Source of the DNA: an uncultured bacterium
GTDB taxonomy: Bacteria; Edwardsbacteria; AC1; EtOH8
Direction: 5' to 3'
DNA: 64,000 nt
Assembly (NCBI GenBank): GCA_937863685.1
Contig: CALMGM010000008.1
Span: 1 to 64,000 of the forward strand
Below, one piece after another: positions 1 through 64,000 of this stretch (position 1 is its first letter; every line of letters begins with the position of its first letter). A model generated the notes under the pieces. That model did no database searches and was not told the DNA's origin. It saw nothing but the letters and a program-made list of their open reading frames with translations. Made by a program: the position numbers and the translations under genes.

Positions 1-1232
1 TCCATCCCGAAATCGCCGATGACCCTGCGGCACGACCACAGCGTGTCCCCGGTGGCGGGATCGAACCGCACCAGATATACACTCATGGCCTGCAGACTGT
101 CGTTGTAGTTCAACCTCGCTGTACGGTGCTGGATGATCAAGCCATCCGCACTCAATACGCAGGATGCGTTAAAGTTAAAGGCATTTAATGTCGAACTGGC
201 CCGCGACCATAATACTGCGCCGTCAGTGGAACGGTATTTTATAACATTGAACTTTGAACCCATACTTGCCACCACATCAACGACATAAACATCACCCGCG
301 CTGTCCACCGCACAACCGGATGTCATATCATCGGTGATTCCTCCGGCTGTCCATATTGTATCGCCGGTGTTTGCGGACATCTTGACGACAAGGGACGCTT
401 CTTCCTGGTTGCCCCCCAAGTACAAGGTGTTGGCGGGACCAATGACACAGCAAAGCGCCCGACTGCCGTAAATATTGTGAGGCAGCCAGATAAAACGTTT
501 TTGCCAGATCGTGTCGCCGGTGGCCGGGTCGAGCTTGGCGGCCAGCCACTCGGGATACCCGCTGCCCATTGTGTAGCCAACATAATAGAGATATCCGGCG
601 GAATCGACCGCGCAGCCCAGCGCCTCGGCCGCCGTATCTGCCGGCGTTTCCATATGTCTCGACCACACGGTGTCCCCGGTGGCCGCATCGTATTTGATGA
701 CCAGCGGGTGGAAATGATCGTATTTGATATTGTTCAGCGTGTCCTCGGCGCAGGTGCCGACCACGTAGAGGTTGCCCTGCCGATCGGTCGCGCAGGCGCT
801 GGCATATTCGTTGCTGCCCGGCCGGGTGTTGTACAGCCGCGTCCAAACGGTGTCCCCGGCCGCCGGATCGATCTTCATCGTCACCGCGTCAAAATCGCTC
901 CCGTTCCGTCGGTATCCGGTGATGTAGACATTGCCCTGGCTGTCGGTGGCGCAGCCGCAGGCCGCCTCCACCGGGTCGCCCCGGCCGCGATACACCCGCG
1001 CCCACAGGCTGTCGCCGGTCGCAGCATCGGTCTTAAGAACGAACAGGCCGTTGTTGGCGTCGCCCGCGGAATAAACATGCCCGGCCCGATCGGCCGCCAT
1101 GGCGTACACCGAGAAATCGTGGGAAGCCAAGCCATTGTTGTTGTACCGGGCCTGCCACAGAATGTCCGGTTGGCCTGTGCCAAGCGCCAGGGCCGGACAG
1201 AAGCACAGGACCAATAACAGCATCTTGTTCAT
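1..1232 (-). CDS. Secreted PQQ/SBBP-type repeat propeller protein, cut by the left edge
   Basis: An open frame of about 410 codons runs from an ATG at 1232 off the left edge, so the C-terminus is missing. The start follows an AAAGGA ribosome site. It opens with a signal peptide (MNKMLLLVLCFCPALALG), then QPDILWQARYNNN and repeats of the type GCA(T/V)DSxGxxYxxGY…KxDPATGDTxW, which are typical of beta-propeller blades with a PQQ/SBBP flavour. It closely parallels the protein at 1907-4444 in order and wording of repeats (ACATDRQGNLY, ALGCAVDSAGYLYYVGY), so the two are paralogs. A C-terminal sorting domain like its paralog's is expected but lies outside the window. Its biological role is unknown; it is probably a surface or secreted protein. 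Confidence 0.85.
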   Translation of the reverse strand, partial: MNKMLLLVLCFCPALALGTGQPDILWQARYNNNGLASHDFSVYAMAADRAGHVYSAGDANNGLFVLKTDAATGDSLWARVYRGRGDPVEAACGCATDSQGNVYITGYRRNGSDFDAVTMKIDPAAGDTVWTRLYNTRPGSNEYASACATDRQGNLYVVGTCAEDTLNNIKYDHFHPLVIKYDAATGDTVWSRHMETPADTAAEALGCAVDSAGYLYYVGYTMGSGYPEWLAAKLDPATGDTIWQKRFIWLPHNIYGSRALCCVIGPANTLYLGGNQEEASLVVKMSANTGDTIWTAGGITDDMTSGCAVDSAGDVYVVDVVASMGSKFNVIKYRSTDGAVLWSRASSTLNAFNFNASCVLSADGLIIQHRTARLNYNDSLQAMSVYLVRFDPATGDTLWSCRRVIGDFGM

Positions 1233-1264
1233 TGTGCACATCCTTTATGTTACATGCAACCGAT

Positions 1265-1293
1265 AGTATACGAGCTTTACGCGCCTGAGTCAA
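1265..1293 (-). promoter_or_regulatory. Sigma70-type promoter for the left-edge propeller gene
   Basis: Reading the minus strand, TTGACT (1293-1288) and TATACT (1270-1265) are separated by exactly 17 nt, about 33 nt upstream of the ATG at 1232. It lies between the pilin stop (1321) and the propeller start, so the left-edge gene can be transcribed on its own. Confidence 0.7.
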
Positions 1294-1320
1294 GACATCC
1301 TTACCTGCGTGCATTAATGA

Positions 1321-1896
1321 TCACCGCCAGCTGTATATCGCGGATTCTAACAGGACATACCTCGTGCCAATGCCATAGATGGCGTATCTGGTGCAGCCTT
1401 CGTAGGTATTGTACGACCCGCACGGCGCCCAAAGTACAGTGCCCTGGCCAGAGCAACCGGGCGCGATAACTGTGAAGCACGGGGGACACGGAAGGCCATA
1501 AACAAAACTCATCCAATCAAGACAATGCCCTGTGGCCAAATAGGGATTGACAAAGGCGCCACCTCCCGGCAACAGGGCATGCTGAGAAGTTGAAACATCG
1601 GCTCCGGTGGCTGGGCACATATCCGCTATACGCGTCGAATCGGTTGTCGAGCCCATGGATTGTCCAACGACGATCTCCCGTACCTGGGTGGTCAATTCTA
1701 TCGGGTATATCCCGTTGGTCCGGGTGGCGAACTGTTCGGCCGCCATCTGCAGGATGTGCATATTGGACTTGGTCTTCACCATGGCCGCCCGGTCCTTAAT
1801 GGAAAAATAGGCCGGGGCGCCCACGGCCGTCAGGATGCCGATGACCAGCACGACGATCATCAGCTCGATGAAAGTGAACCCCCGGTGCTGTTTCAT
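1321..1896 (-). CDS. Type IV pilin/pseudopilin-like protein
   Basis: This 191-residue protein begins MKQHRGFTFIELMIVVLVIGI, the class III prepilin signature: a short basic leader, cleavage after the Gly before Phe, Glu5 of the mature protein and a hydrophobic helix. It would be cleaved and methylated by a PilD-type peptidase and assembled into a type IV pilus or a type II secretion pseudopilus. The remainder has paired cysteines (CPPCF, CSGQG…CGSYN) that could form disulfides. It starts 10 nt after the stop of the propeller gene at 1907-4444, so the two are probably co-transcribed. No pilus assembly genes are in the window, so major versus minor pilin cannot be decided. Confidence 0.85.
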   Translation of the reverse strand: MKQHRGFTFIELMIVVLVIGILTAVGAPAYFSIKDRAAMVKTKSNMHILQMAAEQFATRTNGIYPIELTTQVREIVVGQSMGSTTDSTRIADMCPATGADVSTSQHALLPGGGAFVNPYLATGHCLDWMSFVYGLPCPPCFTVIAPGCSGQGTVLWAPCGSYNTYEGCTRYAIYGIGTRYVLLESAIYSWR

Positions 1897-1906
1897 ATCT
1901 GGCTCC

Positions 1907-4444
1907 TTATCTTACCAGGATGAGTTTTTGCGGCCCGGCCCGATCGCCGGACCTGACGTTTATAAAATAGACCCCGGCCGCGGCCCGCCGGTTATCCGCG
2001 GTTCTGCCGTCCCAGCGCAACAGGTGCGGACCGGCCGGTTGTTCGCCGCGCCAGAGAGTCCTGACCAGCTGTCCGGCGGCGTTGTACACCGAAACGCTGG
2101 TCATCGCCGTTACGGGCAGAGTATATCGCAGGTTGATGCCGCCGGATGCGGCCGGGTTCGGCCAGGGACGCGCGACGCCGAAGGCAACGGGCGCCGGAGG
2201 CGTTGGCAGATCGCGTCCGCCGATGCCGAGGTACTTGGTATTCAGCTTGAGAGTCACCATATCGTAGTGCCGGCCTACGCTGCTGGACCCGGTGACATAG
2301 AGATACCCGAAGGGGTCGACGGCGCAGCCCCGGGCCAGGTCGTCACCCCCGGCCGGGCCGTCGTAGACAAAACTCCACAGCGTATCGCCGTCTGTATCGC
2401 ACTTTAACACCAGCATGTCGTCGCCCCCGGCCGAGCGCCGGTATCCGGCCACGTATAACGATCCGGAATCGTCCACCGCGCAGCCGAAGGCTCCCTGCTC
2501 CTCGGCCGTGGGATCGTGGTAGGTCCTGGTCCATATAGTATCGCCGCTGGCCGCATCGAACTTGGCAATAAGGACATTCGGATATCTGTTGCCGACGACA
2601 AAGACCGATCCGGAGGCACCGCAGGCACAGTCATGGACCGCACCCAAATCATAGGAAACCCGGGCATAGACCGTATCGCCCGTCACGGGTTCGCACTTCA
2701 ATAATCCCGTCGGGCCGGCAACATAGACGAACCCGTTATCATCTACCATACAACAGGTGGTGTTTAAATAGAATGAGTGGGCCCAAATCGTATCGCCCGC
2801 AGTCGGGTCCCTTTTCACGAGCAATCCTATTTCTTCCCAATAACACGTGGTGGCATTCGTGTACAATGAGCCGTCAGGCCCCAATGCCAGATCCCCAGCG
2901 AAGACGGCTTCATAGAAATCTCGCTGGGCTATCCAGCCCTGCTGGCCGTCCGCGCCCCCGTAACGCGTGGTGAACATGCCCTCGTCCCAAACAGCTCCGG
3001 CGACATACACTGCGCCGTCACCGCCCCGGGCGATGCTGTATCCTTTGCACGGCTGGCCGGCTTGGTCCTGGGGATACCGCCGCGCCCATTGAATTTGTCC
3101 GGTGGCATTGTCGCAGGCCATGGTCATTGCCGTCATATTGGACGTGCCCATCAGATAAACCTGATCGCTGTCTGCCGCGCAGGCCCGGCCGAAATCGAAC
3201 CCAAAATCACCGATCATCCGGCGGCGAACCCATATGGAGTCGCCGGTCGAGGGGTCCATCCGGAAGATCATCAAACCTGCGGCCGGCAAACTGTCGGTGC
3301 TCCCCCACCATGACCTGACGCTTGCATGAATGCTCAATTCTTCATTGCCAATGGCGCAGGACACACTTCCCGAATAATAACCATCAGCAAACCATGGAGC
3401 GTTAGACACCCATTCACTTGAGCCAACCATTGCATGGTATTTAACGACTTTCAGCGTTCTGTTATACATATCCATAGAGCTGCAGTAAAGATCCCCGGCC
3501 GTATCAACGGCGCATCCGATAATTCTATAATAAGAAGGCAGCGTGTCAACCGTCATCCACAGCGTATCACCGGTGTCTGTCGAAAGCTTCAGTACCGTTG
3601 ATATGCTGGCTTGAACCCCGGCCACGTACAGGCTGTTCCCATTGCCCAATGCGCAGCAAGAAGCGCTGTTGTCACGAAAAAGTGATATAGGCATCCAGTC
3701 CAGCCGCTTCCTCCATATCGTACCGCCGGTGGCCGGGTCGAGCTTGGCGACCAGCCACGCGGTACCCGCAGCGGCCATTGAATAACCGACATAGTAAAGA
3801 TATCCCGCCGAATCGACCGCGCAGCCCAGCGCCTCGGCTATGGTATCGTCCGCGCTCTCCAGATGCCGGACCCACACCGTATCGCCGGTGGCGGCATCGT
3901 ATTTGACGACCAGGGGATGGTATCGGTTATAATGATAGCTGTTCAGGGTGTCCTCCGCGCAGGTGCCGACCAGGTAGAGGTTGCCCTGCCGGTCAGTTGC
4001 GCAGGCCGCTGCATAGACGTTGCCGCCGGGCTTGGTGCCGTAGGTCCTGGCCCACAATGCCTCGCCGCTGTTGGGATCAATCTTCATGGCCGTCGCCGCA
4101 AAGCCGTCGCCGGTCTCCTCGAACCCTACGGCATAAAGAAAACCCTGGCTGTCGGTCGCGCAACCGGTAAGCGCCGCGGCGGGATCGCCAGGGCTGTGGT
4201 ATACCTTGGCCCACAGGCTGTCGCCGGTGCCGCCATCCGATTTAAGAATAAAAATACCGGGGTTGGCTTCGCCCACCGAAAATATGTTGCCGTCTTTATC
4301 AGCCGCCGCCCCGTTCACCGAGATATCGTGGGTGCCGTGGCTGTTGTTGTTGTAGCGGGCCGTCCAGACAATGTCCGGCGTTCCAGCAGCCCAGGCCGAT
4401 ACCCACAGGGTAAGACCTATAAAAAATATGCCGGCGTTTTCCAT
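1907..4444 (-). CDS. Secreted PQQ/SBBP-type propeller protein with C-terminal sorting domain
   Basis: An 845-residue protein with an N-terminal signal peptide (MENAGIFFIGLTLWVSAWAAG). About 700 residues of repeats follow, of the form CAVDxxGxLYVxGxxxxxxxxLxKxDxxTGDTxW, which fold as beta-propeller blades in the PQQ-like/SBBP families. The last 80 residues (PWPNPAASGGINLRYTL…GVYFINVRSG…KLILVR) are an Ig-like C-terminal sorting domain of the FlgD/type IX type, predicting export and outer-surface anchoring or release. It is a close paralog of the gene at 1-1232. The pilin-like gene follows after 10 nt. No catalytic motif was seen. A binding or structural role is likely but not shown. Confidence 0.85.
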   Translation of the reverse strand: MENAGIFFIGLTLWVSAWAAGTPDIVWTARYNNNSHGTHDISVNGAAADKDGNIFSVGEANPGIFILKSDGGTGDSLWAKVYHSPGDPAAALTGCATDSQGFLYAVGFEETGDGFAATAMKIDPNSGEALWARTYGTKPGGNVYAAACATDRQGNLYLVGTCAEDTLNSYHYNRYHPLVVKYDAATGDTVWVRHLESADDTIAEALGCAVDSAGYLYYVGYSMAAAGTAWLVAKLDPATGGTIWRKRLDWMPISLFRDNSASCCALGNGNSLYVAGVQASISTVLKLSTDTGDTLWMTVDTLPSYYRIIGCAVDTAGDLYCSSMDMYNRTLKVVKYHAMVGSSEWVSNAPWFADGYYSGSVSCAIGNEELSIHASVRSWWGSTDSLPAAGLMIFRMDPSTGDSIWVRRRMIGDFGFDFGRACAADSDQVYLMGTSNMTAMTMACDNATGQIQWARRYPQDQAGQPCKGYSIARGGDGAVYVAGAVWDEGMFTTRYGGADGQQGWIAQRDFYEAVFAGDLALGPDGSLYTNATTCYWEEIGLLVKRDPTAGDTIWAHSFYLNTTCCMVDDNGFVYVAGPTGLLKCEPVTGDTVYARVSYDLGAVHDCACGASGSVFVVGNRYPNVLIAKFDAASGDTIWTRTYHDPTAEEQGAFGCAVDDSGSLYVAGYRRSAGGDDMLVLKCDTDGDTLWSFVYDGPAGGDDLARGCAVDPFGYLYVTGSSSVGRHYDMVTLKLNTKYLGIGGRDLPTPPAPVAFGVARPWPNPAASGGINLRYTLPVTAMTSVSVYNAAGQLVRTLWRGEQPAGPHLLRWDGRTADNRRAAAGVYFINVRSGDRAGPQKLILVR

Positions 4445-4607
4445 TATTGCATTCTCTAGCCTTTATTGATTTCATTACTTGCAATATTATCATGCATTAA
4501 CAATGCCAAAAATGACCATCCCAACATGTCTTTATTTCGTAAGGAGATATGGTATTTATCTAGATATACTCTGTCTATAATTATCAGATAATAGTATTGC
4601 ATAATGC
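4445..4607. other. AT-rich intergenic stretch upstream of the propeller gene
   Basis: About 160 bases, markedly more AT-rich than the flanking genes, between the rarA terminator and the propeller start. A promoter for the 4444 gene is expected here, but no convincing -35/-10 pair with good spacing is visible. No RNA gene is recognised. Confidence 0.4.
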
Positions 4608-4637
4608 AAAAAGGCGAGTATTTCACTCGCCTTTTTT
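4608..4637 (-). terminator. Intrinsic terminator overlapping the rarA stop codon
   Basis: On the minus strand a GGCGAGT…ACTCGCC hairpin with a 5-nt loop is followed by TTTTT. The A-run on the other side would let it work in both directions. The rarA stop (4623-4625) lies inside the loop and stem. Confidence 0.8.
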
Positions 4638-5936
4638 CTCTTTCTTTTTCTTGCCCTCCCAGCCCCGCTCGGTGGGAAAGTAGAATTTCTTGTCCTTGAT
4701 CTCGTCCGGCAGATGCTGCTGGTCCAGCTTGGCATCCGGTTCGTCGTGGGCGTAGCGGTAGCCGGCCCCGTAGCCCACCTCCTTCATCAGCTTGGTGACG
4801 GCGTTGCGGATCACCAGCGGCACCGGCAGGGAGCCGGAGCGGTCTATCTCCCGCATCACCGCGCCGTAAGCCTTGTAAACAGCGTTGCTCTTGGGAGCCA
4901 GGGCCATGTAGATCACCGCCTGGGCCAGTGCCAGCTCGCCCTCCGGGGTGCCCAGGAAATGATAGGCCTCCTTGGCCTGGTTGGCGATCAGCAGGGCGTT
5001 GGGATCGGCGTTGCCGATGTCCTCGGTGGCGAAGCGGATCATCCTCCGGGCCACGTACAGCGGGTCCTCCCCGGAGGCCAGCATCCGGGCCAGCCAGTAT
5101 AACGAGCCGTCGGGATCGGAATCCCGCAGGGACTTGTGCAGGGCCGAGATCAGGTTGTAGTGCTCCTCGCCGGCCTTGTCGTACAGCAGGGATTTCCTCT
5201 GCATGGCTTCCTCGGCCTCGGCCAAAGTTATCTGCCGCTTCTCCTCACCGTCCGGCTTGACGGTGCTGACCGCCAGCTCCAGGGCGTTGAGGGCGGTACG
5301 GGCGTCGCCGTAGGAGGATTGGGCGATGAACTCCAGGGCCTTGTCATCGGCCGCCGGTTTTAACCCGGCCAGCCCCTTTTCATCGGTCAGGGCCCGCTCC
5401 AGGATGCCCTTGATGTCCTCCTCGCCCAGACCTTTTAATATCAGCACCTTGCTGCGGGAGAGCAGGGCCGAGATCACCTCGAAGGAAGGGTTCTCGGTGG
5501 TGGCTCCTATCAATACGATGGTGCCCCGCTCCACGTATGGCAGAAAGGCGTCCTGTTGGGCCTTGTTGAAACGGTGTATCTCGTCCACGAACAGGATGGT
5601 GCGCTGGCCCTGGTGGCTGCGCTTGGCTTCGGCCTGCTTGATGACCTCCTTGATCTCCTTGATGCCGGAGATCACCGCCGAGAACTCCAGAAAATTGGCC
5701 TTGACCGAATTGGCGATGATCCGGGCCAGGGTGGTCTTGCCGGAGCCCGGCGGGCCCCAGAATATCAAAGAGGGCACCTCGCCCGATTCCAGGATCTTGC
5801 GCAGCACCCGGCCCGGGCCGATAAGGTGCTCCTGCCCCACCACCTCGTCCAGGGTGCGGGGCCGCATCCGGTCGGCCAGGGGGACTGATTTGGCCTCGGC
5901 CGATCTATCGGGAAATATTTCGGTCTGGTCAGTCAT
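4623..5936 (-). CDS. rarA: Replication-associated recombination protein A (AAA+ ATPase)
   Basis: A 437-residue protein of the RarA/MgsA/WRNIP1 family, a clamp-loader-like AAA+ ATPase acting at stalled replication forks. Seen: a PLADRMRPRTLDEVVGQEHLIG N-terminal region, Walker A GPPGSGKTT at about residues 61-69, Walker B ILFVDEIHRF near 114-123, sensor 1 GATTENPSF, and the C-terminal tetramerisation region ending in FYFPTERGWEGKKK. The length matches the family. It is the last gene before a strong terminator and lies downstream of the cell-wall amidase, separated by about 100 nt containing a 22-bp palindrome. Confidence 0.95.
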   Translation of the reverse strand: MTDQTEIFPDRSAEAKSVPLADRMRPRTLDEVVGQEHLIGPGRVLRKILESGEVPSLIFWGPPGSGKTTLARIIANSVKANFLEFSAVISGIKEIKEVIKQAEAKRSHQGQRTILFVDEIHRFNKAQQDAFLPYVERGTIVLIGATTENPSFEVISALLSRSKVLILKGLGEEDIKGILERALTDEKGLAGLKPAADDKALEFIAQSSYGDARTALNALELAVSTVKPDGEEKRQITLAEAEEAMQRKSLLYDKAGEEHYNLISALHKSLRDSDPDGSLYWLARMLASGEDPLYVARRMIRFATEDIGNADPNALLIANQAKEAYHFLGTPEGELALAQAVIYMALAPKSNAVYKAYGAVMREIDRSGSLPVPLVIRNAVTKLMKEVGYGAGYRYAHDEPDAKLDQQHLPDEIKDKKFYFPTERGWEGKKKKEKKGE

Positions 5937-5982
5937 GAATATTAGAAGGATTGAGTTTATCTACTATTTTAGACCACCCCTT

Positions 5983-6004
5983 CCCCTCCTTGATCAAGGA
6001 GGGG
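5983..6004. repeat. 22-bp perfect palindrome, family B copy 1
   Basis: CCCCTCCTTGA and its exact reverse complement form a 22-bp palindrome between rarA and the amidase gene. The same 22 bases recur at 22983-23004. Both copies are preceded by AGACCACCCCTT, so this is a dispersed element rather than a chance hairpin. Confidence 0.8.
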
Positions 6005-6033
6005 ATCAATAAGTTAAAACTACTTGATCAGAA

Positions 6034-7818
6034 TCATTTCGTGTTTAGTAAAAATTCTTTTATCCCCGCATATATCGCCCTGGCGATCCTCTCCTGGAAA
6101 GCCCCGTCCAATAAAAGAGCCTCCTCGCGGGGAACGATAATAAAGGCCGGCTCCACCAGGATGGATGGGAACTCGGTGGCCCGGCACAGCACCAGATTAC
6201 CGTAGAACAGCCCGTGGTCGTTAAGAGGCAGGCTCTTTTGGAACTGGCGGTGGACCGCCTCGGCCAGACCCCGACTATACGGCTGGTAATAGTAGGTGGA
6301 ATATCCGCTGTTAAGCAGGGGATTGGCCCCGTCCGGCGAGGCGTTGTTGTGAACGCTTACCAGCAGATCAGCCCCCCAGCCCGCCGCTTTGCCGGGCCGC
6401 TGGTATATGCCGGCCTCCTCAGACCCCTCGCGGGTGTAGAGGACAAGGGCTCCTTCCTGCTTCAGCATTCGGCCCAATCGCTGGGTAATCTGCCAGTTGA
6501 TGTCCTTTTCCAGGGTCCGCAACGGCCCGACCGCGCCGTTATCCGGAGAATGCCCGGGGTCCAGGGCTATTTTCAGCCCTTTGAACTGACTCTTTTTATT
6601 GATGTCCGGCGGAGCCTTCAGAGAAATCGCCAAGGAATTGTTCTGATATGACGCGTTATAGCCCCACAATTTGTTGTTCAGAGATATTTCCAATTCCACG
6701 GTGCGGCTGTCAACCTGTCTCCAGCGGATATCGTTCACAAAACCATCGGCCGGATCGTAACGCACCCAGTCCATGTCGGCCCGGACATCGTAGAGCACAA
6801 CTTTCAAACTGCGTCCATCGGCCCCGGGAAAGACCTGATAGACCGAAGGCCGGGACAGAACAATGCTCAACTGGCTGCCCCGGGCCTCTCTGGCGGTCCT
6901 GACCACCGCCAGCTTGGCGGTGCGGAATATTTTCCCCGCCGGTAAAAGCTCAACCGAGCTTTTTTTGACCCAGGCTTCTTTGGTTCCCGAAAGTTTCAGC
7001 CGGTAATATTGATCGTGGATCCCGCAAATCTGCAGGACCATTCCCAGGGGCATGAACATCTCATAGCCCAGGTCCGGGGCGGTCTTTAGCACCGCCAGTG
7101 AATCGCTTACCCGGGCAAAGACCTGGCCGGCCTCATCCCAATTGCCGACGACCGGTCCGGTCGAATCGATCACGGCGTTACCCTCCCTGTCCACCAGATA
7201 GAGATATACCCTCTGATTCTCCCATCCCTCTTCCCCGGTCAGCAGGCAGGACCCGCCGTAGAAACCGGGCACCACCGTGGTATCGGCGGCGGCGGAATCG
7301 GAAAAGGCCAGTATCTTGTCATCGGGTTCGATGGCTACGTTCTGTTCCGTCATCGGCCAGCCGCTGGCCCGCCCCACCGAAAAGCTGGCCTTGCAGCCGG
7401 GGGTCCCCTGGAACGATACGTACAGACGCTCGCCGGCCGGCAGACTCAATTTGTAATTGGGATCCAGCGAGCCGTGCAGTATGCACAGGCTGTCCGGTCT
7501 GATGGTCCTTTTGCCCAAGGCCACGCTGACCCTGCGCTCCAGGGTGGCGATGCCCGAAGCATCTATGGCCGACAGCTGAATGGTGAACTCCCCCGGATCG
7601 AACGGGATATAGGCCAGAAAGGCCCCGGTCTTGTAGACCTCCGTCTTGCGTCCGTTGACCGAAAGCTGGCTGCCGGGAGTGACCGATCCCAAAATGAACG
7701 ACCAGGCGACCGGCCCGATCTCGGCCCCCTCCGGTGGATAGACCAGATCTATCTGAGGGGCCGATCGGGCCCATCCCGCAGCGATAAGCAGACTAAGGAT
7801 GATACTGATTTTTCTCAT
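6034..7818 (-). CDS. N-acetylmuramoyl-L-alanine amidase (Amidase_3)
   Basis: A 594-residue exported zinc amidase that cleaves the MurNAc-L-Ala bond of peptidoglycan. The start is the ATG at 7818 (MRKISIILSLLIAAGWARS, a signal peptide). It overlaps the stop of the upstream gene by one base (TAATG), so translation is probably coupled; the frame stays open further upstream but there it only shadows the preceding gene. The middle holds beta-rich Ig/AMIN-like regions. The catalytic domain fills about the last 200 residues with all expected zinc and catalytic residues: DPGH, LEKDINW, SVHNNA and LVEPAF. It probably acts in the periplasm in wall turnover or division. Confidence 0.9.
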   Translation of the reverse strand: MRKISIILSLLIAAGWARSAPQIDLVYPPEGAEIGPVAWSFILGSVTPGSQLSVNGRKTEVYKTGAFLAYIPFDPGEFTIQLSAIDASGIATLERRVSVALGKRTIRPDSLCILHGSLDPNYKLSLPAGERLYVSFQGTPGCKASFSVGRASGWPMTEQNVAIEPDDKILAFSDSAAADTTVVPGFYGGSCLLTGEEGWENQRVYLYLVDREGNAVIDSTGPVVGNWDEAGQVFARVSDSLAVLKTAPDLGYEMFMPLGMVLQICGIHDQYYRLKLSGTKEAWVKKSSVELLPAGKIFRTAKLAVVRTAREARGSQLSIVLSRPSVYQVFPGADGRSLKVVLYDVRADMDWVRYDPADGFVNDIRWRQVDSRTVELEISLNNKLWGYNASYQNNSLAISLKAPPDINKKSQFKGLKIALDPGHSPDNGAVGPLRTLEKDINWQITQRLGRMLKQEGALVLYTREGSEEAGIYQRPGKAAGWGADLLVSVHNNASPDGANPLLNSGYSTYYYQPYSRGLAEAVHRQFQKSLPLNDHGLFYGNLVLCRATEFPSILVEPAFIIVPREEALLLDGAFQERIARAIYAGIKEFLLNTK

Positions 7819-8135
7819 TACTCTATAAATACCTTGGCTATTAATTTTAAGGCCCACTTGGCGAACTTGGCCAGAGCGAAGAACCAGTTGTTGGAGGCCC
7901 GGTTGGCGCCCAGGGAACGGATGTTTACAATGGCGTTTTCTATCTGCCGGACGCTGCAGTCTGCCTGCATGGGTCTTATGGATCCCTGCTGCGGGGACAG
8001 ATCCAAATACTTGAGCAGTTTCTCCGCCGGGACCTGGTTGCGGCGGGCGATCTGTTTCAGGGTAAGCATGGTGTCGATCTCTACGGGCCGGGAGGATGTC
8101 CCCGATGCACGGGCAGCTGGCGTCCCAAGGAACAT
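7818..8135 (-). CDS. Small exported protein with LysM-like helix motif (start uncertain)
   Basis: About 105 residues. It starts with a short hydrophobic stretch (LGLCLLIMFLGTPAARA) and then shows MLTLKQIARRNQVPAEKLLKYLDL followed by CSVRQIENAI, a helix-turn arrangement reminiscent of LysM or of small modules that begin with TLKEIA. The ATG at 8135 gives a rather short signal peptide. A CTG a few codons upstream would give a better one. The ATG at 8330 is in frame, but the intervening sequence looks like intergenic repeat. The gene overlaps the amidase start by one base, so the pair probably acts together on the cell wall. Function not established. Confidence 0.55.
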   Translation of the reverse strand: MFLGTPAARASGTSSRPVEIDTMLTLKQIARRNQVPAEKLLKYLDLSPQQGSIRPMQADCSVRQIENAIVNIRSLGANRASNNWFFALAKFAKWALKLIAKVFIE

Positions 8136-8295
8136 GATCAGCAGGCACAGCCCCAGCCGGACCTCTGTTGAGGTCCGTTTGAAAGATGTGGTTAAGATAT
8201 TTTTTATAAGGTGTAATATATTTATACGCTCATCATTTATTGGATGGCCAAAACAGCGGGATCCCCGCCGGAGCTTATACTGTCTGTAGTGTAGT

Positions 8296-8357
8296 ATGCG
8301 GTTGCCCCCAGTGGACTGCTTCGTCTGCATATCACAGCTGCCTCCCCGCAATGACCG
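8296..8357. repeat. Degenerate GTCATTGCGAGG-type interspersed repeat
   Basis: On the minus strand GTCATTGCGGGGAGG is followed by GACGAAGCAGTCC. This matches the general shape (CATTGCGRGG…GACGAAGCARTC) of an interspersed repeat that I know from many bacterial genomes. It lies in the gap between baiN and the small exported gene. Confidence 0.5.
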
Positions 8358-8376
8358 CTCCTTTAAAACAAATTTC

Positions 8377-8405
8377 TCAGTGACCTCTGCGCCTCTGCGG
8401 TTAAC
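8377..8405. repeat. TTAACCGCAGAG-type repeat, family D
   Basis: On the minus strand TTAACCGCAGAGGCGCAGAG is followed by GTCACTGAG. The TAA at its start serves as the stop codon of baiN (8401). Related sequences follow the stops of thiC, folE and ackA. Confidence 0.65.
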
Positions 8406-9648
8406 GGTCCCTGCCCAATACGTATTCCGCCGCGGCCTTACCGGCCGCATAGCCAGAACTCCAGCACCACTGCAGATTGTAGCCCCCGGTGTCGCCGTCC
8501 ACATCCAGCAGTTCGCCGCAGAAGAACAGGCCCGGGGCCTTTTTGGACATCAGCGTTTCCGGAAATACCTGTCGGCAGTCCACCCCGCCGGCCGTGACCT
8601 GGGCCTCTTTAAAAGGCCGCCGGCCCTTGATGTCTGTCTTCCAATTACAGAGGTTCTTCTGCAGCCTCTCCATTTGAAGATCGGATATTTCGCGGCAGGG
8701 AGAGTCAATATCCAGCCAGCTTTGGAGCACCATGGCCTGACCTAACTTCTCCGGCAGCAGTCCGGTCAAAAAATCCTTGGCCAGACGGGGACCGAGTCTT
8801 TGCCGCCTTTCTTTAAGCAATAGTTCCACTTCGATCTCGTCGATGTAAGGCAGGAAATTGATCCGGCACTCCAGATCCTTGGCAGATATCATTCGGCTGG
8901 CCTTGAGGGCCAGCGGACCGGACAGACCGTAGTGGGTGAACAACCCTTCGTCGATGATATCGAAGACAATTTTACCATCCCGGCTGATGGTCAGTCTAAG
9001 ATCCATTCTTAAGCCCTGAAGTTTGTGAAACCAGTTCCCGGCCAGCATCAGCGGCACCAGGGCCGGCTCCGGGGTAACGATGGCATGGCTCTGCTTAGAG
9101 GCCAGTTCGTAGCCCTGACCGGTGGAGCCGAACTGCGGGCTGGCCGCCCCGCCGCAGGCCAGGATCACCGCTTCCGATCCATGTTTGGCCCCTCTTTGGC
9201 TGATCTCCCAGCCGTCTGGGGTCCTGGCCAGGGTCACCATCTCGGACCGCAGGCTTATCTCCACCCCCAGCCTTTTCATCTCCTGCTCCAGGCAGAACAG
9301 CACCGAGGAGGCCTCGTTGCTGCGGGGGAAATATCTTCCCCGGCTGTCGGCATAATAAGTAAGACCCAAGCCTTCGAAAAAGTCCAGGGTGCCCTTCAGC
9401 CCGAGATCACCAAGAATGTTCCCGGCCAGCTTGAGATCCCCGCCGTGGAATTTATCCAATGATATGTTCTGATTGGTGAAATTGCAGCGGCCGTTGCCGG
9501 TGGCTAAAAGTTTGCGGCCCAAGGAGCCGTTCTTCTCCCAGAGCCGCACCCGGCCGCCCTTCCCGGCGGCGATGATGGCCGCCATCATCCCGGCCGGCCC
9601 GCCGCCGATAATATCGATATGCTTGGTCAAGCTGTTATCCTGCTTCAT
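8401..9648 (-). CDS. HI0933/BaiN-family FAD-dependent flavoprotein
   Basis: A 415-residue flavoprotein of the HI0933/BaiN group (often annotated as aminoacetone oxidase family or NAD(P)/FAD-dependent oxidoreductase). Seen: the FAD-binding Rossmann motif IIGGGPAGMMAAI at about residues 13-25, the family signature ATGNGRCNFTN, and the C-terminal GGYNLQWCWSSGYAAG that closes the FAD site. The physiological substrate cannot be told from the sequence; the BaiN subgroup reduces bile-acid intermediates, but most members are uncharacterised. It overlaps the end of hypB by 14 nt, so it belongs to the same transcription unit. The stop codon coincides with a family D repeat. Confidence 0.85.
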   Translation of the reverse strand: MKQDNSLTKHIDIIGGGPAGMMAAIIAAGKGGRVRLWEKNGSLGRKLLATGNGRCNFTNQNISLDKFHGGDLKLAGNILGDLGLKGTLDFFEGLGLTYYADSRGRYFPRSNEASSVLFCLEQEMKRLGVEISLRSEMVTLARTPDGWEISQRGAKHGSEAVILACGGAASPQFGSTGQGYELASKQSHAIVTPEPALVPLMLAGNWFHKLQGLRMDLRLTISRDGKIVFDIIDEGLFTHYGLSGPLALKASRMISAKDLECRINFLPYIDEIEVELLLKERRQRLGPRLAKDFLTGLLPEKLGQAMVLQSWLDIDSPCREISDLQMERLQKNLCNWKTDIKGRRPFKEAQVTAGGVDCRQVFPETLMSKKAPGLFFCGELLDVDGDTGGYNLQWCWSSGYAAGKAAAEYVLGRDR

Positions 9649-10312
9649 CGCCTTTCATGCTTTCTACTTTGCCGGACAGCCATTCCAGCCATTCCCCCAT
9701 TCCCTGACCGGTGGCGGCCGACAGTTCGAAGATGGGGGCCTCCCGGTTTATCCTCCGGACGTCGGCCCGGGCCTTGTCCAGGCCGAAGTTCACCGCCTTC
9801 AGCAGGTCGATCTTGGAGAATATCACCGCCCCGGCCTCGGAAAATATCAGCGGGTATTTGGCCGGCTTGTCGTCGCCCTCCGGCACCGACAGCACCACCA
9901 CCTTAAAAGCCTCGCCCAGGTCGAACTCCGCCGGGCAGACCAGATTTCCCACGTTCTCCACCGCCAGGATATCCACCTTGTCCAACCGGAAGTCCTGATA
10001 AGCCCGGTGCACCATCCCGGCATCCAGATGACAGCCTCCCTCGGTATTTATCTGCACCACCGGAATGCCCAGGGCCGCCAGCCGCCGGGCATCGTAGTCG
10101 CCGGTGATATCGCCCTCGATCACGGCAAAATTCAGACGATCCTTCAGTCCGAAGATGGTCTTTTCCAGCAAGGTGGTCTTGCCGGCTCCGGGAGAGGCGA
10201 TGAAATTAAGGGCCAGAATGCCGTGCTTATTGAACACTTGGCGGTTGTCATCGGCCCGGTGGCGGTTCTCGTCCAGGATATTTTTCAGTATTTTGATCTC
10301 GGTCATCGGCAT
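9635..10312 (-). CDS. hypB: Hydrogenase nickel incorporation GTPase HypB
   Basis: A SIMIBI-class GTPase of about 225 residues that delivers nickel to [NiFe]-hydrogenase with HypA. Seen: P-loop SPGAGKTT, EGDITGDYDA, TEGGCHLDAGM and KIDLL. The N-terminal CXXCGC and histidine-rich nickel-storage segments found in some family members are absent. The ATG at 10312 is chosen; a TTG at 10321 would overlap hypA by 4 nt, and an ATG at 10306 is also possible. It follows hypA directly. No hydrogenase or other hyp genes are in the window, so the target enzyme lies elsewhere; in some bacteria HypAB also serve urease. Confidence 0.92.
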   Translation of the reverse strand: MPMTEIKILKNILDENRHRADDNRQVFNKHGILALNFIASPGAGKTTLLEKTIFGLKDRLNFAVIEGDITGDYDARRLAALGIPVVQINTEGGCHLDAGMVHRAYQDFRLDKVDILAVENVGNLVCPAEFDLGEAFKVVVLSVPEGDDKPAKYPLIFSEAGAVIFSKIDLLKAVNFGLDKARADVRRINREAPIFELSAATGQGMGEWLEWLSGKVESMKGDEAG

Positions 10313-10317
10313 TGAAT

Positions 10318-10662
10318 TCAATTATCGATTTCCATGCTGTCTATGAACATCTCCCGTCCGTCGATGATCTGTCCGCTCAAAACACCGCATTGGGGGCAGG
10401 TCAGGTCCAGTTCTTCCGACCGGTATTCTGTCCCGCATTCCCGGCAGCGGCACCTGACTGGAACCCACTGAATGTCCAGTTCGGCCCCTTCGGCCCTGGT
10501 GCCGGGTGTCATCATCCGGAAATTCATCTCAACCGCCTCCGGCACGTACCCGGTCAGGCGGCCGATCTGGAGGTTGATCTTCTTTATTCGCAGGGCGCCG
10601 GCCTCTTCGGCCTTGGCCAGGGCGATCTTGATCAGGCTCTGGGTGATTGCCAGTTCGTGCAT
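10318..10662 (-). CDS. hypA: Hydrogenase maturation nickel metallochaperone HypA
   Basis: A 114-residue protein with the invariant N-terminus MHE (His2 is the nickel ligand in the family). The zinc site has two CXXC pairs, C73/C76 in CRECG and C89/C92 in CPQCG. The length matches the family. It passes nickel to the hydrogenase large subunit together with HypB, which is the next gene. Its start overlaps the stop of the DUF2723 gene by one base, tying it to that operon. Confidence 0.95.
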   Translation of the reverse strand: MHELAITQSLIKIALAKAEEAGALRIKKINLQIGRLTGYVPEAVEMNFRMMTPGTRAEGAELDIQWVPVRCRCRECGTEYRSEELDLTCPQCGVLSGQIIDGREMFIDSMEIDN

Positions 10663-13217
10663 CAGCGCATTTTGGCCTTAAGATCGGTGAGCATCTTGGT
10701 GGCCACCGGGTCGTTGGGATTCCTCCTCAGCCAGTCCTGCAGGATGGCGGCCGCCTGGTCGTATCTCTTCTGCTCCATGTAAAGGCCGTACAGTCTGCCG
10801 TAGGGTTCGGCCATGGCGGGGTCCTGCATCAAGGTCTGCTGGTAGTAATATTCGGCTGAGTCGTACATCTTGGCCTGCTGGAAGACACCGCCGATCTGCA
10901 GCTTGGCGTAAGGATTGGCCGGGTCCTTCTCCACCAATTTGTGCAGCCACTCGGAGGCCTTGCCGTAATCTCCCAGTTCGGCATAGGCCACTCCCAGCCA
11001 GTTGTAGCTGGCCGGTTCGGTGGGCAGGATGTTGTAAGCCTGATGGAACTGTTCGATGGACTTCAGCATCCATTCACGATAGCGGTCCTCCCTTTTGGCC
11101 GCCCGTTCGGACTCGGCCTGCTTCCGCATGGCCATCCCCAGCTGCCAGTAGGCCACAGCGTAATTGCCCAGCAGACGTTGGGTGTTGTCATCCTTGAATA
11201 TCCCGGGATCGGTGATGCCCCGGTAGCGGTAGACCTGGGCGATGTTCTTCTCGGTAAGCTCCAGATCGACCTGCTTGTTTGACACCCAGGGCGTCACCCG
11301 GTAGAGCAGCCCCTCGAAGGACAGATGTTTCTGCAGGCCCGCCAGATTGTCGTCGGAGACGGTGACCGCAAAGTATACCGGATATTTCTCGGTGTAACCC
11401 TTGTCGAACACCAACTTGGCAAAGCTGTCAGCCGGGGCCAGTATCTGCTGGATAGAGAGTTTTTTGCCGGCATTGGAGGCGATGATGAACCTGATGGCGA
11501 TGTCGGATAATTTGAATATCTGGCGGTCCTCGGTAATATAGCCCCGGCCGGCCAGCTGGTCGATCTGGTACTCGGAGAGGTCCAGCGGGACACCGTGGCG
11601 GATGGCCTGCTTGAGATACCAGTCGGTGTTGGCCAACGACAGGTTGACTATCCGGACATCCTGCCGGATCCTGTTGGTCTCCTGCATGAACCACACCGGA
11701 TAGGTGTCGTTGTCGCCGTTGGTGAACACGATCCCGCCCGGCTGGGCCGACTGCAGGATGTTGTAGCCGTAATCGTTGGGAATCCAGTTTGCCGAACGGT
11801 CCTTCTCAAAATAATAGTGCTTGATGTTGAAAAGAGCCACCAGGATGATCATGACGCCGATGCCAACGGTAATCCTTTTTGCCCATAGCTCGTTTCCCTT
11901 ATGAAGCAGCTCTTTGACGTTCTTCATCAGGCGCCAGCTGCCCATGCCTACCCAGATGGCGAAGAACAGATAGGCCGGGGCGAAGATGTAATCCCGGTCC
12001 CGGGGCTGGGGATTGGCCATGTTCAGGTAGACCACCAGCCCCAGGCTGGTGATGATGAAAGCCGGCCCGATGATGGAAAAACTCTTGTCCTTCCGTTTAT
12101 AAACATGGAAAAAGCCGGCCACCACCCCCAGGGCTATCAGCATGGTCGCCATCGGGCTGTCGGTGTAAAGGGCCACCAGAACGCCCGCGATCAGCAGGAC
12201 TGCCGAGGTGATCCCGAATTTCTTCTCCTCCCCTTCGATCAGGTGGCAGACCGCCCCGAAGATGCCCAGCACCACCGGCAGCGAGGAGATCCACAGGGCC
12301 GCCGCACCGTGCAGGGCGGAAACGCCGGGCCTGATTATGGGCGCGAACTGCCAGCTGAAGTAGCGCAGGAACATGTGGCCGAACTGGTACATGAAATCCT
12401 CGCGCCGGGTGAAGAAATTGAAGGGCTCGTACTGCTTTCTCTGCAGCACATACATCAGCGAATCCCAGTTGCGGGGGTTGCACATATTGAGGGCCGGGTC
12501 CAGGTTGGCCCTCAGCAGCAGGTAGTAGTTGATGGTGATACCGGCAAAGACCAGGGCGGCCGCCCAGCCCAGGAACTTCCAATCCACCATGGCCCGCCAG
12601 TCGACCAGCAGGATGAACAGGAAGATCGGCCCGGCCGCCAGCAGGGTGGACATATGCCCGGCTATCCCCAGGGTGAACAGGTAGACGATCAGCAGCAGCA
12701 TCTTTCGGTTGCCCACTTTCCCGATCTGGTCGCGCCACCGCAGGGCCAGCCACACCGTCAGAGACATCATGAACATGGCGATGCCGTAAACTTCGGTCTC
12801 AATGGAGTTGTCCCACCAGGTGGGACAGAAGGCCAGGAACAGGGCGGCGGAGGCGCCGGCCAGGTGGATCATCATCTCATCCAGTTTATCCTTGGGCTCG
12901 CCCTTCCATACCACGATCAGTTTGACGGTCAGCAAATATACTATGGCGATGGTCAGGGCCGAAAAGAACGGCGACAGCAGATTCACCCGGAAGGCTATCT
13001 CCTTGAAGAAAGGCAGCAGCATGATGGTCACCCGGCCCACGATGGCGTAAAGCGGATAGCCCGGCGGATGCGGGATGCCCAGTATCTGGGATACGGTGAT
13101 GAACTCCCCACAGTCCCAGAAAGAGGCGGTGGGCGCCATGGTCTTCAGGTAGACTATGAAGGCGGTCAGGAATATGCCCAGCCCCACCCACAGCCTGATC
13201 TTGGTTTCCTTGATCAT
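10662..13217 (-). CDS. DUF2723 membrane protein (O-mannosyltransferase-like) with TPR tail
   Basis: An 851-residue integral membrane protein. The N-terminal half carries about ten hydrophobic helices and the DUF2723 signature ASFWDCGEFI…GIPHPPGYPLY, a GT-C-like fold related to protein O-mannosyltransferases (TMEM260 in eukaryotes). The last 150 residues are TPR repeats (SYNWLGVAYAELGDYGKASEWL…DPANPYAKL). In FCB-type bacteria such proteins probably glycosylate exported proteins, which would suit the many secreted proteins here, but that is inference. It directly abuts cdaA (TAG then ATG) and overlaps hypA by one base. Confidence 0.85.
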   Translation of the reverse strand: MIKETKIRLWVGLGIFLTAFIVYLKTMAPTASFWDCGEFITVSQILGIPHPPGYPLYAIVGRVTIMLLPFFKEIAFRVNLLSPFFSALTIAIVYLLTVKLIVVWKGEPKDKLDEMMIHLAGASAALFLAFCPTWWDNSIETEVYGIAMFMMSLTVWLALRWRDQIGKVGNRKMLLLIVYLFTLGIAGHMSTLLAAGPIFLFILLVDWRAMVDWKFLGWAAALVFAGITINYYLLLRANLDPALNMCNPRNWDSLMYVLQRKQYEPFNFFTRREDFMYQFGHMFLRYFSWQFAPIIRPGVSALHGAAALWISSLPVVLGIFGAVCHLIEGEEKKFGITSAVLLIAGVLVALYTDSPMATMLIALGVVAGFFHVYKRKDKSFSIIGPAFIITSLGLVVYLNMANPQPRDRDYIFAPAYLFFAIWVGMGSWRLMKNVKELLHKGNELWAKRITVGIGVMIILVALFNIKHYYFEKDRSANWIPNDYGYNILQSAQPGGIVFTNGDNDTYPVWFMQETNRIRQDVRIVNLSLANTDWYLKQAIRHGVPLDLSEYQIDQLAGRGYITEDRQIFKLSDIAIRFIIASNAGKKLSIQQILAPADSFAKLVFDKGYTEKYPVYFAVTVSDDNLAGLQKHLSFEGLLYRVTPWVSNKQVDLELTEKNIAQVYRYRGITDPGIFKDDNTQRLLGNYAVAYWQLGMAMRKQAESERAAKREDRYREWMLKSIEQFHQAYNILPTEPASYNWLGVAYAELGDYGKASEWLHKLVEKDPANPYAKLQIGGVFQQAKMYDSAEYYYQQTLMQDPAMAEPYGRLYGLYMEQKRYDQAAAILQDWLRRNPNDPVATKMLTDLKAKMR

Positions 13218-14060
13218 CTAATTCTCCTTGATATTTATGTCAGCAGGTTTATTTTCTTTCATCTCCGCGGGGCCGGACTTGGTGTGCAGGGCCCGGTTGA
13301 GTTTTTCCCTCAGCTCCTGGATATCTTTGAGCTCGATCAGCTTCCCGTAACGGGCGATGGAGATGGACTGTTTCTCCTCCGAGACCACCACCGCCACGGC
13401 GTCGGTCTCCTCGGAAAGGCCCACCGCCGCCCGGTGGCGCATCCCGTGTTCCCCGGAGAAATTGGGATCCTTGGTGATGGGCAGGGTGCAGCCGGCGGCC
13501 ACCACCGTTTCCCCCCGGATGATCACCGCCCCGTCGTGCAGCGGGCCGTCGGGCACGAACAGGGATACCAGCAGCTGCTCGGTCAGACTGGCGTTGAGCT
13601 CCACCCCGGTGGCGGTGTAATTCTTAAGGCCGTCGTTCTTCTCCAGCACGATGATGGCCCCGTAGCCCCTGACCAGCAGGGCCTGGCAGACCTTGATCAC
13701 TTCCTCGATGGCCCGCACTTCTCCTTTGAGAAAGATCCCCAGAAAGCGGTTCCGCCCCAGCTGGGTCATGGCGTTGCGGATCTCCGGCTGGAACAGGATC
13801 ACGAAAGCCACCACCCACACCGTCTTCAGGCTGGAGATCACCCAGCCGGTGCCGGGCAGCTGGTACAGCTGGGCCACCACGGCGACGGCTATCAGCACCA
13901 GCAGGCCGAACATGATCTGGACCGCCCGGGTGCCCTTCATCAGGTGGAATATCCGGTAGATGATATAGGCCACCAGCAGGATATCCAGGATGTCCAGCGG
14001 CCGCACCGTCAAAAAAGACAGCACGCCGGGCAGGTGGAATGTGGGAAATAATTTATCCAT
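13218..14060 (-). CDS. cdaA: Membrane diadenylate cyclase (c-di-AMP synthase)
   Basis: A CdaA/DacA protein of about 280 residues making cyclic di-AMP from two ATP. Seen: three N-terminal membrane helices (DILDILLVAYIIY, VQIMFGLLVLIAVAVVAQL, TVWVVAFVILF), then the DAC domain with DGA in PDGPLHDGAVII and RHR in GMRHRAAVGLSE. The ATG at 14060 is preferred; a TTG at 14075 lies in frame. The start overlaps the folP stop by 8 nt. Linkage of cdaA with folP and ftsH recurs in several phyla. No CdaR/YbbR partner is visible here. Confidence 0.93.
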   Translation of the reverse strand: MDKLFPTFHLPGVLSFLTVRPLDILDILLVAYIIYRIFHLMKGTRAVQIMFGLLVLIAVAVVAQLYQLPGTGWVISSLKTVWVVAFVILFQPEIRNAMTQLGRNRFLGIFLKGEVRAIEEVIKVCQALLVRGYGAIIVLEKNDGLKNYTATGVELNASLTEQLLVSLFVPDGPLHDGAVIIRGETVVAAGCTLPITKDPNFSGEHGMRHRAAVGLSEETDAVAVVVSEEKQSISIARYGKLIELKDIQELREKLNRALHTKSGPAEMKENKPADINIKEN

Positions 14061-14898
14061 TATCGTTTTTATCAATGGCTATGGCAATATTTAACGCCTG
14101 TTTGGTCTCGGTCACGTCGTGGCAGCGGATGATTTTGGCTCCCTTCTGCACCGCCAGCACGGCTGCCGCCAGGCTGCCCGGCAGGCGTTCTGTGGCCGGG
14201 ATATCATTGTTCAATTTCCCGATGAACGATTTCCGGGAAGCACCGATGACCATGGGACAGTCCAGATCCTTGAAATAGGCCAGATTTTTTATCAGGCTCA
14301 GATTGTGCTCCACCGTCTTGCCGAAGCCGATGCCCGGGTCTATGGCGATGGCCGACCGCTCCACTCCGGCATCCAGGGCGACCTGGATCGAATCTTTCAG
14401 ATAAGTCTTTATCTCGCCCAGCAGATCGCCATACTGCGGGTCCTGCTGCATATTCTCCGGCGTGCCCTTGATATGCATCAGCACCAAGCCGGCCTTGAAT
14501 TTCGCCGCCACGGCAGCCATCTCCGGGTCGAACCGCAGGCCGGAAATGTCGTTGACTATTGAAGCTCCCGCTTCCAAAGATTTTTGTGCCACCTGTGATT
14601 TATAGGTATCTATCGAGATCGGAATATCTGTTTTCTTTGACAGGGCTTCGATGATCGGCACCACCCGCTTGATCTCCTCCTGTGCCGTGACCTTGGCCGC
14701 CCCCGGCCGGGTGGATTCGCCCCCGATATCGATAATGTCAGCCCCCTGCTCCACCATCTCCATGGCCCGGACCAGGGCTTGGTCTGTCGTATTGAACCTG
14801 CCGCCGTCGGAAAAGGAATCCGGGGTGACATTGAGAATGCCCATCAACAGCGGTCGAGAACTGACGTCAAATTTATATTTACCACACTGCCAGATCAT
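14053..14898 (-). CDS. folP: Dihydropteroate synthase
   Basis: A 281-residue TIM-barrel enzyme condensing 6-hydroxymethyl-7,8-dihydropterin diphosphate with p-aminobenzoate. Both family signatures are present: MGILNVTPDSFSDGG near the N-terminus and IIDIGGESTRPGA. Further conserved pieces are SIDTYK, NDISGL, DPGIGFGKT and GASRKSF. It follows folE after a gap holding a palindromic element and precedes cdaA, so two folate genes share the unit. Confidence 0.96.
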   Translation of the reverse strand: MIWQCGKYKFDVSSRPLLMGILNVTPDSFSDGGRFNTTDQALVRAMEMVEQGADIIDIGGESTRPGAAKVTAQEEIKRVVPIIEALSKKTDIPISIDTYKSQVAQKSLEAGASIVNDISGLRFDPEMAAVAAKFKAGLVLMHIKGTPENMQQDPQYGDLLGEIKTYLKDSIQVALDAGVERSAIAIDPGIGFGKTVEHNLSLIKNLAYFKDLDCPMVIGASRKSFIGKLNNDIPATERLPGSLAAAVLAVQKGAKIIRCHDVTETKQALNIAIAIDKNDNG

Positions 14899-14917
14899 TG
14901 CTTACCTTTGGGGTTAT

Positions 14918-15029
14918 TTAACCACAAAATGCACAAAGGGCACAAAATCTCTGGATGCTGGAAGAATAAGAATGAAGCAACACTCATTTGAAATATTATT
15001 TTGTGAATTCTGTGCTTTATGCGGTTAAC
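14918..15029. repeat. About 110-bp inverted-repeat element between folE and folP, family D
   Basis: The left end reads TTAACCACAAAATGCACAAA and the right end, reverse-complemented, reads GGTTAACCGCATAAAGCACA; both continue into CACAAAAT. The arms are about 30 bases with a roughly 50-base centre, so the RNA would fold into one long hairpin. No transposase is encoded; it looks like a small non-autonomous element. Confidence 0.7.
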
Positions 15030-15037
15030 CAGGAGTC

Positions 15038-15649
15038 TTACCGCCCCTTTATCAGTGCCAGCGCTTCCAGCCGGGTGGACTCCCGCTTCATCCCGCCCCG
15101 GATGGCGGAAGTTACCACGGACGACCCCGGTTTCTTGACCCCCCGCATGGTCAGGCAAAGATGTTCGGCTTCAACTACGACCAACACTCCCAGGGGTTTC
15201 AGCTTCTTCATCAACAGATCGGCGATGTCGGCAGCCAAACGTTCCTGCAGCTGCAGCCTTTTGGCCATGGCCTCCACCACCTTCACCAGGCTGGAGAACC
15301 CGGTGATCTTGTTGTTGCGGGGAATGTAGGCGATGTGCACCTTGCCGAAGAACGGCAGCAGGTGGTGCTCGCACAGCGAATGGAAGGTGATGTCCTTGAC
15401 CAGGATCATCTCGTCCTCGTTCTTGGCGGTGTATACTTTCAGCTGGTCGATGGGATCGTCAGCCATGCCGGACAGGATCTCCTGGTACATTCGGGCCACC
15501 CGGCAGGGGGTTTCTTTCAGCCCCTCGCGCCGGGGATCCTCGCCCACCGCCAGCAGCAATTGATGAACGGCCTTCTCGATGGCGGCGCCGTCGGTGCCGG
15601 CTGCCTTTTTAAGCCTGGGCCGTGGGAGTGTTGTTGTTTTTCTTTTCAT
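15038..15649 (-). CDS. folE: GTP cyclohydrolase I (FolE type)
   Basis: A 203-residue enzyme converting GTP to 7,8-dihydroneopterin triphosphate, the first step of folate/pterin synthesis. Zinc and active-site signatures are present: HSLCEHHLLPFFGKVHIAYIP supplies Cys and His ligands, and AEHLCLTMRGVKKPGS supplies the second Cys. The length and the N-terminal AVGEDPRREGLKETP segment match the family. Its start lies 41 nt inside the end of ftsH, an unusually long overlap that suggests translational coupling. Confidence 0.96.
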   Translation of the reverse strand: MKRKTTTLPRPRLKKAAGTDGAAIEKAVHQLLLAVGEDPRREGLKETPCRVARMYQEILSGMADDPIDQLKVYTAKNEDEMILVKDITFHSLCEHHLLPFFGKVHIAYIPRNNKITGFSSLVKVVEAMAKRLQLQERLAADIADLLMKKLKPLGVLVVVEAEHLCLTMRGVKKPGSSVVTSAIRGGMKRESTRLEALALIKGR

Positions 15650-17561
15650 CGCTATTTCCCAGTTTGGGCGGCAGCTGCTCGCCCTTGATTATCATCTCCA
15701 CCTCTTCGCCGTCCAGGCATTCCCGCTCCAGCAGGGCTTGGGAGATGGCATGGAGTTTTTCTATATTTTCCTTCAGGAGAGCCTTGGCCTTCTTGTTGGC
15801 CCCTTCCACCAGCGACCTTATCTCGGAATCTATCAGCTCCGAGGTCTGCTCGGAATAATTCTTGATATGCCCGTAGTCCCGTCCCAGAAAGACCTCCTCG
15901 TCCTTCTGCCCGAAGGTCAGCGGCCCCAGCTTGTCGCTCATGCCCCATTCGCAGACCATCTTGCGGGCCAGATTTGTGGCCTTTTCCAGGTCGTTGCCCG
16001 ACCCGGTGGAAAGTTCGTCGAATACCAGCTGCTCGGCCGCCCGTCCCCCCAGCATGGTGGATATCTGGTTGACGCACCAGGTGCGGGAATAGTTGTGCTT
16101 CTCGTCTATGGGCAGGGAGACGGTGACCCCCAGGGCCCGCCCCCGGGGGATGATGGTGACCTTGTGGATGGGATCGGTGCCGGGTATCAGCCGGCTGACC
16201 AGGGTATGGCCGGCCTCGTGATAGGCAGTCATCTTTTTCTCGTCCTCGGAGATCACCATGCTGCGGCGCTCGGCACCCATCAGCACCTTGTCCTTGGCCT
16301 CCTCGAAATCTATCATGAATACCTTGTCGCGGTTCCGGCGGGCGGCCAGCAGGGCGGCCTCGTTGACCATGTTGGCGATGTCGGCCCCGGAAAAGCCCGG
16401 AGTGCTGCGGGCCAGCACTTTGAGGTTGACATCCTCGGACAGCGGCTTGTTCTTGGTATGGACCTTAAGGATGCCCTCCCGGCCCACCAGGTCGGGGCGA
16501 TCCACCACGATCACCCGGTCAAAACGGCCCGGCCTTAACAGGGCCGGATCCAGCACGTCGGGGCGGTTGGTGGCGGCCACGATGATCACTCCCTCGTTGC
16601 CGGCAAAACCGTCCATCTCCACCAGCAGGGCGTTCAGGGTCTGCTCCCGCTCGTCATGTCCGCCCCCGATCCCGGCCCCCCGGTGGCGGCCCACCGCGTC
16701 GATCTCATCGATGAAGATGATGCAGGGGGCGCTGCGCTTGCCCTGCTCGAACAGGTCACGCACCCGGGCGGCCCCTACCCCCACGAACATCTCCACGAAG
16801 TCAGATCCGGAGATGGAGAAGAACGGCACTCCGGCCTCGCCGGCCACTGCCTTGGCCAGCAGGGTCTTGCCGGTCCCCGGCGGACCCAGCAACAAGGCGC
16901 CCTTGGGTATCTTGCCGCCCAGCTTGGTGAATTTCTTGGGCTCCTTTAAAAACTCTATTATCTCCTTCAGGTCCTCCTTGGCCTCGTCGGCCCCGGCCAC
17001 GTCGCTGAAGGTTATTTTTATGCGGTCCTCGGACAGCAGTTTGGCCTTGCTCTTGCCGAAGGAGAACACCCCTTTCTGGCCGCCCTGCATCTGGCGCATG
17101 AAGACGAACCACAGCACTCCGATGACGATCAGAAAGCCCCAGTTCATCAGGAAGGATAATATCGGGTTGGGGGCGGTGGATTCGGCCTTGATCTGGATGC
17201 CCCGGCTCTCCAGGTCGGCTATCAGTCCGGGATCCTCGATGGGCAGGTAGGTCTTGAACTTGGGGTATTCGCTACGGATGCCCCTATCCACCTTGACCTT
17301 GGTGGTCTTGAACTTGCCCTTGACCTCCCGGTCGTAGAAGGTAACCTGGGTAACATTCCCGGCGTTGATCTCCTCGCGAAACTGGGAATATATGATATCC
17401 ATCTGTTTCTCTTTGCCGCCCGAGAATAGCTGGTACATGGTGATTCCCAGCATGAAGATTATAACCCAGAACAGCAGGGTGCTGGTGCCGCTCCTCCAAT
17501 TGGGGGCCGGCGGCAGCTTGTTCATCCGCTTGTTCCTGTTCTGTTTGACGGGATTGGCCAT
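15609..17561 (-). CDS. ftsH: ATP-dependent zinc metalloprotease FtsH
   Basis: A 650-residue membrane-anchored AAA+ protease for quality control of membrane and some cytosolic proteins. Seen: two N-terminal membrane helices (about residues 28-46 and 135-155), Walker A GPPGTGKT at 226-233, Walker [12 protein letters not shown], the second region of homology [19 protein letters not shown], and the zinc motif HEAGH at 448-452. The length matches the family. It directly follows hpt (one stop codon apart), in the widespread order tilS-hpt-ftsH. Confidence 0.97.
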
Positions 17562-18095
17562 CTATTCCTCCTCGACCCAGCTTACATATGGCAGGTTACG
17601 GTATTGCTGAGCATGGTCCAGACCGTAACCGATGACGAATTTATCAGGTATGGTAAAACCGACGTATTTTAAAATGCCCGGCTCCTTCTGACGCCGTTCC
17701 TTCTTGTCCAGCAGGGCGCAGATCACCAGGCTGGCGGGACCCCTGGTCTTAAGATTGTCGATCAGGTATGACAGGGTGATCCCGCTGTCCACGATGTCCT
17801 CCACCAAGATGACATCGCGGCCTTTGATGTTGGTGTTCAGGTCCTGCAGCAGGCGGACCACCCCGCTGGAGTTTTTCTGGCTGCCGTAGCTTTCCACCGA
17901 GATGAAATCCACTTCCAGGGGTATGGTGATGGCCCTTATCAGGTCGGCCAGAAAGACGAACGAGCCGCGCAGGACGCCCACCAACACCGGATTCCTGTCG
18001 CGGTAATCCTGGGAGATATCATGCCCCATCTCGGCGATCCTTTGTTGGATCTGGTCGCTGGAGATAAGGGTTTTCATCGGACCATTGAGCGTCAT
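17562..18095 (-). CDS. hpt: Hypoxanthine(-guanine) phosphoribosyltransferase
   Basis: A salvage enzyme of about 177 residues making IMP or GMP from the base and PRPP. The PRPP-binding motif VILVEDIVDSGITL is present, with VGVLRGSFVFLADL and a C-terminal DKFVIGYGLD segment. The ATG at 18095 is chosen: it overlaps the tilS stop as ATGA. The ATG at 18077 (MKTLISS) is an alternative. The frame continues upstream, but that part only shadows tilS. Confidence 0.94.
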   Translation of the reverse strand: MTLNGPMKTLISSDQIQQRIAEMGHDISQDYRDRNPVLVGVLRGSFVFLADLIRAITIPLEVDFISVESYGSQKNSSGVVRLLQDLNTNIKGRDVILVEDIVDSGITLSYLIDNLKTRGPASLVICALLDKKERRQKEPGILKYVGFTIPDKFVIGYGLDHAQQYRNLPYVSWVEEE

Positions 18096-19489
18096 TTCAA
18101 AAATTCCAGTTTCAGGATGTTCTTGGTCTCCCCGGTGACCGGGGCGTGATTGGAGCGCCTCAGGCCCGCCAGCCATATTATCCGGTCCCCGCACCGGATC
18201 ACCGGCCAAAGATCGCGTTTGGCCTGCGGCACCTTGGCCTCGATGAAGAACTCCTTGGTCTTCTTCTCATACGAAGAACCGAAGGGCACCATGGCATCGC
18301 CCGGCCGGCGCTTCCCGACGGTGATGTCGCAGTTTTTCAGCTTGTCCCGGTCGTAGTAGACGGTATCGGCGGTCCGGACAACGATCTTTTCCGTATGTTG
18401 GGAACTGAAAAGGCTTGACCTGATCAGATGCCCGTTGAAAGCGGTCTTCCCGGGTATGGTCATTTTTTTAGCGGCAGCTTCCCTTTTGACCGTTCTAAGG
18501 ATTGCCGCCTTGAATATCTCCGCGGTCTTATATCCGGTGACGCACCACAGGCCGGGCAGTATTTCCAACCGGCTGCCCACCCGGCCGGCCATCAGATGAA
18601 TGCAATTCTCGACAGCTTCAAAGCTGGGGGCAACCCCTTGCCGGGCAAGATGTAGAACCGCCAGCCTCAAAATGTTCCTTTGTAACCCTTTATTATAACT
18701 ATTAAATAATGATAAGTCAATATTAATTTTAGCCTTATGGATCTTGGTCGTCTGATTGAAAGCTTGTTCAGCCAACTGCTCGATCAGGTCCAGATCGGAT
18801 CCGGCGGACTCGGCCAGATGGGACAATGATTGGATTACCTGCGGGTTGTATTTTTTCAACTGCGGGATCAGGGTCAGGCGGATCCTATTCCGGGTATGAT
18901 CCGGGCTTTTATTGGTGCGGTCCTCCCGCCACTCGATCTTATTCACCCGAAGATATTTCAAGATCTCCTCCCGGCCGATGCCCAGCATGGGACGGATGAA
19001 TTTTCCGTTGGCCGCCGGGATACCTTTAAGCCCGGTCAGACCGGAGCCCCGGAGGATGTGCATCAAAACGGTCTCGGCCTGGTCGTTGAGGTTGTGCCCG
19101 GTGGCGATCCTTTGGCAGTCATGTTTCTCGGCAGTTTTGAGGAGAAACTCGCGCCTTAAGTCCCGGGCCGCGGTCTCGATGGAAAGCTTCTTCCGCTTGG
19201 CGTACCCGGCCACGTCGCGTTTGGCGGAGATGAGCTTGACCCCCTCCTTTTTGGCCAGGGCCTTGACGAATGCCTCGTCCCTATTGGACTCCGCACCCCT
19301 CAGGCAATGGTTTAAATGCCCGGCCAGCAAAGTGATCTTCAGTTCATCGCGCAGGGCCAGCAAGGTATACAGCAGAAAGACCGAATCCGGCCCGCCGGAA
19401 AGGGCCACCAGCACCCTGTCCCTGGGCTTTATCAGCCGGCGGGAAACGATGAACTCCCGCATTTTATTTAATATTAAATTCTTATGCAT
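18092..19489 (-). CDS. tilS: tRNA(Ile)-lysidine synthetase
   Basis: A 465-residue N-type ATP pyrophosphatase that converts C34 of the CAU-anticodon tRNA-Ile to lysidine so that it reads AUA. Seen: the ATP-binding SGGPDS at about residues 31-36, AGHLNHCLRG, ATGHNLNDQAETVLM, and a C-terminal TilS_C-like domain (RRPGDAMVPFGS). First gene of the tilS-hpt-ftsH-folE-folP unit. The ATG at 19489 sits almost on the transcription start predicted from the weak promoter at 19499-19527, so the ATG at 19462 is also possible. Confidence 0.94.
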   Translation of the reverse strand: MHKNLILNKMREFIVSRRLIKPRDRVLVALSGGPDSVFLLYTLLALRDELKITLLAGHLNHCLRGAESNRDEAFVKALAKKEGVKLISAKRDVAGYAKRKKLSIETAARDLRREFLLKTAEKHDCQRIATGHNLNDQAETVLMHILRGSGLTGLKGIPAANGKFIRPMLGIGREEILKYLRVNKIEWREDRTNKSPDHTRNRIRLTLIPQLKKYNPQVIQSLSHLAESAGSDLDLIEQLAEQAFNQTTKIHKAKINIDLSLFNSYNKGLQRNILRLAVLHLARQGVAPSFEAVENCIHLMAGRVGSRLEILPGLWCVTGYKTAEIFKAAILRTVKREAAAKKMTIPGKTAFNGHLIRSSLFSSQHTEKIVVRTADTVYYDRDKLKNCDITVGKRRPGDAMVPFGSSYEKKTKEFFIEAKVPQAKRDLWPVIRCGDRIIWLAGLRRSNHAPVTGETKNILKLEFLK

Positions 19490-19498
19490 TTGTTATGA

Positions 19499-19527
19499 AT
19501 AATAACATATAAGAGCAATTCCCGCAA
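19499..19527 (-). promoter_or_regulatory. Possible promoter for the tilS unit
   Basis: On the minus strand TTGCGG and TATTAT are separated by 17 nt just upstream of tilS and just downstream of a terminator. The -35 is weak and the predicted start lies only a few bases from the first ATG, so this is tentative. Confidence 0.35.
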
Positions 19528-19542
19528 GGATAAACGATAAAT

Positions 19543-19567
19543 AAAAACAGGCGGCAATTTTGCCGCC
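19543..19567 (-). terminator. Intrinsic terminator after the 19681-21558 gene
   Basis: On the minus strand GGCGGCAA pairs with TTGCCGCC around a tiny loop, followed by TGTTTTTATTT. It separates the secreted-protein gene from tilS. Confidence 0.75.
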
Positions 19568-19606
19568 GGGAGACTTTAATGGGACACTGATATCCTGTCT
19601 TTTGTC

Positions 19607-19626
19607 ATTCCCGTGCAGACGGGAAT
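19607..19626. repeat. ATTCCC-N8-GGGAAT element, family C copy 1
   Basis: ATTCCCGTGCAGACGGGAAT is a 6-bp inverted repeat around 8 bases, with flanks TGTC and CCAG. The arrangement is that of the neisserial dRS3 repeat and of similar repeats in many phyla. Related copies are at 38739-38758 and 23635-23722. Confidence 0.65.
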
Positions 19627-19680
19627 CCAGCAAAACAAATAAGAAATGACAAAACTGCCGTCCCTTACAGAAAAGTTGAC

Positions 19681-21558
19681 TTACTTGATCAACACCATCT
19701 TTTTCGTGGTGCGGTATTCGCCTGCCTCCAAACGGTAGAAATACACCCCGGCCGCCGCCTTTTTCCCCGTATCATTCTTTGAATCCCATTTGATGCTGTA
19801 ATAGCCCGGCATTTGACTTTCATTAACCAAGCTTTTTACTTTTTGCCCCAAAGTATTATAAATACTGATTTTTATTTTAGTTTCCCTTGGTAAGTTATAA
19901 TTGATTTTAACGAATTCTTTGGCCGGATTAGGATAAATATTGACATTAATGCTTAATGGTTTATTAATATCATTATAAATTTCTGTCACCCCGCCTGGTA
20001 TTCCATTTGCATTCACTCGTTGTACGTATACATTATTAAAAACAATATGGTCCGGATCGCCAAACCAGGTACATATTGCGCCACCTAAATCATCAGTAGT
20101 GATTTTGGGATATGTTTCATCACCCATTTGTAAGGTGCAAATGGGTGTACCAGTTGCACCCCACATTAAATTGCCGTTTGTATCTACTTTTTGAATATAT
20201 TGATCCGAATAATATAAATCATTGCGTAGTTCATCCCAAATAACAAATAAGTTGCCATAACTATCCGATGTTGCCCCAAATTGACCGCCCGTTGTATCAC
20301 CATGAAGCAATATACCACTACCCCATCTTATATTGCCTATACTATCTATTCGCTGCGCAGCATATGAATTCGATACCCCCCCCCCAAAAAGGATCGGTTT
20401 TATTACTCCATATGTACCTAGTGTATTTATTCCCAAACTATCCCAAAGTTTATTTCCGGTACTATCAACAGATTGTACACGCGTTATATAATCCACATCA
20501 TTTCCACCTCTAATTATTGCACCACCCTTATTATTTTGTGTAAGTTTTGGATATCTCTCATTTACAGTATCATTAGTAAATATTTCAACCCCATTTACTA
20601 CCCACTTTAAATTACCCATAGCATCCACCATTTGTGCATAAATATTATAGTTGCCACTACAGTAGTCTTGCCAAGCTATTATTGCCCCGCCTTTTTCACC
20701 ACTTGTTGTCGCTGGCCAAAACTGTATGCTGTCCGCTGTGCATACCGGCACGCCGTCTATAGACCACACCGGATCACCGGTGCTGTCTATCCGCTGGGCA
20801 TAAATATTATCACTGGTTGCGGCATCCCTGCCGTCAACATAGGCAATAATAGCACCTCCATGCCCGTCACTGCATAATTCAACATACCCGCTCATCTGGT
20901 TGCATACCAACACTCCATTCTCGGGCCATACTCTGTTACCCAAACTGTCTATTCGTTGTGCAAACACCCGGGTATAACCCAAACCACCGCGGGTATCTTC
21001 CCAGGCTATTATCGCCCCGCCATAGCCATCGGCCACCATTTCTGGATAACTGGCATAACTGGTTGACAAACTACACACCGGAACTCCCTGGCTTGGCCAC
21101 AAAAAATAACCGCTGCTGTCCACCCGCTGGGCGTAGATATTGTGCACGGTGTTTACCGTATCATCCGGCCAGCCGCGATAGCTTTCAGTCCAGCAGATAA
21201 TGGCCCCGTATTTACCGTCCGAAACTATCCTCGGCAAGGCTGCCGCGGCGGTATCGCACACCGCTATTCCGTTGGGCTGCCAGCCCGCCTTCGCCCCCTT
21301 AGCTGCGGCGGACAGGCCTGGGGCTTTGGACCCCACCCTGTCTTCCTCTTCTAATGATTTAGGAGAGGGACGGGGTGAGGTCGATCTCACCCGGCCATCG
21401 GACACAGCACGCTGTGTCCCTACAATATTGGGCTGCAAATCGGGTTTTGGCCGGGGGTCGCCCTCGCGTTGTTCAAATTCAAACAAGCGGCGGGGCTGGG
21501 CATTGCCCGGCAACCAAAGCACAGAAAGTGTAACTGCCAGCAGAAAATATCTGTTCAT
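19681..21558 (-). CDS. Secreted repeat protein with C-terminal sorting domain; N-terminal region built from repeat elements
   Basis: A 625-residue exported protein with signal peptide MNRYFLLAVTLSVLWLPGNA. From about residue 90 there are imperfect repeats of the type GAIIAWxDxRxG…IYAQRVDSxGxxLWxxxGVPVC, which probably form a propeller or solenoid. The C-terminus (NVNIYPNPAKEFVKINYNL…GVYFYRLEAGEYRTTKKMVLIK) is a sorting-type domain. Residues from about 45 to 95 (VGTQRAVSDGRVRSTSPRPS…) are low in order and are encoded by two intergenic-type palindromic elements (21318-21430) read through in frame. The gene has its own promoter and terminator and is more AT-rich than the housekeeping genes beside it. 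Function unknown. Confidence 0.85.
   Translation of the reverse strand: MNRYFLLAVTLSVLWLPGNAQPRRLFEFEQREGDPRPKPDLQPNIVGTQRAVSDGRVRSTSPRPSPKSLEEEDRVGSKAPGLSAAAKGAKAGWQPNGIAVCDTAAAALPRIVSDGKYGAIICWTESYRGWPDDTVNTVHNIYAQRVDSSGYFLWPSQGVPVCSLSTSYASYPEMVADGYGGAIIAWEDTRGGLGYTRVFAQRIDSLGNRVWPENGVLVCNQMSGYVELCSDGHGGAIIAYVDGRDAATSDNIYAQRIDSTGDPVWSIDGVPVCTADSIQFWPATTSGEKGGAIIAWQDYCSGNYNIYAQMVDAMGNLKWVVNGVEIFTNDTVNERYPKLTQNNKGGAIIRGGNDVDYITRVQSVDSTGNKLWDSLGINTLGTYGVIKPILFGGGVSNSYAAQRIDSIGNIRWGSGILLHGDTTGGQFGATSDSYGNLFVIWDELRNDLYYSDQYIQKVDTNGNLMWGATGTPICTLQMGDETYPKITTDDLGGAICTWFGDPDHIVFNNVYVQRVNANGIPGGVTEIYNDINKPLSINVNIYPNPAKEFVKINYNLPRETKIKISIYNTLGQKVKSLVNESQMPGYYSIKWDSKNDTGKKAAAGVYFYRLEAGEYRTTKKMVLIK
21318..21392. 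repeat. CTCACCCC…GGGTGGGG inverted repeat inside a coding region
   Basis: On the minus strand ACCCCGTCCCTCTCCT is followed about 10 bases later by AGAGGAAGACAGGGTGGGGT, giving a long imperfect hairpin of the kind usually found between genes. It is translated in frame as part of the secreted protein's N-terminal region. Confidence 0.6.
21400..21423. repeat. TAGGG…CCCTA-type REP palindrome inside a coding region, family A
   Basis: GGACACAGC and GCTGTGTCC flank two central bases, followed by CTAC. Together with the copy at 55269-55296 inside the transposase gene and two at 26370-26425, this defines a REP-like family with TAGGG/CCCTA ends. Confidence 0.65.
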
Positions 21559-21581
21559 ATACGCACTATTTATTTTCCTAT

Positions 21582-21611
21582 ACTATAGATTAGATGAAGT
21601 ATTCTTGTCAA
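21582..21611 (-). promoter_or_regulatory. Sigma70-type promoter for the 19681-21558 gene
   Basis: On the minus strand TTGACA (21611-21606) and TATAGT (21587-21582) are separated by 18 nt, about 24 nt upstream of the start codon. Confidence 0.7.
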
Positions 21612-21634
21612 GGTTATTTTATCCGATCGGACAA

Positions 21635-21662
21635 TAAAAAACCCGGCCTTATCAAGCCGGGC
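21635..21662 (-). terminator. Intrinsic terminator after the DUF4321 gene
   Basis: On the minus strand CCCGGC pairs with GCCGGG around an 8-nt loop and is followed by TTTTTT, 17 nt after the stop codon of the small membrane gene. Confidence 0.75.
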
Positions 21663-21678
21663 CAAACAAAATCATTTT

Positions 21679-21948
21679 CTAAAACCACTTCAACAGATAG
21701 GCCATCAGTATCACCCCCAGGAGGGCGATGATGTTCAGCTTGAAGGTAAAGCCCAAAGTCAATGTCATCACCAGCAGATTGATGGTCACCGGCGGGTTTA
21801 CCCCCGGCGTCACCGCCTTGATGAAAAAGTCGTGCACCACTCCGCTGGGCAGAAGATATCCCACCAGATCCCCCACCGCGCTTCCCAGCAGCGCCCCGCC
21901 CAGCAGTATCAGCAGAAAGAAACCCACCCCTCTTCTCTTAATGGCCAT
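21679..21948 (-). CDS. Small membrane protein, DUF4321 family
   Basis: An 89-residue protein beginning MAIKRRGVGFFLLILLGGALLGSAVGDLVG and ending in a second hydrophobic stretch (FKLNIIALLGVILMAYLLKWF). The GG…LLGSxxGxLLG helix and the two-helix layout match DUF4321, whose function is unknown. It lies 16 nt after amrS and before a terminator, so it ends the ackA-yceD-amrS unit. Confidence 0.8.
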   Translation of the reverse strand: MAIKRRGVGFFLLILLGGALLGSAVGDLVGYLLPSGVVHDFFIKAVTPGVNPPVTINLLVMTLTLGFTFKLNIIALLGVILMAYLLKWF

Positions 21949-21964
21949 AATTCACCCCTCTTTT

Positions 21965-22948
21965 TCAAAGACCGTTGATATCGGCCTTCCTGCCGCAGTT
22001 TTGGCAGTTCTTGTTCTTTATTCCGGTTATTGACGTCCGGTATCCCCGGCGTTCTATCAGCACATTCCCGCACTGGGGACAAAGGGTATCCTCTTTTCCC
22101 GGCAGGCTGACATTTCCCAGATATACGTATTTGATATCCTGCGAGGCTCGTTGGTAAAATTTTAGCAGCGTGCTTTCCGGTGTGGGTTCTATCCTCGTCC
22201 TATACTGCGGGAAATACCGGGAAAGATGCAGCGGGATCAGCGGATCCACGCTTTTCACAAAATTCACCAGATCGTCAAAGTTCTTATCGGAATCGTTGAG
22301 CCCGGGGATCACCAGGTTGGTTATTTCCAAATGACATCTGCCGTGGGCCGTCTTTATGGTATTGAGCACGGTTTGCAGATCGCCCCGGCAGGTCTTTTTA
22401 TAGAAGCCGGCATCCATCGACTTCAGGTCGATGTTCATGGCGTCTATCAGGGGCAGCAATTCCTCCAGCGGCTCCCGGTTGACCGTGCCGTTGGTCACCA
22501 GCACGTTGACCAGGCCCTTCTCGCGGGCCAACCGGCAGGCATCCAGCAGGTATTCGAACCAGATGAACGGCTCGGTGTAGGTATAGGCGATGCCCATGGA
22601 GTCAGATTTGATGGCCAGATCGACCAGCTTTTGCGGTTCGACATATTCTGTCGGCACCTCCTGCTGGGAGATCTCCCAATTCTGGCAGAACTGACAATCC
22701 AGGTTGCAGCCGTTGGGCCCGGTGGAAAGTATCTGCCGGCCGGGATGAAAATGGAACAGCGGTTTTTTCTCGATGGGATCCATGGCCAGCGACACCACTT
22801 GGCCGTAACTTAGAGCCTGCAGGATCCCGCCTGAATTTCGCCTGACCCGGCACAGCCCGGCCTTATCCGGCGCTATCCGGCACAGATGGGGGCACAACAG
22901 GCACTGGACAACATCGTCCCCGGTCTTTTTATAATACTTGGCTTCCAT
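21965..22948 (-). CDS. amrS: AmrS-type radical SAM enzyme (PflA-like)
   Basis: A 327-residue radical SAM protein of the AmmeMemoRadiSam group. Seen: an N-terminal cysteine cluster (CLLCPHLC…GLCRVR), the radical SAM motif CNLDCQFCQNW (CX3CX2C), the TGPNG segment before it, and a C-terminal rubredoxin-like pair (CPQCG…CQNCG). The system's usual partners AMMECR1 and MEMO1 are not adjacent. The family's reaction is not settled. It follows yceD after about 70 nt containing a 22-bp palindrome. Confidence 0.9.
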   Translation of the reverse strand: MEAKYYKKTGDDVVQCLLCPHLCRIAPDKAGLCRVRRNSGGILQALSYGQVVSLAMDPIEKKPLFHFHPGRQILSTGPNGCNLDCQFCQNWEISQQEVPTEYVEPQKLVDLAIKSDSMGIAYTYTEPFIWFEYLLDACRLAREKGLVNVLVTNGTVNREPLEELLPLIDAMNIDLKSMDAGFYKKTCRGDLQTVLNTIKTAHGRCHLEITNLVIPGLNDSDKNFDDLVNFVKSVDPLIPLHLSRYFPQYRTRIEPTPESTLLKFYQRASQDIKYVYLGNVSLPGKEDTLCPQCGNVLIERRGYRTSITGIKNKNCQNCGRKADINGL

Positions 22949-22982
22949 TTTATTCTTCGTAGCAGGAAGACCACCCCTTAAT

Positions 22983-23004
22983 CCCCTCCTTGATCAAGGA
23001 GGGG
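22983..23004. repeat. 22-bp perfect palindrome, family B copy 2
   Basis: The 22 bases are identical to the copy at 5983-6004 and are preceded by the same AGACCACCCCTT. It lies between yceD and amrS; transcribed, it would form an 11-bp hairpin in the intercistronic region. Confidence 0.8.
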
Positions 23005-23015
23005 CAGGGGGAGGT

Positions 23016-23591
23016 CTATTTCTTTTTCCCGGCCGGCTTTTTACCCTCCAGCTTCAGCAGGTCCTCCCAGCGGGGATCCATGGATTCCTTGCCGCATTGG
23101 CATTTCCCACCGTTGAGGTCCTTCCCGCAGGTAGGGCAGATGCCCCGGCATTCCTCCGAGCAGAGCGGCTTCATGGGCAGGGCCAGCATCATGGCCTCCC
23201 TGAGATCGGGCCACAGATCGATCTCGCTTCCTTTGTAAGCTATCACGTTCAGATCGTCGGATTTCAACTCCGCCTCTTTCCCCACCAGTGCATCCTCCAG
23301 TCTTCCGGTGCGGTAAAAAAGCTCCAACGGCTGGCTGACGGCGCATTCAAAACCGGTCAAACAGCGGGAGCACTCCTGAAAAGCGGTGAAATTCAAGACT
23401 CCCTTGATCCTCAGAGTGGTCCCGCATTTTTCGATGACCAGGTCGCCCGAAAGATCGGCGAACTCCGGAGGATCTCCGATCCGGCCCTTTCGCTCCACCC
23501 GGTAGGGATTGAGCCCCTCCCTTAATTCCTTGACCCTGATCTTCACTTTGTGTCCATTCGATCTATTACTCTTGCGATTGGTTGCCTGCAT
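23016..23591 (-). CDS. yceD: DUF177/YceD-family protein
   Basis: About 191 residues. The family is linked to 23S rRNA and ribosome metabolism and usually sits before rpmF. Seen: FQECSRCLTGFEC in the centre and a cysteine-rich C-terminus (CSEECRGICPTCGKDLNGG) with the family's CPxCG pattern, ending in a lysine-rich tail. The ATG at 23591 is chosen because an 11-base GGAGGTGATCC ribosome site, fully complementary to a standard 16S 3' end, precedes it by 8 nt; a GTG at 23606 falls inside that site. rpmF, the usual neighbour, is absent here. Confidence 0.85.
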   Translation of the reverse strand: MQATNRKSNRSNGHKVKIRVKELREGLNPYRVERKGRIGDPPEFADLSGDLVIEKCGTTLRIKGVLNFTAFQECSRCLTGFECAVSQPLELFYRTGRLEDALVGKEAELKSDDLNVIAYKGSEIDLWPDLREAMMLALPMKPLCSEECRGICPTCGKDLNGGKCQCGKESMDPRWEDLLKLEGKKPAGKKK

Positions 23592-23634
23592 TTTATTGTG
23601 GATCACCTCCCGGGCCGGTGGAGTGCAGTATCAT

Positions 23635-23722
23635 GGATTCCCGCCGGAAGCCTGCCCTGAGTAAGGCAAGCAAGCCCTGCTGGCTCAGGGTTTATGCTGA
23701 ATGTAATGAAGTGCGGGAATGA
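23635..23722. repeat. Long GGATTCCCGCC…GCGGGAATGAC inverted repeat, family C
   Basis: GGATTCCCGCC at the left and GCGGGAATGAC at the right are inverted arms around about 65 bases. It lies in the gap between ackA and yceD. The arms have the same sequence as family C but a much longer centre. Confidence 0.5.
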
Positions 23723-23732
23723 CAAGTAAGTG

Positions 23733-23767
23733 AAAATCTTTGCGTCTTAGTGTCTTTGTGGCAATGG
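23733..23767. repeat. CACAAAGACACTAAGACGCAAAGA repeat after ackA, family D
   Basis: On the minus strand TTGCCACAAAGACACTAAG then ACGCAAAGA begins about a dozen bases after the ackA stop codon. It is a variant of the TTAACC(A/G)CA(A/G)AG elements seen after baiN, folE and thiC. Confidence 0.55.
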
Positions 23768-23779
23768 AATCCTAAAGCC

Positions 23780-25102
23780 CTACTTCTGTTTCTTCTCCAT
23801 GTCCCTCTGGTAGGCCTCGTCCCTCATGTTGTTCCGGTAGCCGGGATCCTCGAAGGAATACTTGAAATTGGTGTGAACGTCGTAGCGCCGTTCGATGATG
23901 GCCACCACATCCTCGGTGAACACCAGTTCCTCGTCGGTGGGGATCACGAACATCTTGACCTTGGAATCCTCGGACGAGATCACGAACTCATGGTTGCGGT
24001 TCTTGGCGGCCTTGTTGCGCTTCTGGTCCAGCACTATCCCCATCTCCTCCAGCCCGGAAACGGCCTGGGCTCTTAGGCGCGGACCCATCTCCCCGGCCCC
24101 GCCGGTGAAAACGATGGCATCCACGTGCCCCAGCGAGGCATAGTAGGCGCCGATGTATTTCCGCAGTTTGTAGGATTCTATCTCGAAGGCCAGCTTGGAT
24201 CTCTCGTCTCCTTCGTCCATGGCCTTCTCTATGTCGCGGCGATCGATGTATTTCCCGGAGATGCCCAGCACCCCGCTCTTCTTGAGATAGATGGATTCCA
24301 CCTCCCGGGTGGTCAGCTTCTCCTTGTTGCAGATGAACGGCATCAGGCCGGGATCCACGTCGCCGCAACGGGTGCCCATCACCAGGCCCTCCATGGTGGA
24401 AAGCCCCAAGCTGGTGTCGTGGGAACAGCCGTTCTTGATGGCCGTAAGGCTGACCCCGTTGCCTATATGGCAGGTGATCAGGTTGACATCAAAGGGTTTT
24501 TTCTCCAGCATCACCGCCGCCCGGCGGGCCACGTAGAGATGGGATGTGCCGTGAAACCCGTAGCGCCGGACAGCGTATTTCTCGTACCACTCGTAAGGCA
24601 CCGGGTAGATGTAAGACGTCTTGGGCATGGTCTGGTGAAAAGCCGTGTCCATCACCGCCACATGGGGAATGGTAGGCATCAGCGCCTGGGCGGCCCGGAT
24701 CCCCAGCACGTTGGGAGGGTTGTGCAAGGGCGCCAGAGCCGACAGATCCTCGAAGGTCTTGATGACCTCTTCGGTGATCAGCGTTGATTTTGCGAACTTC
24801 TCCCCGCCGTGCACCACCCGATGGCCCACTGCAGTGATCTCCTTTATATCGGAGATCACCGGGTGGTTCTCATGCAGCATGGTATCTAGGATCAGCTGGA
24901 TGGCCACTTCGTGATTGGGGCAGGAGCGCTCCGCTTTATGGGGATCGCGATGGGGCACCTCATGGATGATGAAGGAACTTTCGGTGGAGACCCTCTCCAC
25001 CAGCCCCTTGGCCATGATCCCTTTTTGGGTCCAGTTGTAAAGCTGGTATTTGACCGATGAGCTTCCGCAATTGAGCGACAGCACTATGATGTCGTTAGCC
25101 AC
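23780..25102 (-). CDS. ackA: Acetate kinase
   Basis: A 440-residue ASKHA-fold kinase interconverting acetyl phosphate + ADP and acetate + ATP. Both signatures are present: VLSLNCGSSSVKY at the N-terminus and AVGHRVVHGGEKF. Others are MDTAFHQTMP, RRYGFHGTSH and FTGGAGEMG. Translation starts at GTG 25102 with GAGGT upstream. It is about 40 residues longer than typical, owing to a charged C-terminal tail (YSFEDPGYRNNMRDEAY). No pta is adjacent. Together with the 2-oxoacid:ferredoxin oxidoreductase it suggests fermentative ATP production from acyl phosphate. Confidence 0.95.
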   Translation of the reverse strand: MANDIIVLSLNCGSSSVKYQLYNWTQKGIMAKGLVERVSTESSFIIHEVPHRDPHKAERSCPNHEVAIQLILDTMLHENHPVISDIKEITAVGHRVVHGGEKFAKSTLITEEVIKTFEDLSALAPLHNPPNVLGIRAAQALMPTIPHVAVMDTAFHQTMPKTSYIYPVPYEWYEKYAVRRYGFHGTSHLYVARRAAVMLEKKPFDVNLITCHIGNGVSLTAIKNGCSHDTSLGLSTMEGLVMGTRCGDVDPGLMPFICNKEKLTTREVESIYLKKSGVLGISGKYIDRRDIEKAMDEGDERSKLAFEIESYKLRKYIGAYYASLGHVDAIVFTGGAGEMGPRLRAQAVSGLEEMGIVLDQKRNKAAKNRNHEFVISSEDSKVKMFVIPTDEELVFTEDVVAIIERRYDVHTNFKYSFEDPGYRNNMRDEAYQRDMEKKQK

Positions 25103-25144
25103 TTATGCACCTCTTGAAATATATTTAAAGGTTTTTGTTAACAG

Positions 25145-25180
25145 AAAAAGACAAGGACCGCTGATAGGCTCGGCAGTCCC
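25145..25180 (-). terminator. Possible terminator between ndk and ackA
   Basis: On the minus strand GGACTGC pairs with GCGGTCC (one G-U) around an 11-nt loop and is followed by TTGTCTTTTTC. It lies about 125 nt after ndk, so it may end the kor-ndk transcript. Confidence 0.4.
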
Positions 25181-25304
25181 ATCTGCCAGATAATATCATT
25201 TGCCTGTAAGATCAGATTTTATTCATGGCTGAATACGAAGCCGTTGAAATATGAAACTTTTCAACTTTTTAAACCTACTGACAGCAGCCATCCCCCTTGC
25301 CTGT

Positions 25305-25799
25305 TCACCTTTTGGCAAACGGCATGCTGTATATCTTTTTGATCCGGCGGCGGATCCGGACCAGGGCGCTTTCCCTGAAAAAGAAATGCACCTCGCGCTT
25401 GGCCGATTCCGGCGAATCGGAGGCATGGACGCAGTTGAACCGGGTGGCGGTGGCATAATCATGTCGGATGGTGCCGAAGGCAGCCTTATCGGGATTGGTG
25501 CTGCCCACCAGCTGGCGCAGATTGATTATGGCCTGCTCCCTTTCCAGCACGCATAGCACGCTGGGGTCCGAGGTCATGAATTTCACCAGGGCCTTGTAGA
25601 AAGTTTTTTTGCGGTGCATCCGGTAGAACCCCTTGGCCTGGGACTCGGTCATCTTGACCATCTTCATGGCTATGATCTGGAACCCGTCCAGCTCCACCCG
25701 GTGCAGTATCTCTCCGATCAGCCCCCGCTCCACCGCATCGGGCTTGATGATCATCAGGGTCCGCTCCAGCGGCCCTTTGGGATGCTGCTGCCCGGTCAT
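25305..25799 (-). CDS. ndk: Nucleoside diphosphate kinase
   Basis: A 164-residue kinase equalising NTP pools through a phosphohistidine. Seen: ERTLMIIKPDAVERGLIGEI at the N-terminus and the active-site histidine in NCVHASDSPE. A C-terminal extension of about 20 residues beyond the usual end (ALVRIRRRIKKIYSMPFAKR) is basic. Its start overlaps the korC stop by 4 nt, so it is translated as part of the kor operon. Confidence 0.95.
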   Translation of the reverse strand: MTGQQHPKGPLERTLMIIKPDAVERGLIGEILHRVELDGFQIIAMKMVKMTESQAKGFYRMHRKKTFYKALVKFMTSDPSVLCVLEREQAIINLRQLVGSTNPDKAAFGTIRHDYATATRFNCVHASDSPESAKREVHFFFRESALVRIRRRIKKIYSMPFAKR

Positions 25800-26338
25800 T
25801 TCTTTGCTTCCTTTCCCAGACGGAAGCCTATCTCCAAAGCCATCCTGTTCTTCTCCTCGGTGCCTTTGGGGACCCGGGAAAGCAGCGATTTCTCCAGAGC
25901 CTCCTTGCTGACCACCCCGGTGATCTGGGCAATGGCGGCCAGGGCGATAACGTTGGCGATGATCTCCAGCCCCACCTCCTCGCGGGCCTTAAGGCTTAGG
26001 GGCAGGCTGATCACTCCCGGCTTGTCCAGGTCCTTGACATACCAGGAATCGACTATGGCCACGGCGTCCGGGTTAAGATCGCTGCTGTATTTTTCCCAGG
26101 CCTCCTGGGTCATGGCCAGCAGGATGTCGATGGCGGTGGCCTTGGGGTAGAATATCTCCTTGTCGGAGATTATCACCTCGGCCTTGCTGGCCCCGCCCCG
26201 GGCCTCCGGCCCGTAGCTTTGGGACTGGACCACGTTTTTGCCGTCGTAGACCCCGGCCGCCTCGGCCAGAATGATCCCGGCGGTGATCATCCCCTGGCCG
26301 CCGGAACCGGAAAGGCGTATTTCGTATCGGTTCTTCAT
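25796..26338 (-). CDS. korC: 2-oxoacid:ferredoxin oxidoreductase, gamma subunit
   Basis: A 180-residue subunit of the pyruvate/ketoisovalerate-type oxidoreductase gamma family. Seen: the N-terminal GSGGQGMITAGIILAEAA and SQSYGPEARGGASKAEVIIS segments. With KorD, A and B it makes the complex that converts 2-oxoglutarate (or another 2-oxoacid) plus CoA to the acyl-CoA, reducing ferredoxin. About 110 nt with two palindromes separate it from korB. Confidence 0.9.
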   Translation of the reverse strand: MKNRYEIRLSGSGGQGMITAGIILAEAAGVYDGKNVVQSQSYGPEARGGASKAEVIISDKEIFYPKATAIDILLAMTQEAWEKYSSDLNPDAVAIVDSWYVKDLDKPGVISLPLSLKAREEVGLEIIANVIALAAIAQITGVVSKEALEKSLLSRVPKGTEEKNRMALEIGFRLGKEAKK

Positions 26339-26369
26339 CTATCCTATCCTCTGTATTAGATCGCGGTTG

Positions 26370-26425
26370 GGGCAATTCATGAATTGCCCTTACATTATTG
26401 GGGCGCTTCCCCGCGCCCTTACTAT
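26370..26425. repeat. Two adjacent REP palindromes between korB and korC, family A
   Basis: GGGCAATTCATGAATTGCCC is a perfect 20-bp palindrome followed by TTAC. A few bases on, GGGGCGC and GCGCCC form a second hairpin, again followed by TTAC. The ends resemble the TAGGG…CCCTA palindrome inside the transposase gene at 55269-55296. Confidence 0.7.
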
Positions 26426-26446
26426 CTGATCTCTATTATCAGTTCC

Positions 26447-27268
26447 CTACTTGCCCTGGGCCTTTTTGATGATCCGATCGTAGATCTCGGTATAGGGCAC
26501 GGTCTCAACGTCGTGGAATATCCCGGTTATGATCTTGCCGGTCACCTGATCCATGGGCAGCTTTTCGGCGGCCTTGATGTTGATGGTATTGGCTTTCTGC
26601 CACTGCAGCATCTTGACCGCGTTGCCCTCCTTGTTCAGCCGCCCATAGAGGGTGGGACAGGGGCTGATGGCCTCCACCAGTGAGAATCCCTTCTTGGTCA
26701 GGGCGGTCTCGATCAGCTTTTCCAGCTCCAGGGCGTTGTAGGCCACTCCCCGGGCAGTGAAGGCAGCGCCGGCCGCCTTGGCCAGGGCGCAGGGATCGAA
26801 ATCCCTCTCGGCCGTGCCGTAGGGCGCGGTGGAGGCCCGCTTGCCGATGGGGGTGGTGGGCGAATACTGCCCGCCGGTCATCCCGTAGATGTTGTTGTTC
26901 ATCAGGATCACCGTCAGGTCGGCATTGCGGCGGGCGGCATGGATGAAGTGATTGCCGCCGATGGCCAGGGCATCCCCGTCCCCGGTGATGACTATCACAT
27001 GCAGCTTGGGATTATGCAGCTTGACCCCGGTGGCGAAGGCGATGGCCCGGCCGTGGGCGGTGTGCAGGCTGTTGAAATCCACATACACCGGCATCCGGGA
27101 GGAACAGCCGATGCCGGAGACCATCACCATCTCGTCGCGCGACCAGCCCAGCTTCTGGACCGCCCGGATGATGGCCCCCTGGACTATGCCGTGGCCGCAG
27201 CCCGGGCACCAGACGTGGGGGAATTTTTTTCCCGGCCGGAGCATTTCGTAGGATGGATGCATTCTCAT
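26447..27268 (-). CDS. korB: 2-oxoacid:ferredoxin oxidoreductase, beta (TPP-binding) subunit
   Basis: A 273-residue thiamine diphosphate subunit. Seen: WCPGCGHGIVQGAI (Cys pair), GIGCSSRMPVY, the TPP/Mg motif GDGDALAIGGNH and NNNIYGMTGGQYSPTTP, which resembles the 2-oxoglutarate type more than pyruvate-specific enzymes. The start overlaps the korA stop as ATGA. KGOR assignment is inferred from subunit order D-A-B-C and motif similarity; substrate range is not proven. Confidence 0.92.
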   Translation of the reverse strand: MRMHPSYEMLRPGKKFPHVWCPGCGHGIVQGAIIRAVQKLGWSRDEMVMVSGIGCSSRMPVYVDFNSLHTAHGRAIAFATGVKLHNPKLHVIVITGDGDALAIGGNHFIHAARRNADLTVILMNNNIYGMTGGQYSPTTPIGKRASTAPYGTAERDFDPCALAKAAGAAFTARGVAYNALELEKLIETALTKKGFSLVEAISPCPTLYGRLNKEGNAVKMLQWQKANTINIKAAEKLPMDQVTGKIITGIFHDVETVPYTEIYDRIIKKAQGK

Positions 27269-28401
27269 TTCGTCACCTCCACAATGGCGTTCAGCACTTC
27301 GTTGGGGGTCAGCATCTCGCCGTCGTAGCGCTGGACCGGGATCACCTTGGTATGGGTCTGGTTCAGACGCTGGATCTCGCCCAGCAGTTGCCCCTGGCTG
27401 ATCTCGGCCACGATCATGGTCTTGACCCGGCGCAGGATCTCCTCCAGCGCCTGGTCCGGGAAGGGCCAGATGGTGGTGGGCCTCACCAGCCCGGCCTTGA
27501 TCCCTTTGGCCCTGGCCTCCCTGATGGCCTGCTGAGCGCTGCGGGCGGCCCCGCCGTAAGAGAATACCGCGATCTCGGCATCATCCATGAATTCCTGATC
27601 CACCTCCACCAGCTCCGGACGGTGCTTTTCTATCTTGTCCTTCAGGCGGTCCATCTTCCACTGGATCTCGTCGGACCTCCCGGTGGGAAAGCCGTGCTGG
27701 TCGTGGGTCAGGCCGGTGATGTTGAAGCGGTACCCGCTGCCCATGGAGGCATACGGTCCGCCCACGCTAGTGCCGTCCCCGTAGTGGGTATATTCCGCCG
27801 GGCTGACCGTCGGTTGGGGATGGGTGTACAATTCCAGCTCGCCCGCGGCAGGCATCTCCATCTTCTCCCGCATGTGCCCGATGAATTCGTCCAGAAGGAG
27901 GATCACCGGCATCCGGAATTTCTCGGCCAGGTTGAAGGCCTTGACCGTCAGCTTGAACGACTCCTCCACCGATGAGGGACAGAGCGCGATGGTTGGGTGG
28001 TCGCCGTGGGTGCCCCAGCGGGCCTGCATCATGTCGGCCTGGGCCCCCTTGGTAGGCAGCCCGGTAGAAGGCCCCCCCCGCTGGACGTTGACGATGACGC
28101 AGGGGATCTCGGCCATGCAGCCATATCCCAAAAGCTCCATCATCAGGGAGAAACCCGGGCCGGAGGTGGCGGTCATGGCCTTGGCCCCGGCGGCGGCGGC
28201 CCCCAGGATGGTGCCGATACCGGCGATCTCATCCTCCATCTGGATGAACTTGCCGCCTTTTTTCGGCAGCAACAGCGCCATTTCCTCGGCGATCTCGGTG
28301 GAGGGGGTTATGGGATATCCCCCGAAAAAATCGCATCCGGCATAGATGGCGCCCAAGGCGCAGGCTTCGTTGCCCTGCAATAATCTGATATCTTTGTTCA
28401 T
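27265..28401 (-). CDS. korA: 2-oxoacid:ferredoxin oxidoreductase, alpha subunit
   Basis: About 378 residues. Begins MNKDIRLLQGNEACALGAIYAGCDFFGGYPITPSTEIAE, the typical start of KorA/VorB, followed by QMEDEIAGIGTILGAAAAGAK, ATSGPGFSLMMELLGYG and RGGPSTGLPTKGAQADMMQARWG. The ATG at 28401 overlaps the korD stop (ATGA), so it is preferred over an in-frame start at 28443 inside korD. It forms the catalytic core with korB. Confidence 0.93.
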   Translation of the reverse strand: MNKDIRLLQGNEACALGAIYAGCDFFGGYPITPSTEIAEEMALLLPKKGGKFIQMEDEIAGIGTILGAAAAGAKAMTATSGPGFSLMMELLGYGCMAEIPCVIVNVQRGGPSTGLPTKGAQADMMQARWGTHGDHPTIALCPSSVEESFKLTVKAFNLAEKFRMPVILLLDEFIGHMREKMEMPAAGELELYTHPQPTVSPAEYTHYGDGTSVGGPYASMGSGYRFNITGLTHDQHGFPTGRSDEIQWKMDRLKDKIEKHRPELVEVDQEFMDDAEIAVFSYGGAARSAQQAIREARAKGIKAGLVRPTTIWPFPDQALEEILRRVKTMIVAEISQGQLLGEIQRLNQTHTKVIPVQRYDGEMLTPNEVLNAIVEVTK

Positions 28402-28661
28402 TTCTTCTTCTCCCGGGTGACAAAGATGGCCAGATCCGGACATCTTATTTCACACTGTTTGCAGAGGATACAATCCTCCGGACGGGCCACTACAGGCTTG
28501 CGGTCCTCGCCCATCTCCAATACGTTCTTGGGACAGAAAGCCACGCAGATCTCGCAGGATTTACACCAAGGCTTGTAAACATACACCGGTAGGTCATAGC
28601 CCTTTTTAAAATCCTCCTCGATGGCAAGCCTGGCCTCCATCACATCGGTATTTTTGGCCAT
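28398..28661 (-). CDS. korD: 2-oxoacid:ferredoxin oxidoreductase, delta (2x[4Fe-4S] ferredoxin) subunit
   Basis: An 87-residue ferredoxin-like subunit with two four-cysteine motifs, CKSCEICVAFCP and CILCKQCEIRCP, each able to bind a [4Fe-4S] cluster. It passes electrons from the TPP site towards free ferredoxin. First of the korDABC genes, 34 nt downstream of arcC. Confidence 0.93.
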   Translation of the reverse strand: MAKNTDVMEARLAIEEDFKKGYDLPVYVYKPWCKSCEICVAFCPKNVLEMGEDRKPVVARPEDCILCKQCEIRCPDLAIFVTREKKK

Positions 28662-28695
28662 ACAGCCTCCAAATATATTTAATATTTTACTTTGT

Positions 28696-29643
28696 TCACT
28701 TAACGCAAAGTACCGTACCAGCTTTGCCCTTCAATGCTTCGGCCGCCTTTTCCAGAGAAGTGATAATAACTTGTCTGCCTCCGTATTCCAAAAATTGAAT
28801 GGCGGCCTCGATCTTGGGGCCCATGCTGCCTGCGGCGAAATGCCCCTGGGCCAGATAATTTTTAGCTTCGGCCAGGGTGATCCTGTCCAAATCTTTTTGA
28901 TCAGGCTTTTTGTAATTCAGCGATACCTTTTCCACCGAAGTCAGTATCAGGAGGGTCTCGGCCTCAATATCGCGGGCCAGAACCGCCGAGGCCCGGTCCT
29001 TGTCTATCACCGCGTCCACCCCTTCGTAGGTCCCGTCCTTTTGGGTATAGACCGGCACTCCGCCCCCACCGGCAGCTATTACGATGGTCCCGGAATGCAC
29101 CAGCTCCTTGATGGCCTTGCGGTTGACGATGGAACGGGGAATGGGAGACGGTACGAAGCGACGGTAACCCCGTCCGGCGTCTTCTTTAACCACCCAGCCG
29201 CGTTTAAGTAAAGCTTCAACTTCGTCCTGCTTATAATAGGGACCTATTGGTTTGGAAGGATCCAATATCGAGGGATCATCCTTGTCCACCACCACCTGGG
29301 TGACCATGGTAACCACGTCACGGTCAATCTTCTCCCTTATCAGATTGTTCTGCAGAGACTGCTCTATCATGTAGCCCATCCCGCCCTCGGTATCGGCCAC
29401 GATCACACCCAGTGGCAGGGCCGGAATACCGTCGGGAAAGGTGCGCTCCACCCTCAGCAAGGCATTGCCTACCTGGGGACCGTTGCCGTGCGAAATAGCC
29501 AGGTTATAGCCTGCTTTGACCAGCTCGGTTATAGCCTGAACAGCCTGCCTGGTATTGGCGAACTGTTGATGAATATCTTCCTTGCCGGTAGCGCCGATGG
29601 CGTTTCCACCCAGGGCTACCACCGCGGTTTTACTGTTGGGCAT
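28696..29643 (-). CDS. arcC: Carbamate kinase
   Basis: A 315-residue amino-acid-kinase-fold enzyme that makes ATP from carbamoyl phosphate in the catabolic direction. Seen: VVALGGNAIG at the start, ISHGNGPQVGNALLR, IAAGGGGVPVY, DAVIDKDRASAVLA and the late SMGPKIEAAIQF. The length is typical. No arginine deiminase or carbamoyltransferase is adjacent, so the source of carbamoyl phosphate is unknown. It lies between the cPGS-like gene and korDABC. Confidence 0.94.
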   Translation of the reverse strand: MPNSKTAVVALGGNAIGATGKEDIHQQFANTRQAVQAITELVKAGYNLAISHGNGPQVGNALLRVERTFPDGIPALPLGVIVADTEGGMGYMIEQSLQNNLIREKIDRDVVTMVTQVVVDKDDPSILDPSKPIGPYYKQDEVEALLKRGWVVKEDAGRGYRRFVPSPIPRSIVNRKAIKELVHSGTIVIAAGGGGVPVYTQKDGTYEGVDAVIDKDRASAVLARDIEAETLLILTSVEKVSLNYKKPDQKDLDRITLAEAKNYLAQGHFAAGSMGPKIEAAIQFLEYGGRQVIITSLEKAAEALKGKAGTVLCVK

Positions 29644-29674
29644 ATATTTCTCTTTTAGTTGATATCACGGCAAA

Positions 29675-29729
29675 GACCCCACTCTCTGCGGCAGGGAAAA
29701 ATTATCCCAAAGCGCAGAGAAATGAGGCC
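29675..29729. repeat. Long hairpin upstream of arcC
   Basis: TCTCTGCG and CGCAGAGA form an 8-bp perfect stem extended outward by imperfect pairs (GGCCTCAT with GTGGGGTC) and inward by GGGA/TCCC. It lies between the cPGS-like stop and arcC. The CGCAGAGA core suggests kinship with family D. It could be an RNA processing or stability hairpin. Confidence 0.55.
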
Positions 29730-29749
29730 GTTGCAATGGTTAGGTATTT

Positions 29750-31069
29750 TTACTTTTTGATGATTTTTTTGATGGCCGCAGCCAGATCTGGTTTGGAGGT
29801 CTCCTTCAGGTCGTAGCCCACCCGTACCGCCGGCCTGGGAAACTTGACCAGGCGGCGCAGGTCGATGGGAGTGCCCACCACGTACATGTCGCAGGGTGTC
29901 CGGTTGATGGTGGCCTGAAGGTCGCTGATCTGCTTGGTGGAATAGCCCATGGCCGGCAGCAGCACCCCGATGCCGGGGTATTTCTTAAAGGTGTCGGCGA
30001 TGGTGCCCACGGCGTAGGGACGGGGATCGATCATCTTGGCCACCCCGTGCTTTCTGGCCGCCACCACCCCGGCTCCGTACTTCATCTCGCCATGGGTCAG
30101 GGTCGGGCCGTCCTCGATCACCAGCACCCTCTTGCCTTTCAGGCTCTTGGGCTGTTCCACCGTTACCGGCGAATCGGCATCGATGACCAGGGCCCGGGGA
30201 TTGGCCATTTTGATGTTGGCTTTGACGGTCTTGATGTCCTCCTTGCGGGCGCTGTCCTCCTTGTTGATGACGATGACGTCGGCCCGGCGCAGGTTGACCT
30301 CGCCCGGATAATACGACAGCTCATGACCCGGACGGTGCGGGTCCACCACCACGATCTCCAGATCGGGTTTATAGAACGAGAAGTCGTTGTTGCCGCCGTC
30401 CCAGACGATGACATCGGCCTCCTTCTCGGCCTGGCGCAAAATGGCCTCGTAGTCCACCCCGGAGTAAATGACGTTGCCGCGCACCACATGCGGTTCATAC
30501 TCCTCCATCTCCTCGATGGTGCATTTGTGCTTGGCCAGGTCCTGGACCGTGGCAAAGCGCTGGACCTTCTGCTTGACCAGGTCGCCGTAGGGCATGGGAT
30601 GGCGGATGGCAACCACCTTCTTGCCCATGGCCATCAGTATCTCGATCACCCGGCGGGTGGTCTGGCTCTTGCCGCTGCCGGTGCGCACCGCGCAGACGGA
30701 GATCAGGGGCTTGGTGGACTTGATCATGGTATCCTTGGGGCCCAGCATCATGAAGTCCGCCCCGGCGGCGTTGACCACGGCCGCCTTGCCCATGACGTAG
30801 GAATAGGGCACATCGGAGTATGCGAAGACCACCTGATCGACCTTAAGTTTGGTGATCAGCTTGGTGAGTTCTTTCTCGTCATAGATGGAGATGCCCTTGG
30901 GGTAAAGCTTTCCGGCCAGGGCCGCCGGATATTTGCGCCCGGCGATGTCGGGGATCTGGGTGGCGGTAAAGGCCACCACCTCGTAATCCCTGTTGCTGCG
31001 GAAATAGGTATTGAAATTATGGAAATCGCGCCCGGCGGCTCCCATGATCAGAATTCTTTTTTTGGACAT
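29750..31069 (-). CDS. Cyclic 2,3-diphosphoglycerate synthetase-like P-loop NTPase
   Basis: A 439-residue protein matching the family named after methanogen cyclic 2,3-diphosphoglycerate synthetase. Seen: an N-terminal Rossmann-like GAAGRDFHNFN, then the P-loop VRTGSGKSQTTR at about residues 128-139, VIVWDGGNNDFSFYKPDLEIVVVDPHRPGHE (cut short: WDGGNNDFSF is the clearest piece) and VIINKEDSA-like VIVINKEDSARKED. In bacteria its substrate is unproven; cyclic-DPG synthesis should not be assumed. It is the first gene after a strong promoter and precedes arcC and korDABC. Confidence 0.8.
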   Translation of the reverse strand: MSKKRILIMGAAGRDFHNFNTYFRSNRDYEVVAFTATQIPDIAGRKYPAALAGKLYPKGISIYDEKELTKLITKLKVDQVVFAYSDVPYSYVMGKAAVVNAAGADFMMLGPKDTMIKSTKPLISVCAVRTGSGKSQTTRRVIEILMAMGKKVVAIRHPMPYGDLVKQKVQRFATVQDLAKHKCTIEEMEEYEPHVVRGNVIYSGVDYEAILRQAEKEADVIVWDGGNNDFSFYKPDLEIVVVDPHRPGHELSYYPGEVNLRRADVIVINKEDSARKEDIKTVKANIKMANPRALVIDADSPVTVEQPKSLKGKRVLVIEDGPTLTHGEMKYGAGVVAARKHGVAKMIDPRPYAVGTIADTFKKYPGIGVLLPAMGYSTKQISDLQATINRTPCDMYVVGTPIDLRRLVKFPRPAVRVGYDLKETSKPDLAAAIKKIIKK

Positions 31070-31345
31070 CTTCGGTTCTCCTGTCTATTTAATTCATTTA
31101 TTTCGGTTAAAATAATAAAGGGCAATGCCACGCAGTAAAGTAAAAATACAGCGATCGTGCAAATGCCCGAAATGTTTCTAAATTCAGTCGAAGGGGTCTT
31201 CCCTAAGCCAGTCTAATATGTAATTACGCGATAACAACATACGGAATATTTCCATTTGTGAAACTAGAATTGTATTTTAACACCAATATGGGCTTATGTC
31301 AAGGATAAAAGGGCATGCCAAATTTAACCCTTGGGAAGTCAAATA
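31070..31345. other. Intergenic region holding the cPGS leader
   Basis: About 280 bases between the cPGS-like gene and the terminator of the YVTN protein gene. It holds a strong promoter at 31274-31302 and a roughly 200-nt untranslated leader before the ATG at 31069. I see no recognised riboswitch, no leader terminator and no tRNA in it. The leader is long enough to carry regulation, but nothing specific is visible. Confidence 0.5.
31274..31302 (-). promoter_or_regulatory. Sigma70-type promoter for cPGS-arcC-kor
   Basis: On the minus strand TTGACA (31302-31297) and TAAAAT (31279-31274) are separated by 17 nt. Predicted start near 31267. All genes down to ndk could be read from it. Confidence 0.75.
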
Positions 31346-31374
31346 ATAAGGGCCGCCTTTTAGGCGGCCCTTTT
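31346..31374 (-). terminator. Intrinsic terminator after the YVTN-repeat gene
   Basis: On the minus strand GGGCCGCC pairs with GGCGGCCC around a 5-nt loop, followed by TTATTATTT, 16 nt after the stop codon. Confidence 0.8.
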
Positions 31375-31389
31375 ACTAATGAAAGATAT

Positions 31390-34300
31390 TTACCTGACTA
31401 TCATCAGTTTCTTGGTGGAACTGAAGGTCCCCGCCTTAAGCTGGTAGATGTACACTCCGTTCGGCAGTGTTTTGTCATTCCAGTTTATCTGGTGATACCC
31501 GGCCGGCTGGGCGCCCAGGTCGAATCTCTTGACCGCCTGGCCCACCACGTTGTAGACCGTCAGGCTGACCCTGCTCTCCTTCGGCAGCTGGTACTTGAAG
31601 GTGGTCTGCCCCCTTGATGGGTTGGGATAGGCATTTTGCAGGGCATAGATGGTCGGAAGAGATGATTCAGGTTTTCCAGCCACGCCAGACGGCCCGATGG
31701 CCTGGAAGCTGTAAGTGCCGCTTACGCTCTGGTGGTCCAGCATATCCGTGACCTTGAGATAATAGCTGACACTCAGGGTCTCATCGGTGGCCGGATTTAT
31801 CTCCGGTATGCTGTCCCTTAAGCTGTCTGACGCAGAGAACATGGCCGTGCTGTCCCAGGCTCCGCCGTTGGTCTGGGTGAACATGTACGCTGTCTTGATC
31901 CCGCTCAGATCATATACCTTGCTTGTCACCTCGTACGGACCGTAGGGTGCAGATGCATCGTCCGGAAGGTTCAGGACGTATTGAATGTCCGGTGCGGTGG
32001 TGTCTATCCCGAAGGTCCAGGATGACGAATAGGTCCCAAAATTCCCGGCCAGGTCGAAGGCCATCACCCGCCAGTAGTATTGTCCTTCCGACAGATTGAA
32101 CGTATCCAGCAGGATGCCCGTGGTATCTTCGATGATCGGTGTGGCAAAGATGTTGCTGGTATCCAGCTGGATGACATAAGAAACCTCCGAGGCCTTGGCC
32201 GCAGGCGATGCCTTCTTGGCTACCTCTCCCCAGGCGAAGATGATGGAAGTATCCTCCGTCCAGTAGTTATCGGCAGGCGATGACAGGGATGGAACATCCG
32301 GGTTGTGGGTGTCCATGTTAAGATACCATACATACGATACTCCCGCGTTGCCCGCCGAGTCCCGGGCCTCCACCATCCAGCAGTAGGCGGTATCCGCCAG
32401 GACCAGGGTGATGCTGGTGTCGGTCAAAGTGGTCTCGGCCAAACCCGAAGTGAAGCTCTCGTCGTAGGCATACACCAGCGCATACTCCCTAATCCCGCTG
32501 ACCGCATCGGTGCTGGGATGCCAGCAGAAGGTGATGCTGTCCTGGTTGGTGGTCGAACTGTCGGCCGGGCTGATCTGGGCGATGGTCGACGGCGGGGTCT
32601 TGTCGTATCCGAAGCTGTAATAACCCGAGATCCCCGGAGGGTTGCCGGCCTCGTCATAGGCTTCCACCAGCCACCGGTAGCGGTCCTGAGATACCAATAA
32701 AGTGTCCGCTGTCAGGAATGTGGTGTCAACAGCTATCGGATTTATTGTGTCGGAAAGCAAATAGGCTTTTAAAACATAATACACCGGAGAGTCCTTGGTC
32801 TTTTTGCTGACAGCACTCCAGGTGCAGAAGGCTGTATCAGTTGCCAGCCAGGCACTATTGGCCGGGGTCAGAAGCGTTGGCACGGCTGGGCTGGTCACGT
32901 CGATCTCAAATTGCCAGACGGGCGAATATTCCCCTTGATTGCCGCAGGCGTCCACCGCCCTCACCCGCCAGAAGTTCAGGGTGTCGACCGGGGAAAAGAC
33001 CAGGCTGCCAGTGGTATCGCTTATTACCGTGTCCCGTAAAATCAAACTAAACCCGCTGTCGGCGGCGCACTGGACCTGATAGCGCCCCACTCCGTAGTTG
33101 TCGGAGGCCCGGGTCCAGCCCAGGGAGACCGAGCTGTCCGCCAGCAGCAGATTGTCGGCGGGCCAGAGCAACGACACCTGGGTGGGCGGAATGCTGTCCA
33201 GGTAATAGACCGGACAGGTCAGCAGGTTCCCGGCCAGGGGCGTCCCTTGCCCCAGGTTGTTGGCGGTGGAGGCCTGCGACTCCAAGGGTACGATTTTCAG
33301 GTAGTTCTCGCCCCACAAGAGGGAATCCGTCCCCCAGTCATAGGTCCAGCCGATGGAATCGGACGAGGTGCTGTCGAAGGGGCCGGCTGCCCAGTTCCAG
33401 ACGTTCTGGCCGGCCATCCAGCCGTTGATAATTCCCATCATATCGGTTCTGTTTGGCGACCAGCGATTTACTCCCCGGCCAGTCAAGACAGGTTGGGTCT
33501 GATAACTCACATTGCCCGGCAGGGAATCGACCACCGCCCTGATGCCGGAATCAATGACCGGGGCCGGGTCGATCAACGTCACGGTTGCGTTGAAAAAGCT
33601 GCCCGCGTAGGCCTTACCGGTGACCGGGTTGACGATCACGGACCCCATCATTTCATCAGCGGCCACAGTCGAGGTGTTGTTGGTGGCTCCGTCGATCACA
33701 GTGACGTTGTTGCTGCCGCTATTGGCCACATAGATCTTGTTGGTTAAAGGGTCCACCGCCACGGCCTGGGGTTGGGACCCAACCGCCACCGTGGCAGTGC
33801 TGTTATCAGTTCCGTCAATCACGGTAACGTTGTCACTCTCCCAGTTAGAAACATATATCTTGTTGGTGACCGGGTTCACCGCCACGTCCCAGGGAGCGGA
33901 CCCCGTTCCTACGCCGGTGGTGCTGTCGGTGGCTCCGTCTATGATCGTCACGCCATTGCTGCCGTTCGTTGCCACATAAATCTTGTTGGTGACCGGGTTC
34001 ACCGCTACAGCCATGGGGTTATATCCCGTCGGAACCGTTACGGTTCTGTTGGTGTTCCCGTTTATCACCGTTACGTCGTGGCTGATGGTATTGGCCACGT
34101 AGATCCGGTTGGTGACCGGGTTGACCGCCAGGGCCTGGGGCTCAGTTCCCGCCGCCACCGTGGTGGTGCTGTTATCGGTCCCGTCGATCACCGTCACGTC
34201 ATTGCTGCCGCTGTTGGCCACGTAGATCCTGTTGGTCACCGGGTTAACGGCCACGGCCCAGGGCCCGGTTCCCGCCGGCACCAGGGCCAGGCTGTTGTCG

Positions 34301-35619
34301 GCCCCGTTTATCACCGTCACGTTGTCGCTGTTATGGTTGGCCACGTAGATCCGGTTGGTGACCGGGTTGAGGTCCACGCCATGGGGCTCGATCCCCGCCG
34401 TCGTCAGGTTGACGCCGGTGTTGGTGGCCCCGTCGATCACCGTCACCGTCACGGAGCTGTATCCTTTGTTGGCCACGTAGATCCGGTTGGTGACCGGGTT
34501 CGCTGCCATATCGTAGGCAATGTTCCAGGTGGCCAGGGTGACGGTGCTGTTGGTGGAGCCGTCGATCACCGTCACCTTGTTGCTGTCGCTGTTGGCTACG
34601 TAGATCTTGTTGGTAACCGGATTGACCGCCACCGCCCGGGTATCGTGCACTGCGGCCAGGGTGGTTGGGGTATTGGTGGCCCCGTCGATCACTGTTACAG
34701 TGGTGTTGCCGTTGGCCACATATATCTTGTTGGTTATCGGGTTGACCGCCACGGCGTAGGGGTAGCTGCCGGCGGCCACCGTGGTAGTGGCGCCCGACTC
34801 TCCGTCGATCACGATAACGTTGGAGGCGCTTAGGTTGGCCACGTATATCTTGTTGGTGACGGGATTGACCGCCACCTCGAAGGGATGATTCCCCACTGCT
34901 GCTGTGGCAGTGTCATTTGTGGCCCCATCGATCACGGTCACTGAGTTGCCGAGGTAGTTGACGACATAGATCTTGTTGGTGACAGGATTTACCGCCAGGG
35001 ACCGAACCTCGGTTCCCACAACCACTGTGGCGGTGTCATTGGTGGCCCCGTCGATCACGGTCACCGTGCCGTCGCCGTAATTAGCCACGTAGATTTTGTT
35101 GGTGACCGGGTTTATAGCCACTGCCATGGGCTTGGCCCGGGCTCCCACCGTTGTAGTGGCGCCGGTGGCCCCGTCAATCACGGTCACGCTGCCCAGGGTG
35201 CCGTCAAACTTTCCATAGTTGGCCACATATATCTTGTTAGTGGCGGCATTCACCGCCACCGCCACCGGGGCCATCCCCGCCGTGATTCCGGCGGTGGCAT
35301 TTGTAATTCCGTCGATCTCCGTCACTCCGCCCCCGCTTGCGTTGGCCACATAGATCTTGTTGGTGGCCAGGTTCACCGCTATGCCCCTGGGCTGGGTTCC
35401 CACCGGCACCGTGACGGTGGAGTTGTCAGCCCCGTCGATCACGGTCACGTCGTTGCTGTTCCGGTTGGCCACATAGATCTTGTTGGTCAGCAGGTTCACC
35501 GCCATAGCCTGGGGATAATTGCCAGCTGGCACATTAGCGGTCACCCAATCGGCCCGGGCCGGGACTGGCAGTGACATCAGCATACATAAAACAACTAGTG
35601 GGTATAGGGAACGATTCAT
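31390..35619 (-). CDS. Giant secreted YVTN beta-propeller protein with Ig/FN3-like repeats and sorting domain
   Basis: A 1409-residue exported protein. The start is the ATG at 35619 (signal peptide MNRSLYPLVVLCMLMSLPVPARA); the frame extends further upstream without a signal. From about residue 25 to 690 there are sixteen repeats of about 41 residues with the core VAVNPVTNKIYVANxxSNxVTVIDG, a YVTN/YncE-type propeller signature; the last one is degenerate (VTGKAYAGS). Several Ig/FN3-like modules follow, built around PxxPxLxxPAxxxWxxDTxxxFxWxxV. The final 75 residues (PTIYALQNAYPNPSRGQTTF…GVYIYQLKAGTFSSTKKLMIVR) are a sorting-type domain. Likely a surface or secreted binding protein; ligand unknown. 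Confidence 0.88.
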   Translation of the reverse strand: MNRSLYPLVVLCMLMSLPVPARADWVTANVPAGNYPQAMAVNLLTNKIYVANRNSNDVTVIDGADNSTVTVPVGTQPRGIAVNLATNKIYVANASGGGVTEIDGITNATAGITAGMAPVAVAVNAATNKIYVANYGKFDGTLGSVTVIDGATGATTTVGARAKPMAVAINPVTNKIYVANYGDGTVTVIDGATNDTATVVVGTEVRSLAVNPVTNKIYVVNYLGNSVTVIDGATNDTATAAVGNHPFEVAVNPVTNKIYVANLSASNVIVIDGESGATTTVAAGSYPYAVAVNPITNKIYVANGNTTVTVIDGATNTPTTLAAVHDTRAVAVNPVTNKIYVANSDSNKVTVIDGSTNSTVTLATWNIAYDMAANPVTNRIYVANKGYSSVTVTVIDGATNTGVNLTTAGIEPHGVDLNPVTNRIYVANHNSDNVTVINGADNSLALVPAGTGPWAVAVNPVTNRIYVANSGSNDVTVIDGTDNSTTTVAAGTEPQALAVNPVTNRIYVANTISHDVTVINGNTNRTVTVPTGYNPMAVAVNPVTNKIYVATNGSNGVTIIDGATDSTTGVGTGSAPWDVAVNPVTNKIYVSNWESDNVTVIDGTDNSTATVAVGSQPQAVAVDPLTNKIYVANSGSNNVTVIDGATNNTSTVAADEMMGSVIVNPVTGKAYAGSFFNATVTLIDPAPVIDSGIRAVVDSLPGNVSYQTQPVLTGRGVNRWSPNRTDMMGIINGWMAGQNVWNWAAGPFDSTSSDSIGWTYDWGTDSLLWGENYLKIVPLESQASTANNLGQGTPLAGNLLTCPVYYLDSIPPTQVSLLWPADNLLLADSSVSLGWTRASDNYGVGRYQVQCAADSGFSLILRDTVISDTTGSLVFSPVDTLNFWRVRAVDACGNQGEYSPVWQFEIDVTSPAVPTLLTPANSAWLATDTAFCTWSAVSKKTKDSPVYYVLKAYLLSDTINPIAVDTTFLTADTLLVSQDRYRWLVEAYDEAGNPPGISGYYSFGYDKTPPSTIAQISPADSSTTNQDSITFCWHPSTDAVSGIREYALVYAYDESFTSGLAETTLTDTSITLVLADTAYCWMVEARDSAGNAGVSYVWYLNMDTHNPDVPSLSSPADNYWTEDTSIIFAWGEVAKKASPAAKASEVSYVIQLDTSNIFATPIIEDTTGILLDTFNLSEGQYYWRVMAFDLAGNFGTYSSSWTFGIDTTAPDIQYVLNLPDDASAPYGPYEVTSKVYDLSGIKTAYMFTQTNGGAWDSTAMFSASDSLRDSIPEINPATDETLSVSYYLKVTDMLDHQSVSGTYSFQAIGPSGVAGKPESSLPTIYALQNAYPNPSRGQTTFKYQLPKESRVSLTVYNVVGQAVKRFDLGAQPAGYHQINWNDKTLPNGVYIYQLKAGTFSSTKKLMIVR
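33650..35530. repeat. About 123-bp tandem coding repeats (YVTN units)
   Basis: The DNA repeats the phrase encoding NPVTNKIYVAN roughly every 120-135 bases sixteen times, with strong nucleotide conservation (AAGAT(C/T)TTGTTGGTGAC on the plus strand). This invites unequal crossing-over and changes in blade number. Confidence 0.8.
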
Positions 35620-35662
35620 TTTGGGTCTCCGATATTTATCATTTATCTTATCATTAAAATTT

Positions 35663-35691
35663 AGCCGTCCAGCAAATATTACTGAACGGCT
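35663..35691 (-). promoter_or_regulatory. Hairpin in the leader of the YVTN-repeat gene
   Basis: On the minus strand AGCCGTTCAG pairs with CTGGACGGCT (one G-U) around a 9-nt loop, followed by AAATTTTAATG, about 45 nt before the start codon. It may stabilise the messenger or act as a weak attenuator. Confidence 0.4.
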
Positions 35692-35763
35692 TTCAGGCCA
35701 CATTATTCAGCGCACTTACCGGGCGGGATCCCTGCCGGAGATCGTGCTATTTAGGCCACTTAA

Positions 35764-35792
35764 AGTTTATCACAGAAATAGAACCGGGTCAA
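35764..35792 (-). promoter_or_regulatory. Sigma70-type promoter for the YVTN-repeat gene
   Basis: On the minus strand TTGACC (35792-35787) and TAAACT (35769-35764) are separated by 17 nt. It leaves a leader of about 140 nt that contains the hairpin at 35663-35691. Confidence 0.6.
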
Positions 35793-35829
35793 GACCGGCT
35801 GGCAGGTTTTAAAGACCGCCGCAAAAAGA

Positions 35830-38610
35830 CTACAAATTCTCCAGCAGTTCATCCAGGTCCCGGCAGATGAACAGCGGCATCTTTGGCAGCGACCGGATGA
35901 ATACTTTGCCGTATTCGGTGGCGGTTATCCGGCTGTCGCCCACCACCACCGCCCCGAAATCGGTCCGGCTGCGGATCAGCCGGCCGAACCCTTGGCGAAA
36001 CCGGATCACCGCCTCGGGCAGCAGGTACTGGTGGAAGGAGCTGCCACCGGCCTGCTCGATGGCCTGGCAGCGGGCGCTGACCAGCGGGTCGCTGGGCACC
36101 GAGAACGGCAGCCGGGCGATGATCAGCAGTTCGCAGGCCTGGCCCGGCAGATCCACCCCCTCCCAGAAACTGTTGGTGCCGAAAATGATGGTGTCCTTTT
36201 CGTTCAGCGACCGCTCCACCAGCTGGGCCGGGTTGCCGTCCAGCCACTGGGCCAGGACCTTCAGGTTGCCGTTCTCCTGCATCTGTTGATAGCTTCTCTT
36301 CAACTGATCGAAGGCAGTGAAAAGGACCAAGGTGCCTACTTTGGTTGATTCGAGCACCTCCTTGACCATGTCGTTGAAGGCCTTGTCGTAGTCCGGCAGC
36401 TTGGGCGACGGCAGGTAGGTGGGCACGAAGATGGCCGCCTGCTTGTTGAAATCAAAGGGCGAAGCCAGGGCCGAGGTGATCACCCGATCCTGGTCCACCA
36501 GCGACAGGCCGATCCGGTTCTTGAAGAAATCGAATTTGCCATCCACCGCCAGGGTGGCCGAGGTGAACACCGCCGTCTTGACCCGGGGATACATGATCTT
36601 GGCCAGTACCTGCCCCACCTCCAGCGGCCCGGCCACCAGCTTGATGCCGTAATTATTGTCGCCCGGCTCCATCCAGAAGATGTAGCCCTTGTCGTCGGCC
36701 GTGGCCAGCTTGCCCAGGGTGTTGCCGATGTTCCTGGCCTCCAGGCTCCGCCCGGATATCTCCTGACGCAGGGTATCCAGCTCGTCGGAATCGGCCGCCT
36801 CCACATCGGCCAGCCACTGGTTCAACAGGCTCAAGGAATCGGTCAGGCGATCCAAAAGCCCCATCAATTCCTGGGATTGCTCCAGCACCGATTGCTGGAA
36901 ACCGTCGCCCTCAAGATAGCGCCTTTTCTCCTGCCGGCCCTTGGAGTCGCCCAGCTCCCACTTTCGTTTAAAGAACCGGTCCGTGGCCTTGCCGGACTCT
37001 AGTATCAATTGAACTAAGTCCAATGATGATTTTTCGATCGATCCGACCACGTCCTTGTTGAGGCCGGATTTTTTAAGCCAGTGGTTAAGGGTGGGCAGCA
37101 GGCCGGATTCCACCGGGCTCCGGCTGAATATCCCGCCTAGAAATCTGACCACCGTCCAGCGGTCCAGGCTGTAGCCCAGAAAGTCGGTGGCCGTCTTCTC
37201 GATGTTGTGGGCCTCGTCGATTATCACCCGCTGGTAGTCCGGCAGGACCCCGCTGGGCAATATCAGATCGGTGAATAACAAAGAGTGATTGACTATCACC
37301 AGATCGGCCTCTTCGGCCCTTTTTCTGGCCTGGGCCATGAAGCATTTCTTCACGGACTTGCAGCGGTGGTTGTGGCAAGCGGTGTGGTCGGAGCAGATCT
37401 TGCCCCACAAGCCCGGCGCCCGGCCGGGGGAGAACCCCCGGTGCTCGGCGACATCCCCGCCTACCGTGGTCCCGGCCCAGCGGCACAGGATCAGGGCCTC
37501 CTCCCTTTCGTCCGGGGTTAAAAACAGCTCGGGGTGCAGCATCACTTCCTGCCAGCGGCGCCAGCACAGGTAATTGTTACGGCCCTTGAGCACCGTGGCG
37601 TTGAAATACCCGGCCGCCGAGCGCAGGATCGGCACGTCCTTGCCGTAAAGCTGTTCCTGGAGGGTCTTGGTGTGGGTGGATATCACCACCCTTTCGTTGT
37701 TCAGGCGGGACCAGATGGCCGCCGGGGCCAAGTAGGCCAGGCTCTTGCCGGTGCCGGTTCCGGCCTCCACGCACAGGAACTCGTCGTTGACAAAGGCCTC
37801 CATCACCGAGCGGGCCATGTCCATCTGCTCCTGGCGGGATTCATAGCCCGACCCCAGCACCCCGGCCAGCCTTTTATCCGGGCCGAAGATCTCCTCCAGG
37901 TCATCGGCCCTGGGAGCCGAAGCGCCGTCCGGAATTTTCTCCCGGTCTGTTCTTTGATCGGCCGGGATGCCGGTCTGCCTGGTCTCCGATATCGCCCGGC
38001 TCAACAGCAGGCGATGGAACGGCAGGGCCAGGTGCGACATCGCCTGAAGCATCGGCAGGTCCAGGTCCAGCAGGTGGTCATAGAGCTTGAGGAACAGCAG
38101 GGCGGTGGAATGGGCATCATCGTCGGCCCGGTGGGCCTGCCCGGGATCGATCCCGTAAGCCAAACAAAGGTTTTTGAGGCTGTGGCTTTTATTATCGGGA
38201 AGCAGGGCCCGGGCCAGGGTCAGGGTGTCCCAGCAGGGATTGGCGATCTCCATGGCGGCCTTCAGGAATCTCAGATCGAACTGGGCGTTATGGAAAATCA
38301 GCGGCAGCTCCCCCACGAACTGCTGGAGGTCGGCGGCGCAGTTCTCCAGGGACGGGGCTTCGTCTATCTCGGCCTGGGTGATGCCGGTCAAACCCTGGAT
38401 GAAGGGCGGCACCTTCCGCTCGGAGTGGACCAGGGTCTGGAACCGGGCGGTGACCGCCCCGTTCTCCACTTTGACCGCGCCCAGTTCGATGATCTGGTCC
38501 CGGTCCCAATTGAGCCCGGTGGTCTCGATGTCCACCGCAACAAAGGCGAGGGGCTCTAAAACTTCCCTCGCCTGCTGGTTGTTTATTTCCTCTTTCTTTT
38601 TTCTGGGCAT
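35830..38610 (-). CDS. dinG: DinG-family helicase fused to a DnaQ-like 3'-5' exonuclease
   Basis: A 926-residue two-domain DNA repair protein. Residues about 20-185 form a DEDDh exonuclease: VAVDIETTGL (Asp27, Glu29), FHNAQFDLRF, and HRADDDAHST. The rest is an XPD/DinG superfamily 2 helicase: Walker A EAGTGTGKS at 282-290, DEAH in IIDEAHNIEK, and a cluster of four cysteines (C349, C412, C417, C423) whose spacing of 4 and 5 residues matches the iron-sulfur site of E. coli DinG. This fusion is common in Firmicutes, where the helicase may be inactive; here the iron-sulfur cysteines are retained. Likely acts on R-loops or damaged DNA. Confidence 0.92.
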   Translation of the reverse strand: MPRKKKEEINNQQAREVLEPLAFVAVDIETTGLNWDRDQIIELGAVKVENGAVTARFQTLVHSERKVPPFIQGLTGITQAEIDEAPSLENCAADLQQFVGELPLIFHNAQFDLRFLKAAMEIANPCWDTLTLARALLPDNKSHSLKNLCLAYGIDPGQAHRADDDAHSTALLFLKLYDHLLDLDLPMLQAMSHLALPFHRLLLSRAISETRQTGIPADQRTDREKIPDGASAPRADDLEEIFGPDKRLAGVLGSGYESRQEQMDMARSVMEAFVNDEFLCVEAGTGTGKSLAYLAPAAIWSRLNNERVVISTHTKTLQEQLYGKDVPILRSAAGYFNATVLKGRNNYLCWRRWQEVMLHPELFLTPDEREEALILCRWAGTTVGGDVAEHRGFSPGRAPGLWGKICSDHTACHNHRCKSVKKCFMAQARKRAEEADLVIVNHSLLFTDLILPSGVLPDYQRVIIDEAHNIEKTATDFLGYSLDRWTVVRFLGGIFSRSPVESGLLPTLNHWLKKSGLNKDVVGSIEKSSLDLVQLILESGKATDRFFKRKWELGDSKGRQEKRRYLEGDGFQQSVLEQSQELMGLLDRLTDSLSLLNQWLADVEAADSDELDTLRQEISGRSLEARNIGNTLGKLATADDKGYIFWMEPGDNNYGIKLVAGPLEVGQVLAKIMYPRVKTAVFTSATLAVDGKFDFFKNRIGLSLVDQDRVITSALASPFDFNKQAAIFVPTYLPSPKLPDYDKAFNDMVKEVLESTKVGTLVLFTAFDQLKRSYQQMQENGNLKVLAQWLDGNPAQLVERSLNEKDTIIFGTNSFWEGVDLPGQACELLIIARLPFSVPSDPLVSARCQAIEQAGGSSFHQYLLPEAVIRFRQGFGRLIRSRTDFGAVVVGDSRITATEYGKVFIRSLPKMPLFICRDLDELLENL

Positions 38611-38738
38611 TATTTAAGATACCTATTCACAAATTATCAAGATATAACAAAACAAAATTGCTGGAATTTCTCTAATGAAGCATTCGTGTCTTGATGGCAT
38701 AATAATCTCTGTCCATCAATATACTATTTGTTCCCTGG

Positions 38739-38758
38739 ATTCCCGCATTCGCGAGAAT
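38739..38758. repeat. ATTCCC-N8-GAGAAT element, family C copy 2
   Basis: ATTCCCGCATTCGCGAGAAT has the same geometry as the copy at 19607-19626 with one arm mismatch. It lies between thiC and dinG. Confidence 0.55.
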
Positions 38759-38774
38759 GACAAAGCAGTAATAG

Positions 38775-38802
38775 TAGCTTCTGTGTTCTCTGCGGTTAAA
38801 AC
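38775..38802. repeat. TTAACCGCAGAGAACACAGAAG repeat after thiC, family D
   Basis: On the minus strand TTTTAACCGCAGAGAACACA begins within ten bases of the thiC stop codon. Same core as the repeats after baiN, folE and ackA. Confidence 0.65.
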
Positions 38803-40071
38803 CTACCTCTTATCATCCAGCACTTCGTTCATCTTCTTCATGGCGCAGAACTCCCCGCACATGGTGCAGACCCCGGATTCCTTCCGGGGGGCCGATTCGA
38901 ACACCTGCCGGGCGTAGGGCGGGTTGATGGAAAGCTCTATCTGCTTCTTCCAGTCCAGCTTCTTCCTGGCCTGGGACATGGCCCGGTCCCAGTCCGCCGC
39001 GCCGGGCGCCTTTTTGGCCAGGTCGGCGGCGTGGGCCGCTATCCGCAGGACTATCACCCCTTCCCGGACGTCCTCCAGCGTCGGCAGACGCAGATGCTCT
39101 GACGGGGTGACGTAGCACAGGAAGTCGGCTCCGAAGAAGGCCGCCCAGGCCCCTCCGATGGCCGCGGTGATATGGTCGTAGCCCGGGGCGATGTCGGTGA
39201 CCAGCGGGCCCAGCACATAGAACGGCGCCCCCTTGCAGATCTCCTTTTGTATTTTGATGTTGGTCTCGATCTGGTCCATCGACACATGCCCCGGACCCTC
39301 CACCATGGCCTGGACCCCGGCCTGGCGGGCCCGGTCCACCAGCTCGCCCAGGATCAGCAACTCCTCCAATTGGGCCCGGTCGGTGGCGTCGGCCGTACAG
39401 CCGGGACGGAAACCGTCGCCCAAACTCAAGGTGACATTATATTCCTTACAGATGTCCAGCAGGCGATCGAACTGGCTGTACAGCGGATTCTCGGCCTTAT
39501 TGAAATTCATCCATTCGATCATGAAGGCCCCGCCCCGGCTGACCACCCCGGCCACCCGGCCCTCTTCCTTGTAGCGGGCCACCGACTGCAGGGTGACCCC
39601 GCAGTGCACGGTGATGAAATCCACCCCGTCCCGGGCCTGCTTCTCGATGACCGCAAATATCTCGTCGGGCGTCATCTCCACCAGGGATTTCTTCTTGGCG
39701 GCGGCCTCGATGGCCGCCTGGTAGACGGGCACCGTGCCCAGGGGAACCGGGCATTGGTTGATGATCTCCCGCCGGATGGCGTCGATATCCCCGCCGGTGG
39801 ACAGGTCCATGATGGCGTCAGCCCCGGCTCCGATGGCCGCCTTTAGCTTTTCCAGCTCTCCGGCCAGGTCCGACAGATCCTGCGATGTCCCAATATTGGC
39901 ATTGACCTTTATCCGCATCCCGGCTCCCACCGCACAGGGTTTGAGCAGGCGGTGGTTCTTGTTCATGGGAACCACGATGATCCCTTGCTCCACGCCTTTT
40001 TTTATATGGCTAAAAGGAACCTTTTCCTCTTCGGCGATGCGCTTTAAAACCGATTCATTGACAGTTACCAT
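38803..40071 (-). CDS. thiC: Phosphomethylpyrimidine synthase (short, anaerobe-type)
   Basis: About 422 residues. A radical SAM enzyme turning aminoimidazole ribotide into the HMP-phosphate half of thiamine. Seen: [56 protein letters not shown] and [20 protein letters not shown]. The C-terminal cluster site reads [10 protein letters not shown]2CX3C rather than the CX2CX4C of long ThiC. It lacks the N-terminal extension of aerobic forms. The ATG at 40071 follows GGAGAATGGC. A strong promoter precedes it, and no TPP riboswitch is seen in the 60-nt leader. Confidence 0.94.
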
Positions 40072-40105
40072 GCCATTCTCCGTTTGTTTTGATCTTAAGC
40101 TTAGA

Positions 40106-40134
40106 ATGATACGACATTGCGGTCTAAAAGTCAA
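40106..40134 (-). promoter_or_regulatory. Sigma70-type promoter for thiC
   Basis: On the minus strand TTGACT (40134-40129) and TATCAT (40111-40106) are separated by 17 nt, only about 30 nt upstream of the start codon, leaving no room for a riboswitch. Confidence 0.7.
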
Positions 40135-40161
40135 GAAACACGAGGCCCGGCAATGCATCAC

Positions 40162-40190
40162 AAAAATGCGGCGAGCCATGCCGGCTCGCC
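40162..40190 (-). terminator. Intrinsic terminator after the 40209-42812 peptidase gene
   Basis: On the minus strand GGCGAGCC pairs with GGCTCGCC around a 5-nt loop, followed by GCATTTTTG, about 19 nt after the stop codon. Confidence 0.75.
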
Positions 40191-40208
40191 GTCAGATAAG
40201 ATGATTTC

Positions 40209-42812
40209 TTATTTCAACAGGATGAACCGGATCGATCTTTGGATGTCCAAAGCCGTCAGCCGGCAGAAATAGACCCCGTCCGGAGCTTCCTTGCCGTTTT
40301 TGTAAATCCCATCCCAACTTATCGCATAACTCCCTGCCTGTTGCACCTCATTGACCAATGTCTTCACCATTTGCCCGGCTATGTTATATATCCTCAAGCT
40401 GACGTGTCCATTGTTGGACAACTGATACCTGATAGTGGTTTGCCTGCTGAACGGATTTGGAGCGTTTTGGTACAGCCTGAACACTGGTCTCTGTCCGCTG
40501 TCCCCTGGCCGCTCTGTGGTTACTCCAGATGGTTCTCCAAACTCAGCCATCACTTTCTGCACTGCCAGTTTTATCTGCTCCCGGTCCATGAAGTATAACG
40601 GAAATCCGAAGAAAACTGTTTTGCCTGAGTCCCTCACCGCACAGGCCCGGCCTTCAAAAATACTGCCACTGTTCTTCATATCCATTACGTATATCGTGTC
40701 TCCGGTGGATGTCGGGGATAATGCCTCGATATACCTGAAGGTCTTCCCCCAGACAGTAGACGGATACTTTAACGTATCAACACTTATATCCGGATATCCT
40801 TTTAATCCGATTGCCGTCTGGAAGGAATCCGTTGCCCCAGATAGTTCCGCATGAGAGATCTTCATGTTGTCATATAAGAAGCTGCCAGAGATAAAGTCCA
40901 CCGGATAGATAGCATTATTCCTGATATCTCCTGTCGGCTTCCAGCCGGCAAACCACAACTTTCCGCCGTGTTCAAGGTAGTTTTTTAAGTCAATGATCGC
41001 ACCGGATGACAGCAGAGATGTATTGTCGTCGGCAAACCAGGCAATAGTTGAATATGGGCAAAAGTTCAACATTGTTGGTTTTTGATCATCATTCCCGAAT
41101 TCATACTGTATGTATTTATATCCGGCCATTATATAATTATAAAAACTGTCCTGCTGGGCATCCCTGGGAAAGCTTCCTGTGGTCCAATTGTATGTCTCGT
41201 CTATCACCAATATGCCTTGATCTAATGAAAATATTACCGGGGTCCCATAGACCTCTTCTGCCAAATAACTCATGTGGTTTAAATCAGTAGTAGCCCTGAT
41301 AATAAAATATTGGATTTTATCTGGCTCCAACCCCGTAATTGTAATGCTATCCGTTAATCTTCCGGGCACGTAGAGACTGTCCGTATATAAATCACTCTGG
41401 TCTCCCCACCAGATCCAATACCCAACAACATTCAATTCCTGGTTGGCCGACCAGGTCAACAGCAAGCTGGTATCGTTGTCCGTCTGAGTAACACTGACGT
41501 CACTGACCTTTGATGGACAGAACGCCAAAATAGCGGTAGTGGCAACCGCTGTTTTGGTGATTTCCGTAAACAATTTTGGGGTTAGTTTATCCAGCAGATC
41601 TTCGGGGGAATGGTAATATGGATAGGCTCCTGTGTCGATCCATGGATTTTCTATACATCCCATAGCAGGATAACCCAGATTATAAAAAAAGACGTCATCT
41701 GAAACCCCATCCATAGATAGATATATTACCATTCCCTCCGAATACATTTGTGATGCTTGCATGAAAAGATATGTCAGCCAAGTAGTTCCGCCCGCAATGC
41801 AATCATAAACGCTGTCGTTCATATAACCGATCATATCCATGTTTATCACACTCAAAATGTCAATATTATTGCTCACTGCTTGATCTGCATAATGCAGGCT
41901 TCCCGATGGCTTTGCGGATTCTTCTCCATCCCAAGCAGCACAGACAATTCTAACAGGGCAACTTTGCTTGGAAAATATCCTCGCAACTTCTATGGTTGCA
42001 GCCGTTCCCGAAGCATTATCATCCGCACCAGGTGCGAAACTATCGGGATCCCCGTAATTGTTTTCCGAATCGAAATGCCCGGAAGCGATTATCTCTGACT
42101 GGGTAAGATATCCCGGCATATATCCGATAACGCTTCGTATATAAGCAGAATCCCCGGTTGGTTTCGGCAGGTAAATACTATCGAGTTCTGCTGTAAGTCC
42201 ATACGCTTTGTATTTGTCAAATATCCATTGAGAAGCCGCATAAGAGCTATCTGTAAATATATGCCTTGTTTTAAAATCCTGCAACCGTTGTATGTACGAA
42301 GTTATCGAATCGGCATTCACCTGGTCCACCAGGCTCTGAATGAATGGATCATATGGTATGCTCTTCAACGGGATATACTTGGTGGTAACGCTCTTCCAGA
42401 AACGATCTCCAAGGGGTCTGGTGTTAAAGGGTCGGATTTGATGTTTATACTTTATATCTTTCATCGTATCTTTTGTCACAGCTCTTATTATTGCCATCTT
42501 ATCAGTCTGCCAGATAGAAGTCCCCGGCAGTTCAGGGATTCTTTCAACATCAGATACAGTTACATATTTAGCCAGTTCCGGCCGCTTGTCAATGATATTG
42601 ACCAGATAACCCTTATTTTCGAGCACTGATATTTGGCTTTCATCTGCCTCCGCTATGGCTGTATTGCCTATGAGCTCATAGGTCGGGATCCCCAGCTGAT
42701 GCCAGGCCTTCTTGTTCTCAATGGTCGGCAGGTCAACAGATATCAACACCGGCGTGGCGGAGGCATATACAGCTGTTACCAAGACAATTATCCCAACCAT
42801 TAGCTTTCGCAT
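40209..42812 (-). CDS. Secreted M28-family zinc peptidase with C-terminal sorting domain
   Basis: An 867-residue exported metallopeptidase with signal peptide MRKLMVGIIVLVTAVYASA and a propeptide-like N-terminal region. The M28 domain (about residues 165-430) keeps all expected metal and catalytic residues: His246 (ASGHFDS), Asp264 (PGADDNASG), Glu297/298 (AWDGEES), Asp326 (NMDMIGY) and His401 (YYHSPEDLL). An FN3-like module and a region with a SxLxGxT-free alpha/beta look follow, then the sorting domain (FRLYQNAPNPFSRQTTI…GVYFCRLTALD). Probably an extracellular aminopeptidase. It starts 18 nt after its paralog at 42831-45962; the last 250 residues are near-identical in both. Confidence 0.9.
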   Translation of the reverse strand: MRKLMVGIIVLVTAVYASATPVLISVDLPTIENKKAWHQLGIPTYELIGNTAIAEADESQISVLENKGYLVNIIDKRPELAKYVTVSDVERIPELPGTSIWQTDKMAIIRAVTKDTMKDIKYKHQIRPFNTRPLGDRFWKSVTTKYIPLKSIPYDPFIQSLVDQVNADSITSYIQRLQDFKTRHIFTDSSYAASQWIFDKYKAYGLTAELDSIYLPKPTGDSAYIRSVIGYMPGYLTQSEIIASGHFDSENNYGDPDSFAPGADDNASGTAATIEVARIFSKQSCPVRIVCAAWDGEESAKPSGSLHYADQAVSNNIDILSVINMDMIGYMNDSVYDCIAGGTTWLTYLFMQASQMYSEGMVIYLSMDGVSDDVFFYNLGYPAMGCIENPWIDTGAYPYYHSPEDLLDKLTPKLFTEITKTAVATTAILAFCPSKVSDVSVTQTDNDTSLLLTWSANQELNVVGYWIWWGDQSDLYTDSLYVPGRLTDSITITGLEPDKIQYFIIRATTDLNHMSYLAEEVYGTPVIFSLDQGILVIDETYNWTTGSFPRDAQQDSFYNYIMAGYKYIQYEFGNDDQKPTMLNFCPYSTIAWFADDNTSLLSSGAIIDLKNYLEHGGKLWFAGWKPTGDIRNNAIYPVDFISGSFLYDNMKISHAELSGATDSFQTAIGLKGYPDISVDTLKYPSTVWGKTFRYIEALSPTSTGDTIYVMDMKNSGSIFEGRACAVRDSGKTVFFGFPLYFMDREQIKLAVQKVMAEFGEPSGVTTERPGDSGQRPVFRLYQNAPNPFSRQTTIRYQLSNNGHVSLRIYNIAGQMVKTLVNEVQQAGSYAISWDGIYKNGKEAPDGVYFCRLTALDIQRSIRFILLK

Positions 42813-42830
42813 GATAGTCTCCTTAAGTAT

Positions 42831-45800
42831 TTACCTTATCAAGACCATTCTGCTGGTCTTATTGGCCGTACTACTCTGCAAACAATAGAAGTATATTCCA
42901 TTGGATGCCTGCCGATTGTCGCCATCTCGCCCATCCCAACTTATCGCATAACTCCCTGCCTGTTGCACCTCATTGACCAATGTCTTCACCATTTGCCCGG
43001 CTATGTTGTATACTCTCAAACTGACGTGCCCATTGTTGGACAACTGATACTTGATAGTGGTTTGTTTGCTGAACGGATTTGGAGCGTTTTGGTACAGCCT
43101 GAACACTGGTTTCTGGTTGTCGTCCCCTGTCCGCTCCGTGCTTACCCCATACGGTTCCCCGAACTCCGTCATTACCTTCTGGGCCGCCAGCTTGGCCTGT
43201 TCCTTATCCATAAAGTACAGCGGGAAGCCGAAGAACACCGTCTTGCCGGAGTCCCGCACCGCGCAGGCTCTGCCCTCAAAAGCGCTGCCATCGTTCTTCA
43301 TGTCAATCACGTAGATGGTATCACTGGTTCCTGTCGGGGTCAAGGCTTCTATATAGCGAAGGGTCTTGCCCCAGATGGTGGAAGGATATTTTAAGGTATC
43401 TACATTTATATCCGGATATCCTTTTAATCCGGTTGCAGTTTTAAAGGAATCGCTGGTGCCGGAGAGCTCGGCGTGGCTTAGCAGCATATTATCATATAGA
43501 AAGCTGCCAGAGGTAAAGTCGACCGGGTAAATGATGTTATTATTTCTGATGTCGGCCACAGGCTTCCACCCGGCAAACCACAATTTGCCACCGACCTTAA
43601 GGTAAGCCTGCATATCAGTGATACAATTTGAAGCTATAAATTGACTATAATCATCCGCAAACCATACAACCGTGGAAAACGGACACAAGTCAGCCAATAT
43701 CGGTTTTTGCAATGATGAAATATAATCATATGGCGTCACATCATATCCCTGCATTATGTGACTATAAAAACTATCCTGCTGTGCATCCCCCGGCCAGCTT
43801 CCGGTGGTCCAATTATAAGTCTCGTCAATCAGTAAGATGCCCTGGTCCAGAGTGATGGGGCGGGCGTATACTGAGTCGGACATTCTGCTGTAAAGACCGG
43901 CATTCGTAAAAGCACAAAAACGATAATAGTATTTGTCTTCTCCAGCCAAAGGGCTATCACTGTAGAAAGTGTCCGCAAATGAGACCTGGTTAAGGCTGTC
44001 ATATGAGCCTGAGTTTACTCTACGGTATAAAAGGTATCCGTCTATTTCTATCGTATTGTTCTTAGGCCATTCAAGAGTTATGCTATTGTTCATCGGTGTT
44101 GCTTTTAACCCCGCAGCAATATAAGTATAGGCGTAGACAGAGTCCGTATAACTGCTGACATTGCCGTCATTGTCATATGAACGCAGACGATACCAATATT
44201 TGGCTTCCTTGTCAGACACGCTGTCAATATATGTTGTTGGATCAATAATAAAAGCTGAATTAAGGCTGTCCCACTCAGCGCCTTCGATCTTTCTGAACAC
44301 CCGGTACCCTGCCAGATCAAGTTCATTGCTCCGCATCCAATTTAGTTTTATGCTCATTATCATGGGCGTCACTGATACTCCCGATGGCATGATTGGATTA
44401 ACCCGAGGGGTTCCTTCAACTTCCCTGGCGACTACACTTATATATCCAGTCTGGGTGATAGCCCGTGCACAAAAATAATAGGTGGTATCTTCCATCAGGC
44501 CGGATATCGTGTAGCAGGTTGAATCAATCGTAACCGAATCCAAATAAATTTCGCTTTGCTTGCCCCAATATAAGCGATATTGTGTCACATACGGTTCTTT
44601 ATTTTCCGCCCAGTCAACCAGTAACTGGTTCCCGTTGCCCGGATCATAAACCTCGAGGCTTTCAATCGTCGCTGCTGTCTGGCTTAAATATGCCATGGTT
44701 GCCAGGGAGGTCTGAACAAAAGCTACATACATTGCCGGAGACAAATAACGCAGAGAGTCATGTGCCGAATGAATATATGGGTTTGAATATGGGTCCGCTT
44801 CAATGGCAGTTATTGCCGGAAACCCGAGAAATTCAAAATATATCTGGTCGCAGGGAGTGCTGTTGATTAACGGGTTGTAATTTATAGCCGGGACATAGGT
44901 TTCCCCGACATCAACAAATAATTCCGCCAACCATGTACTGCAACCATAATAATGCCACACCTCGCCGTTCATAATGCTATCGTTCATGTAACCCAGCATA
45001 TCCATATTTATTAATCCTATAATACTTTCACCCGAGCTATCCGCGGATATTGCATAATGATTGCTCCCCCATCCTCCAGTTTCTTCCCCTTCCCAGCCGG
45101 CAAATTTCAGGGTGGCCTCCCACGAATATTTGCTAAATATCCTGGCTATCTCCATGGCCCCAGCCACCCCGGAAGCATCATCGTCGGCGCCAGGAGAGAC
45201 GGGCTCGGACGTATCCATATGTCCGCAGGTGATAATGGTCTTTGAGGCACTGCCCGGTATTTTCCCCACTGCGCTTCGCCCCCATCCATGGCCTATCGTC
45301 CCGAGGTTAATATAAACACTATCCAATTCCGCATTTAAACCCCATTCCATGAACTTGTTTGAAATCCATTCCGAGGCTGCATAACTGCTATCCGAGAACG
45401 TCATCCTTGTATAAAAATCCTGTAACCTTTGTATATATGAAGCTATCGAATCGGCATTTACCTGATCCACCAGGCTCTGGATGAACGGATCGTATGGTAT
45501 ACTCTTCAACGGAACATATTTGGTGGTAACGCTCTTCCAGAACCTATCTCCCAAAGGCCTGATATTCATAGCCCGTGCACTATGCGTATACTTTTTCTGC
45601 GGCATGCTATCCTTTGAGGCAGGTTTTAATATGGCTGTTTTATCTTTCTGCCAGATCGAATTTCCCTTTAGCTCCGGTCCTCTATCGGTATTCGATACTA
45701 TCACGTATTTTGACATGTCCGGCTGCCGGTCAATTATGCTTATCTGATATCCTTTTTGCATCAACGAACCTATCAGGTTTTCCTCCGCTACAGCAATGGC

Positions 45801-45962
45801 GGTATTCCCCAAAAGTTCGTATGTCGGTATATCAAGTTGGTGCCAGGCTTTCTTGCTTTCGATGGTCGGAAGTTCCACCGATACCAAGACTGGCGAGCAG
45901 AAACCCTCGACGGTTATAATTGCCAGGGCAGATATTACTGTCATGATGTACAACTTTTTCAT
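42831..45962 (-). CDS. Secreted M28-family zinc peptidase with FN3 modules and sorting domain
   Basis: A 1043-residue paralog of the next gene. The signal peptide region is MKKLYIMTVISALAIITVEGFCS. The M28 residues are His248 (TCGHMDT), Asp260 (PGADDDASG), Glu293/294 (WEGEET), Asp321 (NMDMLGY) and the His of YIHSAHDSL. It differs in having three FN3-like modules in the middle (for example GVSVTPMIMSIKLNW and LKATPMNNSITLEW) where the paralog has one. The C-terminal region ends in …GIYFYCLQSSTANKTSRMVLIR. It is first in a two-gene unit with its own promoter at 46005-46033. Probably degrades extracellular peptides. Confidence 0.9.
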   Translation of the reverse strand: MKKLYIMTVISALAIITVEGFCSPVLVSVELPTIESKKAWHQLDIPTYELLGNTAIAVAEENLIGSLMQKGYQISIIDRQPDMSKYVIVSNTDRGPELKGNSIWQKDKTAILKPASKDSMPQKKYTHSARAMNIRPLGDRFWKSVTTKYVPLKSIPYDPFIQSLVDQVNADSIASYIQRLQDFYTRMTFSDSSYAASEWISNKFMEWGLNAELDSVYINLGTIGHGWGRSAVGKIPGSASKTIITCGHMDTSEPVSPGADDDASGVAGAMEIARIFSKYSWEATLKFAGWEGEETGGWGSNHYAISADSSGESIIGLINMDMLGYMNDSIMNGEVWHYYGCSTWLAELFVDVGETYVPAINYNPLINSTPCDQIYFEFLGFPAITAIEADPYSNPYIHSAHDSLRYLSPAMYVAFVQTSLATMAYLSQTAATIESLEVYDPGNGNQLLVDWAENKEPYVTQYRLYWGKQSEIYLDSVTIDSTCYTISGLMEDTTYYFCARAITQTGYISVVAREVEGTPRVNPIMPSGVSVTPMIMSIKLNWMRSNELDLAGYRVFRKIEGAEWDSLNSAFIIDPTTYIDSVSDKEAKYWYRLRSYDNDGNVSSYTDSVYAYTYIAAGLKATPMNNSITLEWPKNNTIEIDGYLLYRRVNSGSYDSLNQVSFADTFYSDSPLAGEDKYYYRFCAFTNAGLYSRMSDSVYARPITLDQGILLIDETYNWTTGSWPGDAQQDSFYSHIMQGYDVTPYDYISSLQKPILADLCPFSTVVWFADDYSQFIASNCITDMQAYLKVGGKLWFAGWKPVADIRNNNIIYPVDFTSGSFLYDNMLLSHAELSGTSDSFKTATGLKGYPDINVDTLKYPSTIWGKTLRYIEALTPTGTSDTIYVIDMKNDGSAFEGRACAVRDSGKTVFFGFPLYFMDKEQAKLAAQKVMTEFGEPYGVSTERTGDDNQKPVFRLYQNAPNPFSKQTTIKYQLSNNGHVSLRVYNIAGQMVKTLVNEVQQAGSYAISWDGRDGDNRQASNGIYFYCLQSSTANKTSRMVLIR

Positions 45963-46004
45963 AGCTCTACTTTCCCAATTATTATAGTATCATCTTTTGT
46001 GTAA

Positions 46005-46033
46005 ACTATATATCCAATATCACCGCTTGTCAA
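46005..46033 (-). promoter_or_regulatory. Sigma70-type promoter for the M28 peptidase pair
   Basis: On the minus strand TTGACA (46033-46028) and TATAGT (46010-46005) are separated by 17 nt, about 43 nt upstream of the start codon and just after the terminator of the M14 gene. Confidence 0.75.
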
Positions 46034-46046
46034 CAAAATTATTGAC

Positions 46047-46074
46047 AAAAAGGCCGCCTTCAAGGCGGCCTTTT
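46047..46074 (-). terminator. Intrinsic terminator after the 46093-48003 gene
   Basis: On the minus strand AAAAGGCCGCC pairs with GGCGGCCTTTTT around a small loop; it can work in both directions. Confidence 0.8.
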
Positions 46075-46092
46075 GAATTGTAATTGGCGGGT

Positions 46093-48003
46093 TTACTTCA
46101 GCATTATCATTCTCCGGATTTTGGTCATTCCCCCGGCTGCCAGCCGGCAGAAATAGACCCCGGCCGGGACATTTTTCCCTGATTGGTCGCTGCCGTCCCA
46201 GGTGAAGGTCCGGACCGCTCCGGCGGGAACGGAACCCTGGGGCAAACTCTTTATCCGGCGTCCTGAGATATCGTATATTTCCAGCACCGCCGGTCCGGCG
46301 GCCGCCAATTGGTAGCGGATATGGACCTCGGAACGACCGGGATTGGGGAAAGGCTGTTCCAGCCGGGTGATGAAAACATTTACCCCCGGCTTTCCGGCCA
46401 CCCCGCTGTCGGTGGACAGGCTGAAATTGATGGTGCTGTCGTTCTCGAATTTCAGACTGTCGTAAATGACGGTGGTGTATCCCGCGGCCGAAGCCTTAAG
46501 GCTGTAGTGGTCGTCCTGGTTCCAGCGCATCAGATAGACGCCCGTGCTGTCGGTGGTATCGCTTCTCAGGCCGACGATCTCCACCAGCGCCCCGGGGATG
46601 GGGATTCCGCCGGCGCTGTCACTGACAATGCCGGTGATCAGTATCGGCGCTAATTGCATGTCCAGATTAGTGACGCTGTCTATCTTCACCCGGATATCGG
46701 AAGCCCACTTCTCGTGATAGCCCACCGCCGTAAAGATCAGGTCGTACTGATCGGTCATCAGCATCCGATGGTAATCGCCGATGGTGTCGGTGTAGACCGG
46801 CTTGTCTATCCCGAAGGGGACCACCGAGGCCCAATTGATGGGCAGCCCGGTCAGAGAGTCGGTGACGATCCCCTGCAGGCCCCAGCCGGCCTGACGGATG
46901 AAATACATCAGTGAATTTCTATTATCATTCCAAAAGGTGGGCAGCTGGTTCTTGGGCGGGGTTTTGTTTACTGAGCACTCGACGGTTACGTCCAGGCCTG
47001 AAGTGGCATGATATGACCAATCCTGAAGAGAGCCGCGGACCACATACCAATCGGCCCCATCTACCACCCCGCTGTCCGCCAGCCCGTCGTTATCGTAATC
47101 ATAGGTTTCGGTATACATGGGAGTATTCAACCGGGCGTACCCCAGGGAAACTTCCCTGGCCAGCAGGTCATCCGGGCATCTAACCAGGGTGTAATCCCAG
47201 GGATAGTTCGCCACCAGGGCCCCTCCATGATAATTAAGGGATAGCACCACCCGTTTGGATGACCAGTAATTAATGAAAGCCTGGGTCTCCGGCTCGATGT
47301 CGGCTACAAAACCGTTGTTCGTTCCGCCGTCGGGCACCGGGAAATCGCGGTTCAGGTCCTCGTTATGACCGTTGTAGCGGACCCCGGCCAGGTTGCCGTC
47401 GGGATTTAGTGTGGGGATGAACCATATCTCGCGGGTGTTCACAAGATCGGTGATCTCGGGAACCGAATCGTAAAAATTGGTCAGGGAGTCCATGATGCCC
47501 AACAGCATCTCAGTGCCCACCACCTCGTCGCCGTGAATATTGCCGGCCAGGCGTACCTCGGCCTTGTTGAGAATGCTGTCCGGCTGGCTGGTGATCAGAA
47601 AAGCCCACAGGTCATGCCCGTTGTATGATTTGCCATAGGATATTTTCTTGGTGATGCCGGGATGAGCGGCATGGATGCTGTCCAGCAGGACGGTGATCCA
47701 GTTATAGCCGTGGTATTCCGATATGATCTTGGGATCCGCCCGTTCCTCCTCTCGTGGCTCCACCTTCCAGCCCAAGGATGTCAGTTCATCGTATTTGACC
47801 CGGGTAATGCGGGTTTCGATGTATCCCTCCCGCAGTTCTTCGATGTTCACGCCCAAGGCATTGAATTTGTAGACATCATCATGGGAAGCAATGTATATCT
47901 TCACCGGGATCAGGTCGTTTTTTACGATCTCCTCGGCCCGAAGGCCTTGTGCGGCCGTAAAGAATAGTGCGGCTGTTATTGCCAGAAGCAGTGGTTTTTT
48001 CAT
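46093..48003 (-). CDS. Secreted M14-family zinc carboxypeptidase with sorting domain
   Basis: About 636 residues, starting at ATG 48003 (signal peptide MKKPLLLAITAALFFTAAQG). The M14 domain has His157 and Glu160 in NIHGDEVVG, an NR pair in DLNRDF (about 218-219), His259 in LNYHGG and the catalytic Glu342 in TVECS. The spacing fits the carboxypeptidase M/D subfamily, and the carboxypeptidase regulatory-like beta domain that follows (GIVTDSLTGLPINWASV and GIVSDSAGGIPIPGALV) supports this. It ends in a sorting-type domain (PFPNPGRSEVHIRYQL…GVYFCRLAAGG). Likely extracellular. It follows the other M14 gene after 94 nt. Confidence 0.9.
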   Translation of the reverse strand: MKKPLLLAITAALFFTAAQGLRAEEIVKNDLIPVKIYIASHDDVYKFNALGVNIEELREGYIETRITRVKYDELTSLGWKVEPREEERADPKIISEYHGYNWITVLLDSIHAAHPGITKKISYGKSYNGHDLWAFLITSQPDSILNKAEVRLAGNIHGDEVVGTEMLLGIMDSLTNFYDSVPEITDLVNTREIWFIPTLNPDGNLAGVRYNGHNEDLNRDFPVPDGGTNNGFVADIEPETQAFINYWSSKRVVLSLNYHGGALVANYPWDYTLVRCPDDLLAREVSLGYARLNTPMYTETYDYDNDGLADSGVVDGADWYVVRGSLQDWSYHATSGLDVTVECSVNKTPPKNQLPTFWNDNRNSLMYFIRQAGWGLQGIVTDSLTGLPINWASVVPFGIDKPVYTDTIGDYHRMLMTDQYDLIFTAVGYHEKWASDIRVKIDSVTNLDMQLAPILITGIVSDSAGGIPIPGALVEIVGLRSDTTDSTGVYLMRWNQDDHYSLKASAAGYTTVIYDSLKFENDSTINFSLSTDSGVAGKPGVNVFITRLEQPFPNPGRSEVHIRYQLAAAGPAVLEIYDISGRRIKSLPQGSVPAGAVRTFTWDGSDQSGKNVPAGVYFCRLAAGGMTKIRRMIMLK

Positions 48004-48097
48004 TTTGTTCTTATTTCTTCTTTTAGTTTTTGCAACACCCAATCGCTTTTGACACAACCCTCCCCCTCACAAAAGATCTAAGCTGAAGCTAAATCCG

Positions 48098-50398
48098 TTA
48101 TCTTAACAAGATCATCTTGTAGGCCCGGGAATAATCGGGCGTCGCCAAGCGATATATATATATCCCACTGGAAACCTTCCGCCCGCTTTCATCCCGCCCG
48201 TCCCAGACCGCCTGCCCGACGGCCCCGGCCGGCTGGATGCTGCTGACCAATGTTCTGACCTTCCGGCCCATGATATCATATATCGAAAGATCAACCTTTC
48301 CGGCAGCCGCTATCTGGTAATTTATATTCACCGGGGTCGAGACCGGATTTGGTTTTACAATTCCCAACTTCGTAACTTTGATATCGGGAACAGAGGGCTT
48401 GCCGGATATTCCGGTTATCACATCAACCCGGTGCGGCTGGCAGTAATCGCCCCAACCGTGCTCCTCCTGATAAGCCTTCACCAGATAATGATAATCGTTG
48501 GAGGGTTTTGACAAAGCATAGGACGTGTCCGACACCTCGCTGTCCAGCACCGTGTCGCCGGAATAAACCGCTACCGGCCCAATATCGTCGATGTAAACTC
48601 CCGGTTCGGTAACATAGCTGTCTGCCAAATATCGTACCCTGATATAAATATATTGGCCGGCATAGGCATTCAATGAATAGGCTTTTCTGACCCAGACGCT
48701 CGAAAGCCCGCTGAACTTGTCCAGCAGGGTCCAGTTCCGGTTGTCGGACGACACCTCGACCACCACTACATCATAAAGCGGCTCGGTATCATACCAGCAC
48801 CAAAAGCTCAGTGAATCTCCGGTGGTTATCTTGATCGGCCTTTTGGTGGTCATGACGGATATTATGTCGTCTCCCTGCCCTGAATAGAGGCTTTTGCCAC
48901 CGCTGTGGTAACGGGCGGTTGACGAGGCGAATCCGCCTTCCAGCACCCAAAGATCGCCGGCCGTTTCGAACCCGTCGGTTATGGACGAGAAACCCGACAA
49001 TTCCCTAACGGCATATTTTGACGGGACAGCCCCCGATTGGGATTTGCGCCACATCAGATTGAAATCCGATCCGGATGTATAATCATCCGAAAGATTCACG
49101 GGAGGCATGGCCATCGGTTTCAGGATTGACCGGATATTCCCGGCCTGCTGGATCAGGTATTCTGCCCCGTGAAAATTCTCCCTGACCACCTGGTCCAGGG
49201 CGCCGGCGCTGGGGATGAAATCCTCGCAAGCCTCGATGGTGAAGGGCAGCAGGTTCCTGCCCCGCAGGTACATGCTGTAACCATACAGCCAATCGTCAGA
49301 ATCACCGGTGGTCGGATATAAAATTGACGACTGCTGCGGGGTATATGTCCCGCCGCCGCTTTGCAGCGTGATCCTTCCGGCAATGCTATCGCCCAATGCT
49401 ATCAATAGGTCGTCATACTCCGTCTTATTGGTGCCGTTATATCCCCAGGGCCACATCACCAGCTCACTGTAAGTATGCCACGAGATCGAAGCAACAAAGT
49501 CGTGGGCGTCTATCAGGGACTTGACGGCCTGAAGCTCCGGCTCGGACAGGCCATAGGGGCCGCAATACGTCTCGTACCCGTTGTCATGGGTGGCGGCATC
49601 CAGCCAGACCACCCCCCATTCGCCGTCCCGGGAATGATCCAGTGATCCAGAATAATTTCGATTAAGGTCGACCCCGTCAATGTTCTCATCGAAAGATCCG
49701 TTGCTGTCATTGTCCCTGAAATTCTTCCTCCACCAGGCGTAGCTGGCGTATGTCTGGTAGTAGTTATAATCGTAATCAAACCCGTCGGGGTTGACGCAGG
49801 GCACGATCCATATCTGGTTGTTGTCGAGATAGGAAGTGATCTCCGGGTTGATGCCATAGGTCCTGGCCAGGGTATCGGCTATGAATGAAACGATCTCCAG
49901 GGTGGGCCACTCCCGGGCATGGTGGCAGCCCATGAACAGGACCTCCGGCTCGCCGGCCTCTTCGGCATTCACGTTGTCGGATAATTTCAAAGCCAGTATC
50001 GGATTGTTCTCCCAACTGCGAATGCCGAGGGTGCATAACTTGGCGATCGTGGGATTCAATAAAGCGATATTCTCAAATTGCCCATATATTTCAGCCAATG
50101 AATGATACACCCCCTTGGCCGGTTTGATTGCCGGATCATCGCTGCTGGCTATTAATTTCACCCCAACCCGCCCTTGAACAGCCCGGTATTGGTCGTCAGA
50201 TAAAACGACGTCATACGATTGATCGGTTATCCGGCCGGCAATATCGGGATTTCTGAGGCCGTAGAATTTCAATTCCGACAGGCTGGCGGCCGGGAGACGA
50301 ACCAGATATCTGGTGGATTCCGCCGATAGTTTGCCTTTAAACGGAAAAAGCAGCATCAGGCAGGCAAGGCCCAAAGCTGCATTTTTCTTTATGAACAT
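48098..50398 (-). CDS. Secreted M14 carboxypeptidase (carboxypeptidase T-like) with MAM-like and sorting domains
   Basis: A 766-residue exported zinc carboxypeptidase. Seen: a signal peptide region (ALGLACLMLLFPFKG), a propeptide of about 100 residues, then His160 and Glu163 in CHHAREWPTLE, NR in DLNRNY, His308 in SWHTYSE and Glu389 in FTIEACEDF, the layout of carboxypeptidases A/B/T. Residues about 450-610 form a beta-rich region resembling the MAM/immune-inhibitor-A module (LSFWCWYDTE…YIDDIGPV). The C-terminus is a sorting domain (GIYIYRLATPDYSRAYKMILLR). It begins only 8 nt after the rpmE stop, so it may be read from the rho-rpmE transcript. Confidence 0.9.
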   Translation of the reverse strand: MFIKKNAALGLACLMLLFPFKGKLSAESTRYLVRLPAASLSELKFYGLRNPDIAGRITDQSYDVVLSDDQYRAVQGRVGVKLIASSDDPAIKPAKGVYHSLAEIYGQFENIALLNPTIAKLCTLGIRSWENNPILALKLSDNVNAEEAGEPEVLFMGCHHAREWPTLEIVSFIADTLARTYGINPEITSYLDNNQIWIVPCVNPDGFDYDYNYYQTYASYAWWRKNFRDNDSNGSFDENIDGVDLNRNYSGSLDHSRDGEWGVVWLDAATHDNGYETYCGPYGLSEPELQAVKSLIDAHDFVASISWHTYSELVMWPWGYNGTNKTEYDDLLIALGDSIAGRITLQSGGGTYTPQQSSILYPTTGDSDDWLYGYSMYLRGRNLLPFTIEACEDFIPSAGALDQVVRENFHGAEYLIQQAGNIRSILKPMAMPPVNLSDDYTSGSDFNLMWRKSQSGAVPSKYAVRELSGFSSITDGFETAGDLWVLEGGFASSTARYHSGGKSLYSGQGDDIISVMTTKRPIKITTGDSLSFWCWYDTEPLYDVVVVEVSSDNRNWTLLDKFSGLSSVWVRKAYSLNAYAGQYIYIRVRYLADSYVTEPGVYIDDIGPVAVYSGDTVLDSEVSDTSYALSKPSNDYHYLVKAYQEEHGWGDYCQPHRVDVITGISGKPSVPDIKVTKLGIVKPNPVSTPVNINYQIAAAGKVDLSIYDIMGRKVRTLVSSIQPAGAVGQAVWDGRDESGRKVSSGIYIYRLATPDYSRAYKMILLR

Positions 50399-50406
50399 AT
50401 CATTCC

Positions 50407-50682
50407 TTATTGTTTTTTGGCGGCCGCTTCCTTCTTGGGGGCGGTTTCCTTCTTCACGACTGCTTCTTTTTTGACCACTGTGCCTTCCTTGCGGTAACGC
50501 TTGTTGAAGCGCTCCACTCGGCCGGCGGTGTCCATCAGCTTCTGCTTGCCGGTGAAATAGGGATGGCAGTTGGAGCAGATCTCCACGTGGATGTCCTTGA
50601 GGACCGATTTGGTGTTGATCACGTTGCCGCAGGCGCAGGTGATGGTGGTGGCCTCGTACTTGGGATGGATGCCTTTTTTCAT
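50407..50682 (-). CDS. rpmE: Ribosomal protein bL31, zinc type, with Lys/Glu/Ala tail
   Basis: A 91-residue protein: [19 protein letters not shown] starts like bL31, and the zinc ligands are present as CACG and [13 protein letters not shown]. After the usual end (RVERFNKRY) there is a 25-residue repetitive tail ([20 protein letters not shown]) not normal for the family. It follows rho by about 33 nt, a common neighbour pair. Confidence 0.95.
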
Positions 50683-50715
50683 TTTGACCTCGTTGATTTA
50701 TTGATTATTTTTTTA

Positions 50716-52008
50716 TTATTCTCGGTTCCGGGATTTCTTGTCGCCGTTCTCACGGCCCTCAAAGGCGTTCATGGCCGCTATGAATTCTTTGTTGGATTTG
50801 GACCCCTTGAGCCGGGATATCAGGAATTCCATGGCCTCGATGGGATTCATGTCGCTCAGCAGCTTCCGCAGGATCCATGACCGGTTGAGGGCCTCGGGCC
50901 CCAGCAGCAGCTCCTCCTTGCGGGTGCCGGAGCGGTTGATGTCGATGGCCGGGAATATCCGGCGGTCGGCCAGCTTGCGGTCCAGCACCAGTTCCATGTT
51001 GCCGGTGCCCTTGAACTCCTCGAAGATCACCTCGTCCATCCGGCTGCCGGTCTCCACCAGGGCGGTGGCCATGATGGTCAGGCTGCCTCCCTCCTCGATG
51101 TTGCGGGCGGTGCCGAAGAATCTTTTGGGCCGCTGCAGGGCGTTGGAGTCCACCCCCCCGGACAGGGTCTTGCCGGAATGCGGTATCACGGCGTTGTTGG
51201 CCCGGGCCAGCCGGGTGATGGAATCCAGCAGGATCACCACGTCCTTCTTGCGCTCCACCAGCCGCTTGGCCCTTTCCAGCACCATGTCGGCCACCTGGAC
51301 GTGCCGCTCGGGAGGCTCGTCGAAGGTGGAGCTGAAGACCTCGGCCTTGACGTGCCGCTGCATGTCGGTGACCTCCTCCGGCCGCTCGTCGATCAGCAGG
51401 ATGAACAGCACGATCTCGGGATGGTTGGCGGTGATGCTGTTGGCGATATCCTGCAGCAGCACCGTCTTTCCGGCCCGGGGGGGCGAGACCAGCAGGCCCC
51501 GCTGGCCCTTGCCGATGGGCGCCAGCAGGTCCATCACCCGCATCGAGAAGTCGGAGGCCCCCCGCTCCAGCACTATCCGCTCCTGGGGATACAGCGCGGT
51601 CAGGTTGTCGAAGAATATCCGGTCCCGGGCCGTCTCGGGGTTCTCCTGGTCAATGGCCTCGACCTTTAAAAGAGCAAAGTTCTTCTCGCCCTCCTTGGGC
51701 GGCCGGATCTGTCCGGTCACCAGGTCGCCGGTGCGCAGCAGAAAACGCTTGACCTGGGTGGGTCCCACGTAGATGTCGTCCGGGCCCGGCATGTAGCTGT
51801 AATCTGGCGAGCGCAAAAAACCGAACCCGTCCGGCAGCACCTCCAACACCCCGCCGCCGAACACCAGTCCGTTGCGCACGGCCTGGGCCTGCAGGATCTT
51901 ATAGATGATCTCCTGCTTCTTCAACCCGCTGGCCCCCTGGATGTCCAGCTCCTTGGCTATGCTGCACAGTTCGGAGACCGTCTTGGATTTAAGCTCGACA
52001 ATATCCAA
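50716..52008 (-). CDS. rho: Transcription termination factor Rho
   Basis: A 430-residue hexameric RNA helicase. Seen: the N-terminal Rho_N helices ([18 protein letters not shown]), the RNA-binding OB fold ([20 protein letters not shown]), the P-loop [12 protein letters not shown], the Q/R-loop region and [13 protein letters not shown]. The start is a TTG at 52008; the next in-frame options would cut the Rho_N region. It follows the FecR-like lipoprotein gene by 11 nt plus leader. Confidence 0.97.
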
Positions 52009-52028
52009 ATATGGTTATCCCGTATGGT

Positions 52029-52520
52029 TTATTGGGAAGTGCTGTCCTGTTTGGAGGTATCGGGAGGCATGGGTTTGCGGCCGGCGGTCCCACGAATGCC
52101 GGCTACGGCGGTGGGCGTCTGGGTGGTCAGGGTCTGCTTGGTGCCCTGGATCTTCTGAATGCTTTTTATGACCTTGTTCCCCGCTTTGGCTTCCGAAACA
52201 ACGGCTGTCTTTTCCAACAGATTGGTCACTTCATCCGTCTGGGGTCCGGCCAGGTTCAGCTTCCCGCCCTGGGCATCGATCAGCTGGAGCTCGGCCTTTT
52301 CGGGGATGTTCAGGCAGTCGCCCTGGTACAGGGTGTCACCGGTAGCAGCCGGTTCCCACTTACCGCTCAGCAGCTTCTGGACATCGCCCTTTATAAAGCC
52401 GATGCTGGCAACCATGGCCGGTTTTGCCGGCTCCGGCACCTCCGCCACCTTGGGCTCCTCCTTCTTCCCGCAGCCGGAGATGACCAGCACGGCCAGAAGG
52501 GACAAAATTAATTTGTACAT
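52029..52520 (-). CDS. Lipoprotein with FecR-like domain
   Basis: About 163 residues. MYKLILSLLAVLVISGC is a lipoprotein signal with lipobox ISGC, followed by a charged linker (GKKEEPKVAEVPEP). The body resembles a FecR domain: VASIGFIKGDVQKL, AATGDTLYQGDCLNI, and TAVAGIRGTA near the end. FecR domains occur in sigma regulators and in periplasmic or envelope proteins; there is no sigma factor here, so a structural or sensing role at the membrane is more likely. The ATG at 52520 with GGGGGAAAG upstream is preferred over one at 52541. Confidence 0.75.
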   Translation of the reverse strand: MYKLILSLLAVLVISGCGKKEEPKVAEVPEPAKPAMVASIGFIKGDVQKLLSGKWEPAATGDTLYQGDCLNIPEKAELQLIDAQGGKLNLAGPQTDEVTNLLEKTAVVSEAKAGNKVIKSIQKIQGTKQTLTTQTPTAVAGIRGTAGRKPMPPDTSKQDSTSQ

Positions 52521-52556
52521 ATCACTTTCCCCCAAACACAATTTTGCCTAAGGATA

Positions 52557-53207
52557 CTATATTTCCCGGCCGAAGTCAATAGAGATATCTATCTTACGTC
52601 CCCTGCCGCCCTTGAGCGTACCCAGCGCCCCGCGGATGGTTTCCTTGATGATTTCGGCCACAAAATCGTTCAGGGAAAGCCTTTTGCCGTCCACCTCGAT
52701 GATCACCCGGCGGCTTTTCCGGCCGGGAATGATGATATCCCGCTCCAGCCATTTGGCGATCTCCGATGTTTTTGAGGGCGGAAAGTGCCGGACCTTGCTG
52801 GAGGCAGGCTTTTTTTTGCCCACAGTGGCGATGATGCCCTTAAGATCTGCATCCACCAGTTCATCCGAAAAAAGCACCTTGGGGAAATGTTCCTTCTTGT
52901 AGCCTTCGATGATCAGGAGATCCAATTCCTTGGCCAGCGCCTGGACCATGGCCTGTGGCCTGTGGCCTGTGGCCTTCTCAAACCTCACCAGCAGCTTGTC
53001 ATCGCAAATGGAGGAAATAGCCGCCCCGGCCAGCCGGAACCGGTCGGTGTCGGTTCCGCGCTTATTAGCCTTGATGATGCCGTGGGTGTGCTTGAGCACC
53101 CCGACCTTGTAGCCCTTGCGGCTAAGGATGCGGACGATCTGCTCGATCAGGGTGGTCTTGCCGGAGTTGGAGTGTCCGACGAAGGAGATTATTGGATTCA
53201 CAATCAT
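52557..53207 (-). CDS. mobB: Molybdopterin-guanine dinucleotide biosynthesis protein B
   Basis: A 216-residue P-loop GTPase of the MobB family, assisting attachment of GMP to molybdopterin. Seen: IISFVGHSNSGKTTLIEQIV (P-loop), GVLKHTHGI, DTDRFRLAGA and LLIIEGYKKEHFPKV. A C-terminal stretch of about 80 residues (VRHFPPSKTSEIAKWLE…VDGKRLSLNDFVAEI) goes beyond the minimal family. The ATG lies 2 nt after the TAG of the preceding lipoprotein gene (TAGGAATG), so it depends on coupling. Its first 40 bases are duplicated at the start of that lipoprotein gene. Confidence 0.9.
   Translation of the reverse strand: MIVNPIISFVGHSNSGKTTLIEQIVRILSRKGYKVGVLKHTHGIIKANKRGTDTDRFRLAGAAISSICDDKLLVRFEKATGHRPQAMVQALAKELDLLIIEGYKKEHFPKVLFSDELVDADLKGIIATVGKKKPASSKVRHFPPSKTSEIAKWLERDIIIPGRKSRRVIIEVDGKRLSLNDFVAEIIKETIRGALGTLKGGRGRKIDISIDFGREI
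53166..53205. repeat. 37-bp direct repeat, copy at the mobB start
   Basis: On the minus strand the stretch beginning CCAATAATCTCCTTCGTCGG matches the copy at 53683-53719 with three differences, all synonymous third-position C/T changes, and ends at the shared GGCA. Confidence 0.8.
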
Positions 53208-53209
53208 TC

Positions 53210-53725
53210 CTATTTTTTGTTGAAATAATCGCTTATTATATTAAAATAATCTACGTCAGTAGCAACACCGTAATGATATTTCGGTTTCTGCTTCCCATCC
53301 GTCATTATTGCCCCTACTATTTGTTCTTTGTCAGTTTTAGAAAATACAGTAATCTCATCATTTTCATTTACAATTTTGTAAATTGGTTTTGAGGAAATAC
53401 TGCATTTGATCCCGGTTTTATTCAAAGAATCGATAACAATATTTGTGTAATGCTGGAAATCGCTCAATACCTCATCAATCTCATTTGTTTTGCCCCCGTT
53501 TTTCACAATTGAATCATATTCAGCATTTGTTATTGAAAAGAATATAACCCTTTTGCCTTTTACATATAAGGTATCATTGACAATCCCTATCGTGTTTTGA
53601 ACATTAGCTTCCTTCTTTGCACAACCGCATAATAGCGAGAACATCCAAGACAATATAAAAAGAAAGACTAATTTTTGATTAGTGCCGGAGTTGGAATGTC
53701 CAACGAAAGAGATTATTGGCTGCAT
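53210..53725 (-). CDS. Chimeric lipoprotein: MobB N-terminus fused to an AT-rich foreign-looking ORF
   Basis: A 171-residue frame. The first 14 residues (MQPIISFVGHSNSG) copy the start of MobB and stop in the middle of its P-loop. Then comes NQKLVFLFILSWMFSLLCGC, a signal peptide with lipobox, and a body of about 130 residues with no family I recognise (GIVNDTLYVKGKRVIFFSITNAEYD, YGVATDVDYFNIISDYFNKK). Base composition is clearly more AT-rich than the flanking moeA and mobB, which suggests transfer. The positively charged n-region of a normal signal is replaced by MobB residues, so export may be inefficient. It could be a real lipoprotein starting at a non-standard codon near residue 15. Confidence 0.6.
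   Translation of the reverse strand: MQPIISFVGHSNSGTNQKLVFLFILSWMFSLLCGCAKKEANVQNTIGIVNDTLYVKGKRVIFFSITNAEYDSIVKNGGKTNEIDEVLSDFQHYTNIVIDSLNKTGIKCSISSKPIYKIVNENDEITVFSKTDKEQIVGAIMTDGKQKPKYHYGVATDVDYFNIISDYFNKK
53683..53719. repeat. 37-bp direct repeat, copy at the lipoprotein start
   Basis: Second copy of the mobB 5' sequence, beginning CCAATAATCTCTTTCGTTGG on the minus strand. The two copies bracket about 480 AT-rich bases. Confidence 0.8.
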
Positions 53726-53813
53726 GGATTCACCGGTTTATTAGTTTACAGTTTAAAGTTTCCCAGTTAAAAATCAGCGAAATCGGCTCAAATCTGCGTT
53801 CATCAGCGTTCCA

Positions 53814-55025
53814 TTAACCGAATAGCTCGACATTCACCATATCCCCCGGTTTTACTCCCCCGCACTCCTCCGGCAGGATCATCAGCCCGTCGGCCTGGAC
53901 CATGGAGGTCAGAATGCCCGAACCCTGCGGTCCGGTGAGGACTGCGTGATACGCCCCGTCAATGAACTGCACCCGGGTCCTCAAAAACTCTGTCCTGCCT
54001 GCTTGTTTCCTTATCTCCTGGTCGCTGTACGCTGTCACCTGTTCCCTGAATATATTTGTTGCCTCCTGCATCCTCAACAGCAACGGACGGACATACTGGT
54101 CGCATACCACCATCGAGGACACCGGGTTGCCCGGCAGGCCGATCACCGGCTGGCCATTGATATGCCCGAAGGCCAGCGGCTTGCCCGGTTTCTGCTTCAC
54201 TTGCCAGAAATTCATCTGGCCAATAGAGGACAGGGCCTGCTTCATCAGGTCGTAATCTCCCACCGACACACCGCCGGAGGTGATGATCACATCGCATTCC
54301 TGGCCGGCCTTATTCAGGATATTTTTTATAGCCTCCAGATCGTCCGGCACGATGCCGTAATCGTTGACCACGGCCCCGGCCTCTTTCACTTGCCCGGCTA
54401 CGCTGAAACGGTTGGCGTCGTAGATCTGTCCGGGTTTTAATGGCTGGCCAGGCGCGGCCACCTCGTTCCCGCTGGAGATGATCCCAATCACCGGCTGTTT
54501 GTAAACAATAACTTCCATAAGGCCCAGAGAAGCGATCAATCCCACTTCCTGCGGACGGAGCCTTGTTCCCTTGGCAATCAGCAACTGCCCGGAAGTAACG
54601 TCCTCTCCCTGCCTGCGAACGTTAGCCCCCTGCTTGACAACCTGAAGTATTTTGCATTTTTCCTTTTGCAATTTGCCTTCCGTCAGTTCCACCGGAACTA
54701 CGGCATCCGCCCCCTCCGGTATCTGCGCACCGGTCATTATGCGAATGGCCTGCCCCGGTTTTAAGGATTTGGTTGCCACCTTGCCGGCCGGCACGTCCTC
54801 GATGACCTGCAGTGTCACGGGACTTTGCTCCGATGCCCCGGCCACATCGGCGGCGATGACGGCAAAGCCATCCATGGCCGAGTTGTCCCTGGGCGGGATG
54901 TCGAACGAGGCCGTGCTATCCTGAGCCAATATCCGGCCCAAAAGATTATCGAGACTGCATTTTTCGGAGGGCAGGGGTTTTATGCCCTCCAGCATTTTAT
55001 TTCGCGCTTCGTGAAATGAGATCAT
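53814..55025 (-). CDS. moeA: Molybdopterin molybdenumtransferase MoeA
   Basis: A 403-residue enzyme that inserts molybdate or tungstate into adenylylated molybdopterin. Seen: RDNSAMDGFAV near the N-terminus, IMTGAQIPEGADAVVPVE, the MPT-binding ISSGNEVAAPGQPL and TSGGVSVGDYD, PGKPLAFG and GLPGNPVSS. The length is typical. It overlaps the transposase stop by 4 nt (ATGA) and precedes the lipoprotein-mobB pair. With the tungstate importer upstream, this is a metal-cofactor operon; organisms using tungsten often have such a gene. Confidence 0.95.
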   Translation of the reverse strand: MISFHEARNKMLEGIKPLPSEKCSLDNLLGRILAQDSTASFDIPPRDNSAMDGFAVIAADVAGASEQSPVTLQVIEDVPAGKVATKSLKPGQAIRIMTGAQIPEGADAVVPVELTEGKLQKEKCKILQVVKQGANVRRQGEDVTSGQLLIAKGTRLRPQEVGLIASLGLMEVIVYKQPVIGIISSGNEVAAPGQPLKPGQIYDANRFSVAGQVKEAGAVVNDYGIVPDDLEAIKNILNKAGQECDVIITSGGVSVGDYDLMKQALSSIGQMNFWQVKQKPGKPLAFGHINGQPVIGLPGNPVSSMVVCDQYVRPLLLRMQEATNIFREQVTAYSDQEIRKQAGRTEFLRTRVQFIDGAYHAVLTGPQGSGILTSMVQADGLMILPEECGGVKPGDMVNVELFG

Positions 55026-55561
55026 GGTTTTATTCTTTCTGAATTTTCATCATCAACCTGCCAATTCCTGGGATTATTATATATGTATTCCCTTATCTTT
55101 TCCAATGATTTTTCGTTACGGATGACATGTTCGTAAAAACGTCCCTGCCAGATGGATTTACCATCTGTGCCATCCTGGAGATGTATATTTTTTGTTATTG
55201 TTGATTTGATTGCACCCACGATGGTTGATAATGTTCCCGATTGGGGTTTCCCAAACCGGCCGCGCCCTGTAGGGACATGGCGCGCCATGTCCCTACCATC
55301 ATCACCGGTTATTAATAATATCATATGTATATGATTCGGCATAATAACGCAGGTATCTATCATCACATTCTTCCGCAATTGTGATGTCCTGTCTATTTGA
55401 TCGCGGGCAATCTCCCCTATTTTGTTCAATACCATCCCGCCGTTTTTTATATTACCAAAAACACACGTTTTGCTTTTCGTGCAAATCGTCACATAATAGG
55501 CACCCACGCTGGAATAATCATATTCCGGTAAACGGGTGATCTTTCTACCATGCTTTATCAT
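55022..55561 (-). CDS. REP-associated tyrosine (Y1) transposase
   Basis: About 179 residues from ATG 55561 (MIKHGRKITRL); an ATG at 55579 is also possible. IS200/IS605-like single-strand transposase fold of the RAYT group: SVGAYYVTICT, the HUH metal site in IMPNHIHMI, the KSIWQGRFYEHVIRN segment and the catalytic tyrosine in REYIYNNPRNW. Unusually, residues GRDMARHVPT are encoded by a perfect 28-bp REP-type palindrome. It sits between tupC and moeA, overlapping moeA by 4 nt, and is somewhat AT-richer than they are. Such proteins spread or maintain REP palindromes. Confidence 0.9.
   Translation of the reverse strand: MIKHGRKITRLPEYDYSSVGAYYVTICTKSKTCVFGNIKNGGMVLNKIGEIARDQIDRTSQLRKNVMIDTCVIMPNHIHMILLITGDDGRDMARHVPTGRGRFGKPQSGTLSTIVGAIKSTITKNIHLQDGTDGKSIWQGRFYEHVIRNEKSLEKIREYIYNNPRNWQVDDENSERIKP
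55269..55296. repeat. 28-bp perfect REP palindrome inside the transposase gene, family A
   Basis: GTAGGGACATGGCG followed by its exact reverse complement. The copies at 21400-21423 and 26370-26425 share the CCCT(T)AC end and hairpin design. It lies within the coding frame, between the HUH motif and the catalytic tyrosine. Confidence 0.85.
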
Positions 55562-55608
55562 TCCCCAAATCCCCAACAATCCAAACCCTATAATCCATTA
55601 CCAGATGT

Positions 55609-56679
55609 CTATTCCTCCCGCCACACCCTGACACTGCTGGCCTTGAACACCGCATAGACCTTGCTGCCCTTCTGCAACCCCATCTCGTCCCACGAGGCTT
55701 TGGTGATGGCCACCGCCAATGGTAATCCGACGTCAACAGTGACCTTGTACAGTCCGCCCTCGGATACCGCCTCGGTTATCATGCCCTCCATCACGTTACG
55801 GGCACTGCTCACTAATTTCTGGGCAGAGAGGATTATCTCGTTGGGATTCAAACTGGCCATCGCCGGACCGGTTATATCGGTGGCAACTTCAAAAGATACA
55901 TTGCCTGCCTTGAAGGATTTTCCATTTTCCAAATCAACAATTTCCCCGGCAAACATATTATCCCGGCCCAAAAACTTTCCCCAAAAAGCCTGGTCGCCCT
56001 TATGCAGAACGTCCTGAGCCGTGCCTGAGATGGATATCACTCCGTCGTTCAAAAACCACACCCAGTCGGCGATCCGCTCCACCTGCCACAGATTATGGGT
56101 GGCCAGAACCACCTTCTTCCCCCGTCGGGCCAGCTCCAGAATGGTCTGTTCGATCAGCTTGGCGCTGATGGGATCCAGATTGGCGGTGGGCTCGTCCAGA
56201 AAGATCAGCTCCGGCTCGATCACCAGGGCCCGGGCCAGGGCCACCCGCTGGATCTCCCCTGCCGACAGGGTTTTGGCTTCACGGTTCTCGAATCCGCCCA
56301 GCGAAAGATGCTCCAAAACCCGCGAGACTTTCTTTGTCCTGGCAGTCCGGGACACACCCCTCACCCGGAGGCCGTAGCCGATGTTGTATCCCACCGAACC
56401 GGAGAACATCACCGCCGGATTGTGGATCAACGCCATCCTTCTCCTGATCCCTGAGGTGGTATTCAGGGAAGCATAGCCCTCGGTATCCCGCACCTTGTAT
56501 TTAAGGGTGCCGGAACCTATCCTTTCAAGCAGGGCCAGCATCCGCATCAGGGTGGTCTTGCCGGAGCCATTGGGGCCCACCAGGGCGTAGACGCCGGGCT
56601 TCTCGATGGTCAGGGTGATGTCCTCAAGCACGGTCTTGCCGTCGAAGCTCTTGGAGATGTTCCGGGCCACTATCTTCAT
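55609..56679 (-). CDS. tupC: Tungstate/molybdate ABC transporter ATP-binding protein
   Basis: About 356 residues from ATG 56679, which overlaps the permease stop (ATGA). Seen: Walker A GPNGSGKTT, a signature reading LSAGEIQRVALARAL, Walker B LIFLDEPTANLD and the H-loop ATHNLWQ. After residue 230 comes an accessory region with a TOBE-like domain (GMITEAVSEGGLYKVTVDVGL), which in molybdate and tungstate transporters binds the oxyanion and can inhibit import. Partner of the permease just upstream and of the two TupA-like proteins. Specificity for tungstate is inferred from these partners. Confidence 0.9.
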   Translation of the reverse strand: MKIVARNISKSFDGKTVLEDITLTIEKPGVYALVGPNGSGKTTLMRMLALLERIGSGTLKYKVRDTEGYASLNTTSGIRRRMALIHNPAVMFSGSVGYNIGYGLRVRGVSRTARTKKVSRVLEHLSLGGFENREAKTLSAGEIQRVALARALVIEPELIFLDEPTANLDPISAKLIEQTILELARRGKKVVLATHNLWQVERIADWVWFLNDGVISISGTAQDVLHKGDQAFWGKFLGRDNMFAGEIVDLENGKSFKAGNVSFEVATDITGPAMASLNPNEIILSAQKLVSSARNVMEGMITEAVSEGGLYKVTVDVGLPLAVAITKASWDEMGLQKGSKVYAVFKASSVRVWREE

Positions 56680-57371
56680 CGTCCGGCCCTCCCCTGCACC
56701 AGCTGGAGGATGACATTGATGCCGACGGCCACCGCCAGAAGGACGATCCCCAGGGCGATGCCCAGCTCGAAATTGCCCTTGATGGTCTCCAGTGCGATGG
56801 CGGTGGTCATCACCCGGGTCTCGCCTTTGATGTTGCCGCCCACCATCATGGTCATGCCGGTCTCGCCCAGCACCCGGGAGAACCCGGTGATGAAGGCCGC
56901 CACCAAAGCGAACCGAACCTCCCGCATGATGCCCAGCATCATATGCCGACGGCCGGCCCCCAAAGTGATCATGGTCTCCCTCACCCGGTGCCCCAAGGAC
57001 TGCAGGGCCGAAATGCAAAGGCCCGTCATCAGCGGCAGGGCCAGCAGGCTCTGGGCCACTATCATGGCCCCTGGGCTGTACAGCAGATGCCAGAAGCCCA
57101 GCGGTCCGGAGCGCGATAAAAGCAGGTAGCACACCAAGCCGATCACCACCGCCGGCACCGCGATCAGGCTGTTGACCGCCCCGATGACCGCCCGCTTGCC
57201 TTTGAATTCATTCTGGGTGATGGCGAACGACAGCGGGACGGCCAGGCAGATGGCGATCAGCGAAGAAGCCAGCGAAACCCTCAGGGACAGCAGCACTATC
57301 TGCCAGATCTCAGAGTCAAATTTGGCCAACAGCCCCAGGGCCTGTTTCATGCTTTGGATCAAGTTGAACAT
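56676..57371 (-). CDS. tupB: Tungstate/molybdate ABC transporter permease
   Basis: A 231-residue membrane protein with five or six helices and the binding-protein-dependent permease signature ETMITLGAGRRHMMLGIM (EAA loop). GFSRVLGETGMTMMVGGNIKG is the conserved TupB/ModB-type region. Two copies form the channel with two TupC. It follows the porin-like gene by 93 nt with a hairpin between. Confidence 0.9.
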   Translation of the reverse strand: MFNLIQSMKQALGLLAKFDSEIWQIVLLSLRVSLASSLIAICLAVPLSFAITQNEFKGKRAVIGAVNSLIAVPAVVIGLVCYLLLSRSGPLGFWHLLYSPGAMIVAQSLLALPLMTGLCISALQSLGHRVRETMITLGAGRRHMMLGIMREVRFALVAAFITGFSRVLGETGMTMMVGGNIKGETRVMTTAIALETIKGNFELGIALGIVLLAVAVGINVILQLVQGRAGR

Positions 57372-57416
57372 GGTGTGATGATACCAAAATAAAATTTAAA
57401 AGACAACAACAATGAT

Positions 57417-57441
57417 AGGAGCGCACCATACATGCGCTCCT
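57417..57441. terminator. Hairpin between the porin and tupB genes
   Basis: AGGAGCGCA and TGCGCTCCT pair around a 7-nt loop. The T-run (AATTTTTT) is on the plus-strand side; on the minus strand only ATCATTGTTGTTG follows. It may therefore reduce rather than end transcription into tupB. Confidence 0.45.
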
Positions 57442-57464
57442 AATTTTTTCCGGTCGGTGATCGC

Positions 57465-58565
57465 CTAGAATTTGACCTGCAGCTGGGCCATTAGCACATT
57501 GTTCTTCACCGGACGCAGGGCCATATCCTCCTGACGAATGGAGTAGTTCAGGGTCGCCTTGGTGTTGGGATTCAGGAAGTAATCGGCCCCCAGATCGTAG
57601 GTCATCACCCGGCTTTCTGTCTTGTCCCACCAGGCATTGGTGCCGTCGGTGATCAGGTCCCACTGATAGTTTTGACGATACATGTCGGCCCTGGCGCTTA
57701 CCCTAAGTTTAGACATCGGCACGTATCCCACCGTCAGGTAGGCTCCCCGCATCAATACCCCGTCCACCACTCCCGACTGCTTGACCTTGGTGGCTCCCAC
57801 CATCACCGAATCGGTGGCCAGTATCTTGTCGTCCAGGCCTATCATGTATTCGCTGCGAACATACAGCTTGTTCCAGTCCCAGCTGGCATCAAGACCGGCA
57901 TGCCGGTTGTAAAGGCTCTTCCCCACCAGGTTCTGGGTGCCGTACTCGGCCGAACCGCCCACGGTCATTCCGGCCATCGGAACGTAGCAAACGCGGCTGA
58001 CCACGGTCTTGGTCCAGTTGGCGTCCTTTTCGTTGTAGGGCGCGCCGTTTCCCAGCGAAAACGAGTAATTAAGGTCGTTCCAGGCGCCGAAGACCATCAC
58101 TCCCTGGTCCCGGTTGCTGGAGTTGAACTTGCCCGTGATCTGGGCGATGTTGATGAAATCCAGGCCGGTGGCGGCGGTCAATTGTTCGTAGCCGAAAGGC
58201 CTCTTGTACTGCCCCACCCGGAAGGAATACAATTTTGAAGGCTTCCAGTCGATGTAGGCGTCGAACAACCAGGTGGCATAAACGGTGCTGGTGCTGACCT
58301 TGGTGGCCTTGTTGGACTGCAGGCAGATCCGGTAGGCCACGTCCTTCCAGGCATCACCGCTGATGACAAAGGCCGCATCCTTGACCTCGAAACCCGAGGG
58401 ATAGGTGATGGTGGAATCCTTGTATAAGGTATCCTGATAAGCCACCTTCATCCATCCGGAGATCTTGAATTTGGGATATTCCACCTTGCTGTCCTTCACC
58501 AGTTCGAAGGCCATGGCGCTGCCGGCCACAAACATCAGGACCATTACGGCGATCAATTTCTTCAT
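57465..58565 (-). CDS. Outer membrane beta-barrel, phosphate-selective-porin-like
   Basis: A 366-residue protein with signal peptide MKKLIAVMVLMFVAGSAMA, alternating amphipathic strands and a C-terminal …NVLMAQLQVKF, ending in Phe as outer membrane barrels do. DAYIDWKPSKLYSFRVGQYKRPFGYEQL resembles the OprP/OprO porin family, which passes oxyanions. It lies inside the tungstate operon between tupA2 and tupB, which points to outer membrane passage of tungstate or molybdate. That role is inference; no selectivity lysine ladder could be assigned. Confidence 0.75.
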   Translation of the reverse strand: MKKLIAVMVLMFVAGSAMAFELVKDSKVEYPKFKISGWMKVAYQDTLYKDSTITYPSGFEVKDAAFVISGDAWKDVAYRICLQSNKATKVSTSTVYATWLFDAYIDWKPSKLYSFRVGQYKRPFGYEQLTAATGLDFINIAQITGKFNSSNRDQGVMVFGAWNDLNYSFSLGNGAPYNEKDANWTKTVVSRVCYVPMAGMTVGGSAEYGTQNLVGKSLYNRHAGLDASWDWNKLYVRSEYMIGLDDKILATDSVMVGATKVKQSGVVDGVLMRGAYLTVGYVPMSKLRVSARADMYRQNYQWDLITDGTNAWWDKTESRVMTYDLGADYFLNPNTKATLNYSIRQEDMALRPVKNNVLMAQLQVKF

Positions 58566-58582
58566 AGATAGTTCCTTAAATT

Positions 58583-59407
58583 TTATTGATTATTGGTTTT
58601 GGCGTTGGGCACATAAAGGGGCTCGCCGTATTTATCCACCCCGAAGGTTCGGATCATCTCCTGGGCCTCCGGCGAGGTCATGTATTCGATGAACTTTTGA
58701 GCCATGGCGCTGTTGATGAATGGATACCTGGCCGGCACCCCGGGGATCATCCGGATGAAATTCAGCATCAGCTGGTCATTCTGGCAGACTATCTTCAAAT
58801 TCGGGTAATCCTTGTTGAACGACAGCCAGGTGGCCCGGTCGGCTATGGTGTAGGCCCCATCTTTATTCGATTTGGCCAGCACTTTGACCGTGCCCAGGCC
58901 GGTCTCCTGGTACCAGTCGCTGCCTTCGGGGTCGATCCCGGCCGCCCGCCACAGGGCCACTTCCTTCTGGTGGGTGCCGGACATGTCGGCCCGGGAATAG
59001 AATTTGGCCCCGTCATCACGGATCTTGGCCAAAGCCTGCCTGATGTCGGGCAGCGAGCTGTCGATCCCGGCCGGATTTTCCGGAGGCCCCACCAGCACGA
59101 AATCGTTGTACATCACGTCCCAAGCCCCGGTGCCGTAGCCGGCCTTTATCAGGGCGTCCTCGGCCTTGCGGTCGTGAACCACCGCCACATCGGCGTTGCC
59201 AGCCTGCAGCAGCTTCAAAGCCTGACCGGTGGGCTCCGAAAAAAGCGAGACCTGGCACTGGTATTTTTCCTCGAACTTCGGTATCAGCGCCTTATACAGC
59301 CCGGAATCGTAGGGGCTCATGGTGGAGGCCACCACCAGGGTCTGCCCGGCCAAAGCCCATGAAGCCAAGGTTAAAGATATCAGGATTATAAATGAAATTC
59401 TCTTCAT
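58583..59407 (-). CDS. tupA: TupA-like tungstate-binding protein, second copy
   Basis: A 274-residue periplasmic binding protein with signal peptide MKRISFIILISLTLASWALA. The ligand region ASTMSPYDSGLYKALIPKF corresponds to TTTSTxDSGLLD of classical TupA but is altered (TMSPYDSGL). Later parts are conserved: ADVAVVHDRKAE, YNDFVLVGPPENPAGI, SRADMSGTHQKEVALW and a VDKYGEPLYVPNA tail. It starts directly at the stop of the first copy. The changed pocket suggests altered ligand preference or affinity. Confidence 0.88.
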   Translation of the reverse strand: MKRISFIILISLTLASWALAGQTLVVASTMSPYDSGLYKALIPKFEEKYQCQVSLFSEPTGQALKLLQAGNADVAVVHDRKAEDALIKAGYGTGAWDVMYNDFVLVGPPENPAGIDSSLPDIRQALAKIRDDGAKFYSRADMSGTHQKEVALWRAAGIDPEGSDWYQETGLGTVKVLAKSNKDGAYTIADRATWLSFNKDYPNLKIVCQNDQLMLNFIRMIPGVPARYPFINSAMAQKFIEYMTSPEAQEMIRTFGVDKYGEPLYVPNAKTNNQ

Positions 59408-60235
59408 CTATTTCTTCTCCGCCGCTGGGTAGAACAGGGGCTGGCCGTATTTATCCACGCCGTATTCGGCGATCATCTTCTGTCCCCGTTCCGAGGTCAG
59501 AAGGTCCGAAAATTTCCTGGCCAGCGAATTGTTGACGAAGGGATATTTGGCCGGAGCCACCAGCATGATGTGATAGGGATTGAACAGCTCCTGGTCGCCT
59601 TCGACCAAAATCGGCAGTTCATATTCCTTCTGGTGGGCCAGGTAGGTGCCGCGGTCGGTCAGGCTGTAGGCCCGCTTCTCGTTGGCGATGCGCAGGATGG
59701 CCTCCATCCCGGCGCCGGCTTCAAGATACCATGAACCCTTGGGTTTGAGACCGGCCGTTTCCCACAGCCGCTGTTCCTTCTTGTGCGTGCCGGATTGGTC
59801 GGCCCGCGAGACGAAGACGCCCTGGGCCGATTCGATCTTCTTCAGGGCCTCGGCCGCCGTGGACAGCCCCTTGATGCCGGCCGGATCATCGGCCGGGCCG
59901 ACGATGACGAAATCGTTGTACATCAGGTATTTGCGCTCCACGAAAAATCCTTCCTTGACCACTTGTTCCTCGGCCACCGGATCGTGCACCAGCACCACGT
60001 CGGCGTTGCCGTCCTTGCCGTAGCGGATGGCCGCCCCGGTGCCCACCGAGATCACCAAGACCTTGCAGCCGTTCTCCTTCTCGAAGATGGGGACCAGAAA
60101 GTCCAGCAGCCCCGAATCCATGGTGCTGGTGGTGGTGGCCAGGACCAGCTTGGGCTTGTCCTTGGCCTGGGCCAGCGGCGCCAGCAGGGAAAGGATCAGA
60201 AGCAGTGACAGGGACAGTGTTGCGAACCTCTTCAT
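59408..60235 (-). CDS. tupA: TupA tungstate-binding protein, first copy
   Basis: A 275-residue periplasmic binding protein with signal peptide MKRFATLSLSLLLILSLLAPLAQA and the classical TupA pocket motif ATTTSTMDSGLLDFLVP. Further: ADVVLVHDPVAEE, YNDFVIVGPADDPAGI, SRADQSGTHKKEQRLW and VDKYGQPLFYPA. The family binds tungstate with high affinity and little molybdate. It opens the metal-cofactor operon; no good promoter or Moco-type riboswitch is seen upstream. Confidence 0.92.
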   Translation of the reverse strand: MKRFATLSLSLLLILSLLAPLAQAKDKPKLVLATTTSTMDSGLLDFLVPIFEKENGCKVLVISVGTGAAIRYGKDGNADVVLVHDPVAEEQVVKEGFFVERKYLMYNDFVIVGPADDPAGIKGLSTAAEALKKIESAQGVFVSRADQSGTHKKEQRLWETAGLKPKGSWYLEAGAGMEAILRIANEKRAYSLTDRGTYLAHQKEYELPILVEGDQELFNPYHIMLVAPAKYPFVNNSLARKFSDLLTSERGQKMIAEYGVDKYGQPLFYPAAEKK

Positions 60236-60479
60236 TGTTTCTCCTAAAAGTGTTTATGATAGGTTAATAGTTTATTTTAACACTCCAACTTTTCCAGGAC
60301 AGACAGGATTAACATGATTCCCTGGATTAAATCATAACTAATCCTGTAAATTCGCTGACGCTTACTTTATGGCTTCTTTAAGTGCCATAGCTACAGCGAA
60401 GGCACTCCTGTCAAAGTTACCCCGTATAATCAATTGTTTGAATGTTCCTTGAATGTTTAGATATCCGGCTTGGTTTAAA
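60236..60479. other. Intergenic region with a nested hairpin repeat and a possible gene remnant
   Basis: About 240 bases between pruA and tupA. Two items are seen: a nested inverted repeat at 60307-60352 and, at 60362-60480, an open frame without a start codon. No promoter with good spacing was found. Confidence 0.45.
60307..60352. repeat. Nested hairpin ACAGGATTA…TAATCCTGT
   Basis: Outer arms ACAGGATTA/TAATCCTGT and inner arms ATGATT/AATCAT surround CCCTGGATTA. Sequences of this kind (acaggattaacatgatt…) are common dispersed repeats in many bacterial genomes. Confidence 0.6.
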
Positions 60480-60480
60480 T
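60362..60480 (-). pseudogene. Possible C-terminal gene remnant after pruA
   Basis: An open frame of about 39 codons without start reads LNQAGYLNIQGTFKQLIIRG then NFDRSAFAVAMALKEAIK and a stop. Its amino-acid make-up looks protein-like, but I do not recognise it. It may be a decayed gene end or a repeat that happens to be open. Confidence 0.25.
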
Positions 60481-62108
60481 CACTTTTCCATGTAGGGGTA
60501 GGGAAAATCCGCCGGGGGCAGGTAATTTTCTTTTATGGTCCGGGGCGAGATCCAGCGCAGCAGATTATAGACCCCGCCGGCCTTGTCGTTGGTGCCGGAG
60601 GCCCGGGCGCCGCCGAACGGCTGCAGGCCCACCATGGCCCCGGAGCACTTGTCGTTGTAATAGAAGTTCCCGGCCGTATAACGCAGGGACTGGCAGGCCG
60701 TGACGATGGCCGAGCGCTCCCGGGCGAAGATGGCCCCGGTCAGGGCGTAGGGCGAGGTGCTGTCGCAGATCTTGAGGGTCTCCTCGAACTTGTCATCTTC
60801 GTAGACATAGACGGTCAACACCGGCCCGAAGATCTCCTCCTCCATGGTCAAAAAATGGGGATCTGAAGTTTCTATCACGGTGGGCTGGATAAAATATCCC
60901 TTGCTCTTGTCCCCCTCACCTCCTGCGATTATCCTGGCCTGGTCGCTGGATTTGGCCTTGGCGATGTAACTCATGATGTTATCGAACGAATATCCGTCTA
61001 TCACCGCGTTGACGAAGCAGTCGAAGTCCCTGACATCGCCGGTTTTGATGCGGGAAAGCATCTCCAGCATCTTCTCCTTTACCTGAGGCCACAATGATCT
61101 TGGGATGTAACCCCGTGAACAAGCCGAACACTTCTGTCCCTGATATTCATAGGCTCCCCGAACGAAAGCCGTGGCCACCTGGGTCGGGTCGGAAGAATTG
61201 TGGACGAAGATGAAGTCCTTGCCGCCGGTCTCACCCACTAATTTGGGATATGACCTGTAGGTTCCCAGGTTATCCGAAACGCTTTTCCACAGGCTGTTAA
61301 AGGTGTTGTTGGAACCCGTGAAGTGTATCCCGGCCAGTTCCTTGGATCTCAGGGCCACTTCGCTGATCACCGCGCCAGAGCCCGGCAGGAAGTTGATCAC
61401 CCCGTCGGGCAGGCCGGCCTCCTTGAAGACCTGCATCAGGTAATAATTCGAGAGTAATGAGGCGGTGGCCGGCTTCCAGATGGTGGTGTTGCCCATCAGC
61501 ACCGGGGCCAGGTTGAGGTTGGAGCCGATAGCTGTGAAATTGAACGGGGTGATGGTGTAGACGAATCCCTCCAGAGGCCGGTACTCTATCCGGTTCATCT
61601 GTTCCGGGGTGGACAGCGGCTGTTCCCCGTATATCTTGGAAATGAAATAAGCATTGAACCTGATGAAATCTATGGTCTCACCCACCGAGTCTATCTCCGC
61701 CTGGAAGACGTTCTTGCCCTGTCCCAGCATAGTGGAGGCGTTGATCAGATTTCTGTATTTTTCTGATATCAGCTTGGCGGCTTTCAAGGTGATGGCGGTG
61801 CGCTCCACCCAGGACATGGTCATCCATTGTTCCTTGGCATCACAGGCGAACTTGATGGCCAGCTTTACTTCTTCCGGTCCGACTTGGTGGTACTTTGCCA
61901 GAACATGCCCGTGGTCGCAGGGCATCACCACGTTATTTGTCTTTCCGGTCCGGACCTCCTGACCGTTGATTATGGCCGGAATATCAACTATTTTTGAGGA
62001 CTGCCGTTCCAGTTCTTTTTCCAGGGCGGTTCTTTCGGGCGAGCCTTTCAGGTAACCGTAGATCGGTTCATTGTTGGGAATTGAAGTATTAAATACCGCG
62101 TTGTTCAT
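60480..62108 (-). CDS. pruA: L-glutamate gamma-semialdehyde (1-pyrroline-5-carboxylate) dehydrogenase
   Basis: A 542-residue aldehyde dehydrogenase of the single-domain P5CDH type (same length as the mitochondrial enzyme). It oxidises glutamate semialdehyde from proline or ornithine breakdown to glutamate with NAD+. Seen: ITPFNFTAIGSNLNLAP (cofactor), FTGSNNTFNSLW, the general-base Glu in LVGETGGKDFI and the catalytic Cys in YQGQKCSACSR. The ATG at 62108 follows AAGGGG. No proline dehydrogenase is adjacent. A structured leader ending in a terminator lies directly upstream, so expression is probably controlled by attenuation. Confidence 0.94.
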   Translation of the reverse strand: MNNAVFNTSIPNNEPIYGYLKGSPERTALEKELERQSSKIVDIPAIINGQEVRTGKTNNVVMPCDHGHVLAKYHQVGPEEVKLAIKFACDAKEQWMTMSWVERTAITLKAAKLISEKYRNLINASTMLGQGKNVFQAEIDSVGETIDFIRFNAYFISKIYGEQPLSTPEQMNRIEYRPLEGFVYTITPFNFTAIGSNLNLAPVLMGNTTIWKPATASLLSNYYLMQVFKEAGLPDGVINFLPGSGAVISEVALRSKELAGIHFTGSNNTFNSLWKSVSDNLGTYRSYPKLVGETGGKDFIFVHNSSDPTQVATAFVRGAYEYQGQKCSACSRGYIPRSLWPQVKEKMLEMLSRIKTGDVRDFDCFVNAVIDGYSFDNIMSYIAKAKSSDQARIIAGGEGDKSKGYFIQPTVIETSDPHFLTMEEEIFGPVLTVYVYEDDKFEETLKICDSTSPYALTGAIFARERSAIVTACQSLRYTAGNFYYNDKCSGAMVGLQPFGGARASGTNDKAGGVYNLLRWISPRTIKENYLPPADFPYPYMEK

Positions 62109-62140
62109 TGTTCCCCTTGCTATTGTTGTGATTTGATAAT

Positions 62141-62176
62141 AAAAAAACCCATCCTTTAATAACTTGGAAGGATGGG
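62141..62176 (-). terminator. Intrinsic terminator in the pruA leader
   Basis: On the minus strand CCCATCCTT pairs with AAGGATGGG around an 11-nt loop and is followed by TTTTTTT. The pruA start codon is only 32 nt further on, so any pruA messenger from the upstream promoter must read through it. Confidence 0.9.
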
Positions 62177-62360
62177 CGCAAGGGAACCACAATACAGCCC
62201 GTTACAATTTACGGGGCGCTTGCATTCCTGACCACCTCTCCTTTCCAAACACGGGAGGCAAGGCCGTTTCCAGCCCCACCCTTGTCCGCCCTTTTCGGGC
62301 GGAACCGTCCCGTCATTCATGGCCTTTAAGCTTTAGAAAAACGGGATCGGAGATTCAATT
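62141..62360 (-). ncRNA. Structured leader RNA upstream of pruA (candidate attenuator/riboswitch)
   Basis: Between a near-consensus promoter and an intrinsic terminator lie about 220 transcribed bases. On the minus strand ACGGGA (62313-62308) can pair with TCCCGT (62256-62251), enclosing two adjacent hairpins: TCCGCCC/GGGCGGA (62303-62285) and CAAGG/CCTTG (62284-62259). Downstream, GCAAG (62223-62219) pairs with CTTGC (62182-62178) around CCCGT/ACGGG (62215-62198). A further TCCCGT (62347-62341) could compete for ACGGGA. No known riboswitch, T-box, SRP or 6S consensus was matched by eye. Position 32 nt before pruA favours cis control; a free small RNA is the alternative. Confidence 0.65.
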
Positions 62361-62366
62361 TACGCT

Positions 62367-62395
62367 ATTATAACAAAAATCAGATTCTCTGTCAA
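62367..62395 (-). promoter_or_regulatory. Consensus sigma70 promoter for the pruA leader
   Basis: On the minus strand TTGACA (62395-62390) and TATAAT (62372-62367) are both perfect and 17 nt apart, the best promoter in the window. It begins 4 nt after the SDR stop codon. Predicted start near 62360. Confidence 0.85.
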
Positions 62396-62398
62396 ATT

Positions 62399-63172
62399 TT
62401 ACTGTTTCCGGTTCACCATGGCCGCGGCGGCCTGGTCGGTGGCAGTGATCACCATATCCTCGATATTGACGTGGGGCGGGCGGGAGCAGGACCATACGAC
62501 GGCTTCCGCAATATCCCCGGCCTGAAGCGGCCTGGTCCCCTGATACACTTTCTTGGCCTTTTCGGCATCACCCCGGAAACGCACCAGGGAGAACTCCGTC
62601 TCCGCCATGCCGGGATCGATGCTGGTGACCCGGATATCGCTGCCGAAGACATCCATCCTCATGGCCTTGTTCAGGGCCCTGACCGCATATTTGGTGGCGT
62701 TGTAGACGTTCCCTCCGGGATAGATCTCGTGCCCGGCGATGGATCCGATGTTGACGATGTGCCCGGCATTCCGCTGGATCATGCCCGGGAGCACCGCCCG
62801 GGTGACGTAAAGCAGGCCCTTGATGTTGGTATCTATCATCTCCTCCCAGTTCTGGATGATCCCTTCCTGGATCTTCTCCAGCCCTCGGGACAGACCGGCA
62901 TTGTTCAGCAGGATGTCGATTTCTGCCCATTCCGCCGGCAGGCCTTCTATGGCTTTCTGGACCGCCTTCTGATCCCTGACATCCAGCGATATGGTGAGAA
63001 CTTCGGACTTGTATTCCTTAGACAGTTTGGCGGACAAAACATCCAAACGTTCCTTGCGCCTGGCCGCCAGAACCAGTTTTGCCCCCAGTTTTGCGAACTC
63101 CACCGCGCTGGCCTGTCCGATACCGCTGGAAGCGCCGGTGATCAGTACGATCTTATTCTTCAAGTTTTGCAT
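62399..63172 (-). CDS. Short-chain dehydrogenase/reductase (YdfG-like)
   Basis: A 257-residue classical SDR. Seen: the cofactor motif TGASSGIG near residue 13, LAARRKERL (the Arg pair suggests NADP preference), NNAGLSRG, the catalytic Ser in VNIGSIAG and YNATK (Tyr-X3-Lys), then DPGMAETEF. Best resemblance is to the YdfG group of NADP-dependent 3-hydroxy acid dehydrogenases, but the substrate cannot be told. It follows the nucleoside phosphorylase gene by about 13 nt. Confidence 0.88.
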   Translation of the reverse strand: MQNLKNKIVLITGASSGIGQASAVEFAKLGAKLVLAARRKERLDVLSAKLSKEYKSEVLTISLDVRDQKAVQKAIEGLPAEWAEIDILLNNAGLSRGLEKIQEGIIQNWEEMIDTNIKGLLYVTRAVLPGMIQRNAGHIVNIGSIAGHEIYPGGNVYNATKYAVRALNKAMRMDVFGSDIRVTSIDPGMAETEFSLVRFRGDAEKAKKVYQGTRPLQAGDIAEAVVWSCSRPPHVNIEDMVITATDQAAAAMVNRKQ

Positions 63173-63185
63173 TAACCCGCCTTGA

Positions 63186-64000
63186 TTATATTATTTCCTT
63201 TATACGTTTTACTGCTTCCGGTTTTTTCTCGGATATATTAATGCAGTTCACCAGCCGCCGGGCAGTTTCCCGCCCCTTTTGTTCATCGTTGCAGTACACT
63301 TTGACCATGGTCTCCCCGGCTTGGACCTGGTCTCCGATCCTGTGTTCGAAGATGAACCCAACAGCCGGGTCGATAATATCCTCCATCTTAAGCCGGCCGC
63401 AGCCCAAGAACACTCCAGCCAAGCCCACCTCCCGGTTGTCCATGGAAAAGATATATCCTGCTTTCTCAGCTTTGGCTTCTATGACATGCTTGGCCTGGGG
63501 CAGCACTTTCTTGTAATCATCGGCCGCCTTGACATCCCCACCGTGGGCCGCCAACATCTCTTTGAATTTCTCCAGTCCCTGGCCGGTGGAGACTATCTGC
63601 TGAAGGATCCTTTCCCCCGACTCCGTATCATTGGCCCGCTCGCCCATCACCAGCATCTCCGCTCCCAGGGCATAGGTCACTTCCATCAGGTCCTGTGGAC
63701 CGTTGCCCTTAAGACACTCCACGCATTCCTCTATCTCCAGCGCATTGCCCACCGCCCGGCCCAGAGGCTGATTCATGTCGGTGATCAGGGCCTTCATCTT
63801 TTTTCCCATGCCCCGGCCGATGGCGATCATGGTCTTGGTGAGGGCCACGGCGTCCTGGTGCTTCTGCATAAAGGCCCCGCTGCCGGTCTTGACGTCCAAT
63901 ACCAGCCCGTCGGCCCCTTCGGCCAGCTTCTTGGACATGATGGATGCTGCGATCAGCGGGATGCAGTCCACCGTGGCAGTAACGTCGCGCAGAGCGTACA
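63186..64000 (-). CDS. Thymidine/pyrimidine-nucleoside phosphorylase, cut by the right edge
   Basis: About 271 C-terminal residues of a family that is normally about 430 long; the frame is open to the window edge (YALRDVTATVDCIPLIAASIMSKK), so the GTG at 63971 is an internal valine. It splits pyrimidine nucleosides with phosphate. Seen: SIMSKKLAEGADGLVLDVKTGSGAFM, the phosphate and nucleobase-binding region, MNQPLGRAVGNALEI and the C-terminal PYNP_C domain (GYIFSMDNREVGLAGVFLGCGR, VGFIFEHRIGDQVQAGE). Whether it is DeoA or Pdp cannot be decided from this part. Confidence 0.92.
   Translation of the reverse strand, partial: YALRDVTATVDCIPLIAASIMSKKLAEGADGLVLDVKTGSGAFMQKHQDAVALTKTMIAIGRGMGKKMKALITDMNQPLGRAVGNALEIEECVECLKGNGPQDLMEVTYALGAEMLVMGERANDTESGERILQQIVSTGQGLEKFKEMLAAHGGDVKAADDYKKVLPQAKHVIEAKAEKAGYIFSMDNREVGLAGVFLGCGRLKMEDIIDPAVGFIFEHRIGDQVQAGETMVKVYCNDEQKGRETARRLVNCINISEKKPEAVKRIKEII

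Follow-up and report, generated by a model that had tools for sequence, protein, structure and literature searches.

The window is the 64,000-nucleotide stretch analyzed in this study, taken from a draft genome of 2.72 Mb in 14 contigs (G000). As listed in Table 1, an AT-rich lipoprotein gene separates moeA from the intact mobB. The first 14 codons of mobB are joined in frame to the lipoprotein gene, and a complete mobB follows downstream; the product of the joined ORF reads MQPIISFVGHSNSG continued directly by TNQKLVFLFILSWMFSLLCGCAKKEA. The two mobB 5' ends form a direct repeat, the upstream copy of which occupies 53683-53719; the copies are identical at 34 of 37 positions (92%), 37 bp being the alignable length and 42 bp the length counted from the start codon. 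This pair is unique within the 2.37 Mb scanned, and it encloses a gap of 487 bp with a GC content of 0.32, compared with approximately 0.56 in the flanks. A Pfam profile search found no transposase or integrase in the insert. The fused ORF, the 37-base duplicates with three differences, and the AT-rich composition of the insert had all been described in an earlier note on this DNA and were recovered here.

Table 1. Features of the moeA-mobB region in the window
Feature	Position	Strand	Remarks
moeA	53814..55025	-	Conserved upstream neighbor
Copy 1, ancestral mobB 5' end, 14 codons (MQPIISFVGHSNSG)	53684..53725	-	Provides the start and N-terminal residues of the present lipoprotein ORF; relatives lacking the insert have an identical start context
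Complete chimeric ORF, 171 aa	53210..53725	-	No plausible start other than the MobB-derived ATG in either gene-bearing species
Cargo, lipoprotein body, 157 codons	53213..53683	-	LLCGC lipobox in a predicted signal peptide; matches no Pfam family; GC 0.32
Lipoprotein stop and putative mobB ribosome site	53201..53212	-	TAG (53210-53212) overlaps AGGA (53208-53211), 6 nt before GTG 53201; G002 aligns ATGAATCC here
Intact mobB (PF03205), 214 aa counted from GTG	52557..53201	-	
Copy 2 of the 37-bp repeat, within intact mobB	53159..53195	-	

The intact mobB was called as an ORF at 52557-53207 on the minus strand with ATG 53207 as its first codon. Behind the insert, mobB starts GTGAATCC in the window and ATGAATCC in the related species G002. 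An in-frame GTG at 53201 probably serves as the true start, because it is aligned with the ATG of G002 and is preceded by AGGA 6 nt upstream; ATG 53207 is disfavored because it abuts the lipoprotein stop, which leaves no spacing and no usable ribosome site. At the other end of the insert, no start codon other than the old mobB ATG lies ahead of a usable signal peptide in either gene-bearing species; the lipoprotein is therefore likely translated from that ATG. The cargo remainder after the junction begins NQKLVFLFILS, and the start codon of the cargo itself may have stood exactly at the junction.

The assignment as a lipoprotein was made by eye from a hydrophobic stretch and a Gly-Cys pair conserved in both species (G000 and G002), and the protein would be exported and lipidated. 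Between these species the cargo body has a dN of 0.096 against a dS of 0.398, which indicates that the cargo is a gene maintained under purifying selection. The homologue search proposed in the earlier note was unproductive. No homologue was found in Pfam, plasmids, phages, viral contigs, or genome_contigs, and among 386 genomes searched there were, besides G000 and G002, three weak partial matches, which were taken as chance. A sequence search of solved structures with the lipoprotein gave nothing significant, and its AlphaFold model has a mean pLDDT of 41. The composition of the gene and its absence elsewhere support the foreign origin proposed earlier, but neither a donor nor a circular intermediate of the insert was seen.

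The comparison set consists of ten species of one family of the phylum, four of which (G000 to G003) belong to the same genus. One of the three sister species, G002, carries the same lipoprotein at the same junction, with 81% amino acid identity over the body and 86% DNA identity, fused to a decayed but recognizable mobB remnant; its lipoprotein begins MQTIISSIRYFNSG where that of the window begins MQPIISFVGHSNSG. A sister lipoprotein with a normal signal peptide and no duplication, which by the earlier note would have counted against its reading, is not what G002 has: its gene carries the mobB remnant at the N-terminus. In the other two sisters (G001 and G003) and in three relatives outside the genus (G006, G008, and G009), mobB comes directly after moeA with no insert. 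The mobB of these five species starts with ATGCA(G/A)CC, which matches the upstream fused copy of the window, and the moeA-mobB spacer of the nearest sister, G001, is like that before the fused copy. Because the insert-free starts match the upstream copy, the alignment marks this copy as ancestral, and the start of the intact mobB as the new, rebuilt one. On the far side of moeA in the window, a Y1_Tnp gene (IS200-like, possibly RAYT; 55022-55579, minus strand) overlaps the moeA start; among the stretches of relatives searched, a gene 45% identical was found in the same place in G006 only.

A scan for the same build, which the earlier note had recommended, covered 2.37 Mb of the 2.72-Mb genome for direct repeats 150 to 6000 bp apart, and repeats present exactly twice were kept. 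Besides mobB, about ten loci have a foreign-looking cargo between two diverged copies (56 to 201 bp) of one housekeeping-gene end. The resulting list of eleven loci was picked by reading after the scan; targets and cargoes were named from profile matches, except for leuC, a partial gene without an NCBIfam match that was named by eye. Copies of a 5' end are found at lepA (116 bp; cargo, a PDC-M21A/B pair whose second member is an AbiEii-type nucleotidyltransferase), dapB (70 bp; a 164-aa exported protein), lysC (111 bp; a lipoprotein, a 188-aa protein, and a NUDIX protein), a leuC/aconitase-like gene (144 bp; a radical SAM-SPASM protein and a small protein), and a histidine kinase gene (201 bp; a TPR protein). 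Copies of a 3' end are found at guaB (168 bp; NsnA/GmrSD_N and HEPN proteins, with a TIR effector beyond the second copy), ymdB/TIGR00282 (78 bp; a 104-aa lipoprotein), kdsD (72 bp; an SDR), a V-ATPase subunit F-like gene, atpF (78 bp; a sorted secretion protein), and the groEL terminator region (56 bp; an 88-aa membrane protein). The ten further loci are spread over contigs C3, C5, C6, C8 (beyond the window), C9, and C13 of G000, and several carry defense-type cargo (PDC-M21, NsnA/HEPN, and TIR).

Twenty-four unique pairs (37 to 250 bp, at least 83% identity) were counted, and the gap has a GC content below 0.45 in 11 of them, against 2.97 expected; none of 2000 draws of random stretches of equal lengths reached 11. 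These 11 pairs and the eleven loci overlap but are not identical; for example, the sorting-tail pair C10:58440 is outside the list, and two listed loci, kdsD (82% identity) and the histidine kinase (gap GC 0.50), fall outside the low-GC count. The cargo is co-directed with its target at all eleven loci (0.0005, one-sided, if directions are free), and the distance from the cargo stop to the next copy is 0 to 151 bp (median, 17 bp). The location at gene ends and the shared direction may in part reflect survivorship, since other insertions would break genes or operons. Across the eleven loci, no motif is common to the insert ends beyond what shuffled controls give, and no inverted repeat occurs consistently at the termini; the groEL locus alone has an 11-base word at its insert ends. 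Profile searches found no recombinase or integrase in the inserts. When a small control (66 unrelated loci, 369 kb in total) was scanned in the same way, 4 pairs were found, and the gaps of 2 were AT-richer; the rate of pairs per Mb is similar, and we do not claim that G000 is unusually rich in them. Several candidates were set aside, namely, C10:58440, C6:27821, and C9:40009 (repeats in paralogues or common sorting tails), C14:17476 (Rhs-type repeats), and C5:812762 (intergenic repeats beside DUF559-like genes), and the dnaJ 3' pair (C5:1057403) was omitted as too short at 24 bp.

Seven of the eleven loci (mobB, lepA, guaB, dapB, lysC, ymdB, and leuC) were compared with the sister genomes. 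At lepA, a single 116-bp copy is present in G002 and G003 against two in G000, and the left and right alignments overlap by 115 to 116 bp, which defines a precise empty site. A G003-like donor was considered for the second lepA copy, and a recount of the arm differences supports no specific donor. The guaB and dapB junctions of G002 are both empty: the next conserved block beside guaB is at 60 bp, against 3.4 kb in G000, and the dapB junction has a length of 36 bp. Two further dapB 5' remnants occur in G001 (L305:1457 and L308:133), one directly before a Fic-like ORF of 366 aa and the other 3 bp behind a methylase-like ORF (both named by eye). For lysC, one 5' end is present in G003, while the extra remnants, of which G001 has two and G002 has one, lie beside a common cargo gene; these remnants (G001:C47:21218-23323 and G002:C6:360334-361002) resemble serial insertions at one gene end. 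ymdB is present as a single copy in all three sisters. In the ymdB insertion of G000 (C8:101896-102425), the rebuilt gene gains the C-terminal tail VEVDEQRGKAKAIKRIIINT, and the remnant ends in VEVV. One leuC copy was found in the stretches of G001 and G002 examined, where the junctions measure 0.8 and 4.1 kb against 6.9 kb in G000. Since the sister junctions differ and extra remnants are present, the same gene ends have received different cargo in different species, with the remnants kept.

Taken as a whole, these observations are best explained by entry of a foreign gene into mobB after codon 14, with duplication of the target end and rebuilding of mobB, a reading that we consider probable. 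An AT-rich lipoprotein gene would have entered mobB at that codon and left the mobB 5' end (codons 1 to 14 at minimum, perhaps also the ribosome site) on both sides of the insert. Through the downstream copy, mobB would again be complete and would have a ribosome site of its own, and the upstream copy would have become a remnant whose start codon is in frame with the cargo, so that expression from the moeA side and the old mobB start would now make a lipoprotein. Entry may have occurred as DNA recombining with the end of the target gene, either homologously or by one-sided illegitimate recombination as in natural transformation, and not through a dedicated recombinase. Recombination between the two copies could excise the insert precisely, and a later exchange between species would have spread it. 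In outline, the suggestion of the earlier note that the cargo brought a rebuilt end of its target gene is the best fit to the empty sites, the duplicated sites, and the recurrence at many loci.

The same note had offered recombination into a preexisting tandem mobB as its other account. A tandem duplication followed by insertion into one copy predicts the same final order of parts, but none of the relatives compared has a tandem mobB, and all eleven loci would each need a prior duplication and the same two-step history; we regard it as very improbable. A site-specific integrative element, in which a tyrosine recombinase acts on att sites in gene ends and the integrase was lost or never carried, would produce the identical topology, as the elements that rebuild the 5' ends of dusA and prfC do, with direct repeats of a gene end on each side and the gene rebuilt. 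Against this stand the at least ten different target genes, copies ranging from 37 to 201 bp, and inserts with no common core or end motif and no integrase, and this explanation appears improbable. The draft state of the genome, with its 14 contigs, leaves room in principle for an assembly or binning artifact, which the earlier note had also raised; however, the independently assembled G002 has a homologous junction (at the DNA identity given above), which refutes an artifact at the mobB locus, leaves that explanation next to no probability, and likewise excludes chance.

Two further accounts address the spread of the insert and do not conflict with the origin preferred above, i.e., insertion with duplication of the mobB end. 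The two insert-bearing species have one common junction, and in both the new mobB start has AAT at codon 2, a derived state replacing CAG/CAA; for the same species pair the cargo dS of 0.40 is close to the mobB dS of 0.42. All of this accords with a single insertion in the ancestor of the genus and vertical inheritance; the direct repeat would offer a ready route to precise loss by recombination between the mobB copies. However, rpoB identities place G000 outside G001 to G003, so that two losses, in G001 and G003, would be needed. The remnants, moreover, differ from the insert-free consensus at 2 sites in G000, synonymous in MobB terms, and at 12 in G002, mostly nonsynonymous (two-sided binomial, 0.013, on 14 changes in total). 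This asymmetry, small as the sample is, fits equal age poorly and suggests that the fusion is younger in G000, i.e., a later exchange between lineages, although selection on the N-terminus could explain it; vertical descent is possible, and we lean slightly against it. If the insert moved among species of the genus by ordinary homologous recombination, with crossovers in the first copy and in mobB, the G000 copy would be a recent arrival from a G002-like lineage; we hold the chances of this account to be even. The patchy presence and the nearly pristine remnant in G000 agree with it, as do the mobB starts (native in the first copy, G002-like in the second) and the species-typical mobB bodies. 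Recombination between species around the locus is plausible because gene trees near mobB, though built on few taxa, conflict with the rpoB distances and with one another. On the other hand, the cargo has diverged as much as the genes have, so the donor would not be G002 itself, and the asymmetry test has just the 14 changes behind it. Near the locus, the ABC transporter permease of G002 (L036:13592-14269) groups with another genus (G006 and G008) and not with its own, a possible sign of recombination.

More speculatively, and to our minds doubtful at present, small foreign cargoes in this phylum may travel as gene-end cassettes, each with one housekeeping-gene end as the homology for entry, exit, and reentry at that gene and without a recombinase of their own; the ends of core genes (dapB, lysC, guaB, lepA, and mobB) would then be reusable docking sites that accumulate remnants. 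In the preferred reading of the mobB locus as an insertion with a duplicated target end, the start codon of a resident gene has been taken over by a foreign gene, and a single odd fusion is tied to a repeated route by which defense and surface genes would enter bacterial chromosomes without a transposase. Any genome can be searched for the signature, namely, an AT-rich cargo with a gene on one side and a diverged copy of the end of that gene on the other, and decay of the remnant allows such insertions to be dated.

Insertion with long target duplication is said to have been described by Nobusato et al. in 2000 and Furuta et al. in 2010, in Helicobacter pylori and others. The G000 loci match this pattern, in that a foreign gene lies between direct repeats that are single copy in the empty strain, no known mobile element is needed, and defense genes are among the cargo. 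The repeats flanking the inserts are likewise long (37 bp at mobB and 56 to 201 bp at the ten others), and one copy is present at the empty sites (mobB in G001, G003, and three relatives outside the genus; lepA in G002 and G003; ymdB in three sisters). The process was recognized by comparing Helicobacter genomes and has been tied to restriction-modification genes (PMC3031569, PMC3874152, PMC1643837), and the duplications are long and variable, on the order of 100 bp (PMC3874152). While those insertions mainly concern restriction-modification genes, which are not a strict requirement, the cargo at mobB is a lipoprotein, and the G000 cargo is mixed (lipoproteins, a TA-like pair, an NsnA/HEPN-type pair, NUDIX, SDR, and radical SAM proteins). 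The G000 copies are, in addition, gene ends, and the mobB remnant supplies the start codon of the cargo. What is new relative to that pattern is the phylum, the varied cargo, the repeated use of the same gene ends, and the capture of the target's start codon by the cargo.

In the minimal mobile elements of Neisseria, the small gene cassette found between two conserved genes varies, and homologous recombination spreads the cassettes (PMC3082526). The guaB, dapB, leuC, lysC, and ymdB junctions similarly vary in length or content among G000 to G003, whereas the definition of those elements includes neither a duplicated target-gene end nor gene remnants (PMC3082526). Integrative elements specific for dusA or prfC (IMEVchUSA3 and SXT) insert in the 5' end of a gene and supply replacement 5' coding sequence, so that the target remains functional (PMC8409611). 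The 5' end of the target is also rebuilt at mobB, but those elements carry an integrase and have one fixed target, whereas the G000 inserts have neither an integrase nor a common attachment core. In homology-facilitated illegitimate recombination, homology is used to join foreign DNA at one end, and the other end is joined without it (PMC3240628); the process is not defined by a duplicated target end and is a candidate route for the insertions in G000.
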